Below, piece by piece: positions 1 through 64,000 of a stretch of DNA of 64,000 nucleotides. This DNA is from Epibacterium ulvae. Its GTDB lineage: Bacteria; Pseudomonadota; Alphaproteobacteria; Rhodobacterales; Rhodobacteraceae. Below the pieces are notes generated by a model, which worked only from the letters and a program-made list of their open reading frames with translations, searched no databases and was not told the origin of the DNA. How positions within the stretch are numbered: the first letter of the stretch is position 1; every line of letters starts with the position of its first letter. Location: the NCBI RefSeq assembly GCF_018678075.1, contig NZ_JAHHIR010000022.1, positions 1 to 64,000 on the forward strand. Reading direction: 5' to 3'. A program made the position numbers and the translations under genes.

Positions 1-295
1 TACAAGAACAATGGGCAGGCGGGATTGAGCATCGACTGACCAAGCCGAACCATCCCTGGACCAACGGCCAGGTCGAGCGGATGAACCGCACGATCAAGGA
101 GGCGACAGTGAAGCGAGACCACTACGACAGCCACGAACACATCTCGGCGACTTCATGGCTGCCGACACCCTTGCCCGCAGACACAAAACGCGCAGCAGCC
201 TCACGCCCTGCGAAAACATCTGCAAAATCTGGACTTCCGAGCCAGATCAATTCATCATCGACCCGATCCACCAGATGCCGGGACTGAACAAGTAG
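1..295 (+). pseudogene. IS481-type transposase, 3' remnant with frameshift
   Basis: This is the C-terminal tail of a DDE integrase-type transposase of the IS481 group. The first reading frame gives the typical sequence around 'WTNGQVERMNRTIKEATVKR' (about 57-113). The familiar end of these proteins, with 'KIWTSEPDQFIIDPIHQMPG', appears only in another frame (about 146-295), so a frameshift lies near 140-146. The 5' part is outside the window. No terminal inverted repeat was recognised next to the stop codon. The remnant abuts the truncated 3' end of the oxidoreductase gene on the other strand, which suggests that an insertion or later recombination removed that gene's end. It should not be functional. 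Confidence 0.82.
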
Positions 296-1531
296 TTGCG
301 TTTTGCACGATGGGTGAAGAGGGCAGGTCCGGTGTTTTCCCTTGCACCAGGTCGGCTAACAAGCGGCCCGCGTAGGTCCCCATGGCCACGCCATTCCAGT
401 GGTAATTCAGCCCTGAAAAGAGTCCAGGGAAATCGGGCACCGCGCCGATAAAGTGCACCAAACCGGCCCTCATACCGACCAAACTGGACCATGTGTTGAT
501 GATCTCAACGGTCTTCCAAGCAGGAAAAAGGCGATGAAAGTGGTGAACCAATTGACGCCGGATGTGCTGTTCGGTGGTTGGTGAAGACATCAGGCCACCG
601 CGCATTCCAAACAGGAACCGACGGTCCGGCATCAGACGAAAATAGTGCAGCAGGTGGCGGGTGTCCTAAGCCATTTGGTTGCTGGTCCAACCCTGCGCCT
701 GAAGCTCGCCGTTGGTCAGTGGGCGCGTGACCAGAACGGTCGACTGACTAGGCAGGTCCCGCCCACGCAACCAATCGGGGATATCTTCGCTGGAATAACC
801 GTTGGTCGCAATGACCACGCGTTTTGCGCGCAGCGAACTGGTGTTGGTGCGCAGTTCAAAGCCATTCGGCGTCTGTTTGATCCTGGCAACCGGGCTTTTT
901 TGAAACAGTCGAGCTTTGGCGGTTTGAGCGCGGCGGCCAGACCGAACAGGAACTTTCGCGGGTTTAGTCCAAAGCCAACGGGCGTTGTCAGGGCTCCGAA
1001 AAATGGCCCCGCCAAACCCAAAGCGGCCAATTCGTTTTGCTCGAACAGCGACACACCATCATCTGCGGCGTGCGCCTGCTTGCGCAGCTCTGCCATGGCG
1101 CGCGGGGAATGGGCCAGGAGGGTCTCTCCCTTTGAATGTATGTCTGCCTGAATGCTGTGTCGGTCAATCAGATCGCGGGCAAGGGCGACTGCCTGCACTT
1201 CACTGTCTGCGTCACATTGTGCGGCCGATCCGCCGTGACGCCGGACCATCGTGGCATGGCCCAGCTTTGCGCCACCCAGACAGCAGAACCCGCCATTGCG
1301 CCCTGACGCCCCCCAGCCGGGTGTTTCGGCCTCAAAAAGGGCCACATCAACACCGGCCTCAGCCAAGTGGAGGGCCGCAGACACACCGGTAAATCCACCG
1401 CCAATAATCGCAACCTCTGCGGTGTGGGATCCCTCAAAAACGGGCCACGCCGGTGCCGAGATGGTTTCATCCCACCAGCAGTTGTCGCGCGGCCCATTCC
1501 CGTAAGCGTAGTCCGGATAGATCCGGCGCAT
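296..1531 (-). pseudogene. FAD-dependent oxidoreductase (DAO family, polyamine-oxidase-like), broken
   Basis: The N-terminus is intact, with the dinucleotide-binding motif 'IIGGGFTGVSAALHLAEAG' and the 'GWGASGRNGG' flavin motif of the gamma-glutamylputrescine oxidase-like DAO family. Three lesions follow. A frameshift lies near 926-945. An in-frame TAG sits at complement(666..668), in 'NQM-A-stop-DTRHLLHYF', where a sense codon is expected. The C-terminus loses family resemblance after 'LVQGKTPDLP' next to the IS481 remnant. The start codon overlaps the stop of the upstream permease (TGATG), so it was the last gene of the pot operon. Its family oxidises amines, so it probably once acted on the imported polyamine. 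Being a pseudogene is near certain; the exact substrate is inferred. Confidence 0.85.
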
Positions 1532-2346
1532 CAGCTTCTTTCGGCCTCTTGTTCCTCGCGTCGTTGGCGGACCACCTGTCGTTTGCTGATGAGCGATGTT
1601 GTAATGACGCCCGTTGCCACAATGGCGATCATAATGGTCGACAGGGCATTGATCTCTGGGCTGACGCCCAATCGCACGGCGGAAAAGATCTTGATCGGCA
1701 ATGTGGTTGCTGCAGGGCCCGAGGTGAAGGATGCAATCACCAGGTCATCCAACGACAAGGTGAAGGCGAGCAGCCAGCCCGAAATCACGGCTGGCGCGAT
1801 AATGGGAAGGGTCACCAGGCGGAACGCCTCGGACGGGGTGCAGCCTAGATCCAGCGCGGCTTCTTCGATCGAGCGGTCAAACGTCACCAACCGTGAGGAT
1901 ACGACAACCGAGACGTAGCACATGGAGAAAGTCGTATGCGCCAGGATGATCGTGAGAACACCGCGGTCCAGCCCAATGCCGATGAAGAGAAGCAGCAGCG
2001 ACAGACCGGTGATGACTTCGGGCATGACCAGCGGTGCGTAGATCATCCCAGAAAACAGCGTCCGGCCAAAGAATCGCCCGCCGCGCACCATGACATAAGC
2101 CGCCATTGTGCCCAGAACGGTGGCAAAGGTCGAAGAAACTACAGCCACTTTGATGGTGACCCAGGCCGCATTCAGAAAGGCATCATTGCGCAACAACTCG
2201 CCATACCATTTGGTGGAGAACCCGGCCCAAACCGTGACAAGTTTGCTTTCGTTGAAGCTGTAGATCACCAAGATCACGATCGGGATGTAAAGAAACGCAA
2301 AGCCAAGCGTCAGGGAGACCGTGTTAAACCAGCTCATCCGGGTCAT
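1531..2346 (-). CDS. potI: Putrescine ABC transporter permease PotI
   Basis: A 271-residue inner-membrane permease of the binding-protein-dependent transport family, with about six hydrophobic segments. The EAA loop, which contacts the ATPase, is seen as 'EEAALDLGCTPSEAFRLVTLP' (about residues 178-198). Length and N-terminus ('FNTVSLTLGFAFLYIPIVIL') match PotI/PotC. The start overlaps the stop of potH by four bases (ATGA) and the stop overlaps the start of the broken oxidoreductase gene by one base, so translation is probably coupled. It should pair with PotH to form the channel of the PotFGHI putrescine importer. Confidence 0.9.
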   Translation of the reverse strand: MTRMSWFNTVSLTLGFAFLYIPIVILVIYSFNESKLVTVWAGFSTKWYGELLRNDAFLNAAWVTIKVAVVSSTFATVLGTMAAYVMVRGGRFFGRTLFSGMIYAPLVMPEVITGLSLLLLFIGIGLDRGVLTIILAHTTFSMCYVSVVVSSRLVTFDRSIEEAALDLGCTPSEAFRLVTLPIIAPAVISGWLLAFTLSLDDLVIASFTSGPAATTLPIKIFSAVRLGVSPEINALSTIMIAIVATGVITTSLISKRQVVRQRREEQEAERS

Positions 2347-3224
2347 TGTTCCGCCTCCTGCTGCTTTTGCTGATTGCGTTGGAACAAGACGATGGGCACC
2401 ACCAGCAACAAAAGCAGGATGACCGCTACGGCTGATGCGACCGGCCAGTCACGGTTGGAGAAGAACTCCTCCCAGAGGACTTTACCAATCATCAACGTAT
2501 CAGACCCGCCCAGCAGGGATGGGATGACAAATTCGCCGAGGGTGGGGATGAAGACGAGGAAGCTACCCGCGATGATACCGGTTTTCGACAAAGGGATGGT
2601 CACCAGCCAAAACGCGGAGATGCGGGAACAGCCCAAATCTTCGGCCGCCTCGATCAGGGAGGTGTCCAAACGTTCCAGCGCGGAGTAGATGGGCAGGATC
2701 ATAAACGGCAGATACGTGTAGACGATGCCGATATAGACAGCGGTATTGGTGTTCAAAATCACCAGAGGATCAGAGATCACCCCCGTCCACAGGAGGAATT
2801 GGTTGAGGATGCCTTCGTTCGACAGGATCCCCATCCAAGCATAGACGCGGATCAGAAAGCTGGTCCAGAACGGCAAAATGACCAACATCATCAACGTCGG
2901 ACGCCATTCGGACGGCGCGCGCGCCATAGCGTAGGCGATCGGGTAGCCAATCAGCAGCGTGCACAGGGTTGAGAAAACTGCGATGCGCAACGAACTGATG
3001 TAGGCTTTCCAGTACAGATCGTCCTGGGTGAGCCAGATGAAGTTCTCCAGATCCAGCTGCGCAAGGAACGCCCGGATGCCTTCGGCCCAGTCAAATTTTG
3101 GAACATAGGGTGGAATTGCGATCGCGATGTCGGACAGCGCGATTTTCAGCACCATCGCAAATGGGATCAGAAAAAGCGCAACCAGCCAGATATACGGGAT
3201 AAATACGAGGAAAAAGCGCTGCAT
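2343..3224 (-). CDS. potH: Putrescine ABC transporter permease PotH
   Basis: A 293-residue inner-membrane permease. The chosen ATG (MQRFFLVFIPYIWL) overlaps the stop of potG as TGATG; the frame is open further upstream but that part lies inside potG. Visible features are an N-terminal membrane segment, the conserved 'PFWTSFLIRVYAWMGIL' region and an EAA loop 'EAAEDLGCSRISAFWLVTIPL'. These fit PotH/PotB. It should form a heterodimeric channel with PotI, energised by PotG and fed by PotF. Confidence 0.9.
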   Translation of the reverse strand: MQRFFLVFIPYIWLVALFLIPFAMVLKIALSDIAIAIPPYVPKFDWAEGIRAFLAQLDLENFIWLTQDDLYWKAYISSLRIAVFSTLCTLLIGYPIAYAMARAPSEWRPTLMMLVILPFWTSFLIRVYAWMGILSNEGILNQFLLWTGVISDPLVILNTNTAVYIGIVYTYLPFMILPIYSALERLDTSLIEAAEDLGCSRISAFWLVTIPLSKTGIIAGSFLVFIPTLGEFVIPSLLGGSDTLMIGKVLWEEFFSNRDWPVASAVAVILLLLLVVPIVLFQRNQQKQQEAEQ

Positions 3225-4351
3225 CAGCTTGCCAAAAGCACGCCTGCCGTGGCGGTCCAGGACAGCCAGACAGTGTCTTCCCATGTGAATGCACGACGCG
3301 AAATGCGGCGGGTATTTGCGGTCTGCGCTTTGATCACCGCGCCGTTTGTCAGCTCGACGTGGTAGGTCGAGCTGTTGCCCAGATAGGCGATGTCCAAGAT
3401 CTTGCCCTGGACTGCATTGGTGGCATCATCCGGTTTATCCGCAGTGATCGCGACTTTTTCTGGACGAATGGCGAGATGACAGGTTTCATCAAGCGCGAAC
3501 GGAATTGCTGATTTGGCCGTCAACGGCGCGGTCTCTTCGCTCCATTGAATGGCAAATGTGTCGTCGCCACTCGGGGTTGCCGTGCCAGGGATGATGTTCA
3601 CATCGCCAATGAAATCCGCGACATAGACCGAGTTTGGTTCCTCATAGATCTTGTCGGGCGTGGCGATTTGAATGATTTTGCCGTGATCCATTACGGCCAC
3701 CCGCGACGCAACCGTCATCGCTTCTTCCTGGTCGTGGGTCACAATGACAAAGGTGGTCCCGGTTTTTTCCTGAATATCCATCAGTTCGAACTGGGTTTCT
3801 TGGCGCAGCTTTTTATCCAGCGCTCCAAGGGGTTCATCCAACAGCAACAGTTTCGGCGCTTTGGCCAGAGAGCGTGCCAAGGCAACGCGCTGGCGTTGAC
3901 CGCCCGAAATCTGATGCGGCTTGCGGCGCGCGAATTTTTCCAGATGGGTCAGGCGCAACATTTCGGAAACGCGTTCGTTGATCTGATCCTTGGGCATACG
4001 TTCGCGACGCAAGCCAAAGGCAATATTGTCCCAAATGCTCAGGTGCGGAAACAACGCATAGGATTGGAACATCATATTCACTGACCGCAGGTTTGGCGGG
4101 ACCATGGCAATGTTCTGACCAGCAAGGTCGATCGCCCCTTCGGTGGGCGTTTCAAAACCTGCAAGCATGCGCATCAATGTGGTCTTGCCGCAGCCTGACG
4201 GGCCCAGCAATGCAAAGAACTCTCGTTCAAAGATCTCCACGGTCAGATCGTCGATGGCTGTGAAAGTGCCAAACCGTTTGGTGACGTTTTGGAATTTGAT
4301 CAGTGGGCGCTCTGATGGATCATCCCACGGCGCAAAGACTGTATTGGACAC
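3224..4351 (-). CDS. potG: Putrescine ABC transporter ATPase PotG
   Basis: A 375-residue cytoplasmic ABC ATPase. In order it shows Walker A 'GPSGCGKTT', the Q-loop 'MMFQSYALFPHLS', signature 'ISGGQRQRVALARSLA', Walker B 'LLLLDEPLGALD' and the switch histidine in 'VTHDQEEAM', followed by a C-terminal TOBE-like regulatory domain ('LAIRPEKV'). I chose the GTG at 4351 because AAGAGG lies 6 nt upstream; an ATG at 4402 is in frame but would add 17 poorly conserved residues. It lies between potF and potH. The substrate, putrescine, is inferred from the operon. Confidence 0.9.
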   Translation of the reverse strand: MSNTVFAPWDDPSERPLIKFQNVTKRFGTFTAIDDLTVEIFEREFFALLGPSGCGKTTLMRMLAGFETPTEGAIDLAGQNIAMVPPNLRSVNMMFQSYALFPHLSIWDNIAFGLRRERMPKDQINERVSEMLRLTHLEKFARRKPHQISGGQRQRVALARSLAKAPKLLLLDEPLGALDKKLRQETQFELMDIQEKTGTTFVIVTHDQEEAMTVASRVAVMDHGKIIQIATPDKIYEEPNSVYVADFIGDVNIIPGTATPSGDDTFAIQWSEETAPLTAKSAIPFALDETCHLAIRPEKVAITADKPDDATNAVQGKILDIAYLGNSSTYHVELTNGAVIKAQTANTRRISRRAFTWEDTVWLSWTATAGVLLAS

Positions 4352-4473
4352 GCTAAACCTCTTGGAAATCGTGGACAGAGTTCGAATGCCATCCACGTGC
4401 AAGATGCAGATGATCAGTCACCAGAAGCCAGGGCATGTGGACGCCCTGGCTGATTTTGGATGGTAAAAACGGC

Positions 4474-5559
4474 TTAGGTGCCGGACTTCACTTTGGTCCA
4501 CAGACGTGTCGCGATACGCTGAACCTTGGCCGGGTAAGCCTCTTTGATGTAGAGGTTTTTGACGGTTTCTTCGTTCGGGTAGATCGCTGGATCACCGATC
4601 ACGTCTTCGACCAGGAACTCCTGGCTCGCCTTGTTGCCATTGGCGTAGTAGACGTAGTTCGACGCCGCCGCCATGTTGTGCGCATCCATGATGAAGTTCA
4701 GGAATGTATGCGCGGCTTCAGGGTTTGGAGCGTCTACTGGGATCGCCATTTGGTCGAACCACATCAGCGCGCCTTCTTTTGGCGGGTTGTATGCGATTTC
4801 TACGCCATTCTCAGCTTCTGCGGCACGGTCACGCGCCTGCAGGATGTCGCCGGACCAACCAAATGCAACGCAGATTTCGCCGTTGGCGAGGGCGTTGATG
4901 TATTCCGAGCTGTGGAATTTTTTGATGTAGGGACGGATCGCTGTCAGCACATCTTCGGCTTTGGCAACAACATCAGCATCTGCGCTGTTGGGGTCTTCAC
5001 CGATGTATTTCAGTGCAGCCGGGATCATTTCGTCAGGCGCGTCCAGGAAATAGACGCCGCATTCCGCCAGTTTTTCCATGTTTGCAGGATCAAACACCAG
5101 CGACAGGGAATCGACGGGCGCATCTGCACCAAGCGCTTCGGCGACCTTGCCTGTGTTCACACCCAGACCGGTTGTGCCCCACATGTAGTTGACGGAATAT
5201 TCGTTGCCGGGATCATACAGCGAGGTCCGCGCTTCGATGGCGTCCCACATGTTTTCCGCGTTGGCCAGTTTGGATTGGTCCAGCTTTTGGAACGCACCGG
5301 CTTGAATTTGGCGCGCCAGGAACGAACCGGTTGGGACAACAACGTCATAACCGGATCCACCGGCCAACATCTTTGTCTCCAGAACTTCGTTGCTGTCAAA
5401 GACATCATAGATGAGCTTGATGCCGGTCTCTTCTTCGAATTTGGTCAACAGCGACTCGTCAATGTAGTCGGACCAATTGTAAACTCGAACTTCTTCGGCT
5501 GTGACTGCAGCGGCACTCAGCGCGGCGACGGTCGTCAGTGTGAATAGTTTAGTGGTCAT
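4474..5559 (-). CDS. potF: Periplasmic putrescine-binding protein PotF
   Basis: A 361-residue secreted binding protein with a signal peptide ending near 'ALSAAAVTA-EEVRV'. The mature start 'VYNWSDYIDE' carries the Trp-Ser-Asp-Tyr cluster that lines the amine pocket in PotF/PotD. 'FGWSGDILQARDRA' and 'MWFDQMAIPVDAPN' are also typical. The SD is GGGAG just upstream of the ATG. It is the first gene of the potFGHI operon and is divergent from the GntR gene, with a candidate operator between them. Putrescine rather than spermidine is favoured by the PotF-like operon order and the nearby aminotransferase, but specificity was not tested. Confidence 0.88.
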   Translation of the reverse strand: MTTKLFTLTTVAALSAAAVTAEEVRVYNWSDYIDESLLTKFEEETGIKLIYDVFDSNEVLETKMLAGGSGYDVVVPTGSFLARQIQAGAFQKLDQSKLANAENMWDAIEARTSLYDPGNEYSVNYMWGTTGLGVNTGKVAEALGADAPVDSLSLVFDPANMEKLAECGVYFLDAPDEMIPAALKYIGEDPNSADADVVAKAEDVLTAIRPYIKKFHSSEYINALANGEICVAFGWSGDILQARDRAAEAENGVEIAYNPPKEGALMWFDQMAIPVDAPNPEAAHTFLNFIMDAHNMAAASNYVYYANGNKASQEFLVEDVIGDPAIYPNEETVKNLYIKEAYPAKVQRIATRLWTKVKSGT

Positions 5560-5601
5560 TTTGACACTCCCAATTGAGACCGGCTTCCTCGTCCGGTGGT
5601 G

Positions 5602-5613
5602 ATAATTTGATCA
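5602..5613. promoter_or_regulatory. Candidate GntR operator, potF/gntR intergenic copy
   Basis: The 12-mer ATAATTTGATCA occurs here, between the divergent potF and GntR-family genes, and identically at 6400-6411, just before the aminotransferase gene. It contains the palindrome TGATCA. A related half, ATATGATCG, follows at about 5621-5629. Repetition at both promoters of the putrescine cluster suggests an operator for the adjacent regulator. Confidence 0.5.
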
Positions 5614-5698
5614 AGTTTCGATATGATCGCAACATGTTTGTGTTTCCAGCGATCATTTCTTGGTGCATTCTGCCAAAAATATAGGAGGACGCGGAACA

Positions 5699-6403
5699 GT
5701 GACCGCCCCAGTTTTGCAAGACATGCAGACAGCAGATACAAGTGAAAAACGCCCCACCCATGAGGTGGTCTATCAACGCTTGCGTGAGAAAGTGCTGTTT
5801 GGAGAGCTGGCACCAGGCCAGGCTGTGACAATTCAGGGTTTGGTGGAAACGCTCGGTGTCGGAATGACGCCCGTCCGGGAAGCAATCCGCAGGATGATTT
5901 CTGAAGGCGCATTGGTCTTCCAGGGCAACCGAAGGGTTTCTGTCCCTTCTTTGTCGCCTGACGACATAGATCAAATGGTTTTTATAAGGAAATCAATTGA
6001 ATGTGAGCTGGCGAATCGAGCTGCTAGTAACATTTCGGATGCTGGCGTGAACCGTCTGGCAGAGATCGACGCGGCATTGGACAAGGCACTTTTGGCCGAG
6101 GATATCCATAACTACTTGGTTCATAACTATCAATTTCACGCAGAGCTGTACCGCCATGCAAACGCGCCAGTTTTGACCGATATTGCCGAACGGGTTTGGC
6201 TTCGGTTCGGACCGTCGATGCGGGTCGTTTGCGGGCAATTGGACGCCGGGAATTTTCCAGACCGTCACAAGGATATTCTGGAGGCCATGCGCCGTCGGGA
6301 CGGTGAATTGGCTGCCCTGGCGATGGAGCGGGACGTGAAGCAGGGGATGGAACAGATCCGCCATGGGTTGTCGCGGGAAGTTGATTCGATTGACAAAGAA
6401 TAA
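5699..6403 (+). CDS. GntR-family (FCD domain) transcriptional regulator
   Basis: A 234-residue regulator. The N-terminal winged helix-turn-helix is clear ('VVYQRLREKVLFGELAPGQ', 'VGMTPVREAIRRMISEGAL', about residues 20-80). It is followed by an all-helical FCD ligand-binding domain with the metal-site histidine region 'YQFHAELYRHAN'. The start is the GTG at 5699, preceded by AGGAGG at 5683-5688; an earlier ATG at 5660 lacks such a site. It lies between potFGHI (divergent) and the aminotransferase gene 43 bases downstream, so it probably controls putrescine uptake and breakdown. The ligand is inferred to be a polyamine or a product. Confidence 0.85.
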   Translation: MTAPVLQDMQTADTSEKRPTHEVVYQRLREKVLFGELAPGQAVTIQGLVETLGVGMTPVREAIRRMISEGALVFQGNRRVSVPSLSPDDIDQMVFIRKSIECELANRAASNISDAGVNRLAEIDAALDKALLAEDIHNYLVHNYQFHAELYRHANAPVLTDIAERVWLRFGPSMRVVCGQLDAGNFPDRHKDILEAMRRRDGELAALAMERDVKQGMEQIRHGLSREVDSIDKE

Positions 6404-6411
6404 TTTGATCA
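6400..6411. promoter_or_regulatory. Candidate GntR operator before the aminotransferase
   Basis: Second exact copy of ATAATTTGATCA, overlapping the last codons of the GntR gene and lying 35 nt before the aminotransferase start. The context ATAATTTGATCATATTC is partly palindromic around TGATCA. Confidence 0.5.
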
Positions 6412-6446
6412 TATTCTGGCGGTAACTTTGAATTGGGAGTTGCTCC

Positions 6447-7841
6447 ATGTCGACGATTACAAACCACATGCCCACCGAGGAGCTGCAAGCGCTGGACGCT
6501 GCGCACCACATGCATCCTTTTACCTGTAATGGCGAATTGGCCCAAAAGGGCGCGCGCGTTATCACCCGCGCCGATGGCGTCACGCTGACCGACAGCGAGG
6601 GGAACCAAATCCTGGACGCGATGGCAGGATTGTGGTGCGTCAATATCGGCTACGGCCGTGACGAACTGGCGGATGTCGCCGCGCGTCAGATGCGCGAGCT
6701 TCCCTATTACAATACGTTTTTTCAGACGACCCACCGGCCCGCTATCGAGCTGGCGCAGAAAATCGCGGAACTTGCACCGGGCGATTTGAACAACGTGTTC
6801 TTTGCCGGGTCGGGGTCAGAGGCCAACGACACAAACCTGCGCATGGTGCGTCACTATTGGGCGCTCAAGGGTAAGCCGTCCAAGTCCATCGTCATCAGCC
6901 GCAAAAACGCATACCACGGATCCACTGTTGCGTCGGGTTCCCTGGGCGGGATGACCGGAATGCACGAACAAGGTGGCATGCCGATTCCGGACATCCACCA
7001 TATCAACCAGCCAAACTGGTGGGCCGAAGGCGGCGACACCTCTCCAGAAGCGTTTGGCCTTGCCAAGGCGCAAGAACTGGAAAAGGCGATCCTGGAACTC
7101 GGCGAAGATCGCGTCGCAGCGTTCATCGCCGAGCCAATTCAGGGGGCCGGTGGCGTTATCGTCGCCCCAGAGAGCTATTGGCCAGAGGTTCAACGCATCT
7201 GCGACAAATACGAAATTCTTCTGATTGCCGATGAGGTGATTTGTGGCTTTGGTCGCACTGGAGAATGGTTTGGTTCGCAAACCGTGAACATTCGTCCAGA
7301 CATTATGACCATCGCCAAGGGGCTGAGCTCGGGATACGCGCCGATCGGTGGTTCTATTGTCAGTGACGAGGTTGCGTCGGTGATTGCGACGGGTGAGTTC
7401 AATCACGGCTACACCTATTCCGGTCACCCGGTTGCAGCGGCGGTTGCATTGGAAAACCTGCGGATCCTCGAAGAAGAAGACGTCATCGGCCATGTTCAAA
7501 ACGTGGCCGCCCCATACCTGAAGGAACAGTGGGAAGGTTTGCAGGACCACCCGTTGGTGGGAGAAGCCAAGATTGTTGGGATGATGGGCTCCATCGCCTT
7601 GACGCCGAACAAAGAAACGCGCGCGGTGTTTGCAGCTGATACGGGTACTGTTGGGTACATCTGCCGCGAGCGGTGTTTTGCCAATAATCTCGTGATGCGA
7701 CATGTTGGCGATCGGATGATTATTTCACCGCCATTGGTGATTAAACCTGAAGAAATTGACCTTTTGATTGCGTGCGCACGGACATCTTTGGATGAGTGCT
7801 ACGCCCAACTGAAGGAAGACGGGTTGTTGCAAAGCGCCTGA
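6447..7841 (+). CDS. Class III aminotransferase, putrescine/polyamine-pyruvate type
   Basis: A 464-residue PLP enzyme of the omega-aminotransferase family. Visible motifs are 'GSGSEANDTNLRM' (phosphate-binding), 'NAYHGSTVASGSLGG', the cofactor aspartate in 'ADEVICGFGRTGEWFG' and the Schiff-base lysine in 'IAKGLSSGYAPIGG'. The start has GGGAG 9-10 nt upstream. Family members include SpuC, which moves the amino group of putrescine or spermidine to pyruvate, giving 4-aminobutanal and alanine. Its place behind the GntR gene and beside potFGHI supports that role. With the neighbouring oxidase broken, this may be the main local route for putrescine catabolism. Taurine or beta-alanine as substrate cannot be excluded. 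Confidence 0.85.
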   Translation: MSTITNHMPTEELQALDAAHHMHPFTCNGELAQKGARVITRADGVTLTDSEGNQILDAMAGLWCVNIGYGRDELADVAARQMRELPYYNTFFQTTHRPAIELAQKIAELAPGDLNNVFFAGSGSEANDTNLRMVRHYWALKGKPSKSIVISRKNAYHGSTVASGSLGGMTGMHEQGGMPIPDIHHINQPNWWAEGGDTSPEAFGLAKAQELEKAILELGEDRVAAFIAEPIQGAGGVIVAPESYWPEVQRICDKYEILLIADEVICGFGRTGEWFGSQTVNIRPDIMTIAKGLSSGYAPIGGSIVSDEVASVIATGEFNHGYTYSGHPVAAAVALENLRILEEEDVIGHVQNVAAPYLKEQWEGLQDHPLVGEAKIVGMMGSIALTPNKETRAVFAADTGTVGYICRERCFANNLVMRHVGDRMIISPPLVIKPEEIDLLIACARTSLDECYAQLKEDGLLQSA

Positions 7842-7871
7842 CGTCGGCCACATTCTGCTCAATATTATACC

Positions 7872-7896
7872 AAAGCGCACCCTCGGGTGCGCTTTT
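7872..7896 (+). terminator. Rho-independent terminator after the aminotransferase gene
   Basis: A stem AAAGCGCACC / GGTGCGCTTT with a 4-nt loop ends in TTTT, 30 nt after the stop codon. Confidence 0.85.
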
Positions 7897-8165
7897 GCGT
7901 CATTCGATTCGTCCTTCGAAACCGTTATGATTAAGGGGTTTTCGACGGAGGTGCGTTAAAACGTGCCGCAAAGTAATCTCGATATGCCGCAAAATGTCCT
8001 TTTCCTCACAGGAAAGCTCTTTTACCCTCACGTCAAAACAGACCCGGCGAAATCTGCCGCGCTCTTCTTTGACGGACATGCGCTTGCCCTCTTTCGGCAT
8101 AAATGTATGGTGAGTGAAAAGAGTGACAGACAGTCGCCGATAAACATAAAAATGGGGAGCCTCCA
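7897..8165. promoter_or_regulatory. Leader/promoter region of the second polyamine-type importer
   Basis: No convincing gene. The 9-mer TGCCGCAAA occurs twice as a direct repeat (7964-7972 and 7985-7993), 21 bp apart, i.e. two helical turns on the same DNA face, which suits an operator. Short open frames exist on both strands here but have no recognisable similarity or good start signals. GGGGAG at 8154-8159 is the ribosome-binding site of the next gene. Confidence 0.4.
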
Positions 8166-9266
8166 TTGGCCAATTCATCTCGTAACAACGCGTTCGTGGA
8201 ATTCGAACGCGTCCAAAAGAGCTATGACGGCGAGAACTTGGTCGTTAAAGATCTGAACCTCACTCTCCCTAGGGGTGAATTCTTGACGATGCTTGGCCCA
8301 TCAGGTTCGGGGAAAACCACCTGCCTTATGATGTTGGCGGGATTTGAGACGGCAACCCACGGCGACATCCGCCTGGATGGGGTGTCGATCAACCATATCC
8401 CACCGCACAAACGCGGCATTGGCATGGTGTTCCAGAACTACGCTCTGTTTCCGCATATGACCATCGCCGAAAACCTGAGCTTCCCGTTGGAAGTGCGCGG
8501 CATGGGCAAATCCGAGCGGGAACAAAAGGTCAAACGTGCGCTTGATATGGTTGAAATGGGTGCCTTTGGCGGGCGCCGCCCCTCGCAACTGTCTGGTGGC
8601 CAACAGCAGCGTATCGCCCTGGCCCGTGCCCTGGTGTTTGAGCCGGAGCTGGTGTTGATGGACGAACCGCTCGGCGCCTTGGACAAACAACTGCGCGAAA
8701 AGATGCAGTTTGAGATCACGCGCCTGGCGCACAATCTCGGCATCACAACCGTTTACGTCACCCACGATCAGACCGAAGCGCTGACGATGTCAGACCGGGT
8801 TGCCGTGTTCAACGATGGACGCATTCAGCAGTTGGCCCCGCCAAATGAGCTGTATGAAGCCCCCGTCAACAGCTTCGTCGCCCAGTTCATCGGTGAGAAC
8901 AACACGATGGAAGGCACGATCAAAGAGATCACTGGCAATCAGGCATTGGTTCAGCTGGACGACGGCGAAGTCATCCGTTGCAAGCCAGTGAATGTGTACA
9001 AACCCGGCGAACGGGCCCGCGTTTCCATCCGCCCAGAGCGGGTCGAGTACAACAAAGACCGGATGCAAGAGGGCGCGCATACCATCAAAGCCGAAGTGCT
9101 TGAGTTCATTTATATGGGCGACATTTTCCGGACCCGTCTGAAAGTGGCCGGAAACGAGGAATTCATCATCAAGACGCGGAACGCACCAGATCAAGTGCGC
9201 CTGCAAGCGGGACAGCAAATCGAGATCGGTTGGATGCCCGAAGACTGTCACGCGCTCGACGCCTGA
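8166..9266 (+). CDS. Polyamine-type ABC transporter ATPase (PotA-like)
   Basis: A 366-residue ABC ATPase with Walker A 'GPSGSGKTT', Q-loop 'MVFQNYALFPHMT', signature 'LSGGQQQRIALARAL', Walker B 'LVLMDEPLGALD', H-loop 'VTHDQTEAL' and a C-terminal TOBE domain ('RVSIRPERVEY'). The start is TTG at 8166, supported by GGGGAG about 6 nt upstream and by the absence of an in-frame ATG or GTG nearby. It is the first gene of a four-gene importer (ATPase, binding protein, two permeases). The group belongs to the spermidine/putrescine family of importers; the exact substrate is not visible. Confidence 0.88.
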   Translation: MANSSRNNAFVEFERVQKSYDGENLVVKDLNLTLPRGEFLTMLGPSGSGKTTCLMMLAGFETATHGDIRLDGVSINHIPPHKRGIGMVFQNYALFPHMTIAENLSFPLEVRGMGKSEREQKVKRALDMVEMGAFGGRRPSQLSGGQQQRIALARALVFEPELVLMDEPLGALDKQLREKMQFEITRLAHNLGITTVYVTHDQTEALTMSDRVAVFNDGRIQQLAPPNELYEAPVNSFVAQFIGENNTMEGTIKEITGNQALVQLDDGEVIRCKPVNVYKPGERARVSIRPERVEYNKDRMQEGAHTIKAEVLEFIYMGDIFRTRLKVAGNEEFIIKTRNAPDQVRLQAGQQIEIGWMPEDCHALDA

Positions 9267-9350
9267 TACGCAATTTTCAAAGTCGGCGGAGATCCACGCC
9301 CGGGCCGCAGAACACCAACAATAAAACGGGCTTCACTTGGGAGTTACTAC

Positions 9351-10424
9351 ATGAAAGTCAAAACTGCACTTCTTGCGACCGCACTGACCACAGCCGCGGG
9401 CGCAACCTTCGCTCAGGAAGTTACTGTTATGTCCTGGGGCGGCGCTTACACCAAGAGCCAGGTAGAAGCCTACCACAAGCCATTTACCGAAGAGACCGGC
9501 ATCAAGATCGTCTCTGTAGACGCGGGCAACCCTGCAACTCCGATCAAAGCGCAGGTAGAAGCAGGCAATGTTTCGATCGACGTTGCGGACGTAGAATTCT
9601 CTGACGCCGTGCGTCTGTGCGACGAAGGTCTGCTGGAAGAGATCGACCTCTCGATCCTGCCGTCGGCGCCTGATGGCACTCCGGCCGAAGACGACTTTAT
9701 CGATGGTGCGCTGCAGGATTGTGCGGTTGCAAACATCGTGTGGTCGACTGTTTTTGCGTACAACACCGAGAACGTGTCGGACGCGCCAACCACCATCAGC
9801 GACTTCTTTGACACAACCAAGATCCCTGGCAAGCGCGGCCTGCGTAAATCTGCCAAGGCGACTTTGGAAATGGCTTTGATGGCGGATGGCGTTGCGTCAG
9901 AAGAAGTCTATGACGTTTTGGACACCGATGAAGGTGTTGATCGCGCATTCGCGGTTCTGGACAAGATCAAAGACGACATCGTTTGGTGGGAAGCTGGTGC
10001 CCAGCCGCCGCAACTGTTGGCCGATGGCGAAGTTGTGATGTCCACTGCTTATAACGGTCGTATCTTCAACGCGGCCATCGCCGAGAGCCAGCCGCTGGAA
10101 GTGGTTTGGGATGGTCAAATCCTGGACTTCGACCTCTTTGTTGTACCAAAAGGTGCACCCAACAAAGAAGCAGCAATGGATTTCATCGCCTTCTCGACAG
10201 ATACTCAGCGTTTGGCCGATCAGGCGTCTTGGATCTCCTACGGGCCAGCCCGTAAATCCTCTGGCGATCTTGTGGGTATCTTCTCTGACGGTTCCACCGA
10301 AATGGCGCCTCACATGCCAACCGCAGAAGCCAACCTTGGCAACGCGCTGGTAAACGATTTTGAGTTCTGGGTCGACAAAGACACCGAGCTGAACGAGCGC
10401 TTCAACGCTTGGCTGGCTAACTAA
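9351..10424 (+). CDS. Periplasmic solute-binding protein, PotD-like
   Basis: A 357-residue secreted binding protein with a signal peptide ending 'AAGATFA-QEVTV'. The mature start 'VMSWGGAYTKSQVEAYHKPF' is typical of the PotD-like group annotated as 'extracellular solute-binding' in alphaproteobacteria, where Gly-Gly replaces the Ser-Asp of PotF. This argues that its ligand may differ from that of PotF. Two cysteines (in 'RLCDEG' and 'LQDCAV') could form a disulphide. The SD is GGGAG. It is the second gene of the operon, followed by two stem-loops that may set its higher expression. Confidence 0.85.
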   Translation: MKVKTALLATALTTAAGATFAQEVTVMSWGGAYTKSQVEAYHKPFTEETGIKIVSVDAGNPATPIKAQVEAGNVSIDVADVEFSDAVRLCDEGLLEEIDLSILPSAPDGTPAEDDFIDGALQDCAVANIVWSTVFAYNTENVSDAPTTISDFFDTTKIPGKRGLRKSAKATLEMALMADGVASEEVYDVLDTDEGVDRAFAVLDKIKDDIVWWEAGAQPPQLLADGEVVMSTAYNGRIFNAAIAESQPLEVVWDGQILDFDLFVVPKGAPNKEAAMDFIAFSTDTQRLADQASWISYGPARKSSGDLVGIFSDGSTEMAPHMPTAEANLGNALVNDFEFWVDKDTELNERFNAWLAN

Positions 10425-10431
10425 TCCAGCC

Positions 10432-10488
10432 TCTCAGCACTGCTGAGATACGCAAGCTTTTGGGACCGGGCCACATTATAAGGCCCGG
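10432..10488 (+). other. Tandem intercistronic stem-loops after the binding-protein gene
   Basis: Two perfect hairpins follow the stop codon: TCTCAGC-ACT-GCTGAGA (10432-10448) and CCGGGCC-9 nt-GGCCCGG (10466-10488). Neither has a U-run. Such structures between a binding-protein gene and permease genes commonly protect the upstream message or limit readthrough. Confidence 0.55.
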
Positions 10489-10517
10489 CCCACTTCCGGG
10501 GAGAAGGTGTAACCCAA

Positions 10518-11834
10518 ATGAGTGATGCTACTCTGTCACCAGCTGCAATGGCCGACACGATGCCAGAACAGCTGACAACGGCCGATGGAAAGCCGTTGAA
10601 ACAAGCGCTTATACGTGCCCAATCACATGCCCGCCGACGCGCATTCCTATTGGTAGCGCCGCTCTTGGCTTTTATTCTTTTGACCTTTGTGATGCCCATT
10701 GGGCAGATGCTGCACCGTTCGGTGCACAATGAAGGTTTCACTTGGCATGAAGACGTCGCAAGTGGTGAGCGCACGCGCATTATGGCAAACCTGTCGCAGT
10801 GGTTTGACCAAAACGAATTGGGAACCGAACCCGGTGAGGCGGCCTTTGCGGCGCTCGCGGCTGATTTGGTGGTCCTGCGTGAGGTCAAGGCAGCGGGTCA
10901 GGCGGGGACGCGGATCAACTATGAACGGTCTGGCTCACGCTCCATGTTCACCAAGGCAGCGCGGCGTGCTCAACGGTTAGAAGCGCCCTTCAAGGAAGCC
11001 ATTGTTGATCTGGACGAAGACTGGCTGGATCCGGACCTGTGGCGCGTCATGCGTGATGCAAGCTCATCCTATACCGCGAATTTCTACCTTGCTGCATTGG
11101 ACCGCACCAAAGATGCAGACGGCAATGTCACCCCAGTGAACGAGAACCGGCAGGTGTATGTAAAGCTGTTCCAGCGGACCCTGTTCTTGTCGATCGTCAT
11201 CACCTTTATGACGTTTATCCTTGCCTATCCAATTGCCCATTTGCTGGCGACCCTACCCTTGGCCAAGTCGAACCTGCTGATGATCCTGGTGTTGTTGCCG
11301 TTCTGGACGTCCCTTCTGGTGCGGACCACCAGCTGGATGGTGCTGTTGCAAAGCCAGGGTGTGGTGAATGACGCTTTGGTCAGCACCGGCATCCTTGCCG
11401 ATGATAACCGGTTGGAAATGATGTACAATCAGGCGGGTACGTTGATCGCCATGACCCATATTCTGTTGCCGTTCATGGTTTTGCCGCTCTACTCGGTGAT
11501 GCGCCCGATCAACCCGTCATATGTCCGGGCCGCGCGTTCCCTTGGTGCGACCAGCTGGACCGCGTTCCGTCGGGTTTACTTCCCGCAAACGGTGCCCGGT
11601 ATCGGTGCTGGCGCGCTATTGGTCTTCATCCTGGCGGTTGGGTATTACATCACCCCCGCGCTTGTGGGTGGTGCGGATGGTCAGCTGATCTCAAACCTCA
11701 TCGCCTTCCACATGCAAAACTCCCTCAACTGGTCTTTGGCCGCGGCTCTGGCTGCGCTGCTGCTGGGTGGCATTCTGCTGCTCTACTGGCTCTATGACCG
11801 GCTGGTGGGCATCGACAATCTGAAGCTGGGGTAA
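10518..11834 (+). CDS. Polyamine-type ABC permease with extended first periplasmic loop
   Basis: A 438-residue inner-membrane permease, longer than the usual 280-300. Residues about 38-60 form the first membrane segment. Some 155 mostly polar residues follow (about 62-217) before the remaining segments start at 'TLFLSIVITFMTFILAYPIAH'. The core then matches PotB/PotH, including 'PFWTSLLVRTTSWMVLL' and the EAA loop 'RAARSLGATSWTAFRRVYFP'. The start has GGAGAAGG upstream. It should pair with the next gene product. The extra loop probably lies in the periplasm and may contact the binding protein; this is inferred. Confidence 0.85.
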   Translation: MSDATLSPAAMADTMPEQLTTADGKPLKQALIRAQSHARRRAFLLVAPLLAFILLTFVMPIGQMLHRSVHNEGFTWHEDVASGERTRIMANLSQWFDQNELGTEPGEAAFAALAADLVVLREVKAAGQAGTRINYERSGSRSMFTKAARRAQRLEAPFKEAIVDLDEDWLDPDLWRVMRDASSSYTANFYLAALDRTKDADGNVTPVNENRQVYVKLFQRTLFLSIVITFMTFILAYPIAHLLATLPLAKSNLLMILVLLPFWTSLLVRTTSWMVLLQSQGVVNDALVSTGILADDNRLEMMYNQAGTLIAMTHILLPFMVLPLYSVMRPINPSYVRAARSLGATSWTAFRRVYFPQTVPGIGAGALLVFILAVGYYITPALVGGADGQLISNLIAFHMQNSLNWSLAAALAALLLGGILLLYWLYDRLVGIDNLKLG

Positions 11835-11839
11835 CTGAC

Positions 11840-12760
11840 ATGGCACTTCCAACACATGCGTCGCGCCTCGAACGGATTTGGCACTACACCTATTTGGTGA
11901 TCTGTACGCTGATCTTCCTGTTCCTGATCGCTCCGATTCTGGTTGTTATTCCGCTCAGCTTCAACGCAGAGCCGTATTTCACCTTTACCGAGAAGATGTT
12001 GAAACTGGATCCAACAGGGTTTTCCACTCGCTGGTATGACCTGCTGCTGACCTTCGGCATGACAGATCCCGAAGCGCCACGTGGCTGGAGCTGGTGGACG
12101 GATACCTGGACAAATGCGGCCTGGATCAACGCCGCCAAAAACTCGGTCATTATCGGGCTGTTCTCGACCGTTCTGGCCACGGGCCTTGGCACCATTGCGG
12201 CGCTGGGTCTGTCCCGTCCCGAGATGCCGGGACGTCGGATCATCATGGCGATCCTGATTTCGCCGATGATCGTTCCGATTATCATCGTCGCCACCGGCCT
12301 GTTCTTCTTTTACTCCTCGATCGGCATTCAGAACTGGGGCATTCCTTACCTGGGCGTCATTCTGGCGCATGCCACGCTTGGCATCCCCTTTGTGATCATC
12401 ACCGTGACGGCCACTTTGGTCGGGTTCGATCACTCCCTGACGCGTGCATCCGCCAGCCTTGGTGCTGATCCGGTGACCACCTTTATGCGGGTACAGATGC
12501 CGCTGATCCTGCCGGGTGTTGTCTCCGGCGCGCTCTTTGCCTTTGTCACGTCTTTTGACGAGGTGGTTGTGGTGCTCTTTGTTGGTGGCTTGGACGAGCA
12601 AACAATCCCGCGCCAGATGTGGAATGGTATCCGCGAGCAGATCAGCCCGGCCATCCTGTCGGTTGCGACGATCCTGGTTCTGATCTCCATCGCGCTTTTG
12701 ACCACAGTCGAGCTGTTGCGCCGTCGTTCAGAACGCCTGCGCGGTATGAGCCCGCAGTAA
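11840..12760 (+). CDS. Polyamine-type ABC permease, PotC-like
   Basis: A 306-residue inner-membrane permease starting 5 nt after the previous stop. The first membrane segment 'YLVICTLIFLFLIAPILVV' is followed by 'SFNAEPYFTF' and a periplasmic stretch, then the permease core with an EAA-type loop 'RASASLGADPVTTFMRVQMPLI'. The C-terminal tail is basic. It completes the four-gene importer. The next gene is on the other strand, with a shared terminator between them. Confidence 0.87.
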   Translation: MALPTHASRLERIWHYTYLVICTLIFLFLIAPILVVIPLSFNAEPYFTFTEKMLKLDPTGFSTRWYDLLLTFGMTDPEAPRGWSWWTDTWTNAAWINAAKNSVIIGLFSTVLATGLGTIAALGLSRPEMPGRRIIMAILISPMIVPIIIVATGLFFFYSSIGIQNWGIPYLGVILAHATLGIPFVIITVTATLVGFDHSLTRASASLGADPVTTFMRVQMPLILPGVVSGALFAFVTSFDEVVVVLFVGGLDEQTIPRQMWNGIREQISPAILSVATILVLISIALLTTVELLRRRSERLRGMSPQ

Positions 12761-12779
12761 GGTTTGGAAATTCAACATG

Positions 12780-12808
12780 AAAAAGGCCCCGCATTCGGGG
12801 CCTTTTTT
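12780..12808. terminator. Bidirectional rho-independent terminator
   Basis: AAAAAGGCCCC-GCATTC-GGGGCCTTTTTT lies between the convergent permease and transglycosylase genes. It has A and T tracts on both sides, so it can end transcription from either strand. Confidence 0.9.
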
Positions 12809-12811
12809 GAT

Positions 12812-14125
12812 TTACTGAAGCCGTTTCAACAGGCTCAGCGACGGATACCCGTCCTGGACCAGCCCTTGTGACGCTTGGAATGCACGGACAGCGGCGATCG
12901 TATTTGGACCGATTTTGCCATCGACCCCTTGGGTGCTGAAACCTGCCCGCGTGAGCAGGCGCTGCATCTCTTGACGTTCCTTAAAGCTCAACGCGCGATC
13001 ACCACGGGGCCAATTGGCTTTGATCGGGCCGGCTCCGTTGATGCGGTCCGACAGATGACCAACCCCAATCACATAGGCATCAGCCGCGTTGTACCGTTCG
13101 ATGACCGAGAAGTTCTTGAAGATCATAAAGGCCGCGCCCTGACCGCCAGCGGGAAGCAGGATAGAGGCGCTGCCGTAATTAGGAACATTACGTCCATCGA
13201 CGCCTTTGACCCCAAGCTTGGCCCAGTCGGCGGGCGACTTTTTGATTTTCCGGTTGGCCAGCGAGAAGTTGAAATTGCGTGGAAGCTGCACTTCGACACC
13301 CCAAGGCTGCCCTTTGACCCAGCCGAATTTGGCCAGATAGGCCGCGGTTGAGGCCAGCGCATCGGTGGGATCTTCCGACCAGATGTCCCGTTTGCCGTCG
13401 CCGGTGAAATCCACGGCGTAAGCCAGATAGGACGTTGGGATAAATTGCGTGTGCCCCATCGCGCCGGCCCAGCTACCGGTCATCTTGCGCGGAGCGACAT
13501 CGCCCGCTTGCAGGATTTTCAGCGCCGCAATGAGCTGTGCTTCAAAAAACCGTCCACGGCGCCCGTCATATGCAAGCGTGGCCAAGGATTGGACAATATC
13601 CATACTCCCTTTGTAAGTGCCATAAGCGCTTTCCAGTCCCCAGACAGCTGTCACGACTTCTTTGGGCACGCCGTAATGCGCCTCTATCCGTTCCAACGTG
13701 CGGCGATGTTCGCGCAAGGCGGCCTTGCCGTTCTTGATCCGCGAATCTGAGGCCGCACTGTCGAGGTATTCCCAAATCGTTTTGGTAAATTCCGATTGGT
13801 TGCGATCTCTGCGGATGACCTCGGTGTCATAGCTTATGCCGCTAAAGGCGCGGTTCAGGGTGCGTTTGCTGATGCCCTGATTTTGCGCCCGTCTCTGAAA
13901 ACCACCGATCCAGTTCTGAAACCCGGCATTGGCCGCTGCCGGGGTCGCAGTCTGCGTCAGATCAACGGTGGACCGGGCGGTCGGGCGCAGCGCTTCGACA
14001 GAGGACAACACAACATTGTCGCTGGAAACGGGACGCGACAGGGGCCTCAAAGAGATTTCCGGAGACGCCATTCCGGATGTGCCCAGTGCGATTAAAATTG
14101 CAGTGGTTGATACCAACTTCATCAT
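12812..14125 (-). CDS. Lytic murein transglycosylase, MltB type, with peptidoglycan-binding domain
   Basis: A 437-residue exported enzyme that cleaves peptidoglycan glycan strands to 1,6-anhydro products. An N-terminal signal sequence ends near 'ALGTSGMA'. The SLT_2/MltB catalytic domain holds the glutamate in 'VWGLESAYGTYKGS' (about residue 168) plus 'GSWAGAMGHTQFIPTSY' and 'DFTGDGKRDIW'. A C-terminal PG_binding_1 domain ends the protein ('GFSTQGVDGKIGPNTIAAVRAF', after about 378). No lipobox cysteine is seen, so it is probably soluble in the periplasm. A second ATG three bases in has better spacing from GAGGTG and may be the true start. Confidence 0.9.
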   Translation of the reverse strand: MMKLVSTTAILIALGTSGMASPEISLRPLSRPVSSDNVVLSSVEALRPTARSTVDLTQTATPAAANAGFQNWIGGFQRRAQNQGISKRTLNRAFSGISYDTEVIRRDRNQSEFTKTIWEYLDSAASDSRIKNGKAALREHRRTLERIEAHYGVPKEVVTAVWGLESAYGTYKGSMDIVQSLATLAYDGRRGRFFEAQLIAALKILQAGDVAPRKMTGSWAGAMGHTQFIPTSYLAYAVDFTGDGKRDIWSEDPTDALASTAAYLAKFGWVKGQPWGVEVQLPRNFNFSLANRKIKKSPADWAKLGVKGVDGRNVPNYGSASILLPAGGQGAAFMIFKNFSVIERYNAADAYVIGVGHLSDRINGAGPIKANWPRGDRALSFKERQEMQRLLTRAGFSTQGVDGKIGPNTIAAVRAFQASQGLVQDGYPSLSLLKRLQ

Positions 14126-14266
14126 TTAGCACCTCAAAAACATCTGCTCGTTTTCAGCCTAGCGCGGGTCAGACATGCAAAAAAGACTTCTCATTGGAAA
14201 ATACCCATCATCGGCCATGAGTCGCGCGTTCGGTTGCATGCGATTTTACGCCCCGGTAACGGCAGA

Positions 14267-16546
14267 TCATTTGCGTTTGCGTATCACCTTGCGTTTGACC
14301 TTGTCGTTCTTGATCTTTGCCTTGGCGGCTTTGCGCTTTGGTGCGCGCCCTGCGGGGCTGCGTCGACCGCGCCCGGGCCGTCCACTGCCACCCTTTGGCA
14401 TTGCCGCACCTTCGAGCGTCAGAAGTTCCAGCTCAAGCCCGCCGGTCACCGGCGCAGCTTGTGCCAAGCGGACCGTAACCGGCAGCCCAACCGAAAGGGT
14501 CAGGCCAGTATCGACGCCCATAAGGGTTCCGGCTTCGGCGTCGAAATGAAAGAACTCGCGCCCGATGGTGCGCACCGGGACCAGACCGTCGGCGCCAGTC
14601 TCTTCGAGTTTCACAAAGATACCAAAACGTGCAACGCCACTGATACGACCCACAAACTCGTTGCCCACCCGTTCTGACAGATAGGACGCAAGATAACGGT
14701 CGGTTGTGTCCCGTTCAGCGACCATTGAGCGGCGCTCGGTATCTGAGATATGTTGCGCAGTGTCGTCGAGCCGTTCGATATCGTCCGGCGTCAAACCGTC
14801 ATCCCCCCAGCCGTGGCTGGAGATCAGTGAGCGGTGCACGATCAAATCGGCATATCGACGGATAGGTGAGGTGAAATGCGCGTAATTGCGCAGTGCCAGC
14901 CCAAAGTGGCCAAAGTTCTCAGCGTTGTAATAGGCCTGCTGCATCGATCTCAGCGTGCTGATATTGATCACTTCGGCATCGTCGGTCCCGGCGGCGGCAT
15001 TTAGCAACGCGTTCAGGTGCCGGGTCTGCAACACTTGCCCTTTTGCCAGTGCGAAGCCTGCGGATTTGGCGGTTTCCCGCAGCGCTTCCAGCTTTGCTTC
15101 GGCCGGTTCCTCGTGCACCCGGAACAGCTGCGGCGAGCGTTTCTTGATCAGGGTTTCCGCAGCCGCGACATTGGCCAAGACCATGAATTCTTCGATCAGT
15201 TTATGCGCATCCAACCGGTCCCGGAACGCGACCGAGGCGACCTGACCGTCGTCATCCAGGATGATTTTTCGCTCGGGTAGATCCAGATCAAGCGGTTGAC
15301 GCGCTTTGCGTGCGTTCACCAAAGCGGCGTAGGCGGCGTAGATCGGCTTGATCACGTCTTCTACAAAAGGCGCGGTCTTTTCATTGGGTTGCCCATCAAA
15401 GGCCTCTTGCACTTCGGCGTAATGGAGCGAGGCGGCAGAGCGCATCAGACCCCGCACAAAACGGTGGCCGATCTTATTGCCATCCACATCGATCTGCATG
15501 CGCACAGCAATACAGGCGCGCGGCACGCCCTCGTGCAGAGAACAGAGATCACCGGACAAACGATCCGGCAACATCGGCACAACGCGGTCGGGGAAATAGC
15601 TGGAGTTGCCGCGCTTGCGAGCTTCGCGGTCCAGGTTTGAGCCGGACTTTACATAGGCTGCCACATCGGCAATCGCGACCCAGACCACATGTCCGCCGGG
15701 GTTTTTCGGATCATCATCCGCATGGGCATAACAGGCGTCATCGTGGTCACGCGCGTCGGGCGGGTCGATGGTCACCAGCGGCATATCGCGCAGGTCTTGG
15801 CGTCCGTTCAGCCCCATAGGCTTGGCTTGATCCGCTTCGGCAACCACCTTGTCCGGGAAATGATCGGGAATGCCGTGTTGATGGATCGCAATCAGCGACA
15901 CGGATTTTGGTGCAGATGGATCGCCGAGCCGCTCGACCACACGTGCGCGCGGCAATCCCATCCGGCCTTTGGGACCGGCTTGTTCCGCCTCGACCAACTC
16001 GCCGTCCTTGGCACCCATTACCGCGTCAGTCGCGACAACCCATTCTTGGCTGCTGGCCTTGTCGATGGGCACAATGCGACCGCCCTCTGAACTTTCTCGA
16101 AAGATGCCCAGAACGCGTTTGGGATTGGTTCCAATTCTGCGGATCAGCCGCGCTTCATAGTGATGGTCTTCGCCTTTGACTTGCGTCAGCCGACCCAGAA
16201 TGCGGTCGCCCTTGCCAAGGGCCGGGTCTGATGCGCGTGGAATAACCAGAACGCGGGGCTCTTCGCCTTCGCCGTGCCATTCCATCGGCTGGGCAAACAG
16301 GTCACCGTCTTCGTTCGGCTCTTTGACAACCAGCACGCTGACAGGTGGCAGACGGTCCGGATCCCGGTAGGTTTTCTTGCGTTTTTCCAGATGCCCTTCC
16401 GCTTCCAGCTCTTTGAGCACGCGTTTCAAATCGATCCTGTCGGATCCTTTGATGCCAAAGGCCTTGGCAATATCGCGTTTGGAAGTCTGGGTCGGGTGGG
16501 CGGTGATCCAATCGAGGATCTCGGCCTTGCTGGGAATAGAGCTCAT
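14267..16546 (-). CDS. rnr: Ribonuclease R
   Basis: A 759-residue 3'-to-5' exoribonuclease that degrades structured RNA. An N-terminal winged-helix-like region and cold-shock-like domains precede the RNB catalytic domain, which shows the metal-binding motif 'DPPDARDHDDAC' and 'YFPDRVVPMLPDRLSGDLCSL'. An S1 domain ('FVGRISGVARFGIFVKLEETG') and a strongly basic Gly/Arg/Lys-rich tail follow, as in RNase R but not RNase II. It lies 51 nt downstream of the glycosyltransferase gene on the same strand and may share its transcript. Confidence 0.95.
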   Translation of the reverse strand: MSSIPSKAEILDWITAHPTQTSKRDIAKAFGIKGSDRIDLKRVLKELEAEGHLEKRKKTYRDPDRLPPVSVLVVKEPNEDGDLFAQPMEWHGEGEEPRVLVIPRASDPALGKGDRILGRLTQVKGEDHHYEARLIRRIGTNPKRVLGIFRESSEGGRIVPIDKASSQEWVVATDAVMGAKDGELVEAEQAGPKGRMGLPRARVVERLGDPSAPKSVSLIAIHQHGIPDHFPDKVVAEADQAKPMGLNGRQDLRDMPLVTIDPPDARDHDDACYAHADDDPKNPGGHVVWVAIADVAAYVKSGSNLDREARKRGNSSYFPDRVVPMLPDRLSGDLCSLHEGVPRACIAVRMQIDVDGNKIGHRFVRGLMRSAASLHYAEVQEAFDGQPNEKTAPFVEDVIKPIYAAYAALVNARKARQPLDLDLPERKIILDDDGQVASVAFRDRLDAHKLIEEFMVLANVAAAETLIKKRSPQLFRVHEEPAEAKLEALRETAKSAGFALAKGQVLQTRHLNALLNAAAGTDDAEVINISTLRSMQQAYYNAENFGHFGLALRNYAHFTSPIRRYADLIVHRSLISSHGWGDDGLTPDDIERLDDTAQHISDTERRSMVAERDTTDRYLASYLSERVGNEFVGRISGVARFGIFVKLEETGADGLVPVRTIGREFFHFDAEAGTLMGVDTGLTLSVGLPVTVRLAQAAPVTGGLELELLTLEGAAMPKGGSGRPGRGRRSPAGRAPKRKAAKAKIKNDKVKRKVIRKRK

Positions 16547-16597
16547 ACACCCGGCCTATCACGGCCAGATGACAAGGTCATGAGCAAAAACGCGTGG

Positions 16598-17182
16598 TCA
16601 GCCTTGCACAGCGCGCAGATCTTCGACGGTGTCCACATCTGCCAATGTATCGACCAATGCAATCCGCTGCCCGTGCAGCGTGTCCAGTGAGTCAGACAAT
16701 GCATAGATGCTCGACCAGCGTGCGCCAGCAAAAGCGCCGCGTGGCAATCGTTTGGGATGGCGCGCACCCACCAGCCAAAAGCCGCCATCCGGGGCCGGTC
16801 CAAACACCGCGTCATGATCCCCCAGCGCGCCAAAAGCCCGTGCAATATGCGCGCGTTGGATGCCCGGGATGTCGGCGCCAATCAAACAAACCGGCCCGGT
16901 TTTGGCCGCCGATTTCAACATCCGCGTCATCCGTTGGCCCAGATCACCGGTCCCCTGTGTGATCCGGTCCAGATCCGCTGGCCACACACGGGAGGACACG
17001 GCAGTATCCGGCGCGGTTGCCAAGATGATGCGCCAGCGCGGATCTCGTAGACGACGCAACAAATCTGCGGAATGATGCCGAAACCACCACGCCGAAGAAA
17101 CCAAACCAATATCCCGGCCCAAGCGAGTTTTTACCCGGCCCGGGCGCGGTTCCTTGATCATGACGACCAGAGTCTTGTTCAT
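16598..17182 (-). CDS. TIGR04282/DUF2064-family glycosyltransferase-like protein
   Basis: A 194-residue GT-A-like protein. The N-terminus 'MIKEPRPGRVKTRLGRDIG' and the segments 'LIGADIPGI' and 'DAVFGPAPDGGFWLVG' are diagnostic of the family named for arsenosugar biosynthesis glycosyltransferases, which resembles nucleotidyltransferases. The start overlaps the stop of the upstream GNAT gene by four bases (ATGA). No arsenic genes lie nearby, so the arsenosugar name is only a family label; the substrate is unknown. Confidence 0.78.
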   Translation of the reverse strand: MNKTLVVMIKEPRPGRVKTRLGRDIGLVSSAWWFRHHSADLLRRLRDPRWRIILATAPDTAVSSRVWPADLDRITQGTGDLGQRMTRMLKSAAKTGPVCLIGADIPGIQRAHIARAFGALGDHDAVFGPAPDGGFWLVGARHPKRLPRGAFAGARWSSIYALSDSLDTLHGQRIALVDTLADVDTVEDLRAVQG

Positions 17183-17604
17183 TTTAGCTCTTTCACCATG
17201 TCGCGGTGGGGGATTCCACCGTCGTCGTAGATGGGGCCAAAGGGAGCAAAACCCAAGCCTTCATAAAAGCCAATCGCGTAAGTTTGAGCTCCCAGTTTGG
17301 CGCGTTTGACGTCCGACTTGCCCGTGACCAGGTCCAGGGCAAACTGCATCAATTCCTTGCCAAGCCCAGTCCCACGGGCGGATTTGACGATGCAGACCCG
17401 GCCGATCTTGGCGGTGTCGCCTTGGATGACCACACGTGCGGTCCCAATCGGCGTGGACCCGTCGCGTGCCAAAATATGCACCGCATGGTCGTCCAACGTG
17501 TCCAGCTCGTCTTCGACTGGCACCCCTTGTTCGTGGACAAAAACCTCCATCCGCAACGCAAGACAGGGGCTGGGGTCGGCGACAACTTCTATCGAAACCG
17601 TCAT
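17179..17604 (-). CDS. GNAT-family N-acetyltransferase
   Basis: A 141-residue single-domain acetyltransferase. The acetyl-CoA-binding motif A is visible as '[20 protein letters not shown]' and the motif B region as '[20 protein letters not shown]'. The N-terminus '[19 protein letters not shown]' is typical of the ElaA-like subgroup. It overlaps dapE upstream and the glycosyltransferase gene downstream by ATGA junctions, so the three are co-translated. The substrate is unknown. Confidence 0.85.
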
Positions 17605-18746
17605 GCAAAATAATCCGCAAGGATTTTCGAATAGATCGATTTCAGCTGTTTGATATGGTCGATTTCAACGTGTTCATCCACCTGATGCATTGTTTTCCCG
17701 ACAAGGCCGAATTCAACAACTGGACAGTGGTTTTTCACAAACCGCGCGTCAGATGTGCCGCCTGTGGTTGACAGTTCTGGGCGCACGCCTGTTTCAGCCT
17801 CAACCGCGCCTGCGACCAATGTGGACAGCGGTCCGGGTTGGGTCAGGAAGCTTTCGCCAGAGATTTTGATCTTGGTGTCGATGGTCACGCCAAACTCTTC
17901 GCAGATTTTGTTGGCTTCGCTCTGCAGCCAGTCCGACAGTGACGCGCCGGTGTGGGTGTCGTTAAACCGGATGTTCACAGCCGACGTTGCCTGGGCTGGA
18001 ATGACATTCGTCGCAGGGTTGCCGGTATCCACGGTGACAACGGCCAAAGTGGACGGGTCGAAATGTTCGGTGCCTTTGTCCAGCTGATGGCTTGCCAGAC
18101 GATCCATCAGACGTACCATGGCGTTCAGCGGGTTATTGGCGCGATGGGGATAGGCAGAGTGACCCTGAACGCCGGTGACCGTAAACCAAGCGGTCATTGA
18201 GCCACGTCGGCCGATCTTGATCATGTCACCCATCTGGTTGGGGCAGGTGGGTTCGCCAACCAGACAAACCGTCATCTGTTCACCAGCAGTGTCCATATAA
18301 TCCAGCAAGGCCGTGGTCCCGTCGGTTGCATCGCCTTCTTCGTCGCCGGTGATGGTCAGGACAACCGCGCCATTGGGGGGCGTGTTCGTGACAAAGTCGA
18401 TAGCGGCGGCGGCAAAGGCTGCAACGCCTGACTTCATGTCAGTCGACCCGCGCCCATAAAGGATGCCGTCTTTGACCTCTGCTCCAAATGGATCCACGGT
18501 CCATGCGGAGGCGTCACCGATCGGGACAACATCCGTGTGGCCATTGAAACCAAAGGTTTTTTCATGCCCCTTGGCACCCCAACGTGCAAAGAGGTTGCTG
18601 ATTTCTCCACGATCCGCGCGCGTGCATTCAAACCCTGCATCGCTCAGCAGGCGCTCCAACAAGACAAGCGCGCCGCCCTCAACAGGGGTCACGGATTGGC
18701 ATCGGATCAGATCAGCGGTCAATTCCACGGGGTCAATAGTGGGCAC
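17601..18746 (-). CDS. dapE: Succinyl-diaminopimelate desuccinylase
   Basis: A 381-residue M20-family metallohydrolase that converts N-succinyl-LL-diaminopimelate to LL-diaminopimelate in lysine and peptidoglycan synthesis. Metal and catalytic motifs are '[12 protein letters not shown]', '[14 protein letters not shown]' and '[12 protein letters not shown]'. '[12 protein letters not shown]' near the C-terminus is DapE-specific. The GTG at 18746 is chosen because GGAGG precedes it and the length then fits the family; the frame is open further upstream. The dapD gene lies in the same window at 22.4 kb. Confidence 0.92.
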
Positions 18747-19093
18747 GTTAGCCTCCTGCAATTTTATATGGTGTGGCCTACCCCGGAATGTCGTGGGGTG
18801 CAAATGACGCTCTCGGTATAGCTGTGGCCAAAAAACAGCGCAAATCAACAGGTTTCAGGAAGGCGGCTGACTCACAAATTAAGTTTGGTTAACTAATGGT
18901 TAATTAGACCCGAGGCAGGGCGACAGAGCAGTTGGAAAACCGGACAAACCGGGCCAACATCCAAATTTGAGACACGTCGTGACGCATTGTTTTTGCGTTG
19001 CTCAGACGATCTGAACCGCTTGCGGCTCGGTTTGCTTTTGCCTTGTTGAAACTCAACTTGCCGTCACGGCGAGAGGCACGCAAAGGCGAACAG
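18747..19093. promoter_or_regulatory. Divergent intergenic region with CtrA-type array
   Basis: No gene is convincing here. The region separates dapE (minus) from the Hint-domain gene (plus). It contains three phased TTAA half-sites: 18879-18882, 18889-18892 and 18900-18903. The last two form TTAA-N7-TTAA, the full consensus of the alphaproteobacterial cell-cycle and motility regulator CtrA. The first pair has a 6-nt spacer. The site is about 190 bp before the Hint-gene start. Confidence 0.6.
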
Positions 19094-20662
19094 ATGGTTG
19101 CAGCGTCAGAACTCAATTACGACACGTCAGCAACGGCAGAACAGCTTGCTGCGACGATCTTTGGCGATGGCGTCTCTGTCGAAACCGCGACCTATACGGG
19201 TGATCCGCTGTCTTCGGCGATCTATTCCGGTGGCGATGCACGTGCGTTCGACGCAACCCCTTCGGACACGGGCGTCATCTTCTCGACCGGTCGCGCGGCG
19301 GACTACACCAATTCAACGGGCGACGCCAACCAGTCAAATTCCCGAACGACAAACACAGACGGCGAAACTGATCAGAGCGATTTTAACGCAGCCGCCGGCA
19401 CGCGCACCTTTGATGCATCCTATCTGGATGTGGAGTTCATTCCGACCGGCGATACCCTCACGATGCAATTTGTCTTTGCGTCAGAGGAGTATCCCGAATT
19501 TCAGGGCTCGGTCTTTCAGGATTTTGTCGGCGTTTGGGTGAACGATGAATTTGTCGAGTTGGGGTTTGGCACCGGCGACACGGATCCGGGCAATATCAAC
19601 GATGGTGCCAACCAGAACCTCTACCTCGATAACTCAGACAGTGATTTCAACACCGAGATGGACGGGCTGACGATCACACTTTCGCTGAAGGTGGACGTCA
19701 ATCCAGGTGAAATAAACTCGATCCGTATTGGGATTGCCGATGTGGCCGATTCCTCGTTCGACAGTAGCCTGTTGATTGCCGCGGATTCTGTGCAGACCAC
19801 GCTGATCGCCAACCAGGACGTTGTCCATGTGCGACCGGATGAGAGTAAGACGGTTGACGTGTTGGCCAATGATGAAAGCGGCAACTCTGGCACGCTGACC
19901 ATCACCCACATCAACGGCCAGGAAGTGGCCGTTGACGACGTGATCACCCTTGGCACCGGTCAGGAGGTTCAGCTGAACGAAGATGGCACGCTGACGCTGT
20001 TGGGCGACGGGGATGCCGAGGATTTCACCTTTACCTACACAGTGTCCGACGGCACCAACAGCGATGTGGGCATTGTCGAGGCGAGCTCAATCCCGTGCTT
20101 TGTTGCAGGCACCAGAATTGCCACCCCCAGTGGTGAGAGATTGGTGGAAACCCTGGCCGTGGGCGATTGGGTGCGAACGCGCGACAATGGCGACCAGCCC
20201 ATTCGTTGGATCGGTCAGCGTACCGTTCCGGCAAGCGGTCGGATGGCGCCCATTCGTATTTCACAAGGCGCCATTGGCAATCAGCGCGATCTTTGGCTGT
20301 CGCCACAGCACCGGGTGCTACGGTCGGATGCGTCAACCGCATTGTTATTTGGCGAAGACGAGGTTCTGGTGTCCGCACAGGCGCTGGTGAATGATGCCAC
20401 GATAACCCGCCAACCGGGCGCGTGGGTGACATATGTGCATATGATGTTTGACGATCACCAAATCGTCTTCTCCGAAGGGGTCCCCAGCGAAAGCTATCTG
20501 CCCGGTGATCAAACACATGCGCTGTTCGACCCCGAGGTGCTCGATGAAATCTGCACGATTTTCCCCGAGCTGGATCCGTCAACCGGCAATGGATACGGTC
20601 TTGCGGTTCGACCTGTGCTGCGTGGCTTTGAAGGGGCGTTGCTGTCACGGCCATCCGATTGA
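19094..20662 (+). CDS. Choice-of-anchor L and Hint domain protein
   Basis: A 522-residue acidic protein. Residues about 1-205 look like a choice-of-anchor L domain ('FVFASEEYPEFQGSVFQDFVG', 'NDGANQNLYLDN'). Residues about 240-325 form a cadherin/VCBS-like segment ('VDVLANDESGNSGTLTITHING', 'FTFTYTVSDGTNSDVG'). A Hint domain of the type common in Rhodobacteraceae starts at Cys335 ('PCFVAGTRIATPSGERLVETL', 'LSPQHRVLRSD'). No cleavable signal peptide is evident, so type I secretion or another leaderless route is possible, although no transporter lies nearby. The ATG at 19094 has AAAGG upstream. The role is unknown; Hint domains elsewhere can self-process. Confidence 0.8.
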   Translation: MVAASELNYDTSATAEQLAATIFGDGVSVETATYTGDPLSSAIYSGGDARAFDATPSDTGVIFSTGRAADYTNSTGDANQSNSRTTNTDGETDQSDFNAAAGTRTFDASYLDVEFIPTGDTLTMQFVFASEEYPEFQGSVFQDFVGVWVNDEFVELGFGTGDTDPGNINDGANQNLYLDNSDSDFNTEMDGLTITLSLKVDVNPGEINSIRIGIADVADSSFDSSLLIAADSVQTTLIANQDVVHVRPDESKTVDVLANDESGNSGTLTITHINGQEVAVDDVITLGTGQEVQLNEDGTLTLLGDGDAEDFTFTYTVSDGTNSDVGIVEASSIPCFVAGTRIATPSGERLVETLAVGDWVRTRDNGDQPIRWIGQRTVPASGRMAPIRISQGAIGNQRDLWLSPQHRVLRSDASTALLFGEDEVLVSAQALVNDATITRQPGAWVTYVHMMFDDHQIVFSEGVPSESYLPGDQTHALFDPEVLDEICTIFPELDPSTGNGYGLAVRPVLRGFEGALLSRPSD

Positions 20663-20823
20663 TCCACGCATGCTTGCCAACAAAGCGCCCAGCTTACGTA
20701 AGGTCGCATGGAATATGTACGTTCAGATAGGCGGCGATCGTGGCTTTACTGCTGCTCACAAGGCTTAATTTCTTGCCTGAACGCCCATCCCAGCCTAAGC
20801 ATTCGCCGGATGACAACTTGCCC

Positions 20824-21891
20824 ATGAGGTCTTCTTTGTTCTTTCTACGGTCGATCATGTTTCTTGTTCTCGTGAATTTAGCGGGGACAGCCTGGGGACA
20901 GGTGTTGACGGTGAATACGGTGACACGCCCGCCGTTTTCGATGGAAGAAGACGGAAAAGACGACGGTTTCACCGTCAATCTGGTGGAGGCTCTGGCCAAC
21001 CGGCTTGGGCAAAACGTAGAATTTCGGCGTGTCGACAGTTTTCCCCAAATGTTGATCGATGTGGTGGATGGAACGGCCGATATGGCTGCAGCCAATATCT
21101 CGGTTACCGCATCGCGCGAGCAAACCATGGATTTCAGCCACCCGATTTTCGAAAGCGGGTTAAAGATCATGGTCGCCGCCGACGATATGAAAGAACCCTC
21201 TCTGTTTCGGGCGCTTTTTTCCACCGAACTGGCGATTGCGATCGGCGTGGCTTTCTTGCTTTTGGCGGGAGGCGGCATGTTGATGTGGACCGTCGAACGG
21301 CGCGCGCAGCCCTATTTTGACCGCCCTTTGAAAGAAGCCTGGTTCCCGTCGTTCTGGTGGGCGCTCAATCTGGTGGTAAACGGCGGGTTTGAGGAACGCG
21401 TTCCACGCACGCCGATTGGCCGGGTGTTTGGCGTGTTTCTGGTGATTTCATCGCTGTTTATCGTGTCGGTCTTTGTCGCCAAAATCACGGCGGTGATGAC
21501 GGTAGAAGCGATCAGCGGCAATGTGAATTCCGTCAATGACCTTTATGGCAAACAGGTGGGGACGCTGTCTGGATCCACCGCAGCTGGGTTCTTGGATCGG
21601 CGTGAAGTGGACTATCGCGGCTTTACCGACTTGAACGACATGCTTGCTGCTTTCGAAGACGGCAATATTCGTATCGTGGTCTTCGATGCGCCGGTGCTTG
21701 ATTATTACACCAGCCACGAAGGTCACGGTTTTGGCCGCACCATCGATCAGATCTTCCTGCAAGAAAGCTATGGGATCGCGTTGCCGCAGGGCTCGCCTCT
21801 GAAAGAAGAAGTGAACCGGGCGCTTTTGGAAATGCGCGAAGACGGCACCTATGATGCGATCTATAAAAAGTGGTTTGGTCGCCTGAACTAA
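20824..21891 (+). CDS. Bacterial ionotropic glutamate-receptor-like channel
   Basis: A 355-residue membrane protein built as a periplasmic-binding-protein domain interrupted by a pore. In order: signal peptide ('[15 protein letters not shown]'), binding half S1 ('[30 protein letters not shown]'), TM1 (about 136-160), re-entrant P region near residues 173-190 ('[16 protein letters not shown]'), TM2 (about 195-215), and binding half S2 ending '[13 protein letters not shown]'. This is the GluR0-like layout. The potassium filter TVGYG is replaced by VVNGG. The ATG at 20824 gives a normal signal peptide; a GTG at 20740 is in frame with a better SD but would make an overlong leader. Ligand and ion are unknown. 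Confidence 0.78.
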
Positions 21892-21899
21892 AACGGGGC

Positions 21900-22262
21900 C
21901 TAGTGCACCGTGTCCGATGTGCCGTCGTCAAAAAACGGTGTCATCTGGGCGACAATAACCGCGTTTTCTTCCAGCGCGCGTGCCATCAGATCGCGCTCTT
22001 CGTCACTGATCTCGTGACCCTCGGCTTCCCGTTCGGCCAAAGTGCCATATCCGGTGACATCAAGCGGCGCGGTATCCGCTTGTTTTAGGATCGCGACCGT
22101 TTCGCGCACCGCTTCGGCCTCATCAACGCCAGAGGCATAGACCATAAGCGCCGCGCCGGTTGCATTTTCGGGCAGCCCGTCACCGTCTTTGCGACCGATT
22201 TGGACAAGCAAAGTGTAGACTTGCTGGCGGGATTTCTTTTTTTCGGGCTTTTTCTCGGTCAT
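21900..22262 (-). CDS. Conserved hypothetical protein
   Basis: A 120-residue, probably cytoplasmic protein with a lysine-rich start ('MTEKKPEKKKSRQQVY') and a compact alpha/beta region ('YTLLVQIGRKDGDGLPENATG', 'AEAVRETVAILKQAD'). No domain is recognised. It lies downstream of dapD on the same strand, but a strong hairpin separates them. It converges on the channel gene with an 8-nt gap. Regular composition and a plausible start make it a likely real gene, but the function is unknown. Confidence 0.6.
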   Translation of the reverse strand: MTEKKPEKKKSRQQVYTLLVQIGRKDGDGLPENATGAALMVYASGVDEAEAVRETVAILKQADTAPLDVTGYGTLAEREAEGHEISDEERDLMARALEENAVIVAQMTPFFDDGTSDTVH

Positions 22263-22342
22263 GGGGGAAGCCTTTGCCGGGATTTGTCGCGCGGGTCAAA
22301 TAGAAATGCAGATCTTGTCCAGGTGCTGCGAAGTGTTGAGCA

Positions 22343-22390
22343 ACAAGATAAAAAGGTGAAGACCAGAAGCCCTCACCTTTTTGTCTTGTT
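22343..22390 (-). terminator. Long hairpin terminator after dapD
   Basis: On the minus strand an 18-bp stem (AACAAGACAAAAAGGTGA pairing with TCACCTTTTTATCTTGTT, one G-U) encloses an 11- to 12-nt loop. The inner GGTGA/TCACC stem followed by TTTTT can act as a terminator, and the A/T-rich outer stem makes it symmetrical. Confidence 0.6.
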
Positions 22391-22419
22391 TATCAGCGCA
22401 TCGCTGCGCCTTGGATGGA

Positions 22420-23247
22420 TCAGTCGCGCAACAGCTCGTTGATGCCTGTTTTGGAACGGGTTTTCTCGTCCACGCGTTTTACGATCACGGCGCAGTACAG
22501 GTTCACGCCATTCTTGGAGGGCAGGGAGCCTGCGACCACAACGGAGTAGGGCGGAACTTCGCCGTACATGATTTCGCCGGTTTCGCGGTCAACGATTTTG
22601 GTGGATTGGCCGATGAACACGCCCATGCCCAAAACGGCACCTTCACGGACAATACAGCCTTCAACAACTTCGGAACGCGCACCAATAAAGCAGTTGTCCT
22701 CGATGATGGTTGGGCCAGCCTGCATGGGTTCAAGGACGCCACCGATACCAACGCCACCAGACAGGTGCACGTTTTTACCAATTTGCGCGCAGGAACCAAC
22801 GGTGGCCCATGTATCAACCATGGTGCCTTCGTCGACAAAAGCGCCAAGGTTTACGAAGGACGGCATCAGGACAACGCCGGGCGCGATAAAGGCTGATTTG
22901 CGCACAACAGCGTTTGGCACAGCGCGGAAGCCTGCTGCCTTCCACTGGTTTTGGCCCCAGTCTTTGAATTTGCTGTCGACTTTGTCCCACCAGCCAGACC
23001 CCTGTGGGCCGCCGGATTGCTCTTCCATGTCCTTGATCCGGAAGCCAAGCAGCACGGCTTTTTTGGCCCATTGGTTGACATGCCAGTCACCGCTGTCGAG
23101 CTTTTCCGCAACGCGCAATGTGCCGCCGTCCAAAGCATTCAGGGTATCTTCGATGGCTTCACGGGTCTCGCCGGTGGTGGCGGGGGTGATAGTGTCACGG
23201 GCCTCCCAGGCGGCCTCGATTGCGGCTTCCAGCTGCGCGTTGGACAT
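22420..23247 (-). CDS. dapD: Tetrahydrodipicolinate N-succinyltransferase
   Basis: A 275-residue cytoplasmic enzyme that succinylates tetrahydrodipicolinate using succinyl-CoA, in the succinylase branch of lysine/diaminopimelate synthesis; DapE acts later in the same branch. The C-terminal half has hexapeptide-repeat character for a left-handed beta-helix ('[22 protein letters not shown]', '[20 protein letters not shown]'). The N-terminus '[18 protein letters not shown]' is typical. The ATG at 23247 fits the family start; the frame runs 24 codons further upstream without similarity. Confidence 0.94.
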
Positions 23248-23351
23248 AGGTGCTCTCCACGGGATTAAAAAATTTGTCGGCGATACATAACCGGAAACGC
23301 GGGGATGGTCATGCCTCAATCCGCCCGAATCTGTAGGAATTCTGCGATGGA

Positions 23352-23951
23352 TCAGCGCACACGCCGCAGATGGCGCCGCAGAATGTCACAGGCGCTGCCT
23401 GTTTCACGCCGCGTGACGGCCTCCACGAGGGCCGCATGATCGGGGTCAGGTCGCGCACGCCAGGTTCCGCGCCAATGGGCAAACATATGTCGCGCTGCCG
23501 CAAGCTGCAGATCGGCGATGGTTTCCAGCAGGCGCGGCATGGCACATGGCGACAGCAGCGTCATGTGAAACTGTCGATTTGCGCGGTCCCATTGCACCAT
23601 ATCCGTGCTGGTCTCGCAGGCTTCAAAACGGGTCTGGATTTGGCCTAGATCCTGATCGGTGATCCGCGGCACCGCGTGGGACAGGGCCAGAACCTCTAAG
23701 GAGACCCGCATTTCGACCACCTCGCGGATTTCTTTGGGGTCCAAGGCGCTAACACGGGTGCCCCGGCGCGGGAGAGAGGTCGCCAGGCCATGCGCCTCCA
23801 GCCGCAACAAGGCTTCGCGCACCGGCACATGGCTGGCGTCATAGTCGCGGGCGATATGGTCCTGCCGCAGCTTCTCCCCCGCAGGTAGCTCGCCGATGAC
23901 AATGCGTTCACGCAGGGCGGTGTAGATTTTATCGGCGACGGTTTCGGTCAT
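23352..23951 (-). CDS. GntR-family (FCD domain) transcriptional regulator
   Basis: A 199-residue regulator with an N-terminal winged helix-turn-helix ('[21 protein letters not shown]', '[20 protein letters not shown]') and a C-terminal FCD domain ('[20 protein letters not shown]'). The start is set at 23951 ([10 protein letters not shown]); a longer frame lacks similarity. It is divergent from the LOG-family gene and sits upstream of dapD on the same strand. Its ligand and targets are unknown; a palindrome at 24108-24123 could be its site. Confidence 0.82.
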
Positions 23952-24107
23952 GCATCCAATGCTTCGTGTCTTGGCCTTCGGGACAGCTGCGCGGTACAGC
24001 CAAAACAGACTAGGAAATTGCAGGCGTTTCCGCAATTAATGTTGGCCGCGTCTTGGTTTGCACGCGTGCGGGGGTGGTTTCATACAAAGCCTGTCGATAG
24101 GATCTAA

Positions 24108-24123
24108 GTCTAACTTTTTAGAC
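24108..24123. promoter_or_regulatory. Inverted repeat just before the LOG-family gene
   Basis: Perfect inverted repeat GTCTAA-CTTT-TTAGAC, ending 14 bp before the ATG of the LOG-family gene. A further TCTAA at 24103-24107 extends one side as a direct repeat. It could be an operator (perhaps for the divergent GntR regulator) or a small 5' hairpin near the ribosome-binding site. Confidence 0.4.
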
Positions 24124-24137
24124 GAGGTCCCTTTTCC

Positions 24138-24986
24138 ATGACCGAAGAACGCCACAGTCGTTTTCCTGATGCCCACGCAGATCGTGACCGTGCCGAACAT
24201 GTTCCGCTGACGCCACAAACCTCATCCCCGGCTTATGCCCTTGCTTTTGCAGATGAAGAGTTCCTGTGCCGTGAAGAGCTTCGTCCGGTGCGCTTGCAGC
24301 TTGAGCTGTTGAAACCACAATTGATGTTGGACGAACAAGGCGTCGAAAGCACGATTGTTATGTTTGGTGGGGCGCGTATTCCTGCGCCCGCACACAAGGA
24401 CCAAGCCCGGACACAGACCCTGGCGGATCTGTCCCATTTCTATGATGAAGCCCGTGAATTTGCCCGGCTGATGACGTTAAAGTCGATGGAGACTGATGGG
24501 AAACAGAACGTTGTCGTCACTGGCGGCGGTCCCGGTGTGATGGAGGCCGGCAACCGTGGTGCAGTTGATGCGGGCGGCAGCTCCATTGGCCTCAGCATTG
24601 TTTTGCCGCATGAGCAGGCGCCCAACGAATATGTCACGCCCTCGCTGAGCTTCAATTTCCACTACTTCGCGATTCGCAAAATGCACTTCCTGATGCGCGC
24701 GCGTGCGATCACGGTGTTCCCCGGCGGCTTTGGCACATTGGACGAGCTGTTCGAGACGCTGACCTTGATCCAAACCGGTCGGATGGAGCGGGTGCCGTTC
24801 ATCCTCTTTGGTCGTGCGTTCTGGGAAAGCATCATCAACTGGGAGGCCCTGTCTGATGCGGGCACCATCTCGGCTGATGATCTCAACCTGTTCAAATTCG
24901 CCGAAAGCGCCCAGGAAGCGATGGAGATTTTTGAAGCCTGGGAAAGCGCGCCACCGCGCGACAGTCTTCCCGGTCGCGAGCGCTGA
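24138..24986 (+). CDS. LOG-family protein (Rossmann fold, TIGR00730-like)
   Basis: A 282-residue protein of the 'lysine decarboxylase-like' LOG family. Diagnostic motifs are 'VVTGGGPGVMEAGNRGAVDAGG' and 'VFPGGFGTLDELFETLTL', the PGGxGTxxE signature. Characterised relatives are nucleotide 5'-monophosphate phosphoribohydrolases, some acting in cytokinin activation. This copy has about 75 extra N-terminal residues before the Rossmann domain. It is a single-gene unit with its own terminator. The substrate is not evident. Confidence 0.85.
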   Translation: MTEERHSRFPDAHADRDRAEHVPLTPQTSSPAYALAFADEEFLCREELRPVRLQLELLKPQLMLDEQGVESTIVMFGGARIPAPAHKDQARTQTLADLSHFYDEAREFARLMTLKSMETDGKQNVVVTGGGPGVMEAGNRGAVDAGGSSIGLSIVLPHEQAPNEYVTPSLSFNFHYFAIRKMHFLMRARAITVFPGGFGTLDELFETLTLIQTGRMERVPFILFGRAFWESIINWEALSDAGTISADDLNLFKFAESAQEAMEIFEAWESAPPRDSLPGRER

Positions 24987-24996
24987 TCAAAGAAAG

Positions 24997-25022
24997 AGCC
25001 CGGTTGCAACGCCGGGCTTTTT
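24997..25022. terminator. Rho-independent terminator between LOG gene and rlmN
   Basis: AGCCCGG-8 nt-CCGGGCT followed by TTTTT. It lies between convergent genes and probably serves mainly the plus-strand gene. Confidence 0.85.
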
Positions 25023-25027
25023 ACTGC

Positions 25028-26221
25028 CTACTCTTTGGTCATGCCTGCTTCGGCTTCGATCTGCTTGCGTGATTTTCGCGCCCGCTCAGTGGCCGATTTC
25101 AACTGACCACAGGCCGCCATAATATCATCGCCCCGTGTTTTGCGGATTGGTGAGGCATAACCTGCGTCATGAACAATATCCGCAAATGCTCGAATACGGT
25201 TGTTTGAAGACCGTGTGTAAGGGCTGCCAGGCCATTCATTAAATGGGATCAGATTGATTTTGGCTGGGATCTTGTACTGTTTGATCAGCGAGACCAGGCG
25301 ATGTGCGTCTTCGTTGCTGTCGTTCACCCCGTGCAACATCACATATTCAAATGTGATACGTTCCGAGTTTGACACTTTAGGGTAATCCGCCAGTGCTTGC
25401 AGCAGCGTATCAACGTTCCAGCGTTTATTAATCGGAACCAGAACATCGCGTGTTTCATTGGTTGTGGCATGGAAAGAAATCGCCAACAGGCAGCCGATTT
25501 CTTCGGCCGTACGCGCGATCTCAGGCACCACGCCCGACGTCGACAGGGTGATCCGGCGACGTGATAGGGAAATCCCTTCCGGGTCCATCGCGATCTTCAT
25601 CGCGTCGCGGACGTTCTCAAAGTTATAAAGCGGCTCGCCCATTCCCATCAAAACAATGTTCGACAGGCGACGGTTTGCGTCCGTGGGCGTTCCGGGAACC
25701 GGCCATTCATCCAGATCGTCGCGCGCCATCATCACTTGGCCAACAATCTCGGCAGGGGTCAGATTGCGCACCAGCTTTTGGGTTCCAGTATGACAGAACG
25801 AGCAGGTCAGCGTGCACCCTACCTGCGAAGAAATACAAAGCGTGCCGCGATCGTCTTCGGGAATATAGACGACTTCGACCTCATGACCGCCGTTGATCCG
25901 CACCAGATACTTCCGGGTTCCATCGGTCGACACTTGTTTGCTGACAACTTCGGGAATGCGGATTTCAAATTTCTCTTCCAGATCAGACCGGTAGGCCTTG
26001 GAGAGGTTGGTCATCTCCGCGAAATCGCGTTTGCCCCATTGGTAGATCCATTGCCAAATCTGACCTACGCGCATCTTGGCCTGCTTTTCGGGGGTGCCGT
26101 TTTCGATCAACACCTCGCGCATCTGGGCGCGGGGCAGGCCGACAAGGTTGATCTTGTCGCCGTCCGCGTCTTTGCGGGGCAGGGTCAGGACGTCTTGCGT
26201 GATCGGCGCTTTGGCGGTCAT
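25028..26221 (-). CDS. rlmN: Dual-specificity RNA methyltransferase RlmN
   Basis: A 397-residue radical SAM enzyme that methylates C2 of A2503 in 23S rRNA and, in several bacteria, A37 in tRNAs. The iron-sulfur motif CxxxCxxC is visible in '[13 protein letters not shown]'. '[12 protein letters not shown]' and '[17 protein letters not shown]' are family signatures. Two further cysteines needed for the methyl-transfer mechanism are expected; a C-terminal one is present in '[10 protein letters not shown]'. Monocistronic. Confidence 0.96.
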
Positions 26222-26343
26222 GGCTTGGGACTCGAACTGCTGGGGATTGAAGGCGGCTCTATATATGAGATTACCCTAAGTTCCAAACAAAAGATGTAGC
26301 CTTCGTTCGGCGCCACTTTTTGGCCATGACCCCAAAATGCACA

Positions 26344-26367
26344 AGACCGCCCATTGGGGCGGCCTGT
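26344..26367 (-). terminator. Weak stem-loop after the IalB-family gene
   Basis: CCGCCC-ATTG-GGGCGG with a short extension below one mismatch. The U-run is poor, so termination is uncertain. Confidence 0.35.
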
Positions 26368-26391
26368 TTAGGACGTCAAAAGCTTTGGCTT

Positions 26392-26925
26392 TTAGCCGTT
26401 ACAACGTTTCGCGGCATCGTCCACGGCGGCTGTAAACCCAAGCAATGAGAAGGTGTCTTTTGTCTGCGTGCCACGTGCAGAACGCGCGGTAAGGGTCGCA
26501 CTGGCACCGCGTTTCATTGCCGAGATAATTTTTGCATCATCTCCTGCGGTTGTGGGCCACGCCCACTCGCCTTCGGTGATCAGGTTGAATTGCTCGTCGC
26601 CGACCTCCAGCGAAACCGTAGAACCGGGTGCAAACGGATATCCGCCGGTAAAGGTGACCTGACCATCTTTGGATGTGTCAGGGCGATAAAAGACGAACAG
26701 TTGAATTTCACTGCGTCGTACGGCGACCACGCGACCTTCGCGCGTGTTCACGGTCTCTTTAGGTGCAGAAACGCCCCAGCATTCTTTGGGACTATCACCT
26801 TGAAAGACGCTCCAATCTACATTGGCGCCTACGCGATTATCTGTTGTTGCTTGTTGTGCTACGGCCATGCTGGCAACGCAGGCCACGCTCAGTCCCGCGA
26901 TAATGCGGACGAGTTTCGATGCCAT
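26392..26925 (-). CDS. Invasion-associated locus B (IalB) family protein
   Basis: A 177-residue exported protein. The signal peptide ends near 'SMAVA-QQATTD'. The mature part shows the IalB-type pattern 'ECWGVSAPKETVNTREG', 'FVFYRPD', 'VSLEVGDEQFNLITEGEWAWPTT'. Two cysteines ('KECWG' and 'AAKRCNG') could form a disulphide. The ATG at 26925 gives a normal signal peptide. Despite the name, IalB proteins are common in free-living alphaproteobacteria and their role is unclear; it is probably periplasmic. Confidence 0.8.
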   Translation of the reverse strand: MASKLVRIIAGLSVACVASMAVAQQATTDNRVGANVDWSVFQGDSPKECWGVSAPKETVNTREGRVVAVRRSEIQLFVFYRPDTSKDGQVTFTGGYPFAPGSTVSLEVGDEQFNLITEGEWAWPTTAGDDAKIISAMKRGASATLTARSARGTQTKDTFSLLGFTAAVDDAAKRCNG

Positions 26926-27096
26926 TTGTCCCGACTCCAAAGACTGTTCTTTAACCTCAATTACGCCGGGGGTTTGCGGCTTTGTCACGCCGTCTCTTCC
27001 CCTGTCCCGCGCTTGCGTTACACAATCATATTAGCGTATCTAGTGCTACGGTTGAAAGGGAGTTTGGCGGGAAATCGCGCAGAAAAGAGGTCGAAA

Positions 27097-28095
27097 ATGA
27101 CGAACCCGGTTCCTTTGGTGGAAATATGGCGCGCAGCTCTGTGTGAATCACTTCATTCTGGCCATGCGGTGGTTTGCGACGCAGCTGGTCAGATCGTGCA
27201 CAGCTGGGGTAATCCAGCGACGGTTATTTACCCGCGAAGCTCCGCAAAAATGCTGCAAGCGCTGCCTTTGGTGACCTCTGGCGCTGCTGCGAAATTTGGG
27301 CTGAACAGCGAACAACTGGCCCTGGCCTGCGCCTCCCACAACGGAGCGAAAATTCACACGGATCGGGTTGGCAAATGGCTGGACCAATTGGGGTTGCAGG
27401 ATGGTGACTTTCGATGTGGTGCCCATATGCCGAAAGATGGCGATGCCCGCGATCACCTGATCAAAACGGATCAAAGCCCATGTCAGTTCCACAACAACTG
27501 CTCCGGTAAACACGCGGGCTTCTTGACACTGGCGCAACATCTTGGTGCCGGTCCAGAATATGTGGAGCCTGACCACCCTGTTCAACAGGCATGTCTGGCC
27601 GCATTCGAAGAGGCGACAGATGCCACAAGCCCCGGATTTGGGATCGACGGCTGCTCTGCCCCGAATTTCGCGACGTCTCTCAAAGGGTTGGCGCGTTCCA
27701 TGGCCTGGTTTGCGTCCGCGCACCATCGACATGATCGCGCCTCTCAGGCAGCAGCGTCGCTGGTTCAGGCAATGACGGCCCATCCCGAACTTGTCGCTGG
27801 AGAGGGGCGCGCCTGTACCGAATTGATGCGCGCCATGGGTGGACGGGTTGCGATCAAAACCGGGGCTGAAGCGGTCTTTGTCGCGATGCTGCCAGAGCAA
27901 CAGCTTGGCATTGCGTTGAAAATCACCGACGGGTCGACGCGGGCCAGTGAATGCGCCATCGCATCCATTCTGGTAAGCCTTGGCGTTTTGGATCCGGCTC
28001 ACCCAGCGGTCGCCAAATTCATGGATGTTCCAATTGTGAACTGGCGCGGAATAAACTGCGGCTCGATTCAACCAGCCGCAGTTTTGAAGTTCTGA
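27097..28095 (+). CDS. L-asparaginase, class 3 (ReAV-type)
   Basis: A 332-residue asparaginase of the asparaginase II family (Rhizobium etli type), unrelated to the E. coli fold. Catalytic-site residues of the ReAV class are seen: Ser48 and Lys51 in 'PRSSAKML', Ser80 in 'CASHNGAK', the zinc-site Cys135 and Lys138 in 'NNCSGKHAG', Cys186 in 'IDGCSAPN', and a lysine near 254 in 'VAIKTGAEAVF'. It should hydrolyse asparagine to aspartate and ammonia. The ATG at 27097 has AAGAGG 6 nt upstream; the frame is open further upstream without similarity. It is a single gene facing the YCII gene. Confidence 0.85.
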   Translation: MTNPVPLVEIWRAALCESLHSGHAVVCDAAGQIVHSWGNPATVIYPRSSAKMLQALPLVTSGAAAKFGLNSEQLALACASHNGAKIHTDRVGKWLDQLGLQDGDFRCGAHMPKDGDARDHLIKTDQSPCQFHNNCSGKHAGFLTLAQHLGAGPEYVEPDHPVQQACLAAFEEATDATSPGFGIDGCSAPNFATSLKGLARSMAWFASAHHRHDRASQAAASLVQAMTAHPELVAGEGRACTELMRAMGGRVAIKTGAEAVFVAMLPEQQLGIALKITDGSTRASECAIASILVSLGVLDPAHPAVAKFMDVPIVNWRGINCGSIQPAAVLKF

Positions 28096-28107
28096 CCCCT
28101 AGAGGAC

Positions 28108-28422
28108 TTACATTTCGTGGATTTCAGCGATTTCGACCGAGCCTGATCCGTCTTTTACCATCGGGCAGCCCTGCGCCATGCGGCAGGCGTCGTCGATCGT
28201 TTCCACGGAAATCACGGTATAGCCGGAAATCGGATTGCTGCCGCCATTGTCGGCCACGCCGCCTTGGCTGACTGTTTTGGACATTCCAACGGGCGCGCCG
28301 GGAATATCCACAATCTCGCCCATCTCAGCGAACCAATCGTTCCACTGCGCCATTACTTTTTCACCCTCTTCGGGGGTCTCGGGTGATTTTCCGCCGTGAT
28401 ACGCAAAAATAAACTGGGGCAT
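28108..28422 (-). CDS. YCII-related (DGPF-type) domain protein
   Basis: A 104-residue small protein with a ferredoxin-like alpha/beta fold expected from the YCII family. 'PQFIFAYHGGKSPETPEEGEKVMAQWNDWF' at the N-terminus and 'GYTVISVETIDDACRMAQGCPMV' are typical. The ATG has AAAGGAGG upstream. Homologues often sit near ECF sigma factor genes, but none is seen here. No function can be assigned. Confidence 0.8.
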   Translation of the reverse strand: MPQFIFAYHGGKSPETPEEGEKVMAQWNDWFAEMGEIVDIPGAPVGMSKTVSQGGVADNGGSNPISGYTVISVETIDDACRMAQGCPMVKDGSGSVEIAEIHEM

Positions 28423-28484
28423 CAAAGCCTCCTTTACTGTCAAAACACACACTACGATGGGGGCAGCCTATCAGAAAACGGGCG

Positions 28485-29243
28485 TTAAAGCATCTCCCAC
28501 AACAGCTTGATCGCGAGGATCAGGGAGGTTGTAACAAGCAACGGTTTGATGAGCCGCGCTCCGATCTTTTGTGCAAGCATGGCGCCACATTGCGCACCGG
28601 CGATTTGGACGGCAGCCATCGCGAGGCCCGTAAACCACCAGGGCGTGGCCACCACCGCAAACACGGTCAATCCACCAAGGTTGGAGGCAAAGTTCAACAA
28701 TTTGGTATGGGCCGTTGCCTTCAAAACGCCGTAACCGGCCAGGCTGACAAAGCCGAGCATGTAGAAACTGCCGGCCCCCGGACCCAACAGCCCGTCATAG
28801 GCTCCACACAAGGGCACAACAGATGCGCCAAAGATCAGCGGTGTCATACGTTTATGGCGGTCTGTGTCATCCAGCCCTTTTTTGACCACAAAAAACAACG
28901 CGATGCCAACAAGGACAACCGGCAGCAACAACCGGATGGTGTCTGTGGGCAGGATTGAGACCAAGAGCGCGCCACACATCGCAGCAGCAAATGCCGCGCT
29001 TGCAGGAAGCGCCTGTTTGCGCAAGTCCACATGGCCGCCGCGCGCATAGGACAAGGCTGCTGTGCCTGCGCCAAACAGCCCTTGCACCTTGTTCGTGGCC
29101 AATGCGGTTACGGGATCGGCGCCGACCAACAGCAATACGGGCATGGTGACGAGCCCACCACCGCCCGCAATGGCGTCGATGAAACCGGCCACAAACCCCG
29201 CTGCGATCAGCAGGGCAAGTAGGTCAAGACTGACTTCGAACAT
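28485..29243 (-). CDS. TSUP-family (TauE/SafE) membrane permease
   Basis: A 252-residue inner-membrane protein with about eight hydrophobic segments and the two family repeats ('[23 protein letters not shown]' and '[20 protein letters not shown]'). Relatives export sulfite or sulfonate-derived anions; the substrate here is unknown. Its start overlaps the stop of serB by one base (TAATG), so the two are co-transcribed and probably coupled, but the link to serine synthesis is not explained. Confidence 0.88.
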
Positions 29244-30118
29244 TAGGCGGCGAAATCTTCGCTGCTATACCCTTGAATATAAAGGAGCGCGGTGAGGTCG
29301 CTGTGGTTGATGCGGATGTCGCATTCGGCGGCAACCGAAGGTTTGGCATGAAGCGCAACACCGGCACCGGCGCGCCCCAGCATGCCCAAATCATTGGCGC
29401 CATCACCCACCGCAATCACGTCCTGTTCGGTAATGCCAAGGCGTTCGGTGATCTGCTCCAAAGCTTCGACCTTGGCTTGTCGGCCCAGAATTGGCCGCCC
29501 AACGTCACCGGTGAGCTTGCCATCGGCGGTGATCAGCGTGTTGGCGCGGTTCTCGTCAAAGCCCAGTTCAGCAGCCACTTTGGCTGTGAAGGCCGTAAAG
29601 CCGCCGGAAACGAGTGCAGCATATGCGCCGTTTGCCTTCATCGTCGCCAACAGGGTTTTACCGCCGGGCATGAGTGTGATCCGTGTGTCGAGCACTTGGC
29701 CAATGACCGCTTCGGGCAGATCCTTCAGCAGGCCTACACGTTCTGTCAGCGCGCCTTCGAAGTCCAGCTCGCCGTTCATGGCGCGGGCAGTGATGTCTTT
29801 GACCCGTTCGCCGACGCCGGCTTCGTCGGCCAGCTCGTCGATGCATTCCTGCTGGATCATGGTGGAATCCATATCCGCCAGCAGCATTTTTTTCTTACGC
29901 CCTTCAAGGGGTTGCGTCACCAGGTCGATGCCCATTCCCTGAAGATCCGACCAGACGTCCCACCGGTTTTCCGGAATGTCAGCATGGGTGAATTCCAGCG
30001 CCACACCTTGGTTCAGCCAGACGATATCGCCGCCGCCCCAAGCGTTGCGCAGCGACTCAGCGAGCGCCGGTTCCACAGACGGAGAAGACGGGTTGCACAG
30101 CAGGGTGGTGACATACAT
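29243..30118 (-). CDS. serB: Phosphoserine phosphatase
   Basis: A 291-residue HAD-family enzyme that performs the last step of L-serine synthesis. The nucleophile is the first aspartate in '[20 protein letters not shown]'. 'LVSGGFTAF' supplies motif II, and '[25 protein letters not shown]' motif III. An N-terminal regulatory-like region of about 80 residues precedes it. It is divergent from serC-serA, so the three phosphorylated-pathway genes are clustered. Confidence 0.93.
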
Positions 30119-30385
30119 GGGGTGCGCGTCCTTTGCGGTGATTCTGCCCGACTCATAAACAGAGGCGGCAATTGGAACCAGCCCCGTTTGTGTACTTGGT
30201 ACAAGGTTTGTATCCGGTCGCGGATGCGCGAAAGTTTCCTAAAGGCGAAATTTTACGTCGCAATTGGAAATAGAATAGCCGGAAATGGGCGATTTTCCCT
30301 ATTGCTGATTTTCGCGCCGCTCTCTATCTCGGTCGGCGGGACACCTCTCCCCAACGAGAGGCACTTATCTGGAAGGGTAGCATCA
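30119..30385 (+). promoter_or_regulatory. Leader of serC with structured element (candidate serC RNA motif)
   Basis: This stretch between divergent serB and serC has no gene. Near the serC start are two adjacent hairpins: CGCCG (30315-30319) with CGGCG (30334-30338), and CCTCTC-CCCAAC-GAGAGG (30344-30361), followed by the SD GGAAGG. A serC RNA motif is described upstream of serC in alphaproteobacteria, and position and form fit; I cannot confirm it against the Rfam model from memory. Confidence 0.45.
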
Positions 30386-31531
30386 ATGGCTATTTCTCAA
30401 CCGGCAACGCGGCCGGCTAACCCGCGTTTTTCCTCTGGCCCCTGTGCCAAACCCCCCGTTTTTGAACTGTCCAAACTCGCCGACGCGCCTCTTGGCCGTT
30501 CGCATCGTGCCGCCGTTGGCAAAGCCAAACTGAAAGCCGCGATCGAAGAAACCCGCGAGATCCTGGGCATTCCGGCTGACTACAAGATTGGCATCGTGCC
30601 TGCGTCCGACACCGGCGCAGTTGAAATGGCGATGTGGAACCTCTTGGGCGAACGCAAGGTTGAGATGGTCGCCTGGGAAAGCTTTGGCGCTGGCTGGGTC
30701 ACTGACGTTGTCAAACAGCTGAAAATCGATGCCGAAGTCAAAACCGCTGAATATGGCGAAATCGTCGACATGGCGTCTATTGATCCAAAGAACGATGTTG
30801 TCTTTACCTGGAACGGCACCACCTCGGGCGTACGTGTTCCCAATGGCGACTGGATTGCCGACGACCGCGAAGGTCTGACCATCTGTGACGCGACCTCTGC
30901 GGCCTTTGCGCAGGATCTGCCCTGGAACAAGCTGGATGTGACCACATTCTCTTGGCAAAAAGTTCTCGGCGGCGAAGCGGCTCACGGCATGATCGTGCTG
31001 GGCCCGCGCGCAGTTGAGCGTCTGGAAAGCTACACACCCGCATGGCCGCTGCCGAAAATCTTCCGCCTGACCAAAGGTGGCAAGTTGATCGACGGTATCT
31101 TCTCGGGTGCAACCATCAACACGCCGTCGATGCTGGCGGTTGAGGACTATCTGGTCGCGCTGGAATGGGCGCGTTCCGTAGGTGGTCTGCAAGGTCTGAT
31201 CGCACGCGCTGATGCAAACGCCAAGGCCGTGTTTGATTTCTGCGACGCCAATGATTGGATTGCCAACCTGGCCGCTGATGACGCGACACGGTCCAACACC
31301 TCTGTTTGTCTCAAGTTCACCGACGCCCGCATCAACGATGGCGCGGCTTTTGCCAAAGCTGTTGCAAAACGTCTGGAAGCCGAAGACGTCGCGCTTGACG
31401 TTGGTGCCTATCGTGACGCGCCTGCGGGTCTGCGGATCTGGTGTGGTGGCACGGTTGAAACGGCTGATCTGGACGCCATGCTGCCGTGGCTCGCCTGGGC
31501 CTTTGAGGCTGAGATCGAAGCGCAAGCTTAA
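30386..31531 (+). CDS. serC: Phosphoserine aminotransferase
   Basis: A 381-residue PLP enzyme that converts 3-phosphohydroxypyruvate and glutamate to phosphoserine. '[11 protein letters not shown]' at the N-terminus, '[13 protein letters not shown]' and the cofactor lysine in '[17 protein letters not shown]' are typical of the alphaproteobacterial SerC group. The ATG at 30386 has GGAAGG at 30371-30376; the frame is open far upstream through the serB region without similarity. serA follows 69 nt later. Confidence 0.94.
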
Positions 31532-31600
31532 GAACATCTGATTTGGGTGCGCGTTCGGCGCGCGCCCTCCCGCACCCCATTTATTGAAGGACCCAAACCC

Positions 31601-33196
31601 ATGGCTCCCAAAGTACTCGTCTCCGATAAACTGTCTGAAACCGCCGTCCAGATCTTCCGTGATCGTGGCATCGACGTGGACTTCCTGCCCGAGCTGGGCA
31701 AAGACAAAGATAAACTGGCCGAAGTGATCGGTCAATACGACGGTCTGGCGATCCGCTCCGCTACCAAAGTGACCCCGACCATTCTGGAAGCCGCCACCAA
31801 CCTCAAAGTTGTTGGCCGCGCCGGTATCGGCACCGATAACGTGGACAAAGAAGCGTCCTCGAAAAAAGGTGTGATCGTCATGAACACGCCGTTTGGCAAC
31901 ATGATCACCACAGCCGAACATGCGATTGCGATGATGTTCGCCGTTGCGCGCCAGATCCCGGAAGCGTCGGAATCGACCCATGCCGGTAAATGGGAAAAGT
32001 CCAAATTCATGGGCGTTGAGCTGACCAACAAAACGCTGGGCGTTATTGGTGCGGGCAACATCGGTGGCATCGTCTGTGATCGCGCCCGTGGTCTGAAAAT
32101 GAAAGTTGTCGCGTTCGACCCCTTCCTGTCGGAAGAGAAGGCCGAAAAGATGCAGGTCGAAAAGGTTGAGCTGGACGAGCTGCTGACGCGCGCGGACTTC
32201 ATCACGCTGCACGTGCCTTTCACTGAAGGCACCAAGAACATCCTCTCCGCTGAAAACCTGGCCAAAACCAAAAAAGGCGTGCGGATCATCAACTGTGCCC
32301 GCGGCGGTCTGGTTGACGAAGAAGCGCTGGCTGAGCTGTTGAAATCTGGCCATGTTGCCGGTGCGGCGTTTGACGTGTTCAAAGAAGAGCCCGCCAAAGA
32401 GAACGCGCTGTTCAACCTGCCCAACGTTGTCTGCACCCCGCACCTGGGCGCCGCAACCACCGAAGCGCAAGAAAACGTGGCGCTGCAAGTTGCCGAGCAG
32501 ATGTCCAACTATCTACTGACCGGCGCTGTTGAAAACGCGCTGAACATGCCATCTGTGACCGCCGAAGAAGCCAAAGTCATGGGGCCGTGGATCAAACTGG
32601 CCGATCACTTGGGTGCATTTGCCGGTCAGATGACCGACGAGCCCATCGAAGCGATCAACATCTGCTACGATGGTGTTGTCTCTGACATGAATCTCGAAGC
32701 GCTGAATTGCTCGGTGATCGCGGGCATCCTGAAAAAGGCAAACCCGGACGTGAACATGGTTTCCGCACCGGTCATTGCAAAAGAGCGTGGCATTCAGATC
32801 TCGACCACCACTCAGGACAAGACCGGCTCGTTTGATGGCTACATCAAAGTCACCGTTGTGACCTCCAAGCGTGAACGTTCGGTTGCGGGCACTGTGTTCT
32901 CGGATGGCAAGCCTCGTTTCATCCAGATCAAAGGCATCAATATCGACGCCGAAGTTGGCGCCAACATGCTCTACACCACCAACAAAGACGTGCCGGGCAT
33001 CATCGGGACATTGGGTGGCACCCTGGGCGGCATGGACGTGAACATCGCGAACTTTACCCTGGGTCGTTCCGATGTTGGCGGCGAAGCGATTGCTCTGCTT
33101 TATGTCGACGGCCCGGTTTCTGTTGAAGCCCGCGCCAAGCTGGCAGAGACCGGCATGTTCACTCAGGTGAAGCCGCTGGCATTCGACGTTGCCTAA
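31601..33196 (+). CDS. serA: D-3-phosphoglycerate dehydrogenase
   Basis: A 531-residue NAD-dependent enzyme that begins serine synthesis. The nucleotide-binding motif 'LGVIGAGNIGGIVCDRARGLKM' is followed by 'NCARGGLVDEEAL' and the catalytic histidine region 'VCTPHLGAATTEAQ'. The C-terminal part contains the intervening ASB-like domain and an ACT domain ('NMLYTTNKDVPGIIGTLGGTL'), the long SerA form, which may be regulated by serine. The start at 31601 matches the family. It is the second gene of the serC-serA operon. Confidence 0.96.
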   Translation: MAPKVLVSDKLSETAVQIFRDRGIDVDFLPELGKDKDKLAEVIGQYDGLAIRSATKVTPTILEAATNLKVVGRAGIGTDNVDKEASSKKGVIVMNTPFGNMITTAEHAIAMMFAVARQIPEASESTHAGKWEKSKFMGVELTNKTLGVIGAGNIGGIVCDRARGLKMKVVAFDPFLSEEKAEKMQVEKVELDELLTRADFITLHVPFTEGTKNILSAENLAKTKKGVRIINCARGGLVDEEALAELLKSGHVAGAAFDVFKEEPAKENALFNLPNVVCTPHLGAATTEAQENVALQVAEQMSNYLLTGAVENALNMPSVTAEEAKVMGPWIKLADHLGAFAGQMTDEPIEAINICYDGVVSDMNLEALNCSVIAGILKKANPDVNMVSAPVIAKERGIQISTTTQDKTGSFDGYIKVTVVTSKRERSVAGTVFSDGKPRFIQIKGINIDAEVGANMLYTTNKDVPGIIGTLGGTLGGMDVNIANFTLGRSDVGGEAIALLYVDGPVSVEARAKLAETGMFTQVKPLAFDVA

Positions 33197-33222
33197 CGCA
33201 GCCGCTTGGAATGCTTAATTCA

Positions 33223-33250
33223 AAGGCCACCCTTTGGGGTGGTCTTTTTC
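33223..33250 (+). terminator. Rho-independent terminator after serA
   Basis: AAGGCCACCC-TTTG-GGGTGGTCTT followed by TTT, 27 nt after the stop codon. Confidence 0.88.
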
Positions 33251-33356
33251 ATTCAGGGTTTAACGGCGGCTTTTGGTGTAATCGCTGATAGCGTCTTGTT
33301 ACCAATGGCCTGTATGTGTGTTACCGAATGATTGATTTTTAAGAAGGGAATTTGTG

Positions 33357-34082
33357 ATGTCTGAGACGATTTACGCAATGGGGGATATCCATGGCCAAAT
33401 TCAGATGTTGCACGAGGCACTTGCGTGGATTGAGGCCGACGGCGGCCCCGACGCGCAGATCGTGTTTCTGGGCGATTACGTTGACCGGGGGCCTGACAGT
33501 CGTGGCGTGATCGATGTCCTGAAATCAGGCATCGACGCGGGCCGCAATTGGACCGCGCTCAAGGGCAACCACGACCGCCTGTTTGAATGGTTCATGGAAG
33601 ACTCGCCGCGTCTCGACCCGATTTTGAAGGCGAAATACACTTGGGTGAGCCCGCCTTTGGGTGGAGACACAACGCTGGCCTCTTATGGCATCGAAGGTGC
33701 GGCCGACACACCGTTGGGCGTGTTGCACCCCGCCGCGCAGGAAGCGGTGCCTGCCGAACACCTCGACTTTCTCAAGTCGTTGAAGACCTATTACCAATTC
33801 GGCGACTACCTGTTTGTTCACGCAGGGATTCGTCCCAATGTCGCGCTGGAAGATCAGGCGGAAGACGATTTCCTGTGGATCCGTGAGCCCTACCTCAGCT
33901 ACGCCGACCCGCATCCCTGGACCGTTGTGCACGGCCATACCGCGCTTGAGGCGCCGCAGGACTATGGGAACCGGATCAACCTGGACAGCGGTGCAGGCTA
34001 TGGTCGCCCGCTGTCGGTTGCCGTTTGTGAAGGTGCCGAGGTCAGCTGGCTAACCCAGGACGGGCGCATCAAGGTCCGCTGA
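33357..34082 (+). CDS. Metallophosphoesterase, serine/threonine phosphatase-like
   Basis: A 241-residue calcineurin-like phosphoesterase. The metal-binding motifs are in order: 'GDIHGQ' (residues about 8-13), '[12 protein letters not shown]', 'GNHD' and later histidines in 'FVHAGIRP' and '[10 protein letters not shown]'. This resembles PrpA/bacterial protein phosphatase 1-like enzymes. Either the ATG at 33357 or the GTG three bases earlier could start it; AGAAGGGA precedes both. The last 33 bases overlap the 3' end of tdh on the opposite strand. The substrate is unknown. Confidence 0.85.
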
Positions 34083-35135
34083 TCTTTTGGCGGTCCAGTC
34101 CAGAACAACCTTGCCGGATCGCCCAGATTTCATCGCCGCAAAACCTTGCTCAAAATCTCCGACCGGAAAACGGTCGGTGATCACCCGGCTCACATCCAGA
34201 CCGTTTTGCAGCATGGCGATCATTTTATACCAGGTCTCAAACATCTCGCGGCCATAGACCCCTTTGATCGTTATCGCCTTGAACACGATGCGCGACCAAT
34301 CGACTGGGGATTTTCCGGGCGGAATGCCGAGCAATGCGATCTTGCCGCCCATCACGATGGCTTCAACCATCTGATCCAGCGCGATTTGGTTGCCCGACAT
34401 CTCAAGCCCAACGTCAAACCCTTGGCTCAAACCCAGCTCATGGATGACGTCGTTCAGGTCTTCTTGACCAATATCGACAGGACGGACCGTTGGAACCACA
34501 TGCTCCGCCAGGGCCAGCCGGTCCGAGTTGATGTCGGTGATGACCACATTGCGCGCGCCCGCATGACGCGCCACCGCCGCGGCCATGATCCCAATCGGCC
34601 CGGCCCCCGTGATCAACACGTCCTCGCCCAACAAATCAAAGCTCAGCGCGGTGTGCACCGCATTGCCAAGCGGATCCAAAATCGCACCGATTTCATCCGG
34701 GATGTCATCAGGTAGAGGCACGACGTTAAAGGCCGGCAGGCGCAAATATTGGGCAAACGCCCCTTGCACGTTTACGCCGATACCCCGCGTGCCGGGATCC
34801 AGGTGAAATTTTCCCGCGCGCGATTGGCGACTGTCGTGTTCGATCAAATGACCTTCGCCGGAACACCGCTGGCCTACCTCAAGACCGGTGACATCTTTGC
34901 CGATCTCAACAATCTCGCCCGCAAACTCATGGCCGGTGATCATTGGAACCGGCACCGTCGCTGATGCCCAGTCGTCCCAATTCCAGATATGAATGTCAGT
35001 GCCGCAGATCCCGGTTGTGTTGACCTTGATCAGCACCTCATCCGCGCCGATCTCGGGCACCGGGGCCTGCACCATCCACAAGCCTTCTTTGGGATGTGAC
35101 TTTTCCAGCGCTTTCATCGTGTTTGGGTGCATCAT
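34050..35135 (-). CDS. tdh: L-threonine 3-dehydrogenase
   Basis: A 361-residue medium-chain dehydrogenase that oxidises threonine to 2-amino-3-ketobutyrate. Catalytic zinc residues are present in '[15 protein letters not shown]' and 'GHEFAGEI', and the NAD-binding motif in '[20 protein letters not shown]'. The lobe that carries four structural-zinc cysteines in E. coli Tdh here reads '[20 protein letters not shown]' and has none, so the structural zinc is probably absent. The start overlaps the stop of kbl (ATGA). A 14-residue C-terminal extension overlaps the phosphatase gene. A relative with another secondary-alcohol substrate is possible but the kbl partner argues for threonine. Confidence 0.9.
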
Positions 35136-36316
35136 ATCACCCCGCAGGCCTTGCCGGCCGTCTCAAACGCCACCAATGCCCGTTCCAGTTCGGACCGCGT
35201 CAACGCGGCGTTCATCTGGGTGCGAATACGGGCCTGACCGCGCGGAACCACTGGGAAGAAAAAGCCGGAAACATAGACACCTTCGTCGAACAGTTTTGCG
35301 GCCATATCCTGCGCAAGCTGCGCCTCGCCCAGCATCACAGGAATGATCGGGTGTTCTCCCGGCAACAGTTCAAACCCGAGGCTTTCCAACCCATCACGCC
35401 AAAACTTAGCGTTTTCAAACAACTGCGCGCGCAGCGTGTCGCCTTCTTCGACCAATCGGATGGCTTCCAACCCGGCGGCAACAATTGCCGGTGGCAGTGA
35501 ATTCGAAAACAGGTAGGGGCGCGCACGCTGGCGCAACAGATCCACAACGGGCTGCGGTCCGGCAATGTAGCCGCCAATGGCACCGCCCAGTGCTTTGCCC
35601 AAAGTGCCGGTCAGAATATCGATATCGACCCCAAAGTGATCCGGCGTCCCAGCACCCTTTGGCCCCATAAAACCCGTCGCATGACAATCATCCACCATAA
35701 CCACAGCGTCATACGTGTCGGCCAGAGCGCGGATGTCGGGCAGATTGGCCAGATAGCCATCCATGGAGAACACGCCATCGGTCGCAATCATGATATGGCG
35801 CGCACCCTTTGCACGTGCCTCCTTCAGTTTGGCTTCCAGATCATTCATGTCGTTGTTTGCATAACGATAGCGTTGCGCCTTGCACAGACGCACCCCATCG
35901 ATGATCGAGGCATGGTTCAAACTGTCCGAGATGATCGCGTCGTCTGCGGTCAGCAGCGGTTCAAACAGGCCACCATTGGCGTCAAAACAGGCGGCAAACA
36001 GGATGGAATCATCCTTGCCCAGAAACTGCGCCAGCCTCTGTTCCAACGTGCGGTGAATGTCCTGCGTGCCACAGATGAACCGGACCGAGGCCATGCCAAA
36101 CCCTTTGGGTTCCATCGCACCTTGGGCGGCGGCAATCAGGTCGGGATGGTCCGCAAGCCCCAGATAATTGTTTGCACATAGGTTGATAACCGCGCGGTCG
36201 CCGACCTGGATCTCTCCTGCCTGAGGTGAGGTGATCATACGTTCGCGTTTATAAAGCCCGTCCGCTTCAATCTGATGGAGGGTCTCGGTGAGGTGATTCA
36301 GGAAATCTTGGGACAT
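35132..36316 (-). CDS. kbl: Glycine C-acetyltransferase (2-amino-3-ketobutyrate CoA ligase)
   Basis: A 394-residue PLP enzyme of the alpha-oxoamine synthase family. It cleaves 2-amino-3-ketobutyrate with CoA to glycine and acetyl-CoA, following Tdh. '[15 protein letters not shown]', '[23 protein letters not shown]' and the lysine in '[20 protein letters not shown]' are characteristic. It is the first gene of the kbl-tdh operon and lies downstream of an XRE-cupin regulator gene on the same strand. Confidence 0.94.
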
Positions 36317-36452
36317 GGCAGAGCTCCGCTGTGATGAGGAATTCTGTCATACTGGACGAGCGTCCGTAAAGAGGGAAGTTTTCAATAATGGAAAAGTGTC
36401 TGCTATAACGGATTTTAAGCGCGAGCGAATGTCGACCTACCATTGGCCCAGT
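36317..36452 (-). promoter_or_regulatory. kbl-tdh promoter region with candidate operators
   Basis: The 11-mer GTCATACTGGA (36346-36356) recurs at 37015-37025 across the start codon of the adjacent XRE-cupin gene. Next to it is the inverted repeat GGACG-AG-CGTCC (36354-36365), and further along TTTTC-AATAAT-GGAAAA. These could be sites for the regulator encoded immediately upstream. Confidence 0.4.
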
Positions 36453-37019
36453 TCAGCCGTTTTTTACAATCAGGAAAACCCGCGCATCGGCGTTGATTGC
36501 GGCAATCGTATGCGGGACGTCTGCCGCGTAGCGCGCTGTATCTCCGGTTCTGAGCGTTTCTTCAACGCTGCCGGAATTCAACAGAATCTCACCCTCCAAA
36601 ACAGTCACCTGTTCACGGGTGCCAACCGAATGAGGCTGGCTGATCAACGCGCCGCCGGTTGAGATCGAAATATCATAAACCTCATGCCCGCCTGCATCTT
36701 CTGGCGGAGACAGGATCATGATCCGGCAGCCTTGGCCCATGTTTTGAATGACGGGGACGTCGGCTGCGCGCAATACGTCAATCCGGTCTTGCTTGTTGGC
36801 GGCCTCCAGAAGCCCTGCGAAATCCACCTGCAAGGCACGTGTCAAATTCCACAGGGTCGCGATTGTGGGGCTGGATTCGCCGCGTTCAATCTGGCTGACC
36901 ATAGACCGGCTCACGCCAGATAGATTGGCCACAGCTTCCAGGGACAACCCTTGCGCCCGCCGCGCGTCTTTGAGGCGGGCGGGCAGGAGGTGCAGAATAT
37001 CGTCAGCGTGTTCCGTCAT
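36453..37019 (-). CDS. XRE-family regulator with C-terminal cupin domain
   Basis: A 188-residue regulator. The helix-turn-helix occupies about residues 11-65 ('LKDARRAQGLSLEAVANLSGVS', 'MVSQIERGESSPTIATLWNLTRALQ'). A cupin sensor domain follows ('ISQPHSVGTREQVTVLEGEILL', 'DTARYAADVPHTIAAINADA'). The gene sits directly upstream of kbl-tdh, so it probably controls threonine degradation; the ligand is unknown. A shared 11-mer at its own start and before kbl supports autoregulation. Confidence 0.87.
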   Translation of the reverse strand: MTEHADDILHLLPARLKDARRAQGLSLEAVANLSGVSRSMVSQIERGESSPTIATLWNLTRALQVDFAGLLEAANKQDRIDVLRAADVPVIQNMGQGCRIMILSPPEDAGGHEVYDISISTGGALISQPHSVGTREQVTVLEGEILLNSGSVEETLRTGDTARYAADVPHTIAAINADARVFLIVKNG

Positions 37020-37059
37020 ACTGGAAACTTTCTAGGCAACACCGGCAGAAGTCAAATCG

Positions 37060-38589
37060 TCAGAGCAAAGCCGTCACGATCAGGCAAAGCGCAACGCCCA
37101 AAGCGACCCCAAAACCGACAGGAACCAGCCGGTTTGATTTCTTTGAACTGCGCGCTGATGTGCCGGTGGATTGCTCGATCAGCGCCTTTTCCACCAATCC
37201 AGGCAGACGGGGACCAAACCGCGCAAGCACCTTGGCGGTTTTTGCCAGATCCGAGGCAACCGCTTTGGGCCCGATTGACGATTTGATGTAGTCCTCAACA
37301 ACCGGATGGGCGGCTTCCCAGATGTTCATATGCGGGTCCAGCGACCGCGCGACACCTTCGACCACCACCATGGTGCGTTGCAAAAGGATCAGTTCGGTAC
37401 GGGTTTCCATGCCAAACCGTTCAGTCACCTCGAACAGATAGTTCAAAAGACGACCCATCGAGATATGTGCTGCATCCATGCCAAAGATCGGCTCACCCAC
37501 GGCGCGCAAGGCTCGCGCAAACTCGTCGACGTCATGATCTGCGGGAACATAGCCCGCTTCGAAATGGACCTCGGCGACGCGGCGGTAATCGCGCTTGATA
37601 AAGCCATAAAGGATCTCGGCGTAGACGCGGCGGGTGTATTCGTCGATGTGCCCCATGATGCCAAAGTCATAGGCAATGATGTCACCGTTGGCCGCAACCT
37701 TCAGATTGCCCTGGTGCATATCCGCATGAAAGTAGCCATCCCGCAGCGCATGGCGCAGAAACAGCGACAAAACCCGGTCCGCCAGAACGCGACGATCATG
37801 GCCTGCCGCGTCCAGCGCGGCATTGTCACCCAGTGCGGTGCCATCGGCCCAGCCCAACGTCATCACCCGACGGGACGAATAATTCCATTGCACCTGCGGC
37901 AGCTGGAACCCTTCGTCGTTGACCGTATTGGCCGTGAACTCGGACGCAGCGGCGCTTTCAAGGCGCAGGTCCAGCTCTCCTTGGACGACCCCGTCAAAGT
38001 GTTTGATCACTTCCATCGGTCGCAGTCGGCGTGCACCCGGCGCACAGATATCAGCAATACGCGCGGCGAGGTAAAAGGCGTCCACATCGCGGTTAAACGC
38101 ACGTTCGATCCCGGGGCGCAGGACCTTTACGGCGACCTCCTGGCCTGTGTCGACCAGCCGTGCCTTGTGAACCTGCGCAATGGAGGCGGCTGCAATGGGT
38201 TCGCTGAACTCCGAGAAAACCTCATCCATGGGTCGGCCAAGCTCACGTTCGACCTGTTGAATGGCCTCGGCGCGGGAAAATGGCGGCAGCTTGTCCTGTA
38301 GAACACGCAGCTGCTGCGCCAGATCATCGCCCACAACATCCGGGCGGGTCGACAGGACCTGGCCAAATTTGATGTAGGCAGGCCCCAACGCGGTCAAGGC
38401 GCGGGTGGCGGGCGGCATGTCTTCGTCGCCTTTGTAGCCCATCCATTGAAAGGGCCAGCCCAGGGTATAGGCCACCATACGCAGGGCGCGCGGTGCTTTA
38501 AACGCATCCAGAACAGCATTCATGGCGCCTGTGCGCACCATGGTGGCGCCTGTGCGGATCAGGCGGACAATATTGTGGGGACCACGCAT
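37060..38589 (-). CDS. ubiB: Ubiquinone biosynthesis protein UbiB
   Basis: A 509-residue ABC1/UbiB atypical kinase-like protein needed for ubiquinone synthesis, probably as an ATPase that handles lipid intermediates. 'LGPAYIKFGQVLSTRPDVVGDDLAQQL' contains the KxGQ motif, and 'AAASIAQVHKARL' replaces the glycine-rich loop with the alanine-rich one. 'HADMHQGNLKV' and 'YDFGIMGHI' are the catalytic-core motifs. A C-terminal hydrophobic segment ('GFGVALGVALCLIVTALL') anchors it in the membrane. It starts 3 nt after ubiE. Confidence 0.94.
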   Translation of the reverse strand: MRGPHNIVRLIRTGATMVRTGAMNAVLDAFKAPRALRMVAYTLGWPFQWMGYKGDEDMPPATRALTALGPAYIKFGQVLSTRPDVVGDDLAQQLRVLQDKLPPFSRAEAIQQVERELGRPMDEVFSEFSEPIAAASIAQVHKARLVDTGQEVAVKVLRPGIERAFNRDVDAFYLAARIADICAPGARRLRPMEVIKHFDGVVQGELDLRLESAAASEFTANTVNDEGFQLPQVQWNYSSRRVMTLGWADGTALGDNAALDAAGHDRRVLADRVLSLFLRHALRDGYFHADMHQGNLKVAANGDIIAYDFGIMGHIDEYTRRVYAEILYGFIKRDYRRVAEVHFEAGYVPADHDVDEFARALRAVGEPIFGMDAAHISMGRLLNYLFEVTERFGMETRTELILLQRTMVVVEGVARSLDPHMNIWEAAHPVVEDYIKSSIGPKAVASDLAKTAKVLARFGPRLPGLVEKALIEQSTGTSARSSKKSNRLVPVGFGVALGVALCLIVTALL

Positions 38590-38592
38590 GGA

Positions 38593-39345
38593 TCAGATCT
38601 TCCAGCCAGAGTGCAGTGCCGCAATGCCCAGGGAGAGGTTGCGATACTTGGCGTTCTCGAACCCGGCTTCGCGCAGCATGCCCAAGAATGTGTCCTGATC
38701 GGGGAAATTGCGGATCGATTCCACCAGATATTGATAGCTGTCGTAATCGTTGGCGATCAGCTTGCCCATGCGCGGAATGACGTTGAACGAGTATAGGTCA
38801 TAAAGCTTTTGCAGCCCCTCATTGGGCAGCTGGCTGAATTCCAGAACCATCAGCCGTCCACCGGGCTTCAGCACGCGATAGGCTTCTTTCAACGCTTCCA
38901 AGGGACGCGTCACATTCCGAATGCCAAAGGAGATCGTGTAGACGTCGAACGTATTGTCCTGAAACGGCAAAGCCATGGCGTCACCGGTGACCCAATCCAG
39001 ACTGTCGGCCATCTGTTCGGCCTCGGCGCGTTTGCGGCCCTCTTCCAGCATGGGGCGCGTCAGATCCAGCACGGTTGAATGGCCGTATCCTGCACGTTTC
39101 AAAAACCGGAAAGAGATATCGCCGGTGCCGCCAGCCACATCCAACAGCTTTTGCCCCGGACGTGGCGCCAGCCAGTCCATCATCGCATCTTTCCAGACGC
39201 GGTGGATGCCAACGCTCATGACATCATTCATAATGTCATATTTCGAGGCAACCGAGTTAAAGACCCCTTGTACACGCCCGGCCTTTTCATGCTCGGGCAC
39301 GGTTTCAAATCCAAAATGGGTGGTGTTGTCCTGCGTCTCGGTCAT
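38593..39345 (-). CDS. ubiE: Ubiquinone/menaquinone C-methyltransferase UbiE
   Basis: A 250-residue SAM-dependent methyltransferase of the quinone ring. '[20 protein letters not shown]', the SAM-binding motif '[20 protein letters not shown]' and '[32 protein letters not shown]' are diagnostic. It is the first gene of a ubiE-ubiB operon and divergent from mutM, a common arrangement in alphaproteobacteria. Confidence 0.95.
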
Positions 39346-39438
39346 TTGGCTTGCCGTTTCCTTTGGTTCGCCCCAGTTATAGAGCGCAATTCGGGCGGCA
39401 CAATGCGGCCCACCGTCATCTGTTGCAGGAGCGATGTA

Positions 39439-40290
39439 ATGCCTGAACTGCCCGAGGTCGAGACCGTGATGCGAGGTTTGGCGCCTTCGATGGAAGGTGC
39501 AGTGATTTCGACCGCACAGATCAACCGCCCAGACCTGCGTTGGCCCTTTCCTGACAACATGTCAGAACGGTTGACCGGCGCCCGTGTTTTGGCGCTGCGG
39601 CGACGGTCCAAATACATCCTGGCAGAGCTGGATCGCGGTGAGACCTTGCTGGTGCATTTGGGTATGTCTGGGCGGATGACCGTATCGGGTGATCCTTTGG
39701 GTCAGTTTGTACATGACCACCCGGCGCATCAAAAACACGACCACGTGGTGTTTGACATGGACAACGGGGCACGGGTTACCTTTAACGATCCGCGACGCTT
39801 TGGCGCGATGGATTTGATTGCGACCGATGGGGTGGAAGATCACAAGCTTTTAGCGGTCCTGGGACCGGAGCCTTTGGGCAACTCTTTTGATGAAAATTAC
39901 CTGATTGAAGCCCTGAAAACACGCAACACGCCGATCAAATCAGCCCTCTTGGATCAGGGAATCATCGCTGGTCTTGGTAATATATACGTGTGTGAGACCC
40001 TGTTTCGGTGCGAAATTTCGCCGAAACGCAAGGCACGCGAATTAGCGAAAACACAGATTGCGAGCCTCGTTCCGGTCATTCGCGAAGTGTTACAGGGTGC
40101 AATAAAGGCAGGCGGTTCTTCGCTCAAGGATTTCCGCCAAGCCAATGGAGAACTTGGATATTTTCAGCATAGTTTCGATGTTTACGGCAGGGAGGGAGAG
40201 CCGTGCCGTAGGGAGAAATGTGAGGGTGAAATCACGCGAATGACCCAATCTGGACGCTCAACCTTCTATTGCAGTCAATGCCAAAGATAA
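39439..40290 (+). CDS. mutM: Formamidopyrimidine-DNA glycosylase
   Basis: A 283-residue base-excision repair enzyme that removes oxidised purines. The catalytic N-terminal proline follows the initiator Met ('[14 protein letters not shown]'). 'HLGMSGRM' and 'NDPRRFG' are family motifs, and '[13 protein letters not shown]' is the helix-two-turn-helix. The C-terminal zinc finger is present as '[12 protein letters not shown]' and 'FYCSQCQR', with four rather than two residues between the first cysteines. The start is fixed by the MPELPE motif. Confidence 0.96.
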
Positions 40291-40355
40291 CTTGATCCGA
40301 GCTGCGCGCGTGGTAAGAAATCGACCCTAAACGGAACAATCGAAAGCAAAGCCCG

Positions 40356-41132
40356 ATGGCATATGAGACGATTAACGTCAACGTGCAGGACCATGTTTGC
40401 GTCATAAAACTGAACCGCCCGGAGGCGTTGAACGCGCTCAATACCGAACTGTTGTCAGAGCTTGCGACCGCCCTGGAAGAAGCCGATGCAAGCGAGAAGG
40501 TGCGCTGCATCATCGCGACCGGGTCTGAGAAAGCCTTTGCTGCGGGCGCTGACATCAAGGAGATGTCGCAAAAGAGCTTTGTCGACGTCTACAGCGAAGA
40601 TCTGTTCGCCAAGGTCAGCGATCGCATCACTTCGATCCGCAAGCCGATCATTGCTGCGGTGTCTGGCTATGCGCTAGGCGGTGGTTGTGAACTGGCCATG
40701 ATGTGCGATTTCATCATTGCCTCTGACACCGCCAAATTCGGCCAACCTGAAATCAACCTGGGTGTTATGCCAGGTATGGGCGGCAGCCAGCGTCTGACGC
40801 GGTTCATTGGCAAATCCAAGGCGATGGATATGAACCTTACGGGTCGTTTCATGGGGGCCGACGAAGCCGAACGCTCTGGCCTCGTGTCCCGTATCGTGCC
40901 CGCCAAAAAGCTGATGGATGAGGCAACAGGCGCTGCGCAAAAGATCGCCGAGAAGTCACAGCTGAGCTTGACCGCGACCAAAGAAGCCGTGAACCGCAGC
41001 TTTGAAGTGCCACTGGCCGAAGGTCTTCTGTACGAACGCCGCCTGTTCCACTCGATGTTTGCGACCGAAGATCAAAAAGAAGGCATGGGTGCCTTCCTTG
41101 AAAAACGCGAAGCGCAGTTCCGCGACAAGTGA
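40356..41132 (+). CDS. Enoyl-CoA hydratase
   Basis: A 258-residue crotonase-fold enzyme that hydrates 2-enoyl-CoA in fatty-acid or amino-acid breakdown. The oxyanion-hole and catalytic regions are '[11 protein letters not shown]', '[15 protein letters not shown]' (with catalytic Glu) and '[22 protein letters not shown]' (with the second Glu). Length and sequence are close to mitochondrial-type short-chain enoyl-CoA hydratase. Single gene between mutM and rpsT with its own terminator. Confidence 0.93.
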
Positions 41133-41167
41133 TCGATACCGGATAATTCCGGGTCATACCCACGTGC

Positions 41168-41194
41168 AAGGCCAGCCCAAGGGTTGGCCTTTTG
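41168..41194 (+). terminator. Rho-independent terminator after the enoyl-CoA hydratase gene
   Basis: AAGGCCA-GCCCAAGGGT-TGGCCTT followed by TT, with extra pairing inside the loop. Confidence 0.85.
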
Positions 41195-41356
41195 CATTGC
41201 CGGATGTGGGGCTTGCAATTCCATACATATGTGGATACACATCGCCGTCATACATGCGCGTGCAGCCCGCCTAGGCTAGAATCACACCGGTGACCGGACC
41301 CGGGGTTGGTTGGCATTGCGCCTTCAAAGAACACAAACCCTGTAGAGGTCCACATC

Positions 41357-41620
41357 ATGGCAAATTCGCCTCAGGCCAAGAAACGCGCACGTCAGAATGA
41401 ACAGCGTTTCGCGGTAAACAAAGCCCGTCGTTCGCGCATCCGCACTTTCCTACGTAACGTTGAAGAAGCAATCGAATCTGGTGACAAGGAAACGGCAACT
41501 GCCGCTCTGCGCGCTGCCCAACCCGAGCTGATGCGTGGTGTGACCAAAGGCGTTTACCACAAGAACACTGCGTCTCGTAAAGTATCCCGCCTGGCGTCCC
41601 GCGTAAAAGCGCTGGGTTGA
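41357..41620 (+). CDS. rpsT: 30S ribosomal protein S20
   Basis: An 87-residue, highly basic protein that binds 16S rRNA in the small subunit. '[31 protein letters not shown]' and the C-terminal '[18 protein letters not shown]' are characteristic (broken here only by the middle helices). The ATG at 41357 is fixed by the family N-terminus. It has its own terminator and lies before dnaA, as in other Rhodobacteraceae. Confidence 0.96.
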
Positions 41621-41667
41621 TTCTTATACAACTCTGCTAGGCTACGGTTTAGGTACCACAAATTTGT

Positions 41668-41700
41668 GAAGCGCTGCGATTTGCGGCGCTTCTTTTTTTT
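41668..41700 (+). terminator. Rho-independent terminator after rpsT
   Basis: GAAGCGC-11 nt-GCGCTTC followed by eight T residues, 47 nt after the stop. Confidence 0.92.
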
Positions 41701-42169
41701 CCATGAGGACAAAAACTTATCGCAAAGGGCAGAGATTCTTTCTGACCAAAGGTAGAGTCAACATCATAGTTTCGTTGCTGTCTCCCACTCAAAATTGCTA
41801 CCAATATTGAGCGATTCATGCGCTGGGGGACTTGCTGCCGAAGTGGTTTCCACTGAGATCCAAAAATGACATCGATGACTGCGCTTGTTTTTGCGCAGCC
41901 ATATAGTGCGTTGTCTCTGTTGTGTTTTTGACCACCAGGGATGTCGGGACGTCGTTTAAGGATACTTCGCTCGTGAATTGTTGCAGGGTGATAACGGTCA
42001 TCCATTGCTTAAAAAATTAGACAGGTAAGAGGGATCGTATCCTCTGGCTAGAAAGACACCAGTCTTTCGGCACAGAGATCCTTTTTGCGTGTCAAAACCC
42101 AATAATGGGTACGGGACGAAACGATAGGCCCAAAGAGGCCGCGGCACGTGGGGACGCGAGAGGCGAATA
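41701..42169 (+). promoter_or_regulatory. dnaA upstream region: GANTC cluster and 5' hairpins
   Basis: No gene is convincing in this 469-nt stretch. Three GANTC sites, the target of the CcrM adenine methylase of alphaproteobacteria, fall within 84 bp (41734, 41755, 41813). Closer to dnaA are two adjacent hairpins: AGAGG...CCTCT (42028-42045) and the perfect GAAAGAC-ACCA-GTCTTTC (42051-42068). I found no 9-mer matching the DnaA box TTATNCACA on either strand, so an origin of replication is not supported here. Confidence 0.45.
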
Positions 42170-43618
42170 ATGACGAACGATAAATGGGGCAGTGTCAGAC
42201 AAAGATTGTTAAAGACAGTCGGACAAAACAATTTTACGACTTGGATCGAGCCGCTTGAGCTGCAGAACCTGGACGATGGAATCGCTGTTTTTAATGTGCC
42301 CACCAATTTTATGGGCAACTATGTCGGGCAGAATTTCTCTGATCTGATTTTGCACGAATTGAATATGTCAGGTGAACATGTTCAACGTTTGGCGTTTAAT
42401 GTTGCGGTAAACTCCCCAAACCGCCCTGCGGCGTCTGGGCAGCCTCTTTTTGAAGTGATTCAAGGCTCCGACGGCGACACGGATGTTGCTGTGTCCGCAA
42501 CCCGAAGAGAATCGGCAGATACACCGGCACCTGCTGCGTCTGAACAGCGGTCCGCAGGTAAGGACACATTGGAAGGTTTGCAGGCGGCCCCGCTGGATCC
42601 GCGGTTCACCTTTGACACTTTTGTTGTGGGCAAGCCCAATGAACTGGCGCATGCCGCTGCCCGGCGCGTCGGCGAAGCAGGCCCGGTGACATTCAACCCG
42701 CTTGTCCTTTATGGTGGCGTGGGTTTGGGTAAAACGCACCTGATGCACGCGATCGCATGGGAGCTGAAACGCTCCAATCCCGATCTCAACGTTCTGTATC
42801 TCTCGGCAGAGCAGTTCATGTACCGCTTTGTGCAGGCTCTGCGCGAACGCAAGATGATGGATTTCAAACATCTTTTCCGCTCAGTTGACGTCTTGATGGT
42901 AGATGACGTGCAGTTCATCGCGGGCAAGGATTCCACGCAGGAAGAATTCTTCCATACGTTCAACGCGCTTGTGGATCAGAACAAACAGATCATTATCTCT
43001 GCCGACCGCGCCCCCGGTGAGATCAAAGAGCTGGAAGATCGTGTGAAATCGCGTCTTCAGTGTGGCCTTGTGGTTGATCTGCACCCAACCGACTACGAAT
43101 TGCGTCTGGGCATTCTGCAGACCAAGGTTCAGCAGCACCGCCAAACCTTCCCCGATCTCAAGATCGCGGATGGGGTGTTGGAATTTCTGGCGCATCGCAT
43201 CTCAACCAATGTCCGTGTCCTCGAAGGCGCGTTGACCCGCCTGTTTGCATTCGCATCCTTGGTCGGGCGTGAGATCGACATGGAGCTGACGCAGGACTGC
43301 CTGGCGGATGTTCTGCGCGCCTCGGAACGCAAAATCACCGTTGAGGAAATTCAGCGCAAAGTATCGGAGTACTACAATATCCGCATGTCCGACATCATCG
43401 GCCCCAAACGCCTGCGTTCTTATGCGCGTCCGCGTCAGGTCGCGATGTATCTTTGCAAGCAGCTGACCAGCCGGTCATTGCCCGAGATTGGACGCCGGTT
43501 TGGCGGTCGCGACCACACCACCGTAATGCATGGTGTGAAGCGGATCGAAGAGCTGAAACAGGTCGACGGTCAGATCGCAGAAGACGTGGAAATGCTGCGC
43601 CGCTCCTTGGAAGCGTAA
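42170..43618 (+). CDS. dnaA: Chromosomal replication initiator DnaA
   Basis: A 482-residue initiator. Domain I is at about 1-80, then a variable linker. The AAA+ domain has Walker A 'GGVGLGKTHLMHAIAWEL' (about residues 180-198), Walker B 'VDVLMVDDVQFI' and sensor region 'ADRAPGEIKELEDRVKSRL'. Domain IV, which binds the DnaA box, shows 'RSLPEIGRRFGGRDHTTVMHGV'. It binds oriC and opens DNA at the start of replication. The promoter region carries GANTC sites, consistent with methylation-linked cell-cycle control. Confidence 0.98.
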   Translation: MTNDKWGSVRQRLLKTVGQNNFTTWIEPLELQNLDDGIAVFNVPTNFMGNYVGQNFSDLILHELNMSGEHVQRLAFNVAVNSPNRPAASGQPLFEVIQGSDGDTDVAVSATRRESADTPAPAASEQRSAGKDTLEGLQAAPLDPRFTFDTFVVGKPNELAHAAARRVGEAGPVTFNPLVLYGGVGLGKTHLMHAIAWELKRSNPDLNVLYLSAEQFMYRFVQALRERKMMDFKHLFRSVDVLMVDDVQFIAGKDSTQEEFFHTFNALVDQNKQIIISADRAPGEIKELEDRVKSRLQCGLVVDLHPTDYELRLGILQTKVQQHRQTFPDLKIADGVLEFLAHRISTNVRVLEGALTRLFAFASLVGREIDMELTQDCLADVLRASERKITVEEIQRKVSEYYNIRMSDIIGPKRLRSYARPRQVAMYLCKQLTSRSLPEIGRRFGGRDHTTVMHGVKRIEELKQVDGQIAEDVEMLRRSLEA

Positions 43619-43644
43619 CCGATCCCCGCTTTGTTTGATTTTGA

Positions 43645-43675
43645 AACGACTCTGATCCCAATCAGGGTCGTTTTT
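43645..43675 (+). terminator. Rho-independent terminator after dnaA
   Basis: AACGAC-T-CTGAT-CCCA-ATCAG-GGTCGTT followed by TTT. It separates dnaA from dnaN, so the two genes have at least partly separate transcription. Confidence 0.9.
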
Positions 43676-43865
43676 ACGTTGTGAATACAGCCGGAAAGCC
43701 ACGAATGCCGCGCTTCTGCACAATAGCGGTCTTTGGCCCCTTGACGCTGGTCATCTACAATTGGAGAAATCGAATAAAGTCTTGTCATGGGGACGCAAAA
43801 GGTTACCGTGACCTCCCGGCTTGGCGACGGGCTGCTGGTAAAGCCAGACGAAAGGAATGATAGAT

Positions 43866-44987
43866 ATGAAGATCAGTATCGAACGTGGCACCCTTCTAAA
43901 GGCTGTGGCTCAGGCGCAGTCCGTTGTGGAACGCCGCAATACCATTCCGATCCTGGCGAATGTGCTGATCGAAGCCGAAGGTGACACGGTGCAATTCCGC
44001 GCCACTGACCTCGACATCGAAGTGGTGGACAAGGCAACGGCACAGGTAGAGCGCGCAGGCGCCACCACGGTTGCCGCAACCACCTTGCACGAGATTGTGC
44101 GCAAGCTTCCAGATGGCGCATTGGTCACGCTGACCGCAGATGCGGCCACCGGCCGTCTGACGGTTGAGGCGGGGCGGTCGAACTTCTCGCTGGCGACCCT
44201 GCCGCGCGAGGACTTCCCGGTGATGGCGACATCAGAATACCAGTCGAACTTTGCCGCAAACGCCGCCGTTCTGCGCCGCCTGTTCGACAAGTCCAAATTC
44301 GCAATCTCAACCGAAGAGACGCGGTACTATCTGAATGGCGTCTATATGCATGTCTCGGACGGTAGCACTGGCGGACGTGTTCTGCGCTGCGTTGCAACCG
44401 ATGGTCACCGTCTGGCGCGTATTGATGCAGACGTACCTGCGGGTGCCGAAGACATGCCGGGCGTAATTGTTCCGCGCAAAACCGTGGGTGAGCTGCGTAA
44501 GCTGCTTGATGATGACGAGATGGACATCGCCGTCTCGGTCTCGGAAACCAAAGTGCGGTTTGCCACGCCCAATATCACCCTGACATCTAAAGTGATTGAT
44601 GGCACCTTCCCGGACTACACGCGGGTGATCCCGGTCGGCAACACGCGCCGCCTGGAAGTGGACGCCAGCGAATTCGCCAAGGCCGTTGATCGCGTGGCAA
44701 CCGTGTCTTCGGAACGCTCGCGCGCGGTCAAACTTCAGCTGAGCGAAGATCAACTGATCCTGTCCGTCAATGCACCCGACAGCGGCGCCGCCGAAGAAGA
44801 GCTGGCAGTTGCTTATAGCGATGAACATCTCGATATCGGTTTCAACGCGAAATACCTGCTGGAGATCGCCAATCAGGTTGATCGCGAAAATGCGGTCTTC
44901 ATGTTCAACTCGTCCGGTGATCCAACCCTGATGCGCGAAGGCAGCGACGAAAGCGCGGTCTACGTCGTGATGCCGATGCGCGTTTAA
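43866..44987 (+). CDS. dnaN: DNA polymerase III beta subunit (sliding clamp)
   Basis: A 373-residue clamp protein with three similar domains. 'MKISIERGTLLKAVAQAQSVVERRNTIPIL' starts the first (given here in family form), and 'CVATDGHRLARI' and the C-terminal 'YVVMPMRV' are typical. The ATG at 43866 is chosen on family length; another ATG nine bases upstream is closer to AAAGGA. It encircles DNA and tethers the replicase. The 247-nt gap before it holds the dnaA terminator and presumably a separate promoter. Confidence 0.97.
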   Translation: MKISIERGTLLKAVAQAQSVVERRNTIPILANVLIEAEGDTVQFRATDLDIEVVDKATAQVERAGATTVAATTLHEIVRKLPDGALVTLTADAATGRLTVEAGRSNFSLATLPREDFPVMATSEYQSNFAANAAVLRRLFDKSKFAISTEETRYYLNGVYMHVSDGSTGGRVLRCVATDGHRLARIDADVPAGAEDMPGVIVPRKTVGELRKLLDDDEMDIAVSVSETKVRFATPNITLTSKVIDGTFPDYTRVIPVGNTRRLEVDASEFAKAVDRVATVSSERSRAVKLQLSEDQLILSVNAPDSGAAEEELAVAYSDEHLDIGFNAKYLLEIANQVDRENAVFMFNSSGDPTLMREGSDESAVYVVMPMRV

Positions 44988-45050
44988 AGTGCCTGACGGC
45001 ACTGCCTCCGGCGGAAGTATTTTGGAAAAGATGAAAGGGAGCGCAGTTCC

Positions 45051-46148
45051 TTGCGTGCGCTGACCTCCTTATCCCTGTCTCATTTCCGCTCGCATTTGCG
45101 GGCGGAACTTCATTTGGACGGTCGCCCTGTTGCGCTTTATGGAAATAACGGCGCCGGCAAGACCAATGTGCTTGAGGCTGTGTCGTTGTTTTCCCCGGGT
45201 CGCGGGATCCGACGCGCCAGCGCCGCCGATATGGCCCGCAAACCCGAGGCTTTGGGCTGGAAGCTCAGCGGCGTCTTGCGCAGTGGTACGCAGAACTATG
45301 AGATTGAGACCTGGTCCGAAACCGGTGCCGCCCGGCAGGTCAAGATCGACAATAAGTCCAGCAATCAAATCGCATTGGGTGAGATCGCGCGCGTTGTCTG
45401 GCTGGTGCCTGCGATGGACCGTCTGTGGATCGAAAGCGCCGAAGGGCGCAGGCGTTTTCTCGACCGTGTCGCCCTCAGTTTTGCGCCCGATCATGCCGAG
45501 GCTACGCTGACCTATGAAAAAGCCATGCGGGAGCGCAATAAGCTGTTGAAGCAAGAGGTCCGTGATCCGGTGTGGTACCGGGTTGTCGAACAGCAAATGG
45601 CCGAGGCTGGGCACCGCATCCACCAGGCCCGCCTGAACGCCATCGATTATCTGCATCAGGCGCAGGACAGCGCCCAGACCGGCTTTCCCACTGCGGAATT
45701 GGAGCTGCTGCAATCTGATGGCGACATGCCGCTGGGTGCGGCGGATTTTCAGGCCGCATTGGAAGAAAGCCGGTTTCGCGATCTTGTTGTCGGGCGCACC
45801 CTGATTGGCCCCCACAGAACCGATATGCTGGGCACCTATCGCACCAAGGCGTTGCCTGCCAAGGATTGCTCCACGGGTGAGCAGAAGGCGCTGTTGATCT
45901 CTCTCATTCTCGCCAATGCGCGTGCGTTGATGGCGCAAGGCAGCGGCCCGCCTATTCTGCTTCTGGATGAAGTGGCCGCCCATTTGGACGCAGGCCGTCG
46001 CGCGGCGCTCTATGACGAGATCTGCGCCCTTGGCGTGCAGGCCTGGATGACCGGCACCGGTCCCGAACTCTTTGCTGAGATCGAAAAACGCGCGCAGGTT
46101 TTCGAAGTGGCCGAAGAAGACGGCCATTCCGTGGTCCGCGCCGCATAA
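45051..46148 (+). CDS. recF: DNA replication and repair protein RecF
   Basis: A 365-residue SMC-like ATPase that loads RecA at gaps. The N-terminal 'LTSLSLSHFRSHLRAEL' and Walker A 'YGNNGAGKTNVLEAVSLFSPG' are followed by 'WLVPAMDRLWIESAEGRRRFLDR', signature 'STGEQKALLISLILANARAL' and Walker B 'PPILLLDEVAAHLD'. The start is a TTG at 45051, with GGGAG upstream and no in-frame ATG or GTG nearby. Sits between dnaN and gyrB as is common. Confidence 0.95.
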   Translation: MRALTSLSLSHFRSHLRAELHLDGRPVALYGNNGAGKTNVLEAVSLFSPGRGIRRASAADMARKPEALGWKLSGVLRSGTQNYEIETWSETGAARQVKIDNKSSNQIALGEIARVVWLVPAMDRLWIESAEGRRRFLDRVALSFAPDHAEATLTYEKAMRERNKLLKQEVRDPVWYRVVEQQMAEAGHRIHQARLNAIDYLHQAQDSAQTGFPTAELELLQSDGDMPLGAADFQAALEESRFRDLVVGRTLIGPHRTDMLGTYRTKALPAKDCSTGEQKALLISLILANARALMAQGSGPPILLLDEVAAHLDAGRRAALYDEICALGVQAWMTGTGPELFAEIEKRAQVFEVAEEDGHSVVRAA

Positions 46149-46254
46149 GGTCCGGCGAAAACAGCTTGAATTTGCCGAGAAAATCGAGCCACTGCGCGTG
46201 ACATTCCAGTGTGAAATTCGTATAAAATCGGAAAGCTACAGCAGGAAATTGTGA

Positions 46255-48672
<2,418 letters not shown>

Positions 48673-48739
48673 GACACCAGATTGGCGGCGTGGCCTGTGC
48701 CCAAGGCGCGCGGTCGGCGGAGGCCTTTTCAATAAAGAG

Positions 48740-48770
48740 AAGCCCGCAACCGTTTGGTTGCGGGCTTTTT
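48740..48770. terminator. Rho-independent terminator after gyrB
   Basis: AAGCCCGCAACC-GTTT-GGTTGCGGGCTTTTT between the convergent gyrB and trhO genes. Confidence 0.92.
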
Positions 48771-48787
48771 CTTTTTGAATTCAGTTG

Positions 48788-49699
48788 CTACAGCGGGTTT
48801 CCGGCATAGGTTTTGTCACCCCGCTCGCGGGCAAGCCGGATTTGTTTTTGGCGCTCCCGGAACCGTGCTTTGTCGGCCTCGGTGGTCTCATGCGCGCATT
48901 GATGGCAGGATACGCCCAGCTCAAACTCGGGACGTTCCATATCTTCGGGCAGGATTGGGCGGCGACATCCATGGCACAACAGGTGCGGGCCTTCTTCCAG
49001 CCCGTGACCAACGGAAACACGATTGTCAAAGACGAAACACTCGCCCTGCCAGGTGCTTTGTTCGGCGGGTACTTCTTCCAAGTAACGCAGGATCCCGCCT
49101 TTTAGGTGGTAAACATCCTCGATCCCCTGACCCAACAGATAGTTGGTGGATTTTTCACAGCGGATGCCACCGGTACAGAACATCGCCACACGTTTGTTGT
49201 GAAACCGCGTCTGGTTCTCTTCCCACCAGGCCGGAAAATCGCCAAAGCTCACGGTCTTGGGATCCACCGCGCCTTCAAAGGTGCCAATGGCAACTTCGTA
49301 GTCGTTCCGAGTGTCAATCACCACAACATCGTCCTGCTGGATCAGGTCGTTCCAATCCTGCGGTTCGATGTAATTGCCGACACGTGCACGGGGATCAACA
49401 TCGGGTTGGCCCATGGTGACGATCTCTTTTTTCAACCGGACTTTCATCTTGCCAAAGGGCGGGTGGTCGCTGGTTGCTTCTTTCCATTCCAGGTCCGCAC
49501 AGCCGGGCAGCGCCTTGATATGGGCCAGAACGGCGTCGATACCCGCACGCGGACCAGCAATTGTCCCGTTGATACCTTCCTTAGCCAACAGGAGCGATCC
49601 TTTGACCTCCTGCGCAACGCACAGGTCCAGAAGCGCCGGTTTGATGTCGGCGGGGTCTTCAAAGCGGGTGAAGTGGTAGAGAGCAGCGATTGTGTACAT
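48788..49699 (-). CDS. trhO: tRNA uridine(34) hydroxylase TrhO (rhodanese-like)
   Basis: A 303-residue protein of the YceA/TrhO family, which makes 5-hydroxyuridine at tRNA position 34 using oxygen. It has an N-terminal acylphosphatase-like domain ('VKGSLLLAKEGINGTIAGPRAG'), a rhodanese domain with the active cysteine in 'AMFCTGGIRCEKSTNYL' and a C-terminal cysteine-rich segment ('LLCHGCRRPI', 'GVSCHQCAHETT') that may bind zinc. Monocistronic, sharing a terminator with gyrB. Confidence 0.92.
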   Translation of the reverse strand: MYTIAALYHFTRFEDPADIKPALLDLCVAQEVKGSLLLAKEGINGTIAGPRAGIDAVLAHIKALPGCADLEWKEATSDHPPFGKMKVRLKKEIVTMGQPDVDPRARVGNYIEPQDWNDLIQQDDVVVIDTRNDYEVAIGTFEGAVDPKTVSFGDFPAWWEENQTRFHNKRVAMFCTGGIRCEKSTNYLLGQGIEDVYHLKGGILRYLEEVPAEQSTWQGECFVFDNRVSVGHGLEEGPHLLCHGCRRPILPEDMERPEFELGVSCHQCAHETTEADKARFRERQKQIRLARERGDKTYAGNPL

Positions 49700-49897
49700 G
49701 TCCCGCCATTAAATCGCTCTGAGCCGTATTTCAAGCGCTACAAACACGGGTGATGCGCAGTATCCGGGTCAAATGTGTTCAGAAAATAACATATCTTACT
49801 TACATGATTTACGGTTGCGTGACGCAAGCAGGTCGGCGAAGATTCCTGTAGTGTTGCGATGTTTCACAGAAAATCTCTGAGGAGAGGAAAGCAGCCA

Positions 49898-50488
49898 ATG
49901 ACCGCAGCTCTGTTAGTTATCGATGTTCAAAACGACTTCTGCTCGGATGGCGCATTGGCCGTCCCGGAGGGAGAGGCCGTGGTCGCGCCGATCAATGCAC
50001 TGATGGAACAATATGATACGGTGATTTTGACGCAGGATTGGCATCCCGCCGGGCACCAGTCCTTTGCCAGCGCCCATCCCGGAAAAGCGCCGTTTGAGAC
50101 CACCGAACTGGCCTATGGGACACAGGTTTTGTGGCCCGATCACTGTGTGCAAGGCACAGATGGCGCGGCGTTTCATGGCGATCTGCGCACGGACGCCGAT
50201 CTGATCCTGCGCAAAGGCTTTCGCACGGCCATCGACAGCTATTCGGCGTTTTTTGAAAACGACCAAAAAACCGTGACGGTCCTGCATGGCTACCTTCAGG
50301 AACGCGGGATCTCGCGGCTCACACTTGTGGGTCTCGCAACGGATTTCTGTGTCGCCTTTTCCGCCCAGGATGCCGCGCGGCTTGGCTATGACGTCGCCGT
50401 TGATCTGAACGCTTGTCGCGCGATTGATCTGGATGGCGCGCTGGACGCGGCATTGACCAACATGCAATCCGCGGGGGTTTCATTGTAG
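49898..50488 (+). CDS. pncA: Nicotinamidase
   Basis: A 196-residue cysteine hydrolase that converts nicotinamide to nicotinate for NAD salvage. The catalytic Asp lies in 'LLVIDVQNDFCSDGALAVP', the metal-site region in 'TQDWHPAGHQSFAS', and the nucleophilic cysteine in 'VGLATDFCVAFSAQDA'. The ATG at 49898 is preceded by GGAGAGGAAA. It is the first gene of a pncA - histidine kinase - pncB run on one strand, 77 nt before the kinase gene. Confidence 0.94.
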   Translation: MTAALLVIDVQNDFCSDGALAVPEGEAVVAPINALMEQYDTVILTQDWHPAGHQSFASAHPGKAPFETTELAYGTQVLWPDHCVQGTDGAAFHGDLRTDADLILRKGFRTAIDSYSAFFENDQKTVTVLHGYLQERGISRLTLVGLATDFCVAFSAQDAARLGYDVAVDLNACRAIDLDGALDAALTNMQSAGVSL

Positions 50489-50565
50489 CGGGGCGTGATC
50501 AAAAGTAACGAGTAATAAATAGAATATTTATCTAATTCGGTCGCAAACTGAGGAAGATCCCAACG

Positions 50566-52863
50566 ATGACAGACGCAACTCGCCAGGTCGCCCAACATGA
50601 CAGACGATACAGCGCCGCCGGTTTGTTGCAACGTTACGCAGGCCACAAGGTAGACCATCTGAAAACACGCCTACTCTTCACGTGTGTGTGGTGCCTGTAC
50701 TTTGTCTACTACACCATCTACGAGGTTGCTCTGTATTGCTTCGCTTTGATCGTCGCCGGCGATCTGGTTGAGACGCTTTATATGAAGCGGATGCTGAACA
50801 CTCCGGTTGAGGAGTTGGATGAGCGACGCGCAAAGCGGATGAGTCTGATTGTGGGGTTGGTTGACTCCCTTTGTTACGCAGCTGCCGTCGGAATATTGGC
50901 CTATTACTGTACAGTAACCATGATGGAACATCATGTGCATTGGGAGCCGATCTCTTCGATGTATCTGCTGATGGGCGCAAGCGTCGCCTATATGATGTTC
51001 TACCCTTTGAACCCAATCCCGATTGCGGCCCGTGCGGCGGTAAATTTTGCGGTGGTGATGGCAATTTTTGTCGCCGGCCCACCTGAGGTTTTGCTGAGGG
51101 CAAGTGATCATCCGCTGGAAATCGTCGGGCTCGTCCTCTTTGGTCTCGTGACGATTTGGCAGGCGCGCCTGATGAAGGCTCGCCATGAACGGCGGCGCAA
51201 AACAGAGCTGAAACTGGTCACCCAGCAACGGGAACTGCAGGACGCCTATGCGAAAATGTACGCGCAACAGGTCGAAGCGCGCCGGCTGGCGCTGGTCGCA
51301 GAAACAGCTAACGACAGCGTCATGATTGTCGATCGCGAGCTCAAAATTACTTGGGTGAACGAGAGCTTCAGCCGCGTCACGGGTTACACCGAGCAAGAGG
51401 CTCTAGGCCATCGTCCCGGCGCTCTTTTGAATTGTCCTGAGACTGATATGCCAGCGGTCGATGCAATGAACGCAAAACTTCTGTCAGGTCAGCCGGTGCG
51501 CGCTGTCGTGTTGAGCCAACGAAAGGACGGGCAGCGAATTTGGCTTGAAGTCAGCCAGGTTCCAATGATGAACGGCTTGGGTCAAATGGAGAGTGTGATT
51601 TCCGTTGAGCGCGACATCACCGCCACCAAAGAGCATGAAGAAGAGCTAGAATGCGCACGCAAAGCAGCCGAAGAAGGCGCGCGCTCCAAAGCGGAATTTC
51701 TGGCGATCATGAGCCACGAAATCCGCACCCCGCTCAATGGTGTGATCGGCATGACGCAGCTGTTGGAACACACGCGGCTGGATGATGACCAGCGCAACTA
51801 TGCGGAAACCATTCACAGCTCTGCACGGTCTTTGCTAGCCTTGATCAATGACATTTTGGATCTGTCCAAAATGGAAGCCCGCGACGTGACCTTAACCCCG
51901 GTGAATTTTGACGTCCGCCGTTGTTTTGAAACGGCCATGACCATTCTGTCACCCTTGGCAGAGGAAAAGGGCATCGCTCTGACCTTGGACGTTGCGGAGG
52001 AGGTGCCCAAATATCTATGCGGCGATGATCGCCGGATCACCCAGATCCTCATGAACGTCGTGGGCAATGCGATTAAATTCACCAGCGACGGCGGCGTTCG
52101 CGTTGAAGTGGGTTGTATTGTTGAAAATGACACGCCGCACCTGTCCTTTGATATCTCTGATACCGGGATTGGCGTACCTGCCGAGGTCCAAGAACGCATT
52201 TTCGAACGTTTCTCACAAGCGGATGCAGCGACCTCCCGACGGTTTGGCGGCACGGGGCTTGGCCTCACAATTTCGCAACGTCTGGCTCAGGCGATGGGCG
52301 GCGAGATCACGATAACCTCGCAACCCGGGCATGGGTCCTGTTTTACCACAAAACTGATCCTCGCTGCAGGTGAGGAAACGACAGAGCCCGAGGACAGTGA
52401 AGCAAACCCGCAGGGCGCATTGTCGGATGTTCGGATCCTGGTGGCCGAAGACAATCAGGTGAACCGCGTGTTGGTGCAAAAGTTCCTCAAGGACAGCGGC
52501 GCCAAGCTTGGTTTTGCGGTCGACGGTGAACAAGCGATCGACATGGCCAAGGCGCTGGAGCCGGAGATTATCCTGATGGATCTTTCGATGCCAAATGTGA
52601 ACGGCCTGCAAGCCACGCGCGCCATTCGCGAATTGAACATCCCGCAACCCCATATCGTGGCTCTGACAGCAAACGCTTTCGAAGAAGACCGCGCCGCCTG
52701 TTTTGACGCTGGCATGGATGATTTCCTGTCCAAACCAGTGAGCCGCAAAGCGCTTTTGGCCAATTTGCAGGACGCGATCAAACAACGACGCACGGAAACT
52801 CCGGCACATTCACTTTACGATGCTACTGATGCTAGCCTAAGAACGGAGCGAAACAGTAGGTAA
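50566..52863 (+). CDS. Membrane-bound hybrid sensor histidine kinase
   Basis: A 765-residue kinase. The N-terminus has several membrane segments (about residues 35-200) without a large periplasmic loop, so it may sense a signal in or near the membrane. Then come a PAS domain (about 245-350: '[20 protein letters not shown]'), HisKA with the phosphorylated His384 in '[15 protein letters not shown]', HATPase ('[14 protein letters not shown]', 'DTGIGVP', '[14 protein letters not shown]') and a receiver domain with Asp672 in '[13 protein letters not shown]'. No output regulator or phosphotransfer gene is adjacent. It lies between pncA and pncB, 6 nt before pncB, so a role linked to NAD precursor salvage is possible but inferred from position only. 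Confidence 0.92.
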
Positions 52864-52869
52864 GACGAC

Positions 52870-54162
52870 ATGTTGGACATCGCGACACGCGTATACAATC
52901 ACAAGTGGAAGATTGACCCGATTGTCCGCTCATTGATCGACACGGATTTCTATAAGCTGCTGATGTGTCAGTCGGTGTTTCGCAACCGTCCAAACACCCA
53001 TGTCAAATTCTCTCTGATTAACCGATCCACCGATGTGCCCTTGGCCGAACTGATCGACGAGGGTGAATTGCGCGAGCAATTGGACCACATCCGCTCGCTC
53101 TCCCTGTCCCGCGGAGAAAGCACCTGGCTGCGCGGTAACATGTTCTATGGCAAACGCCAGATGTTCCGATCCGATTTCATGGAATGGTTCGAAAACCTGC
53201 GCCTGCCGCCCTATCATCTGGAACGCAAAGGCGATCAATACGAGCTGACCTTTGAAGGCAAATGGCACGAGGTCATGCTGTGGGAAATCCCGGCCTTGGC
53301 GGTTTTGATGGAACTGCGGTCGCGCGCCGTCATAAACGAGATGGGTCGGTTCGAACTGCAGGTTCTTTATGCACGCGCAATGACCCGCGTGTGGGAAAAA
53401 ATTGAACGCCTGCGCGAGGTTCGGGATCTGTCGATTGCCGATTTCGGCACCCGGCGGCGGCATGGGTTCCTGTGGCAGGACTGGTGCGTCCAAGCCATGA
53501 TCGAGGGTCTCGGCTCACGCTTTACCGGAACATCCAACTGTTTGATCGCGATGCGGCGCGAGGTTGAGGCGATCGGCACCAACGCCCACGAGCTGCCCAT
53601 GGTCTATTCCGCATTGGCGGAAAATGACGCCGATCTGGCTCAGGCCCCCTATGACGTCCTGTCGGATTGGCATGACGAACACGAAGGCAACCTGCGCATT
53701 CTGTTGCCCGACACCTATGGATCCCAAGGGTTCCTGGACCGCGCACCCGATTGGCTGGCAGGCTGGACCGGTATTCGCATCGACAGCGGCGATCCGGCCA
53801 CCGGTGCCGAAAGCGCGATCCAATGGTGGCAGTCACGCGGCGAAGATCCATCGTCCAAACGGGTGATCTTTTCCGACGGTTTGGACGTTGGCAAAATGGA
53901 AGACTTGCAGGCGCAATTTGCAGGCCGGGTGCAGATCTCCTTTGGGTGGGGCACCCTGTTGACCAATGATTTCCGCGATTTGGTCCCCAACGACCGGCTC
54001 GCACCATTCTCATTGGTGTGCAAAGCGGTCTCGGCCAATGGAAAACCAACGGTCAAGCTCTCCGACAACCCGGAAAAAGCCATGGGCCCCGCAGAAGAGA
54101 TCGCACGTTACAAACGGGTCTTTAAGGTCGGCGTGCAGGAAAGCATCGATGTCATTGTCTGA
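52870..54162 (+). CDS. pncB: Nicotinate phosphoribosyltransferase
   Basis: A 430-residue enzyme that makes nicotinate mononucleotide from nicotinate and PRPP, the step after PncA. 'LIDTDFYKLLMCQSVFRN', 'DFGTRRRHGFLWQ', the conserved histidine in 'IGTNAHELPM' and 'IRIDSGDPATGA' are characteristic; the histidine is phosphorylated in relatives. It starts 6 nt after the kinase gene stop, so both are on one message. Confidence 0.95.
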   Translation: MLDIATRVYNHKWKIDPIVRSLIDTDFYKLLMCQSVFRNRPNTHVKFSLINRSTDVPLAELIDEGELREQLDHIRSLSLSRGESTWLRGNMFYGKRQMFRSDFMEWFENLRLPPYHLERKGDQYELTFEGKWHEVMLWEIPALAVLMELRSRAVINEMGRFELQVLYARAMTRVWEKIERLREVRDLSIADFGTRRRHGFLWQDWCVQAMIEGLGSRFTGTSNCLIAMRREVEAIGTNAHELPMVYSALAENDADLAQAPYDVLSDWHDEHEGNLRILLPDTYGSQGFLDRAPDWLAGWTGIRIDSGDPATGAESAIQWWQSRGEDPSSKRVIFSDGLDVGKMEDLQAQFAGRVQISFGWGTLLTNDFRDLVPNDRLAPFSLVCKAVSANGKPTVKLSDNPEKAMGPAEEIARYKRVFKVGVQESIDVIV

Positions 54163-54191
54163 CCACCGATCCAGCCCCGCGCCAGGTGGGG

Positions 54192-54716
54192 TTAGTTGGC
54201 ACTCACCCAGAAGTTAAAGCTCTTGCTCTGACAGGCAGTAAACGGCGCGCCGGTCTTCACCTTGGCCACATTTGGCATTGAGCTAAGGCAGGTGCCCCAA
54301 AACGCCGCCGCATCCGGAGAGGCGCTGGACACCCCCATCCGCCATTGACCGGGAAACCGGGTCAAAAGCTGCGTCGCTGCGGCTCTGCCAAAGCCGTATC
54401 GTCGAAATTGTGGAAAGATGGTGAAATCAGACAGCTCCGCTTGCCCCTCCGGCAGCAACAGGACAATGGCAAACCCCAGATCAGCCTGCCCATTGCGCAG
54501 CCAGAAACTGCGGTGGTCTTGCCGGTTCAGAACACGGCGCGATTTCTTGATCACGTCTTGGTCCGCGGAAGGTGCAATCTCCATCAGATACCGGGCAATT
54601 ACCGGCAAAAACCGCGGCTGTTCTTCCGGCGCGATGGGGTGCAGATCAACCCCGTGATCCTGCCCGAATACCGGCCCGGTTGGCGATGTGTTATACATCG
54701 GTGTCACCAATCTCAT
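54192..54716 (-). CDS. GNAT-family N-acetyltransferase
   Basis: A 174-residue acetyltransferase-like protein. The CoA-binding motif is recognisable as 'LSDFTIFPQFRRYGFGRAAATQLL' (about residues 97-120), followed by a less typical C-terminal half ('WRMGVSSASPDAAAFWGTCL'). It is convergent with pncB and divergent from the deacetylase gene. Its substrate is unknown. Confidence 0.72.
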   Translation of the reverse strand: MRLVTPMYNTSPTGPVFGQDHGVDLHPIAPEEQPRFLPVIARYLMEIAPSADQDVIKKSRRVLNRQDHRSFWLRNGQADLGFAIVLLLPEGQAELSDFTIFPQFRRYGFGRAAATQLLTRFPGQWRMGVSSASPDAAAFWGTCLSSMPNVAKVKTGAPFTACQSKSFNFWVSAN

Positions 54717-54821
54717 CTGTTTTGCCCGATTCTGTTGGCATTCAATGACCGTGGATCAAATTCTTTAATCCTGAATTTAATTGTCATTTGGATCTGTCCG
54801 ACTTCGCGATAGATCTGCTTT

Positions 54822-55940
54822 ATGCTTCAACGCCCGCATTTCATCGGCCACGACATTTATCGCCTTTCCAGCTATGGCACGTCGCATCCGCTCAGGGTGC
54901 CGCGTGTTTCATCCGTTATGGATCTGTCCCGCGCCTTGGGGTGGCTCGATCCGGATGTGTTTATCCGCTCGCCACGGGCAAAACCGGCCGCATTGCGCCA
55001 ATGGCATGATCCCGATTACGTCACCGCGTTATTAGAGGCGGAGAAGTCACAAATCGTCTCTCCCCAGATATGTGCGCGCCATCATCTGGGCACCCATTCA
55101 AACCCGGTCTTCACCGAGATGTATCGCCGCCCTGCAACCTCGGCTGGAGCCTCCATCCTGGCCGGAGAGCTTTTGGCAAAGGGCGGGCAAATCTATGCAC
55201 CTGCTGGCGGTACCCATCACGGAATGCCAGACCGGGCGAACGGGTTTTGCTATCTCAATGACCCGGTGCTGGGCATGTTGTCGCTGCGCCACAACGGGGT
55301 GCGGCGGATCGTATATCTGGACATCGACGCCCATCATCCCGACGGGGTGGAGGTCGGGTTTCGGGGCGATCCGGATGTGTTGATGATCTCCATCCACGAG
55401 GAAAACCTTTGGCCGCGCACTGGCGGGCTTGAGGAAACCGCAGGCGGTTCAGCCGTCAACCTGCCGGTGCCGCGTGGTTTCAACGACAGCGAAATGGCCT
55501 TGGCGCGTGAGGCTTTGGTGCTGCCGTTGATAGAACGGTTTGAACCGGATGCGATTGTCCTGCAATGCGGCGCTGATGCTGTGGTCGAGGATCCATTGGC
55601 GCATCTGGCCCTGTCGAACAACGCCCACTGGGATGTATTGCGCAGCCTCATGGGTAAAGCGCCCCGTTTGCTGGTTCTGGGCGGCGGCGGCTATAATCCG
55701 TGGTCCGTTGCGCGCCTTTGGACCGGGATCTGGGGGGTGTTGAACGGATTTCAGATCCCCAGCCTGTTGCCGGAATCCGCTCAAAAGGTCTTGCGAAGTT
55801 TGCGTTTTGACGGTCATCGCCTGGGCCGTAACCCGCCTGAACATTGGTTCACAACCCTACAGGACGCGCCGCGCGATGGTCCCATACGTGCCGAAATCAC
55901 CGAACGTATTGCCCATCTTCGGGCCGTGCGTGGGCTGTGA
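54822..55940 (+). CDS. Histone deacetylase / AcuC-like deacetylase
   Basis: A 372-residue arginase-deacetylase-fold protein. Class I-type motifs are present: 'PAGGTHHGMPDRANGFCYLND' with the catalytic His pair (split by one residue change), zinc ligands in 'LDIDAHHPDGVEVGF' and 'LQCGADAVVEDPLAHL', and the catalytic Tyr in 'VLGGGGYNPW'. Bacterial relatives include AcuC, which deacetylates acetyl-CoA synthetase, and polyamine deacetylases. The target is not evident; given the polyamine genes elsewhere in the window, acetylpolyamines are conceivable but not supported by linkage. Confidence 0.85.
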   Translation: MLQRPHFIGHDIYRLSSYGTSHPLRVPRVSSVMDLSRALGWLDPDVFIRSPRAKPAALRQWHDPDYVTALLEAEKSQIVSPQICARHHLGTHSNPVFTEMYRRPATSAGASILAGELLAKGGQIYAPAGGTHHGMPDRANGFCYLNDPVLGMLSLRHNGVRRIVYLDIDAHHPDGVEVGFRGDPDVLMISIHEENLWPRTGGLEETAGGSAVNLPVPRGFNDSEMALAREALVLPLIERFEPDAIVLQCGADAVVEDPLAHLALSNNAHWDVLRSLMGKAPRLLVLGGGGYNPWSVARLWTGIWGVLNGFQIPSLLPESAQKVLRSLRFDGHRLGRNPPEHWFTTLQDAPRDGPIRAEITERIAHLRAVRGL

Positions 55941-55992
55941 AAATGCAGAAACCCTGCCGAAATTATCCTCCGGGTATTTCTACGGTATCTGT

Positions 55993-56006
55993 GATCCACG
56001 TGGATC
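55993..56006. promoter_or_regulatory. 14-bp perfect palindrome upstream of panB
   Basis: GATCCACGTGGATC lies 53 bp after the deacetylase stop and 188 bp before panB. There is no U-run, so it looks more like a protein-binding site than a terminator. Confidence 0.4.
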
Positions 56007-56193
56007 GAAACCGACTGCTTGACCCACGGGATCAAAGAAACACTATGAAAATAAACAACTTTCTTGAAATGGCGTAAATTCGCCTTTGAAAATACGTCCC
56101 GCCGCGCTGCAGACGTCGCGACGTTCAGGCCACTGGCAATATCCGCGCGAAATTGATAGGTCACGCCAACCGCAGCCGCCTGGAGGACCGCCA

Positions 56194-57051
56194 ATGAGCG
56201 CGACGGCCCGAAAATCAGCTCCGAATGCCGAGGACATTCGAGCGCGCAAAGGGGGAGGCCCCCTTGTGAGCTTGACCGCCTATACCACGCCAATGGCGCG
56301 TTTCATGGACGCCCATTGCGACATCGTTTTGGTCGGCGACAGCGTCGGGATGGTGCTGCACGGCATGGCCTCAACTTTGTCGGTCACGATGGAAATGATG
56401 ATCATGCATGGCCAGGCTGTGGCCCGTGGGTTGAGCAGCGCGATGATGGTCATCGACATGCCTTTTGCCTCGTATGAGGAAGGCCCGGCGCTGGCCTTCC
56501 GAAACGCCGCACGGCTGATGAATGAAACCGGTGCTGCGGCCGTCAAGCTTGAAGGCGGGGTCGAGATGGAAGAGACCATCCGCTTCCTCGTCAAACGCGG
56601 CATTCCGGTGATGGCGCATATCGGCCTGACGCCGCAGTCCGTCAATACGCTGGGCGGCTACAAGGTTCAGGGCCGTGATGACGCCGCCGATCAGATCATG
56701 GCCGATGCCAAAGCGATCGAACGGGCCGGCGCGTTTTCCGTTGTTCTGGAAAAAGTGCCCGCGTCCCTTGCGGATCGCATAACGGCTGAGATTTCGGTGC
56801 CAACTATCGGCATTGGCGCATCCGCAGGCTGCGATGGGCAGATCCTAGTGGTGGACGACATGCTTGGCTTTTTCACCGCCTTCAAGCCCAAATTCGTAAA
56901 ACGCTTTGCGGACCTTGGCGACGCGGCCGAGGCTGCAATTGCCGAATACGCCGCCGAAGTCCGCGCGCGAAGCTTTCCCGCGCCGGAACATGTGTTTGCC
57001 GATCAGGCTCCTGCGAAAAAGGGCACTGCGAACAAGGGCACTGGCAAATGA
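56194..57051 (+). CDS. panB: 3-methyl-2-oxobutanoate hydroxymethyltransferase
   Basis: A 285-residue enzyme that transfers a hydroxymethyl group from methylene-tetrahydrofolate to ketoisovalerate, giving ketopantoate for pantothenate and CoA. '[30 protein letters not shown]', '[13 protein letters not shown]' and '[21 protein letters not shown]' are typical (shown across separate segments). The ATG at 56194 has TGGAGGA upstream. The C-terminus carries a short lysine/glycine-rich extension. It overlaps panC by four bases (ATGA). Confidence 0.95.
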
Positions 57052-57896
57052 GCGCACCGATTGTGCGCGCGCTGTCCGATCTCCGCGCGCAACACAAAAC
57101 CTGGATCCTTGCTGGGGAAACCGTTGGTGTGGTGCCAACCATGGGCGCGCTGCACGATGGGCATCTGTCGCTGGTCAAAGCCGCCAAAGCCGCCTGCGAC
57201 CGGGCCATTGTCACCATCTTTGTGAACCCGAAACAGTTCAACAACCCCGAAGATCTGGCCAAATACCCGCGCACCGAACAAAGCGACGCGGAAAAGCTAG
57301 CACCTTATGACGTCGACGCGGTTTTTGTGCCGGAAGCGGATGAAATCTACCCCGATGGCTATGCCACCACGGTGTCCGTCAGCGGTGTGAGCGACGTGTT
57401 GGAAGGCGCTTTTCGTCCCGGCCATTTCGACGGCGTGTCTACCATAGTTGCCAAACTCTTTTTGATGACCGGCGCACAACGGGCCTTCTTTGGCGAAAAA
57501 GACTATCAACAGCTGATGTTGGTGCGCTGCATGGCGCGCGATCTGAACATCCCGATTGACGTGATCGGCTGCCCTACCGTGCGCGAGGCGTCAGGCCTGG
57601 CTATGTCATCGCGCAATATGCGCTTGTCAGCGGAAGCAAAGGCGCGCGCCGCCAAATTGTATGAGCTGATGACAAAGGCTGCCACGCAACTGGAACGGGG
57701 TCAGGACTGGACCGTTTTGCAGCAAGCCGCGCTGGACCAGCTGGCCGCCGCCGGTTTTGGAGAGGTCGAATATTTCGACCTGCGCTGCGCACAAACCCTC
57801 CAACCGGTGACCGATACCGCCAAACCCGCGCGCCTGTTGGCCGCCGTTTGGCTGGATGGGGTGCGTTTGATCGACAATATCGCGGTCACTCGCTAA
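57048..57896 (+). CDS. panC: Pantothenate synthetase
   Basis: A 282-residue ligase that joins pantoate and beta-alanine using ATP. '[19 protein letters not shown]' contains the nucleotide-binding HxGH region, '[20 protein letters not shown]' and '[17 protein letters not shown]' follow, and '[20 protein letters not shown]' and '[16 protein letters not shown]' complete the family motifs. It is translationally coupled to panB. Confidence 0.96.
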
Positions 57897-57910
57897 CCGC
57901 CTGTCAGGGC

Positions 57911-58441
57911 TCAGATTTGCAAGTCCGGTCCAAAGATCACATCGGCATAATCCGCCAGATAGATCTTCAGCCAGGGGGTAAACCGTTCCGGGTGGCGGAC
58001 CACTTCGGCCTGTAGATCGTGATAATCCACCCAGCGGGTTTCCATGACCTCATCCGGATTGATCTTGACCTGGATCGGGCGATGCGCGTGGGCCAGAAAC
58101 ACGTCGACCTCTTCATGTTCGATCATGCCGCTGCCAACATCCGCGCGGTATTCCAACCGGTGGCGAAATTCCGGATACAACCCGCCAATGCCCAGCTCTT
58201 CGCGCAGACGGCGCATTGCACAGGCCACGGGTTCTTCGTTCCAATTGGGATGGGTGCAGCAGCTGTTCGCCCACAAACCCGGCGTGTGATATTTGGCCAT
58301 CGCCCGGCGCTGCATCAGGATACGACCGGACTGCACCACAAACACCGATACCGCCTTGTGGCGCAGACCCTGTTCATGGGCTGCGATCTTTTCCACCGGT
58401 TGCAACTTTCCATTTACCCAAGCTGGGATGACATGGCTCAT
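57911..58441 (-). CDS. idi: Isopentenyl-diphosphate delta-isomerase, type I
   Basis: A 176-residue Nudix-fold enzyme that interconverts isopentenyl and dimethylallyl diphosphates. The active-site cysteine region is 'LWANSCCTHPNWNEEP', the Nudix-like helix 'CAMRRLREELGI', and the second metal/acid region 'EHEEVDVFLAH'. The ATG at 58441 (MSHVIPAWV) fits the family; the frame is open 26 codons further upstream. Convergent with panC. Confidence 0.92.
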   Translation of the reverse strand: MSHVIPAWVNGKLQPVEKIAAHEQGLRHKAVSVFVVQSGRILMQRRAMAKYHTPGLWANSCCTHPNWNEEPVACAMRRLREELGIGGLYPEFRHRLEYRADVGSGMIEHEEVDVFLAHAHRPIQVKINPDEVMETRWVDYHDLQAEVVRHPERFTPWLKIYLADYADVIFGPDLQI

Positions 58442-58529
58442 GAGAGGGTCAGGTCCAGAACATTTTGCACAGGCCAACGGGGCCGAATGAGACAGATAGG
58501 TTAACAGGCGAACATCCATTCTGGCACAA

Positions 58530-58560
58530 GAAAAGCCGCGGCCAGTGGTCGCGGCTTATG
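58530..58560 (-). terminator. Rho-independent terminator after the cytochrome c gene
   Basis: On the minus strand AAGCCGCG-9 nt-CGCGGCTT ends in TTCTT, about 50 nt past the cytochrome stop. Confidence 0.75.
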
Positions 58561-58607
58561 TGTGATAGGTTTTGACCGCTGCCAAATGCACCGGCGATCC
58601 GCACAGA

Positions 58608-59021
58608 TTACTCTGCGGCGACGCTCTCCAAATAGGCATAGATGTCCTCGGCACCTTTTTTCAGGCGGAACGACATCTTGGATTTGGCTTTGGAATCTCC
58701 GGTTGCTTCCTTGAGGAAGGCAGTCGGGTCGGCGGTATACGTGGCAAAGCTTTCAGCGTCCCAAACGGCGCCTGCTTCACCAGCGGCAACAATGGATTTG
58801 CCGTATTTGTAGCCCGCCACGGTGCCCAGGGTTTTCCCTGCAATACCGTACAGATTGGGCCCGGTCCTGCCACCTTTTACAATCGTCTCACCTGCATCGG
58901 ACACGACCATGTGGCAGGCTTTGCACTTCTTAAAGCCCTTCTCGCCCGCTTCAATGTCCCCGGCAGCAAAGGCAGGGGCGGCTAGCATGATCATTCCAGC
59001 GATTGTCAAAATTCGTTTCAT
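58608..59021 (-). CDS. Cytochrome c (c2/c550-like)
   Basis: A 137-residue periplasmic electron carrier. The signal peptide ends 'LAAPAFA-AGDIEAG'. The haem-binding motif is 'CKACH' in 'GFKKCKACHMVV', and the axial methionine is probably in 'KSKMSFRLKK'. 'GPNLYGIAGKTLGTVAGYKYG' is typical of class I cytochromes c2. It could carry electrons between the bc1 complex and an oxidase or photosynthetic reaction centre; no photosynthesis genes are in the window. The ATG at 59021 gives a normal signal peptide. Confidence 0.9.
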   Translation of the reverse strand: MKRILTIAGMIMLAAPAFAAGDIEAGEKGFKKCKACHMVVSDAGETIVKGGRTGPNLYGIAGKTLGTVAGYKYGKSIVAAGEAGAVWDAESFATYTADPTAFLKEATGDSKAKSKMSFRLKKGAEDIYAYLESVAAE

Positions 59022-59133
59022 TTCAGCTTGCTCCAGTAAATCCGGCTGCAATCTTTAAGATCTTCTGCCCCCCTAGAGTCAACGCGACGATGGTCGCGAA
59101 AGTGTCGCACTGGCCGGATCGGGACAATCTGTC

Positions 59134-60159
59134 CTAGGGGGATGGGGTGTTTTTGCACCAAACTGGCAACACATCGTTGTCTTCCGGCGTCGCGTGAAAG
59201 ATCCCGCGCCCGATTGCCCGGCTCAAACACAGGGCTGCCGCGTGGCAAATGTCGGCCAATGCCTCGTCCTCGGATGTTGCGTCGCCGGTTGCTAGGGCAA
59301 AGACCAGATCGCCGTCCACCGGCGTATGGGCCGGGACAATGGCCCGCGCGATCCCGTCATGCGCCGCTGTTGCAACCCGCTGGCATTGGGCTTTGCTCAG
59401 CTTGGCATCGGTGGCGACAATCGCAATGGTGGTGTTGGTGCGATCCCCAACCGGCCCATCGATCAGGTTGCGCATCGCACGCAGCTTGCGACTGTCCAGA
59501 TCGCGACCCAGACCGGACGCGGGATCAGGTCCCAAGCCGCCGAATTCGCCCTCAATTTCAAAGGGGGCCGCCCAGAAATGCCGCTCACCGCGGGTGGTGA
59601 CAGACCCCATCGGATTGGCGGCAACCAGCGCGGCCACGGTGACACCGCTGTCCAGCACCAGCGAGGCAGAGCCCAATCCGCCTTTGAGCGTTGCAGTTGT
59701 GGCCCCGGTGCCCGCACCATGGCTGCCCAGATCAAAGGAAGGCCCAGCATGGTCAAAAGCGTGCAACCCCAACGCGCGATAGGGGTTCTCCGGCCAATCC
59801 TTGTTGCCACCGTTCAGCAGATCAAACAGTATCGCCCCCGGCACAATGGGGATCACTGCCGGTCCCAGGCGAAACCCGCGCCCGGCCTTGTGCAGGCCAT
59901 CCATCACCCCGGAACAGGCATCCAAGCCAAAGGCAGAGCCGCCGGACAGTACCAGCGCGTCCACTTGCGCGACGGATTTATCTGGTGCCAAAAGGTCCGT
60001 TTCGCGCGTGCCCGGTGCGCCGCCCATCACATGTACCGCTGCGGTAAAAGGCTTGTCTGCGGTGACAACCGTGGTGCCCGATTTCAACCGCCTGTCCTGC
60101 GCGTTGCCAACCAAAAGCCCCGCAACGTCAGTGATCAGATTTTTGGGTCCGGGCTGCAT
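59134..60159 (-). CDS. P1-family peptidase (DmpA-like)
   Basis: A 341-residue Ntn-like hydrolase of the DmpA/L-aminopeptidase family, in which the precursor cleaves itself before a nucleophilic Ser/Thr. The likely site is in 'VGDRTNTTIAIVATDA' (about residue 245), where a Thr would be the new N-terminus. 'VLSGGSAFGLDACSGVM' and 'GAGTGATTATLKGGLGSAS' are other family motifs. The second of two adjacent ATGs (60159) has better spacing from AAGGAG. It lies 24 nt downstream of arfB. Peptide or lactam substrate unknown. Confidence 0.87.
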   Translation of the reverse strand: MQPGPKNLITDVAGLLVGNAQDRRLKSGTTVVTADKPFTAAVHVMGGAPGTRETDLLAPDKSVAQVDALVLSGGSAFGLDACSGVMDGLHKAGRGFRLGPAVIPIVPGAILFDLLNGGNKDWPENPYRALGLHAFDHAGPSFDLGSHGAGTGATTATLKGGLGSASLVLDSGVTVAALVAANPMGSVTTRGERHFWAAPFEIEGEFGGLGPDPASGLGRDLDSRKLRAMRNLIDGPVGDRTNTTIAIVATDAKLSKAQCQRVATAAHDGIARAIVPAHTPVDGDLVFALATGDATSEDEALADICHAAALCLSRAIGRGIFHATPEDNDVLPVWCKNTPSP

Positions 60160-60183
60160 CATCTCTCCTTGGGCAGATTGCGC

Positions 60184-60603
60184 TTAGTCGTCTTGAACCT
60201 TACCGCGCAGGTTTTTGACCTCACTCCGTTGCTTCTTACCGGTGAGACGGCGTTGCACGGATCCCCGGGTCGGCTTAGTGGCGATCCGCCGTTTTGGCAC
60301 GACCAACGCTTTTTGGATCAGCTCTGTCAGACGTTCACGGGCCAGATCGCGGTTGCGCGCCTGGCTGCGGGTTTCATCGCAAAACAGGATCAACGCGCCT
60401 TCCTTGGTCCAGCGGCGACCGGCCAGACGGCGCAGACGTTTCTTGACCGCAGGGGGTAGGGACGGTGAGCGTTCGGCCTCAAATCGCAGTTCGACCGCAG
60501 TCGAAACCTTGTTCACGTTTTGCCCGCCGGGGCCTGACGCGCGGATGAACTGTTCCGTCAGTTCCCAGTCGTGAATGGTGATTTGATCGTTGATTTGCAG
60601 CAT
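60184..60603 (-). CDS. arfB: Alternative ribosome-rescue factor ArfB
   Basis: A 139-residue peptidyl-tRNA hydrolase that releases stalled ribosomes. The catalytic GGQ lies in 'FIRASGPGGQNVNKVSTAVEL' (about residues 25-30). The basic C-terminal tail that enters the empty mRNA channel is present ('KRRIATKPTRGSVQRRL', 'KKQRSEVKNLRGK'). This separates it from true release factors. Upstream of the P1 peptidase gene on the same strand. Confidence 0.93.
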   Translation of the reverse strand: MLQINDQITIHDWELTEQFIRASGPGGQNVNKVSTAVELRFEAERSPSLPPAVKKRLRRLAGRRWTKEGALILFCDETRSQARNRDLARERLTELIQKALVVPKRRIATKPTRGSVQRRLTGKKQRSEVKNLRGKVQDD

Positions 60604-60654
60604 AAACGGGGTCCTTTGACCGGTTTATGCCGTTAACAAGCGGCCGTGGCAAAG

Positions 60655-60699
60655 GGCAAAACAAAAGGGCTGTTCGAAATTGCGCAACGAACAGCCCTT
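60655..60699 (-). terminator. Rho-independent terminator of the candidate small RNA
   Basis: On the minus strand AAGGGCTGTTCG-11 nt-CGAACAGCCCTT, a 12-bp stem, is followed by TTGTTTT. It is more than 50 nt upstream of arfB and about 200 nt past the transporter gene stop. Confidence 0.88.
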
Positions 60700-60850
60700 C
60701 TTGAGTATTCGGAGGTGCGCCGGTTAGGCGGTCACCAATTTAGGATTTGACGCCGCTAAGGACTGCCTCAGCTTTGTGCCTCCCAAACTGTTCCGACACC
60801 GATCTCCAAGTTCCCAATAGACACTAGAGCACCTCCTTTCTGAATGTTAC
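60655..60850 (-). ncRNA. Candidate independent structured small RNA
   Basis: The region has the parts of a stand-alone RNA gene on the minus strand. A TTGACA -35 element sits at complement(60883..60888); the -10 is unclear. GGAGGTGC (complement 60829-60836) pairs with GCACCTCC (complement 60711-60718) as an 8-bp closing stem around 126 nt. Inside are a 10-bp helix (complement 60781-60790 with 60736-60745) and a 7-bp hairpin with a CAGT loop (complement 60755-60772). An intrinsic terminator follows at 60655-60699. The rod-like form with a wide asymmetric bubble recalls 6S RNA, but I cannot assign a family. A short GTG frame with an SD inside it is an alternative reading. Confidence 0.6.
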
Positions 60851-60882
60851 GCGTATCTTTAGCGTTGCACAGAATGGGTAGA

Positions 60883-60888
60883 TGTCAA
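60883..60888 (-). promoter_or_regulatory. -35 element (TTGACA) of the candidate small RNA
   Basis: A perfect TTGACA lies between the stop of the transporter gene (60896) and the start of the structured RNA. A clear -10 at 16-18 nt is not seen; TAAAGAT about 21 nt downstream is the best partial match. Confidence 0.45.
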
Positions 60889-60895
60889 AACAAAA

Positions 60896-61525
60896 TCATG
60901 TGGAACGTACCGTAATCCGCCCCACGATGATGCGGAAAGGAACAAGCGCGATCAGCGCCAGCGTCAGTTTTACGCACCAATCGGCAAAGGCAAGCGAGAT
61001 CCAAAGCGGCAGCATTTCGCCTCCGCCCATAAAGGGCGCGGCCTCCCAGGACCAATTGATCGCGGCGTCCGCATTGGCACCAAACACCGTGACCGAGGCT
61101 GAGAATGCGATGGTAAAGAAGAGCGCAGTGTCCAAAGCAGACCCCACCAAGGTCGAGATCAGCGGCGCGCGCCACCAGACACCCGCGTTGAACCGGTTGA
61201 ACACGGCAACATCTGTCAGCTGCGCGATCAGGAACGCCGTTCCGGATGCAACTGCGATGCGCAGGGGAACGGCGGGGCCAAATTCCAACATGATCTGACT
61301 GCCAATCAGCGAACAAATCACCCCGGTCACAAACCCCGCCAGCACCACTTTGCGCGCGGCCGAAACGCCGTAGACGCGGTTCATCACATCCGTCACCAGA
61401 AAGGCAAGCGGATAGGTGAACGCCCCCCATGTGAGCCAGCTCCCAAACAGGAATTGAACCAGAATATTGGAGGCAACAACGATGGCAGCCATAGCGGCGA
61501 TGCCGGGCAGATAGGTGCGTGACAT
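60896..61525 (-). CDS. Queuosine precursor transporter (VUT/YhhQ family)
   Basis: A 209-residue inner-membrane protein with about six hydrophobic segments. 'YPLAFLVTDVMNRVYGVSAARKVV' and 'IAQLTDVAVFNRF' are diagnostic of the YhhQ/QPTR family, which imports preQ0/preQ1-type bases for tRNA queuosine synthesis. The ATG at 61525 (MSRTYLPG) is chosen; an earlier ATG seven codons upstream is possible. No preQ1 riboswitch was recognised in the 114-nt leader. Confidence 0.88.
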   Translation of the reverse strand: MSRTYLPGIAAMAAIVVASNILVQFLFGSWLTWGAFTYPLAFLVTDVMNRVYGVSAARKVVLAGFVTGVICSLIGSQIMLEFGPAVPLRIAVASGTAFLIAQLTDVAVFNRFNAGVWWRAPLISTLVGSALDTALFFTIAFSASVTVFGANADAAINWSWEAAPFMGGGEMLPLWISLAFADWCVKLTLALIALVPFRIIVGRITVRST

Positions 61526-61639
61526 GAACAGGGTCCGTTTTAACAAGGTTGCGGCAACTTGATCGTGGAGGATGGCCGATCCGTGCCTGTACCGAAGCCG
61601 GATGGGAAAATCAACTCACGGCCCGTGGCGCGACCTGGG

Positions 61640-62551
61640 TCACTCAGGCAGCTGGTATTCGACCAATTCGCTGCGTTGAAACGGCATGAAATTGTTGTCC
61701 GACACCATCGTCGCCCGCAGATCTCCATCTGTACTGCGCCAGACTGACAGCCCTTCCAGATTGTCATGGGTGCGCAGCGGTGTGGTCAACAGAACGGTCT
61801 CGTTTTGCAAGGCATCCCCGACAAAATCCCAGCGTCGCAGGCGGCTGCGAAATCCGATTAGTACGAATTTACGCTCTAGCAAATAAAACCGGCCATCTGG
61901 TCCAATGTCCAAACCGACGGGCAAATACCCGTTTCGTTTTTCCACATGAAACGGGGTCTGCCAGTCGGCACCATCCCAGCGCCAAACCGGAAAGGCCGCG
62001 CCCGCGCTTTTTTCCGGCAATGTATACAGCCGCCCCGCGGGATCGATTGCCAAAGCTTCCAGCGCTTTGTTTTCCTGCAACGCGGCAAAGGCCTGGATTC
62101 GGGGCAGATCTTCGGCCTGTCCGTCGATCTCTGCGTAGCGCGACACCCGTGCCTTGCCCTCAAAAGAGACAAACAGCGCGCCGTCTTGACCAATCGCAAT
62201 CCCTTCGCTGTCGATTGAATCGCGGTCGTGGCGCATGATCTGCCCATCGGCGTTGCGCAGATGTACATGGGTGTCAAACGTCACACGGTCGATCTTGTTC
62301 GCCGTGCGTTTGACAAAACCTCCAACCAGATGCGAGCGATCCGTCAGCACGACAACCCGTTGGCCGGTCTCATCGAGGGCGAGTGCGGAAAACCCGCCGA
62401 ACCAGCTCGGCTTGGCGGTCAGCACATAGCTGCTGAGAAAACGCGCAGGGCCCATGCCATCGCCTGATCGCCCCGCAGCATAGGCCGCAACCGCAAGGCC
62501 GCCGCCCAGCATCATAGAAAAAATCAGTTTGATTGCAAAACGGCGGCGCAT
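61640..62551 (-). CDS. Phytase-like esterase-domain protein, exported
   Basis: A 303-residue protein with an N-terminal hydrophobic export signal ('LIFSMMLGGGLAVAAYAAG') and a beta-propeller-like domain of the 'esterase-like activity of phytase' type. Supporting segments are 'SWFGGFSALALDETGQRVVVLTDRS', 'DSEGIAIGQDGALFVSFEG', 'NKALEALAIDPAGRLYTLPE' and 'THDNLEGLSVWRSTDG'. It overlaps mepA by 28 nt, so the two are probably co-expressed. Its substrate is unknown; the family name does not prove phytase activity. Confidence 0.8.
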   Translation of the reverse strand: MRRRFAIKLIFSMMLGGGLAVAAYAAGRSGDGMGPARFLSSYVLTAKPSWFGGFSALALDETGQRVVVLTDRSHLVGGFVKRTANKIDRVTFDTHVHLRNADGQIMRHDRDSIDSEGIAIGQDGALFVSFEGKARVSRYAEIDGQAEDLPRIQAFAALQENKALEALAIDPAGRLYTLPEKSAGAAFPVWRWDGADWQTPFHVEKRNGYLPVGLDIGPDGRFYLLERKFVLIGFRSRLRRWDFVGDALQNETVLLTTPLRTHDNLEGLSVWRSTDGDLRATMVSDNNFMPFQRSELVEYQLPE

Positions 62552-63393
62552 TGTTGGGGAAGATCCGAAAGAGTGTAGTCGCGCCTTGGTGTAGGCTTTG
62601 GTGCATTGGGGTCAACTGGTTTTGGCGGCGGCGGGTTCAGAATGTCATTGACCCAGCGTTGCGCGTCCGCGCAGCCGTCGCCCTTGGGTGGGGCGGCTTG
62701 GTCGACACAGCCGCGTGCGCCCCGTGGGCAGGCCAGTCGAACGTGGAAATGATAATGATGTCCCCACCAGGGACGAATTTTACGCAGCCAACGCCGGTCC
62801 CCTTTGGCGTCCTTGCACATCTGGACCTTGGCACCGGGAAAGACAAAAATGCGCGCCACGCGCTTGTCTTTGGCGGCGGCGCGCAGAATTTCATGGTGTT
62901 GACGGGTCCAGCTGCTGTTCACAAAGGCACCGTTCGAACGCCGCATCGAGATCGAAGAGATGTTCTCGCGCGCATTTTGTGACAGGTTCAACCGGTCCGC
63001 CGGGCGCATCCAGATGTCGATATCCAAACCAATCTGGTGACTGCGGTGACCCGACAGCATCGGCCCGCCACGCGGCTGGCTGATGTCACCGATGTACAAG
63101 CCATCCCACCCTTGTTGGCGCGCTGCAAATCGGCTTAGGTCCTGAACGAAATCAACCGCCTCGGGATGACCCCAATTGCGGTTGCGCGACAGGCGCATTG
63201 CCTGCCAGGTCGGTCCGGTTTCCGGCAGTTCAACGGCGCCCGCAACACAGCCTTTGGCGTAGGATCCAAACGGGTCCGGGGGTTGTTCGGATCCGTCGGC
63301 CTTGGCCCCGAACAGCTGTTTCGCGGGTGTCTGCGCCAGTGCCGGGCTGATCAATCCGATGAGAATGATTAAAGAGGCAAGTAGTGTTTTCAA
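62524..63393 (-). CDS. mepA: Penicillin-insensitive murein endopeptidase MepA
   Basis: A 289-residue periplasmic LAS-type metallopeptidase that cuts peptide cross-links in peptidoglycan. Signal peptide 'LLASLIILIGLISPALA-QTP'. Zinc ligands lie in 'SGHRSHQIGLDIDIWMRP' and 'WWGHHYHFHVRLACP'. Several cysteines in the C-terminal half may pair. I choose the TTG at 63393, which overlaps the upstream stop as TTGA and has GGAG upstream; a GTG/ATG start nine codons earlier lies inside the MFS gene. A proline-rich linker precedes the tail. Confidence 0.9.
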   Translation of the reverse strand: MKTLLASLIILIGLISPALAQTPAKQLFGAKADGSEQPPDPFGSYAKGCVAGAVELPETGPTWQAMRLSRNRNWGHPEAVDFVQDLSRFAARQQGWDGLYIGDISQPRGGPMLSGHRSHQIGLDIDIWMRPADRLNLSQNARENISSISMRRSNGAFVNSSWTRQHHEILRAAAKDKRVARIFVFPGAKVQMCKDAKGDRRWLRKIRPWWGHHYHFHVRLACPRGARGCVDQAAPPKGDGCADAQRWVNDILNPPPPKPVDPNAPKPTPRRDYTLSDLPQQCAAVLQSN

Positions 63394-64000
63394 ACCTGAT
63401 CTCCTTCTGCTCGGACCCACCGTAGCAGAAGAAGTCCCAACACAAAGAGTACAATTACCGGCGCAATACCAAGTCGCGCGCTTTCGCTGATTGCGGTGGC
63501 AATACCGATCAAAAGCGGGGCCAAAAACGCCGTGGCACGTCCCGACAACCCATACAGACCAAAGCTCTCGGTCGCGTTTTCCAGCGCCGTGTGGCGCACC
63601 ATCAGGGTGCGGCTGGCGGCCTGCAGGATGCCGCCAAACCCACCGATCAAGACGCCGCAGATGAAAAACACGGTGTCGGGCAGGGTGGCCCCCTCGGCAA
63701 GTGCGATGCCGAAAATTTGGTCACGCGACATGCCGACCACCACGGTGCAAACCGCCATCAGAACCAAAATCGCCAGAATAATCACAGGTTTCGGCCCAAA
63801 CCGGCGATCCGCGAGACCGCCAAGCCAGCTAAAGGCGGCGGCAGAAATCGCGGCAACAATGCCAAAAATGCCGATCTGCGTGATCTCCCACTCCAGAACC
63901 AGCCGCGCATAGACCCCACCAAAAGCATAAAGCCCGTTCAGCCCGTCCCGGTACAGCATTGAGCCGCCCAAAAACGCCGCCAGACTTTTGCGGTGGCGCA
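63390..64000 (-). CDS. MFS transporter, UMF1/Atg22-like (partial at window end)
   Basis: The C-terminal 203 or so residues of an inner-membrane major facilitator protein; the 5' part lies beyond 64000. At least five membrane segments are visible, with 'FLGGSMLYRDGLNGLYAFGGVYA' and 'LGGLADRRFGPKPVIILAIL' (split motif A-like loop) and 'FGLYGLSGRATAFLAPLLIG', which recall the UMF1 family related to yeast Atg22. The stop overlaps the mepA start. The substrate is unknown. Confidence 0.82.
   Translation of the reverse strand, partial: RHRKSLAAFLGGSMLYRDGLNGLYAFGGVYARLVLEWEITQIGIFGIVAAISAAAFSWLGGLADRRFGPKPVIILAILVLMAVCTVVVGMSRDQIFGIALAEGATLPDTVFFICGVLIGGFGGILQAASRTLMVRHTALENATESFGLYGLSGRATAFLAPLLIGIATAISESARLGIAPVIVLFVLGLLLLRWVRAEGDQV

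Follow-up and report, generated by a model that had tools for sequence, protein, structure and literature searches.

A conserved, folded small-RNA gene of Rhodobacteraceae with an 18-codon frame, probably a divergent relative of CC2171

CC2171, the described RNA closest to the element reported here, is typed by Rfam as an sRNA gene and figures as a row of a table in the Rfam 15 paper (PMC11701678). Its relative MH_s33 of Mesorhizobium huakuii is recorded by RNA-seq as a 215-nt product (PMC5596092), and BjsR3 of Bradyrhizobium is said to have a terminator common with Rhodobacterales (PMC5082802); BjsR3 may or may not be related to our element. The partial texts returned by a literature search give no function for CC2171 and no description of the element in Rhodobacteraceae, although publication elsewhere is possible. 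The passages of PMC11005374, PMC7566282 and PMC5521070 found by term search hold nothing on it, and the parts covered of an S. meliloti small-proteome paper (PMC10117765) do not mention it.

Single features of the element recur in other known systems. Trp-type leader-peptide attenuators likewise join a short frame, stems and a terminator, but the element differs from them in having no consistent downstream gene outside its family and no support for the antiterminator that was tested. Spot 42/SpfP and RNAIII, like Pos19 of Rhodobacter and rnTrpL of Sinorhizobium, are dual-function sRNAs and resemble the element in uniting a small frame and a structured part in one RNA; in the element, by contrast, the frame start is paired with the 3' half. 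In type I toxin mRNAs of the hok kind, fold-back pairing between the 5' and 3' ends of the message closes the start site, as the 5'/3' pairing of the element is predicted to do; a toxin mRNA was considered on account of this fold-back and dropped, as the peptide is short and, judged from its letters, hydrophilic. The kinship with 6S RNA raised in the initial annotation can be set aside, the Rfam search returning no 6S match at gathering in the whole window and none at E up to 10 in 60300-61200; the long rod with its internal bubble is indeed alike, but the element carries a frame and a Shine-Dalgarno.

The window (the whole 64,000-nt stretch of Epibacterium ulvae DNA that was analysed) carries the element on its minus strand, in the 292 nt between the end of yhhQ at 60896 and the start of arfB at 60603. 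The upstream yhhQ belongs to PF02592, of the queuosine-precursor transporter type, and the downstream arfB to PF00472. Elsewhere the window holds a serC leader RNA (Rfam RF00517; 30334-30385, plus strand, 73.6 bits). Judged from sequence, and with slightly less than even confidence, we take the element to be a free-standing gene for an RNA of about 190 nt, folded and carrying a mini-frame, on a branch of the CC2171 type: a small mRNA or dual-function RNA whose start would be shut at rest and opened by ribosome capture.

Fold and covariation of the element

The initial annotation had read here a dedicated small RNA gene built from a TTGACA box, an 8-bp closing stem, a 10-bp helix, a 7-bp hairpin and a 12-bp terminator, and each of these is found in place on the minus strand (Table 1). 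The gene call itself stands too, as promoter box and terminator are present, the stems covary and copies are conserved. TTGA occurs within -90 to -40 in 93 of 129 Rhodobacteraceae loci, compared with 24 of 129 after one shuffle each. The terminator arms (60688-60699 and 60665-60676) form a perfect 12 bp, followed by TTGTTTTG, and in the 78-sequence family alignment 96.6% of terminator cells are paired, with double changes in 10 of the 12 pairs. A simple promoter/terminator scan listed neither the promoter nor the terminator of the element, the latter because its 11-nt loop exceeds the scan's 8-nt limit.

Table 1. Features of the element, by position in the window
Feature	Positions	Strand	Basis
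-35-like box TTGACA	60883..60888	-	sequence, with TTGA enrichment across family loci
Presumed -10, ACGCTA (weak)	60860..60865	-	placed by position, 17 nt from the -35
Very long Shine-Dalgarno block AGAAAGGAGGTG	60830..60841	-	AGGAGGTG invariant in 78 aligned family sequences
18-codon GTG frame MSIGNLEIGVGTVWEAQS, stop TGA	60768..60824	-	length and stop kept across the family
Stem P1, 5' arm GGAGGTGC (Shine-Dalgarno)	60829..60836	-	88.6% of cells paired, changes mostly one-sided
Stem P1, 3' arm GCACCTCC (anti-Shine-Dalgarno)	60711..60718	-	pairing across the family alignment
Stem P0, 5' arm TTGGG (codons 3-4)	60813..60817	-	covaries with 60701-60705
Stem P0, 3' arm CTCAA, directly before the terminator	60701..60705	-	covariation; position as the CC2171 closing stem
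Stem P1b, 5' arm TCGG (codons 10-11)	60793..60796	-	95.2% of cells paired, double changes in 3/4 pairs
Stem P1b, 3' arm CCGG	60720..60723	-	same alignment as the P1b 5' arm
Stem P2, 5' arm CAGTTTGGGA (codons 12-15)	60781..60790	-	77.2% of cells paired, double changes in 7/10 pairs
Stem P2, 3' arm TCCTAAATTG	60736..60745	-	P2 is 10 bp with two G-U
Stop-codon hairpin GCTGAGG/CCTTAGC, loop CAGT	60755..60772	-	89.9% of cells paired, double changes in 5/7 pairs
Intrinsic terminator (12-bp stem 60665-60699, U-rich tail about 60655-60664)	60655..60699	-	covariation

The 194-nt stretch 60660-60853 is predicted to fold at -72.0 kcal/mol (z -3.62), none of 200 shuffles being equally stable. Adding 47 nt upstream and 20 nt downstream weakens this signal to z -1.98, a stability reached by 7 of 200 shuffles. 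It is conservation across genera that places the element beyond chance. The family alignment (A2) comprises 78 of the first 80 of 110 suitable elements, omitting L050 and L043 (23-codon frame). In it P1, P1b, P2, the stop hairpin and the terminator together have 89% of cells paired and double changes in 26 of 41 pairs, and their covariation score is 0.301 against 0.186 shuffled and at most 0.108 with slid partners; for P0, doubly changed in all 5 of its pairs, it is 0.412 against 0.229 shuffled and at most 0.237 slid, the shuffle counts overstating significance as related sequences are non-independent. The covariance test that the initial annotation had proposed thus comes out in favour of the stems.

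P1 is the closing stem, 8 bp with an outer span of 126 nt, in which the Shine-Dalgarno pairs with a CACCUCC segment. Its support comes mainly from one-sided changes because its Shine-Dalgarno arm hardly varies. Of 39 cases with G or C as the base next to that arm, 32 have C or G opposite; of 71 cases with A there, 63 have C opposite, which counts against P1. As P0 and P1 cross, both can form only as a pseudoknot or by turns. Across the family the Shine-Dalgarno pairs with the post-stop region at a mean score of 20.2 against 14.9 shuffled, 58% of 129 loci lying above the 95th percentile. Outside the family such masking is weak, at 17.0 against 14.2 within the frame (26% of 112 copies above the 95th percentile) and 14.3 against 13.3 for the region after the frame (7% of 112).

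The long Shine-Dalgarno and the 18-codon frame

The Shine-Dalgarno block is the most conserved part of the element in all families, and we take its complementarity to the end of the 16S rRNA (3') to extend well past the CCUCC core. In the source genome GAAAGGAGGTGNTC has exactly one site, at this element, and four further sites with one mismatch; 41 genomes of the class hold 19 exact occurrences, 11 of them on RF01867 matches. These counts seem to omit rRNA copies, since a search for the 16S gene in the analysed genomes found none.

The frame that follows is exactly 18 codons long in 137 of 144 placed family loci and starts with GTG in 139 and TTG in 5, the 144 (of 146; L023 and L055 were unplaced) counting the window's own copy twice. 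Seven copies (L043, L268, L271, L317, L320, L321 and L335) have frames of 17 or of 20-25 codons. Of 141 distinct frames, 134 have a stop as codon 19 (TGA in 54, TAG in 52 and TAA in 28). TGG is seen there once in 141, against an expectation of 21.4 under independent variation of the three bases. That the stop type drifts yet TGG is nearly absent indicates that termination itself is kept, and not only the surrounding hairpin.

Conservation of the residues is less even. Codons 2-12 change in a coding-like manner in frame 0 only (mean BLOSUM 1.12 against -0.10 +/- 0.53), frames 1 and 2 falling below the null; this signal (z 2.3) is weak, because z is already 1.5 for a post-stop control stretch read in that frame. 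For codons 13-18 z is -0.1, so constraint seems to fall more on where the frame stops than on its last residues. Codon 2 (TCT/TCG/TCA) and codon 11 (GGA/GGG) drift synonymously. Codon 12 is ACA in 139 of 141 distinct frames although four-fold degenerate, which points to RNA constraint, and between families the peptides are hardly alike. The initial annotation had offered the tiny GTG frame as an alternative to an sRNA, to be recognised by coding-type conservation. The frame is there, and codons 2-12 and the kept stop do show such conservation, but codons 13-18 do not, and the either/or fails because the frame belongs to the gene. The choice between sRNA and small frame can therefore be a false one.

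These data bear on an ordinary small mRNA, in which the 18-residue peptide is what matters and the stems only tune or protect the message. Such an mRNA would fit the kept frame and start, the coding-like change of codons 2-12 and the synonymous drift, as well as a Caulobacter ribosome-profiling study that reports two earlier ncRNAs, unnamed in the available passages, to be translated (PMC4117421). However, the weakness of the coding signal beside its control, the frozen codon 12 and the divergence of the peptide between families speak against it, and we regard it as possible but unlikely.

Distribution and kinship with CC2171

The initial annotation recognised no family for the element. The Rfam search gave, besides the missing 6S, one telling sub-threshold match, to CC2171 (RF01867; 29.8 bits, E 2.7e-4 in the 901 nt 60300-61200, curated cut-off 75), so that the family appears to be CC2171-like. 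Matches to ctRNA_p42d and mir-889 were rejected, as they cover little but the terminator. Among 18 same-genus genomes the best RF01867 score is 34.1 bits, also below the cut-off, and this search finds the element with its long Shine-Dalgarno and 18-codon frame in 15; in the other three, one of them 67% complete, the best RF01867 match lacks the motif. A DNA search within the genus has matches in just 6 of the 18.

A covariance model, R1, built from 14 same-genus copies (alignment A1, near-copies L016 and L004 omitted), matches 224 of 248 Rhodobacteraceae genomes, one per genus, at E up to 0.01. In these genome surveys a few R1 and R2 matches at the weak end may be due to chance. Outside the family R1 gives many short, terminator-only matches; 63 non-family genomes have a match at E up to 0.001, and in 27 a match lies on an RF01867 match. 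Run across 289 genomes of the class, RF01867 itself has matches at E up to 0.01 in 69, of which 9 exceed the cut-off, and a pattern scan of the named genomes yields at least 120 stretches. Among the matches listed are Sphingomonas, Bosea, Methylobacterium, Microvirga, Brevundimonas, Azospirillum, Skermanella and a Rhizobium bin. One genome (G276) has two full-length CC2171-like elements (C1:805104 and C1:2921849). The copy of the Rhizobium bin has DNA relatives on large secondary replicons of Methylobacterium, Azospirillum and Skermanella (7 records), with no listed gene beneath. The window element has no DNA match in the plasmid collection, and the surroundings (2.5 kb each way) of the closest named YhhQ there, that of Pseudorhodobacter turbinis of the Rhodobacterales (64.6%), hold no R1 match. 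One copy (L148), with the same 22-residue frame as L070, sits in a record titled Candidatus Kuenenia, which is not an alphaproteobacterium; the contig is probably mis-binned.

What copies outside the family have in common is a long Shine-Dalgarno together with a short frame that starts with GTG or ATG. A script found their terminators in 85 of 112 and missed them in 27. Of the 112 frames, drawn from the RF01867 model and a first-codon pattern as for alignment A3, 97% are 17-30 codons long; shuffling lowers this share to 19%, and for the other two frames it is 12% and 21%. Stems that reach the first codons recur with other letters, examples being TCATTGTC/GACAATGG, ATGAGATT/AATCTCAT and CATGAAT/ATTCATG. 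In A3, which holds 33 of the 34 other alphaproteobacterial copies listed (L168, with a 14-codon frame, was omitted), P0 onto codons 2-5 has 92% of cells paired and scores 0.245 against 0.090, a count biased to P0 as 15 rows came through the RF01867 model, which contains the stem, and 18 through a pattern that fixes the first codons.

A second model, R2, made from these 33 copies and no member of the window's family, matches the element at 39.8 bits (E 1.3e-9 in the window; E 8.2e-8 and the only match in the genome), much of this score coming from the Shine-Dalgarno/start block. It also matches all 40 family loci given to it (of 100 fetched), at 33 to 69 bits. Of 385 genomes of the class, 104 have an R2 match at E up to 0.001. 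Another R2 match in the window, at 33113-33249 on the plus strand (13.6 bits, E 0.011, first 23 model positions missing), is probably chance. Because seven of the 40 family loci reach 60-69 bits, beyond the Shine-Dalgarno block, we call the element, on the sequence evidence, a divergent relative of CC2171 and not a member of RF01867 as curated.

The likeness to CC2171 extends to the 5' block AACA..GAAAGGAGGUGNUC..GUGUCU, the long Shine-Dalgarno, a GGGCC-type terminator and a similar length. In both RNAs the first codons also pair, as a closing stem, with the segment directly ahead of the terminator, in the same position with other letters: CAUUGUC/GACAAUG in CC2171, and as P0 TTGGG/CTCAA in the window and often AGAAAG/CTTTC elsewhere in the family. 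To this plan the window's family, unlike CC2171, adds the Shine-Dalgarno/anti-Shine-Dalgarno stem, P2 and the stop-codon hairpin, and its frame is fixed at 18 codons.

Ribosome capture, arfB and other readings

The opening by ribosome capture in our preferred reading is inferred from this layout. In the resting RNA the Shine-Dalgarno would be paired with CACCUCC and the early codons with the pre-terminator segment, and the start would be shut; the great length of the Shine-Dalgarno may let a 30S subunit outcompete the fold. The frame runs along the 5' strand of the rod, the Shine-Dalgarno lying in P1, codons 3-4 in P0, codons 12-15 in P2 and the stop in the apical hairpin, and a ribosome covering the 18 codons would melt this strand and halt in the apical hairpin, short of the 3' half. 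A halt before the 3' strand would explain why the stop position is kept despite drifting last residues. The C-rich anti-Shine-Dalgarno strand, once freed, could pair with the start sites of other mRNAs, and the RNA would thereby couple a trans-acting RNA, perhaps also a peptide, to the supply of initiating ribosomes. The weak coding signal of codons 2-12, which a pure version of this ribosome-position model does not need, counts against it.

A bolder form, which we think unlikely, would make the element a class-wide RNA sensor of ribosome supply, in which the long Shine-Dalgarno captures free 30S, the frame only sets the length of the run, and occupancy switches the RNA from a shut P0+P1 pseudoknot to an open state, its anti-Shine-Dalgarno strand then damping translation elsewhere. 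If true, much of Alphaproteobacteria would possess, in RNA form, a counterpart of ribosome-supply regulation that has been overlooked so far because its frame is too short to annotate. Alternatively the RNA could be a non-translated decoy or store that binds 30S through its long complement to the 16S 3' end, the frame being a by-product. The conservation of the Shine-Dalgarno block above all other parts and its rarity in genomes would suit a decoy, but stop position and frame length are constrained only in the frame of the start, and no 16S gene that would show the extended complement was found in the analysed genomes; we think this quite unlikely.

Synteny at first favoured a leader-peptide attenuator of the ribosome-rescue gene arfB, with translation of the mini-frame choosing between terminator and read-through. 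Upstream of the element stands yhhQ in 121 of the 129 family loci, and downstream, on the same strand, arfB in 112. The arfB start lies at a median distance of 206.5 nt from the leader GTG and, in the 101 loci where a simple finder placed both, at a median of 47 nt after the terminator. arfB-less loci, other families and a failed antiterminator test have since weakened this reading, which we now consider improbable. Outside the family no downstream gene is consistent: a tblastn search with the window proteins at 1e-3 found neither arfB nor yhhQ in the flanks of 34 distinct places (42 loci, of which 8 were fetched twice), and the neighbours there differ and often face the opposite way by a mechanical longest-frame call. 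Within the family, 16 loci have more than 1.3 kb of downstream DNA without arfB, and 15 of these keep the 18-codon frame. The one candidate antiterminator tested, post-stop GGCAGYCCT with the 5' arm of the terminator, is 74.5% paired against 74.1% for shuffled columns, and the distance from leader GTG to arfB varies from 162 to 1003 nt. A weak hint of a promoter of its own for arfB (T in 44% at -12 and A in 51% at -11 of the ATG, 106 loci) also counts against attenuation. From this weak sign of a promoter near the ATG arfB (window 60604 on) is perhaps leaderless; an upstream purine excess at -10 to -8 may instead mark a Shine-Dalgarno.

With no arfB found at the 34 places outside the family and the frame kept at most arfB-less loci, the element would seem to be a gene standing on its own that came to sit ahead of arfB in Rhodobacteraceae. 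At one same-genus locus (L013) it lies without yhhQ and arfB alongside, with the 18-codon frame kept.

The gene is matched in 224 of 248 sampled genera of the family and, in recognisable form, in 104 of 385 sampled genomes of the class, and its only named relative, CC2171, is an sRNA in Rfam. The combination of a rare, very long Shine-Dalgarno, a mini-frame of fixed length and a fold that would shut the start makes a testable proposal, namely that the shape of this RNA may be set by ribosome capture.
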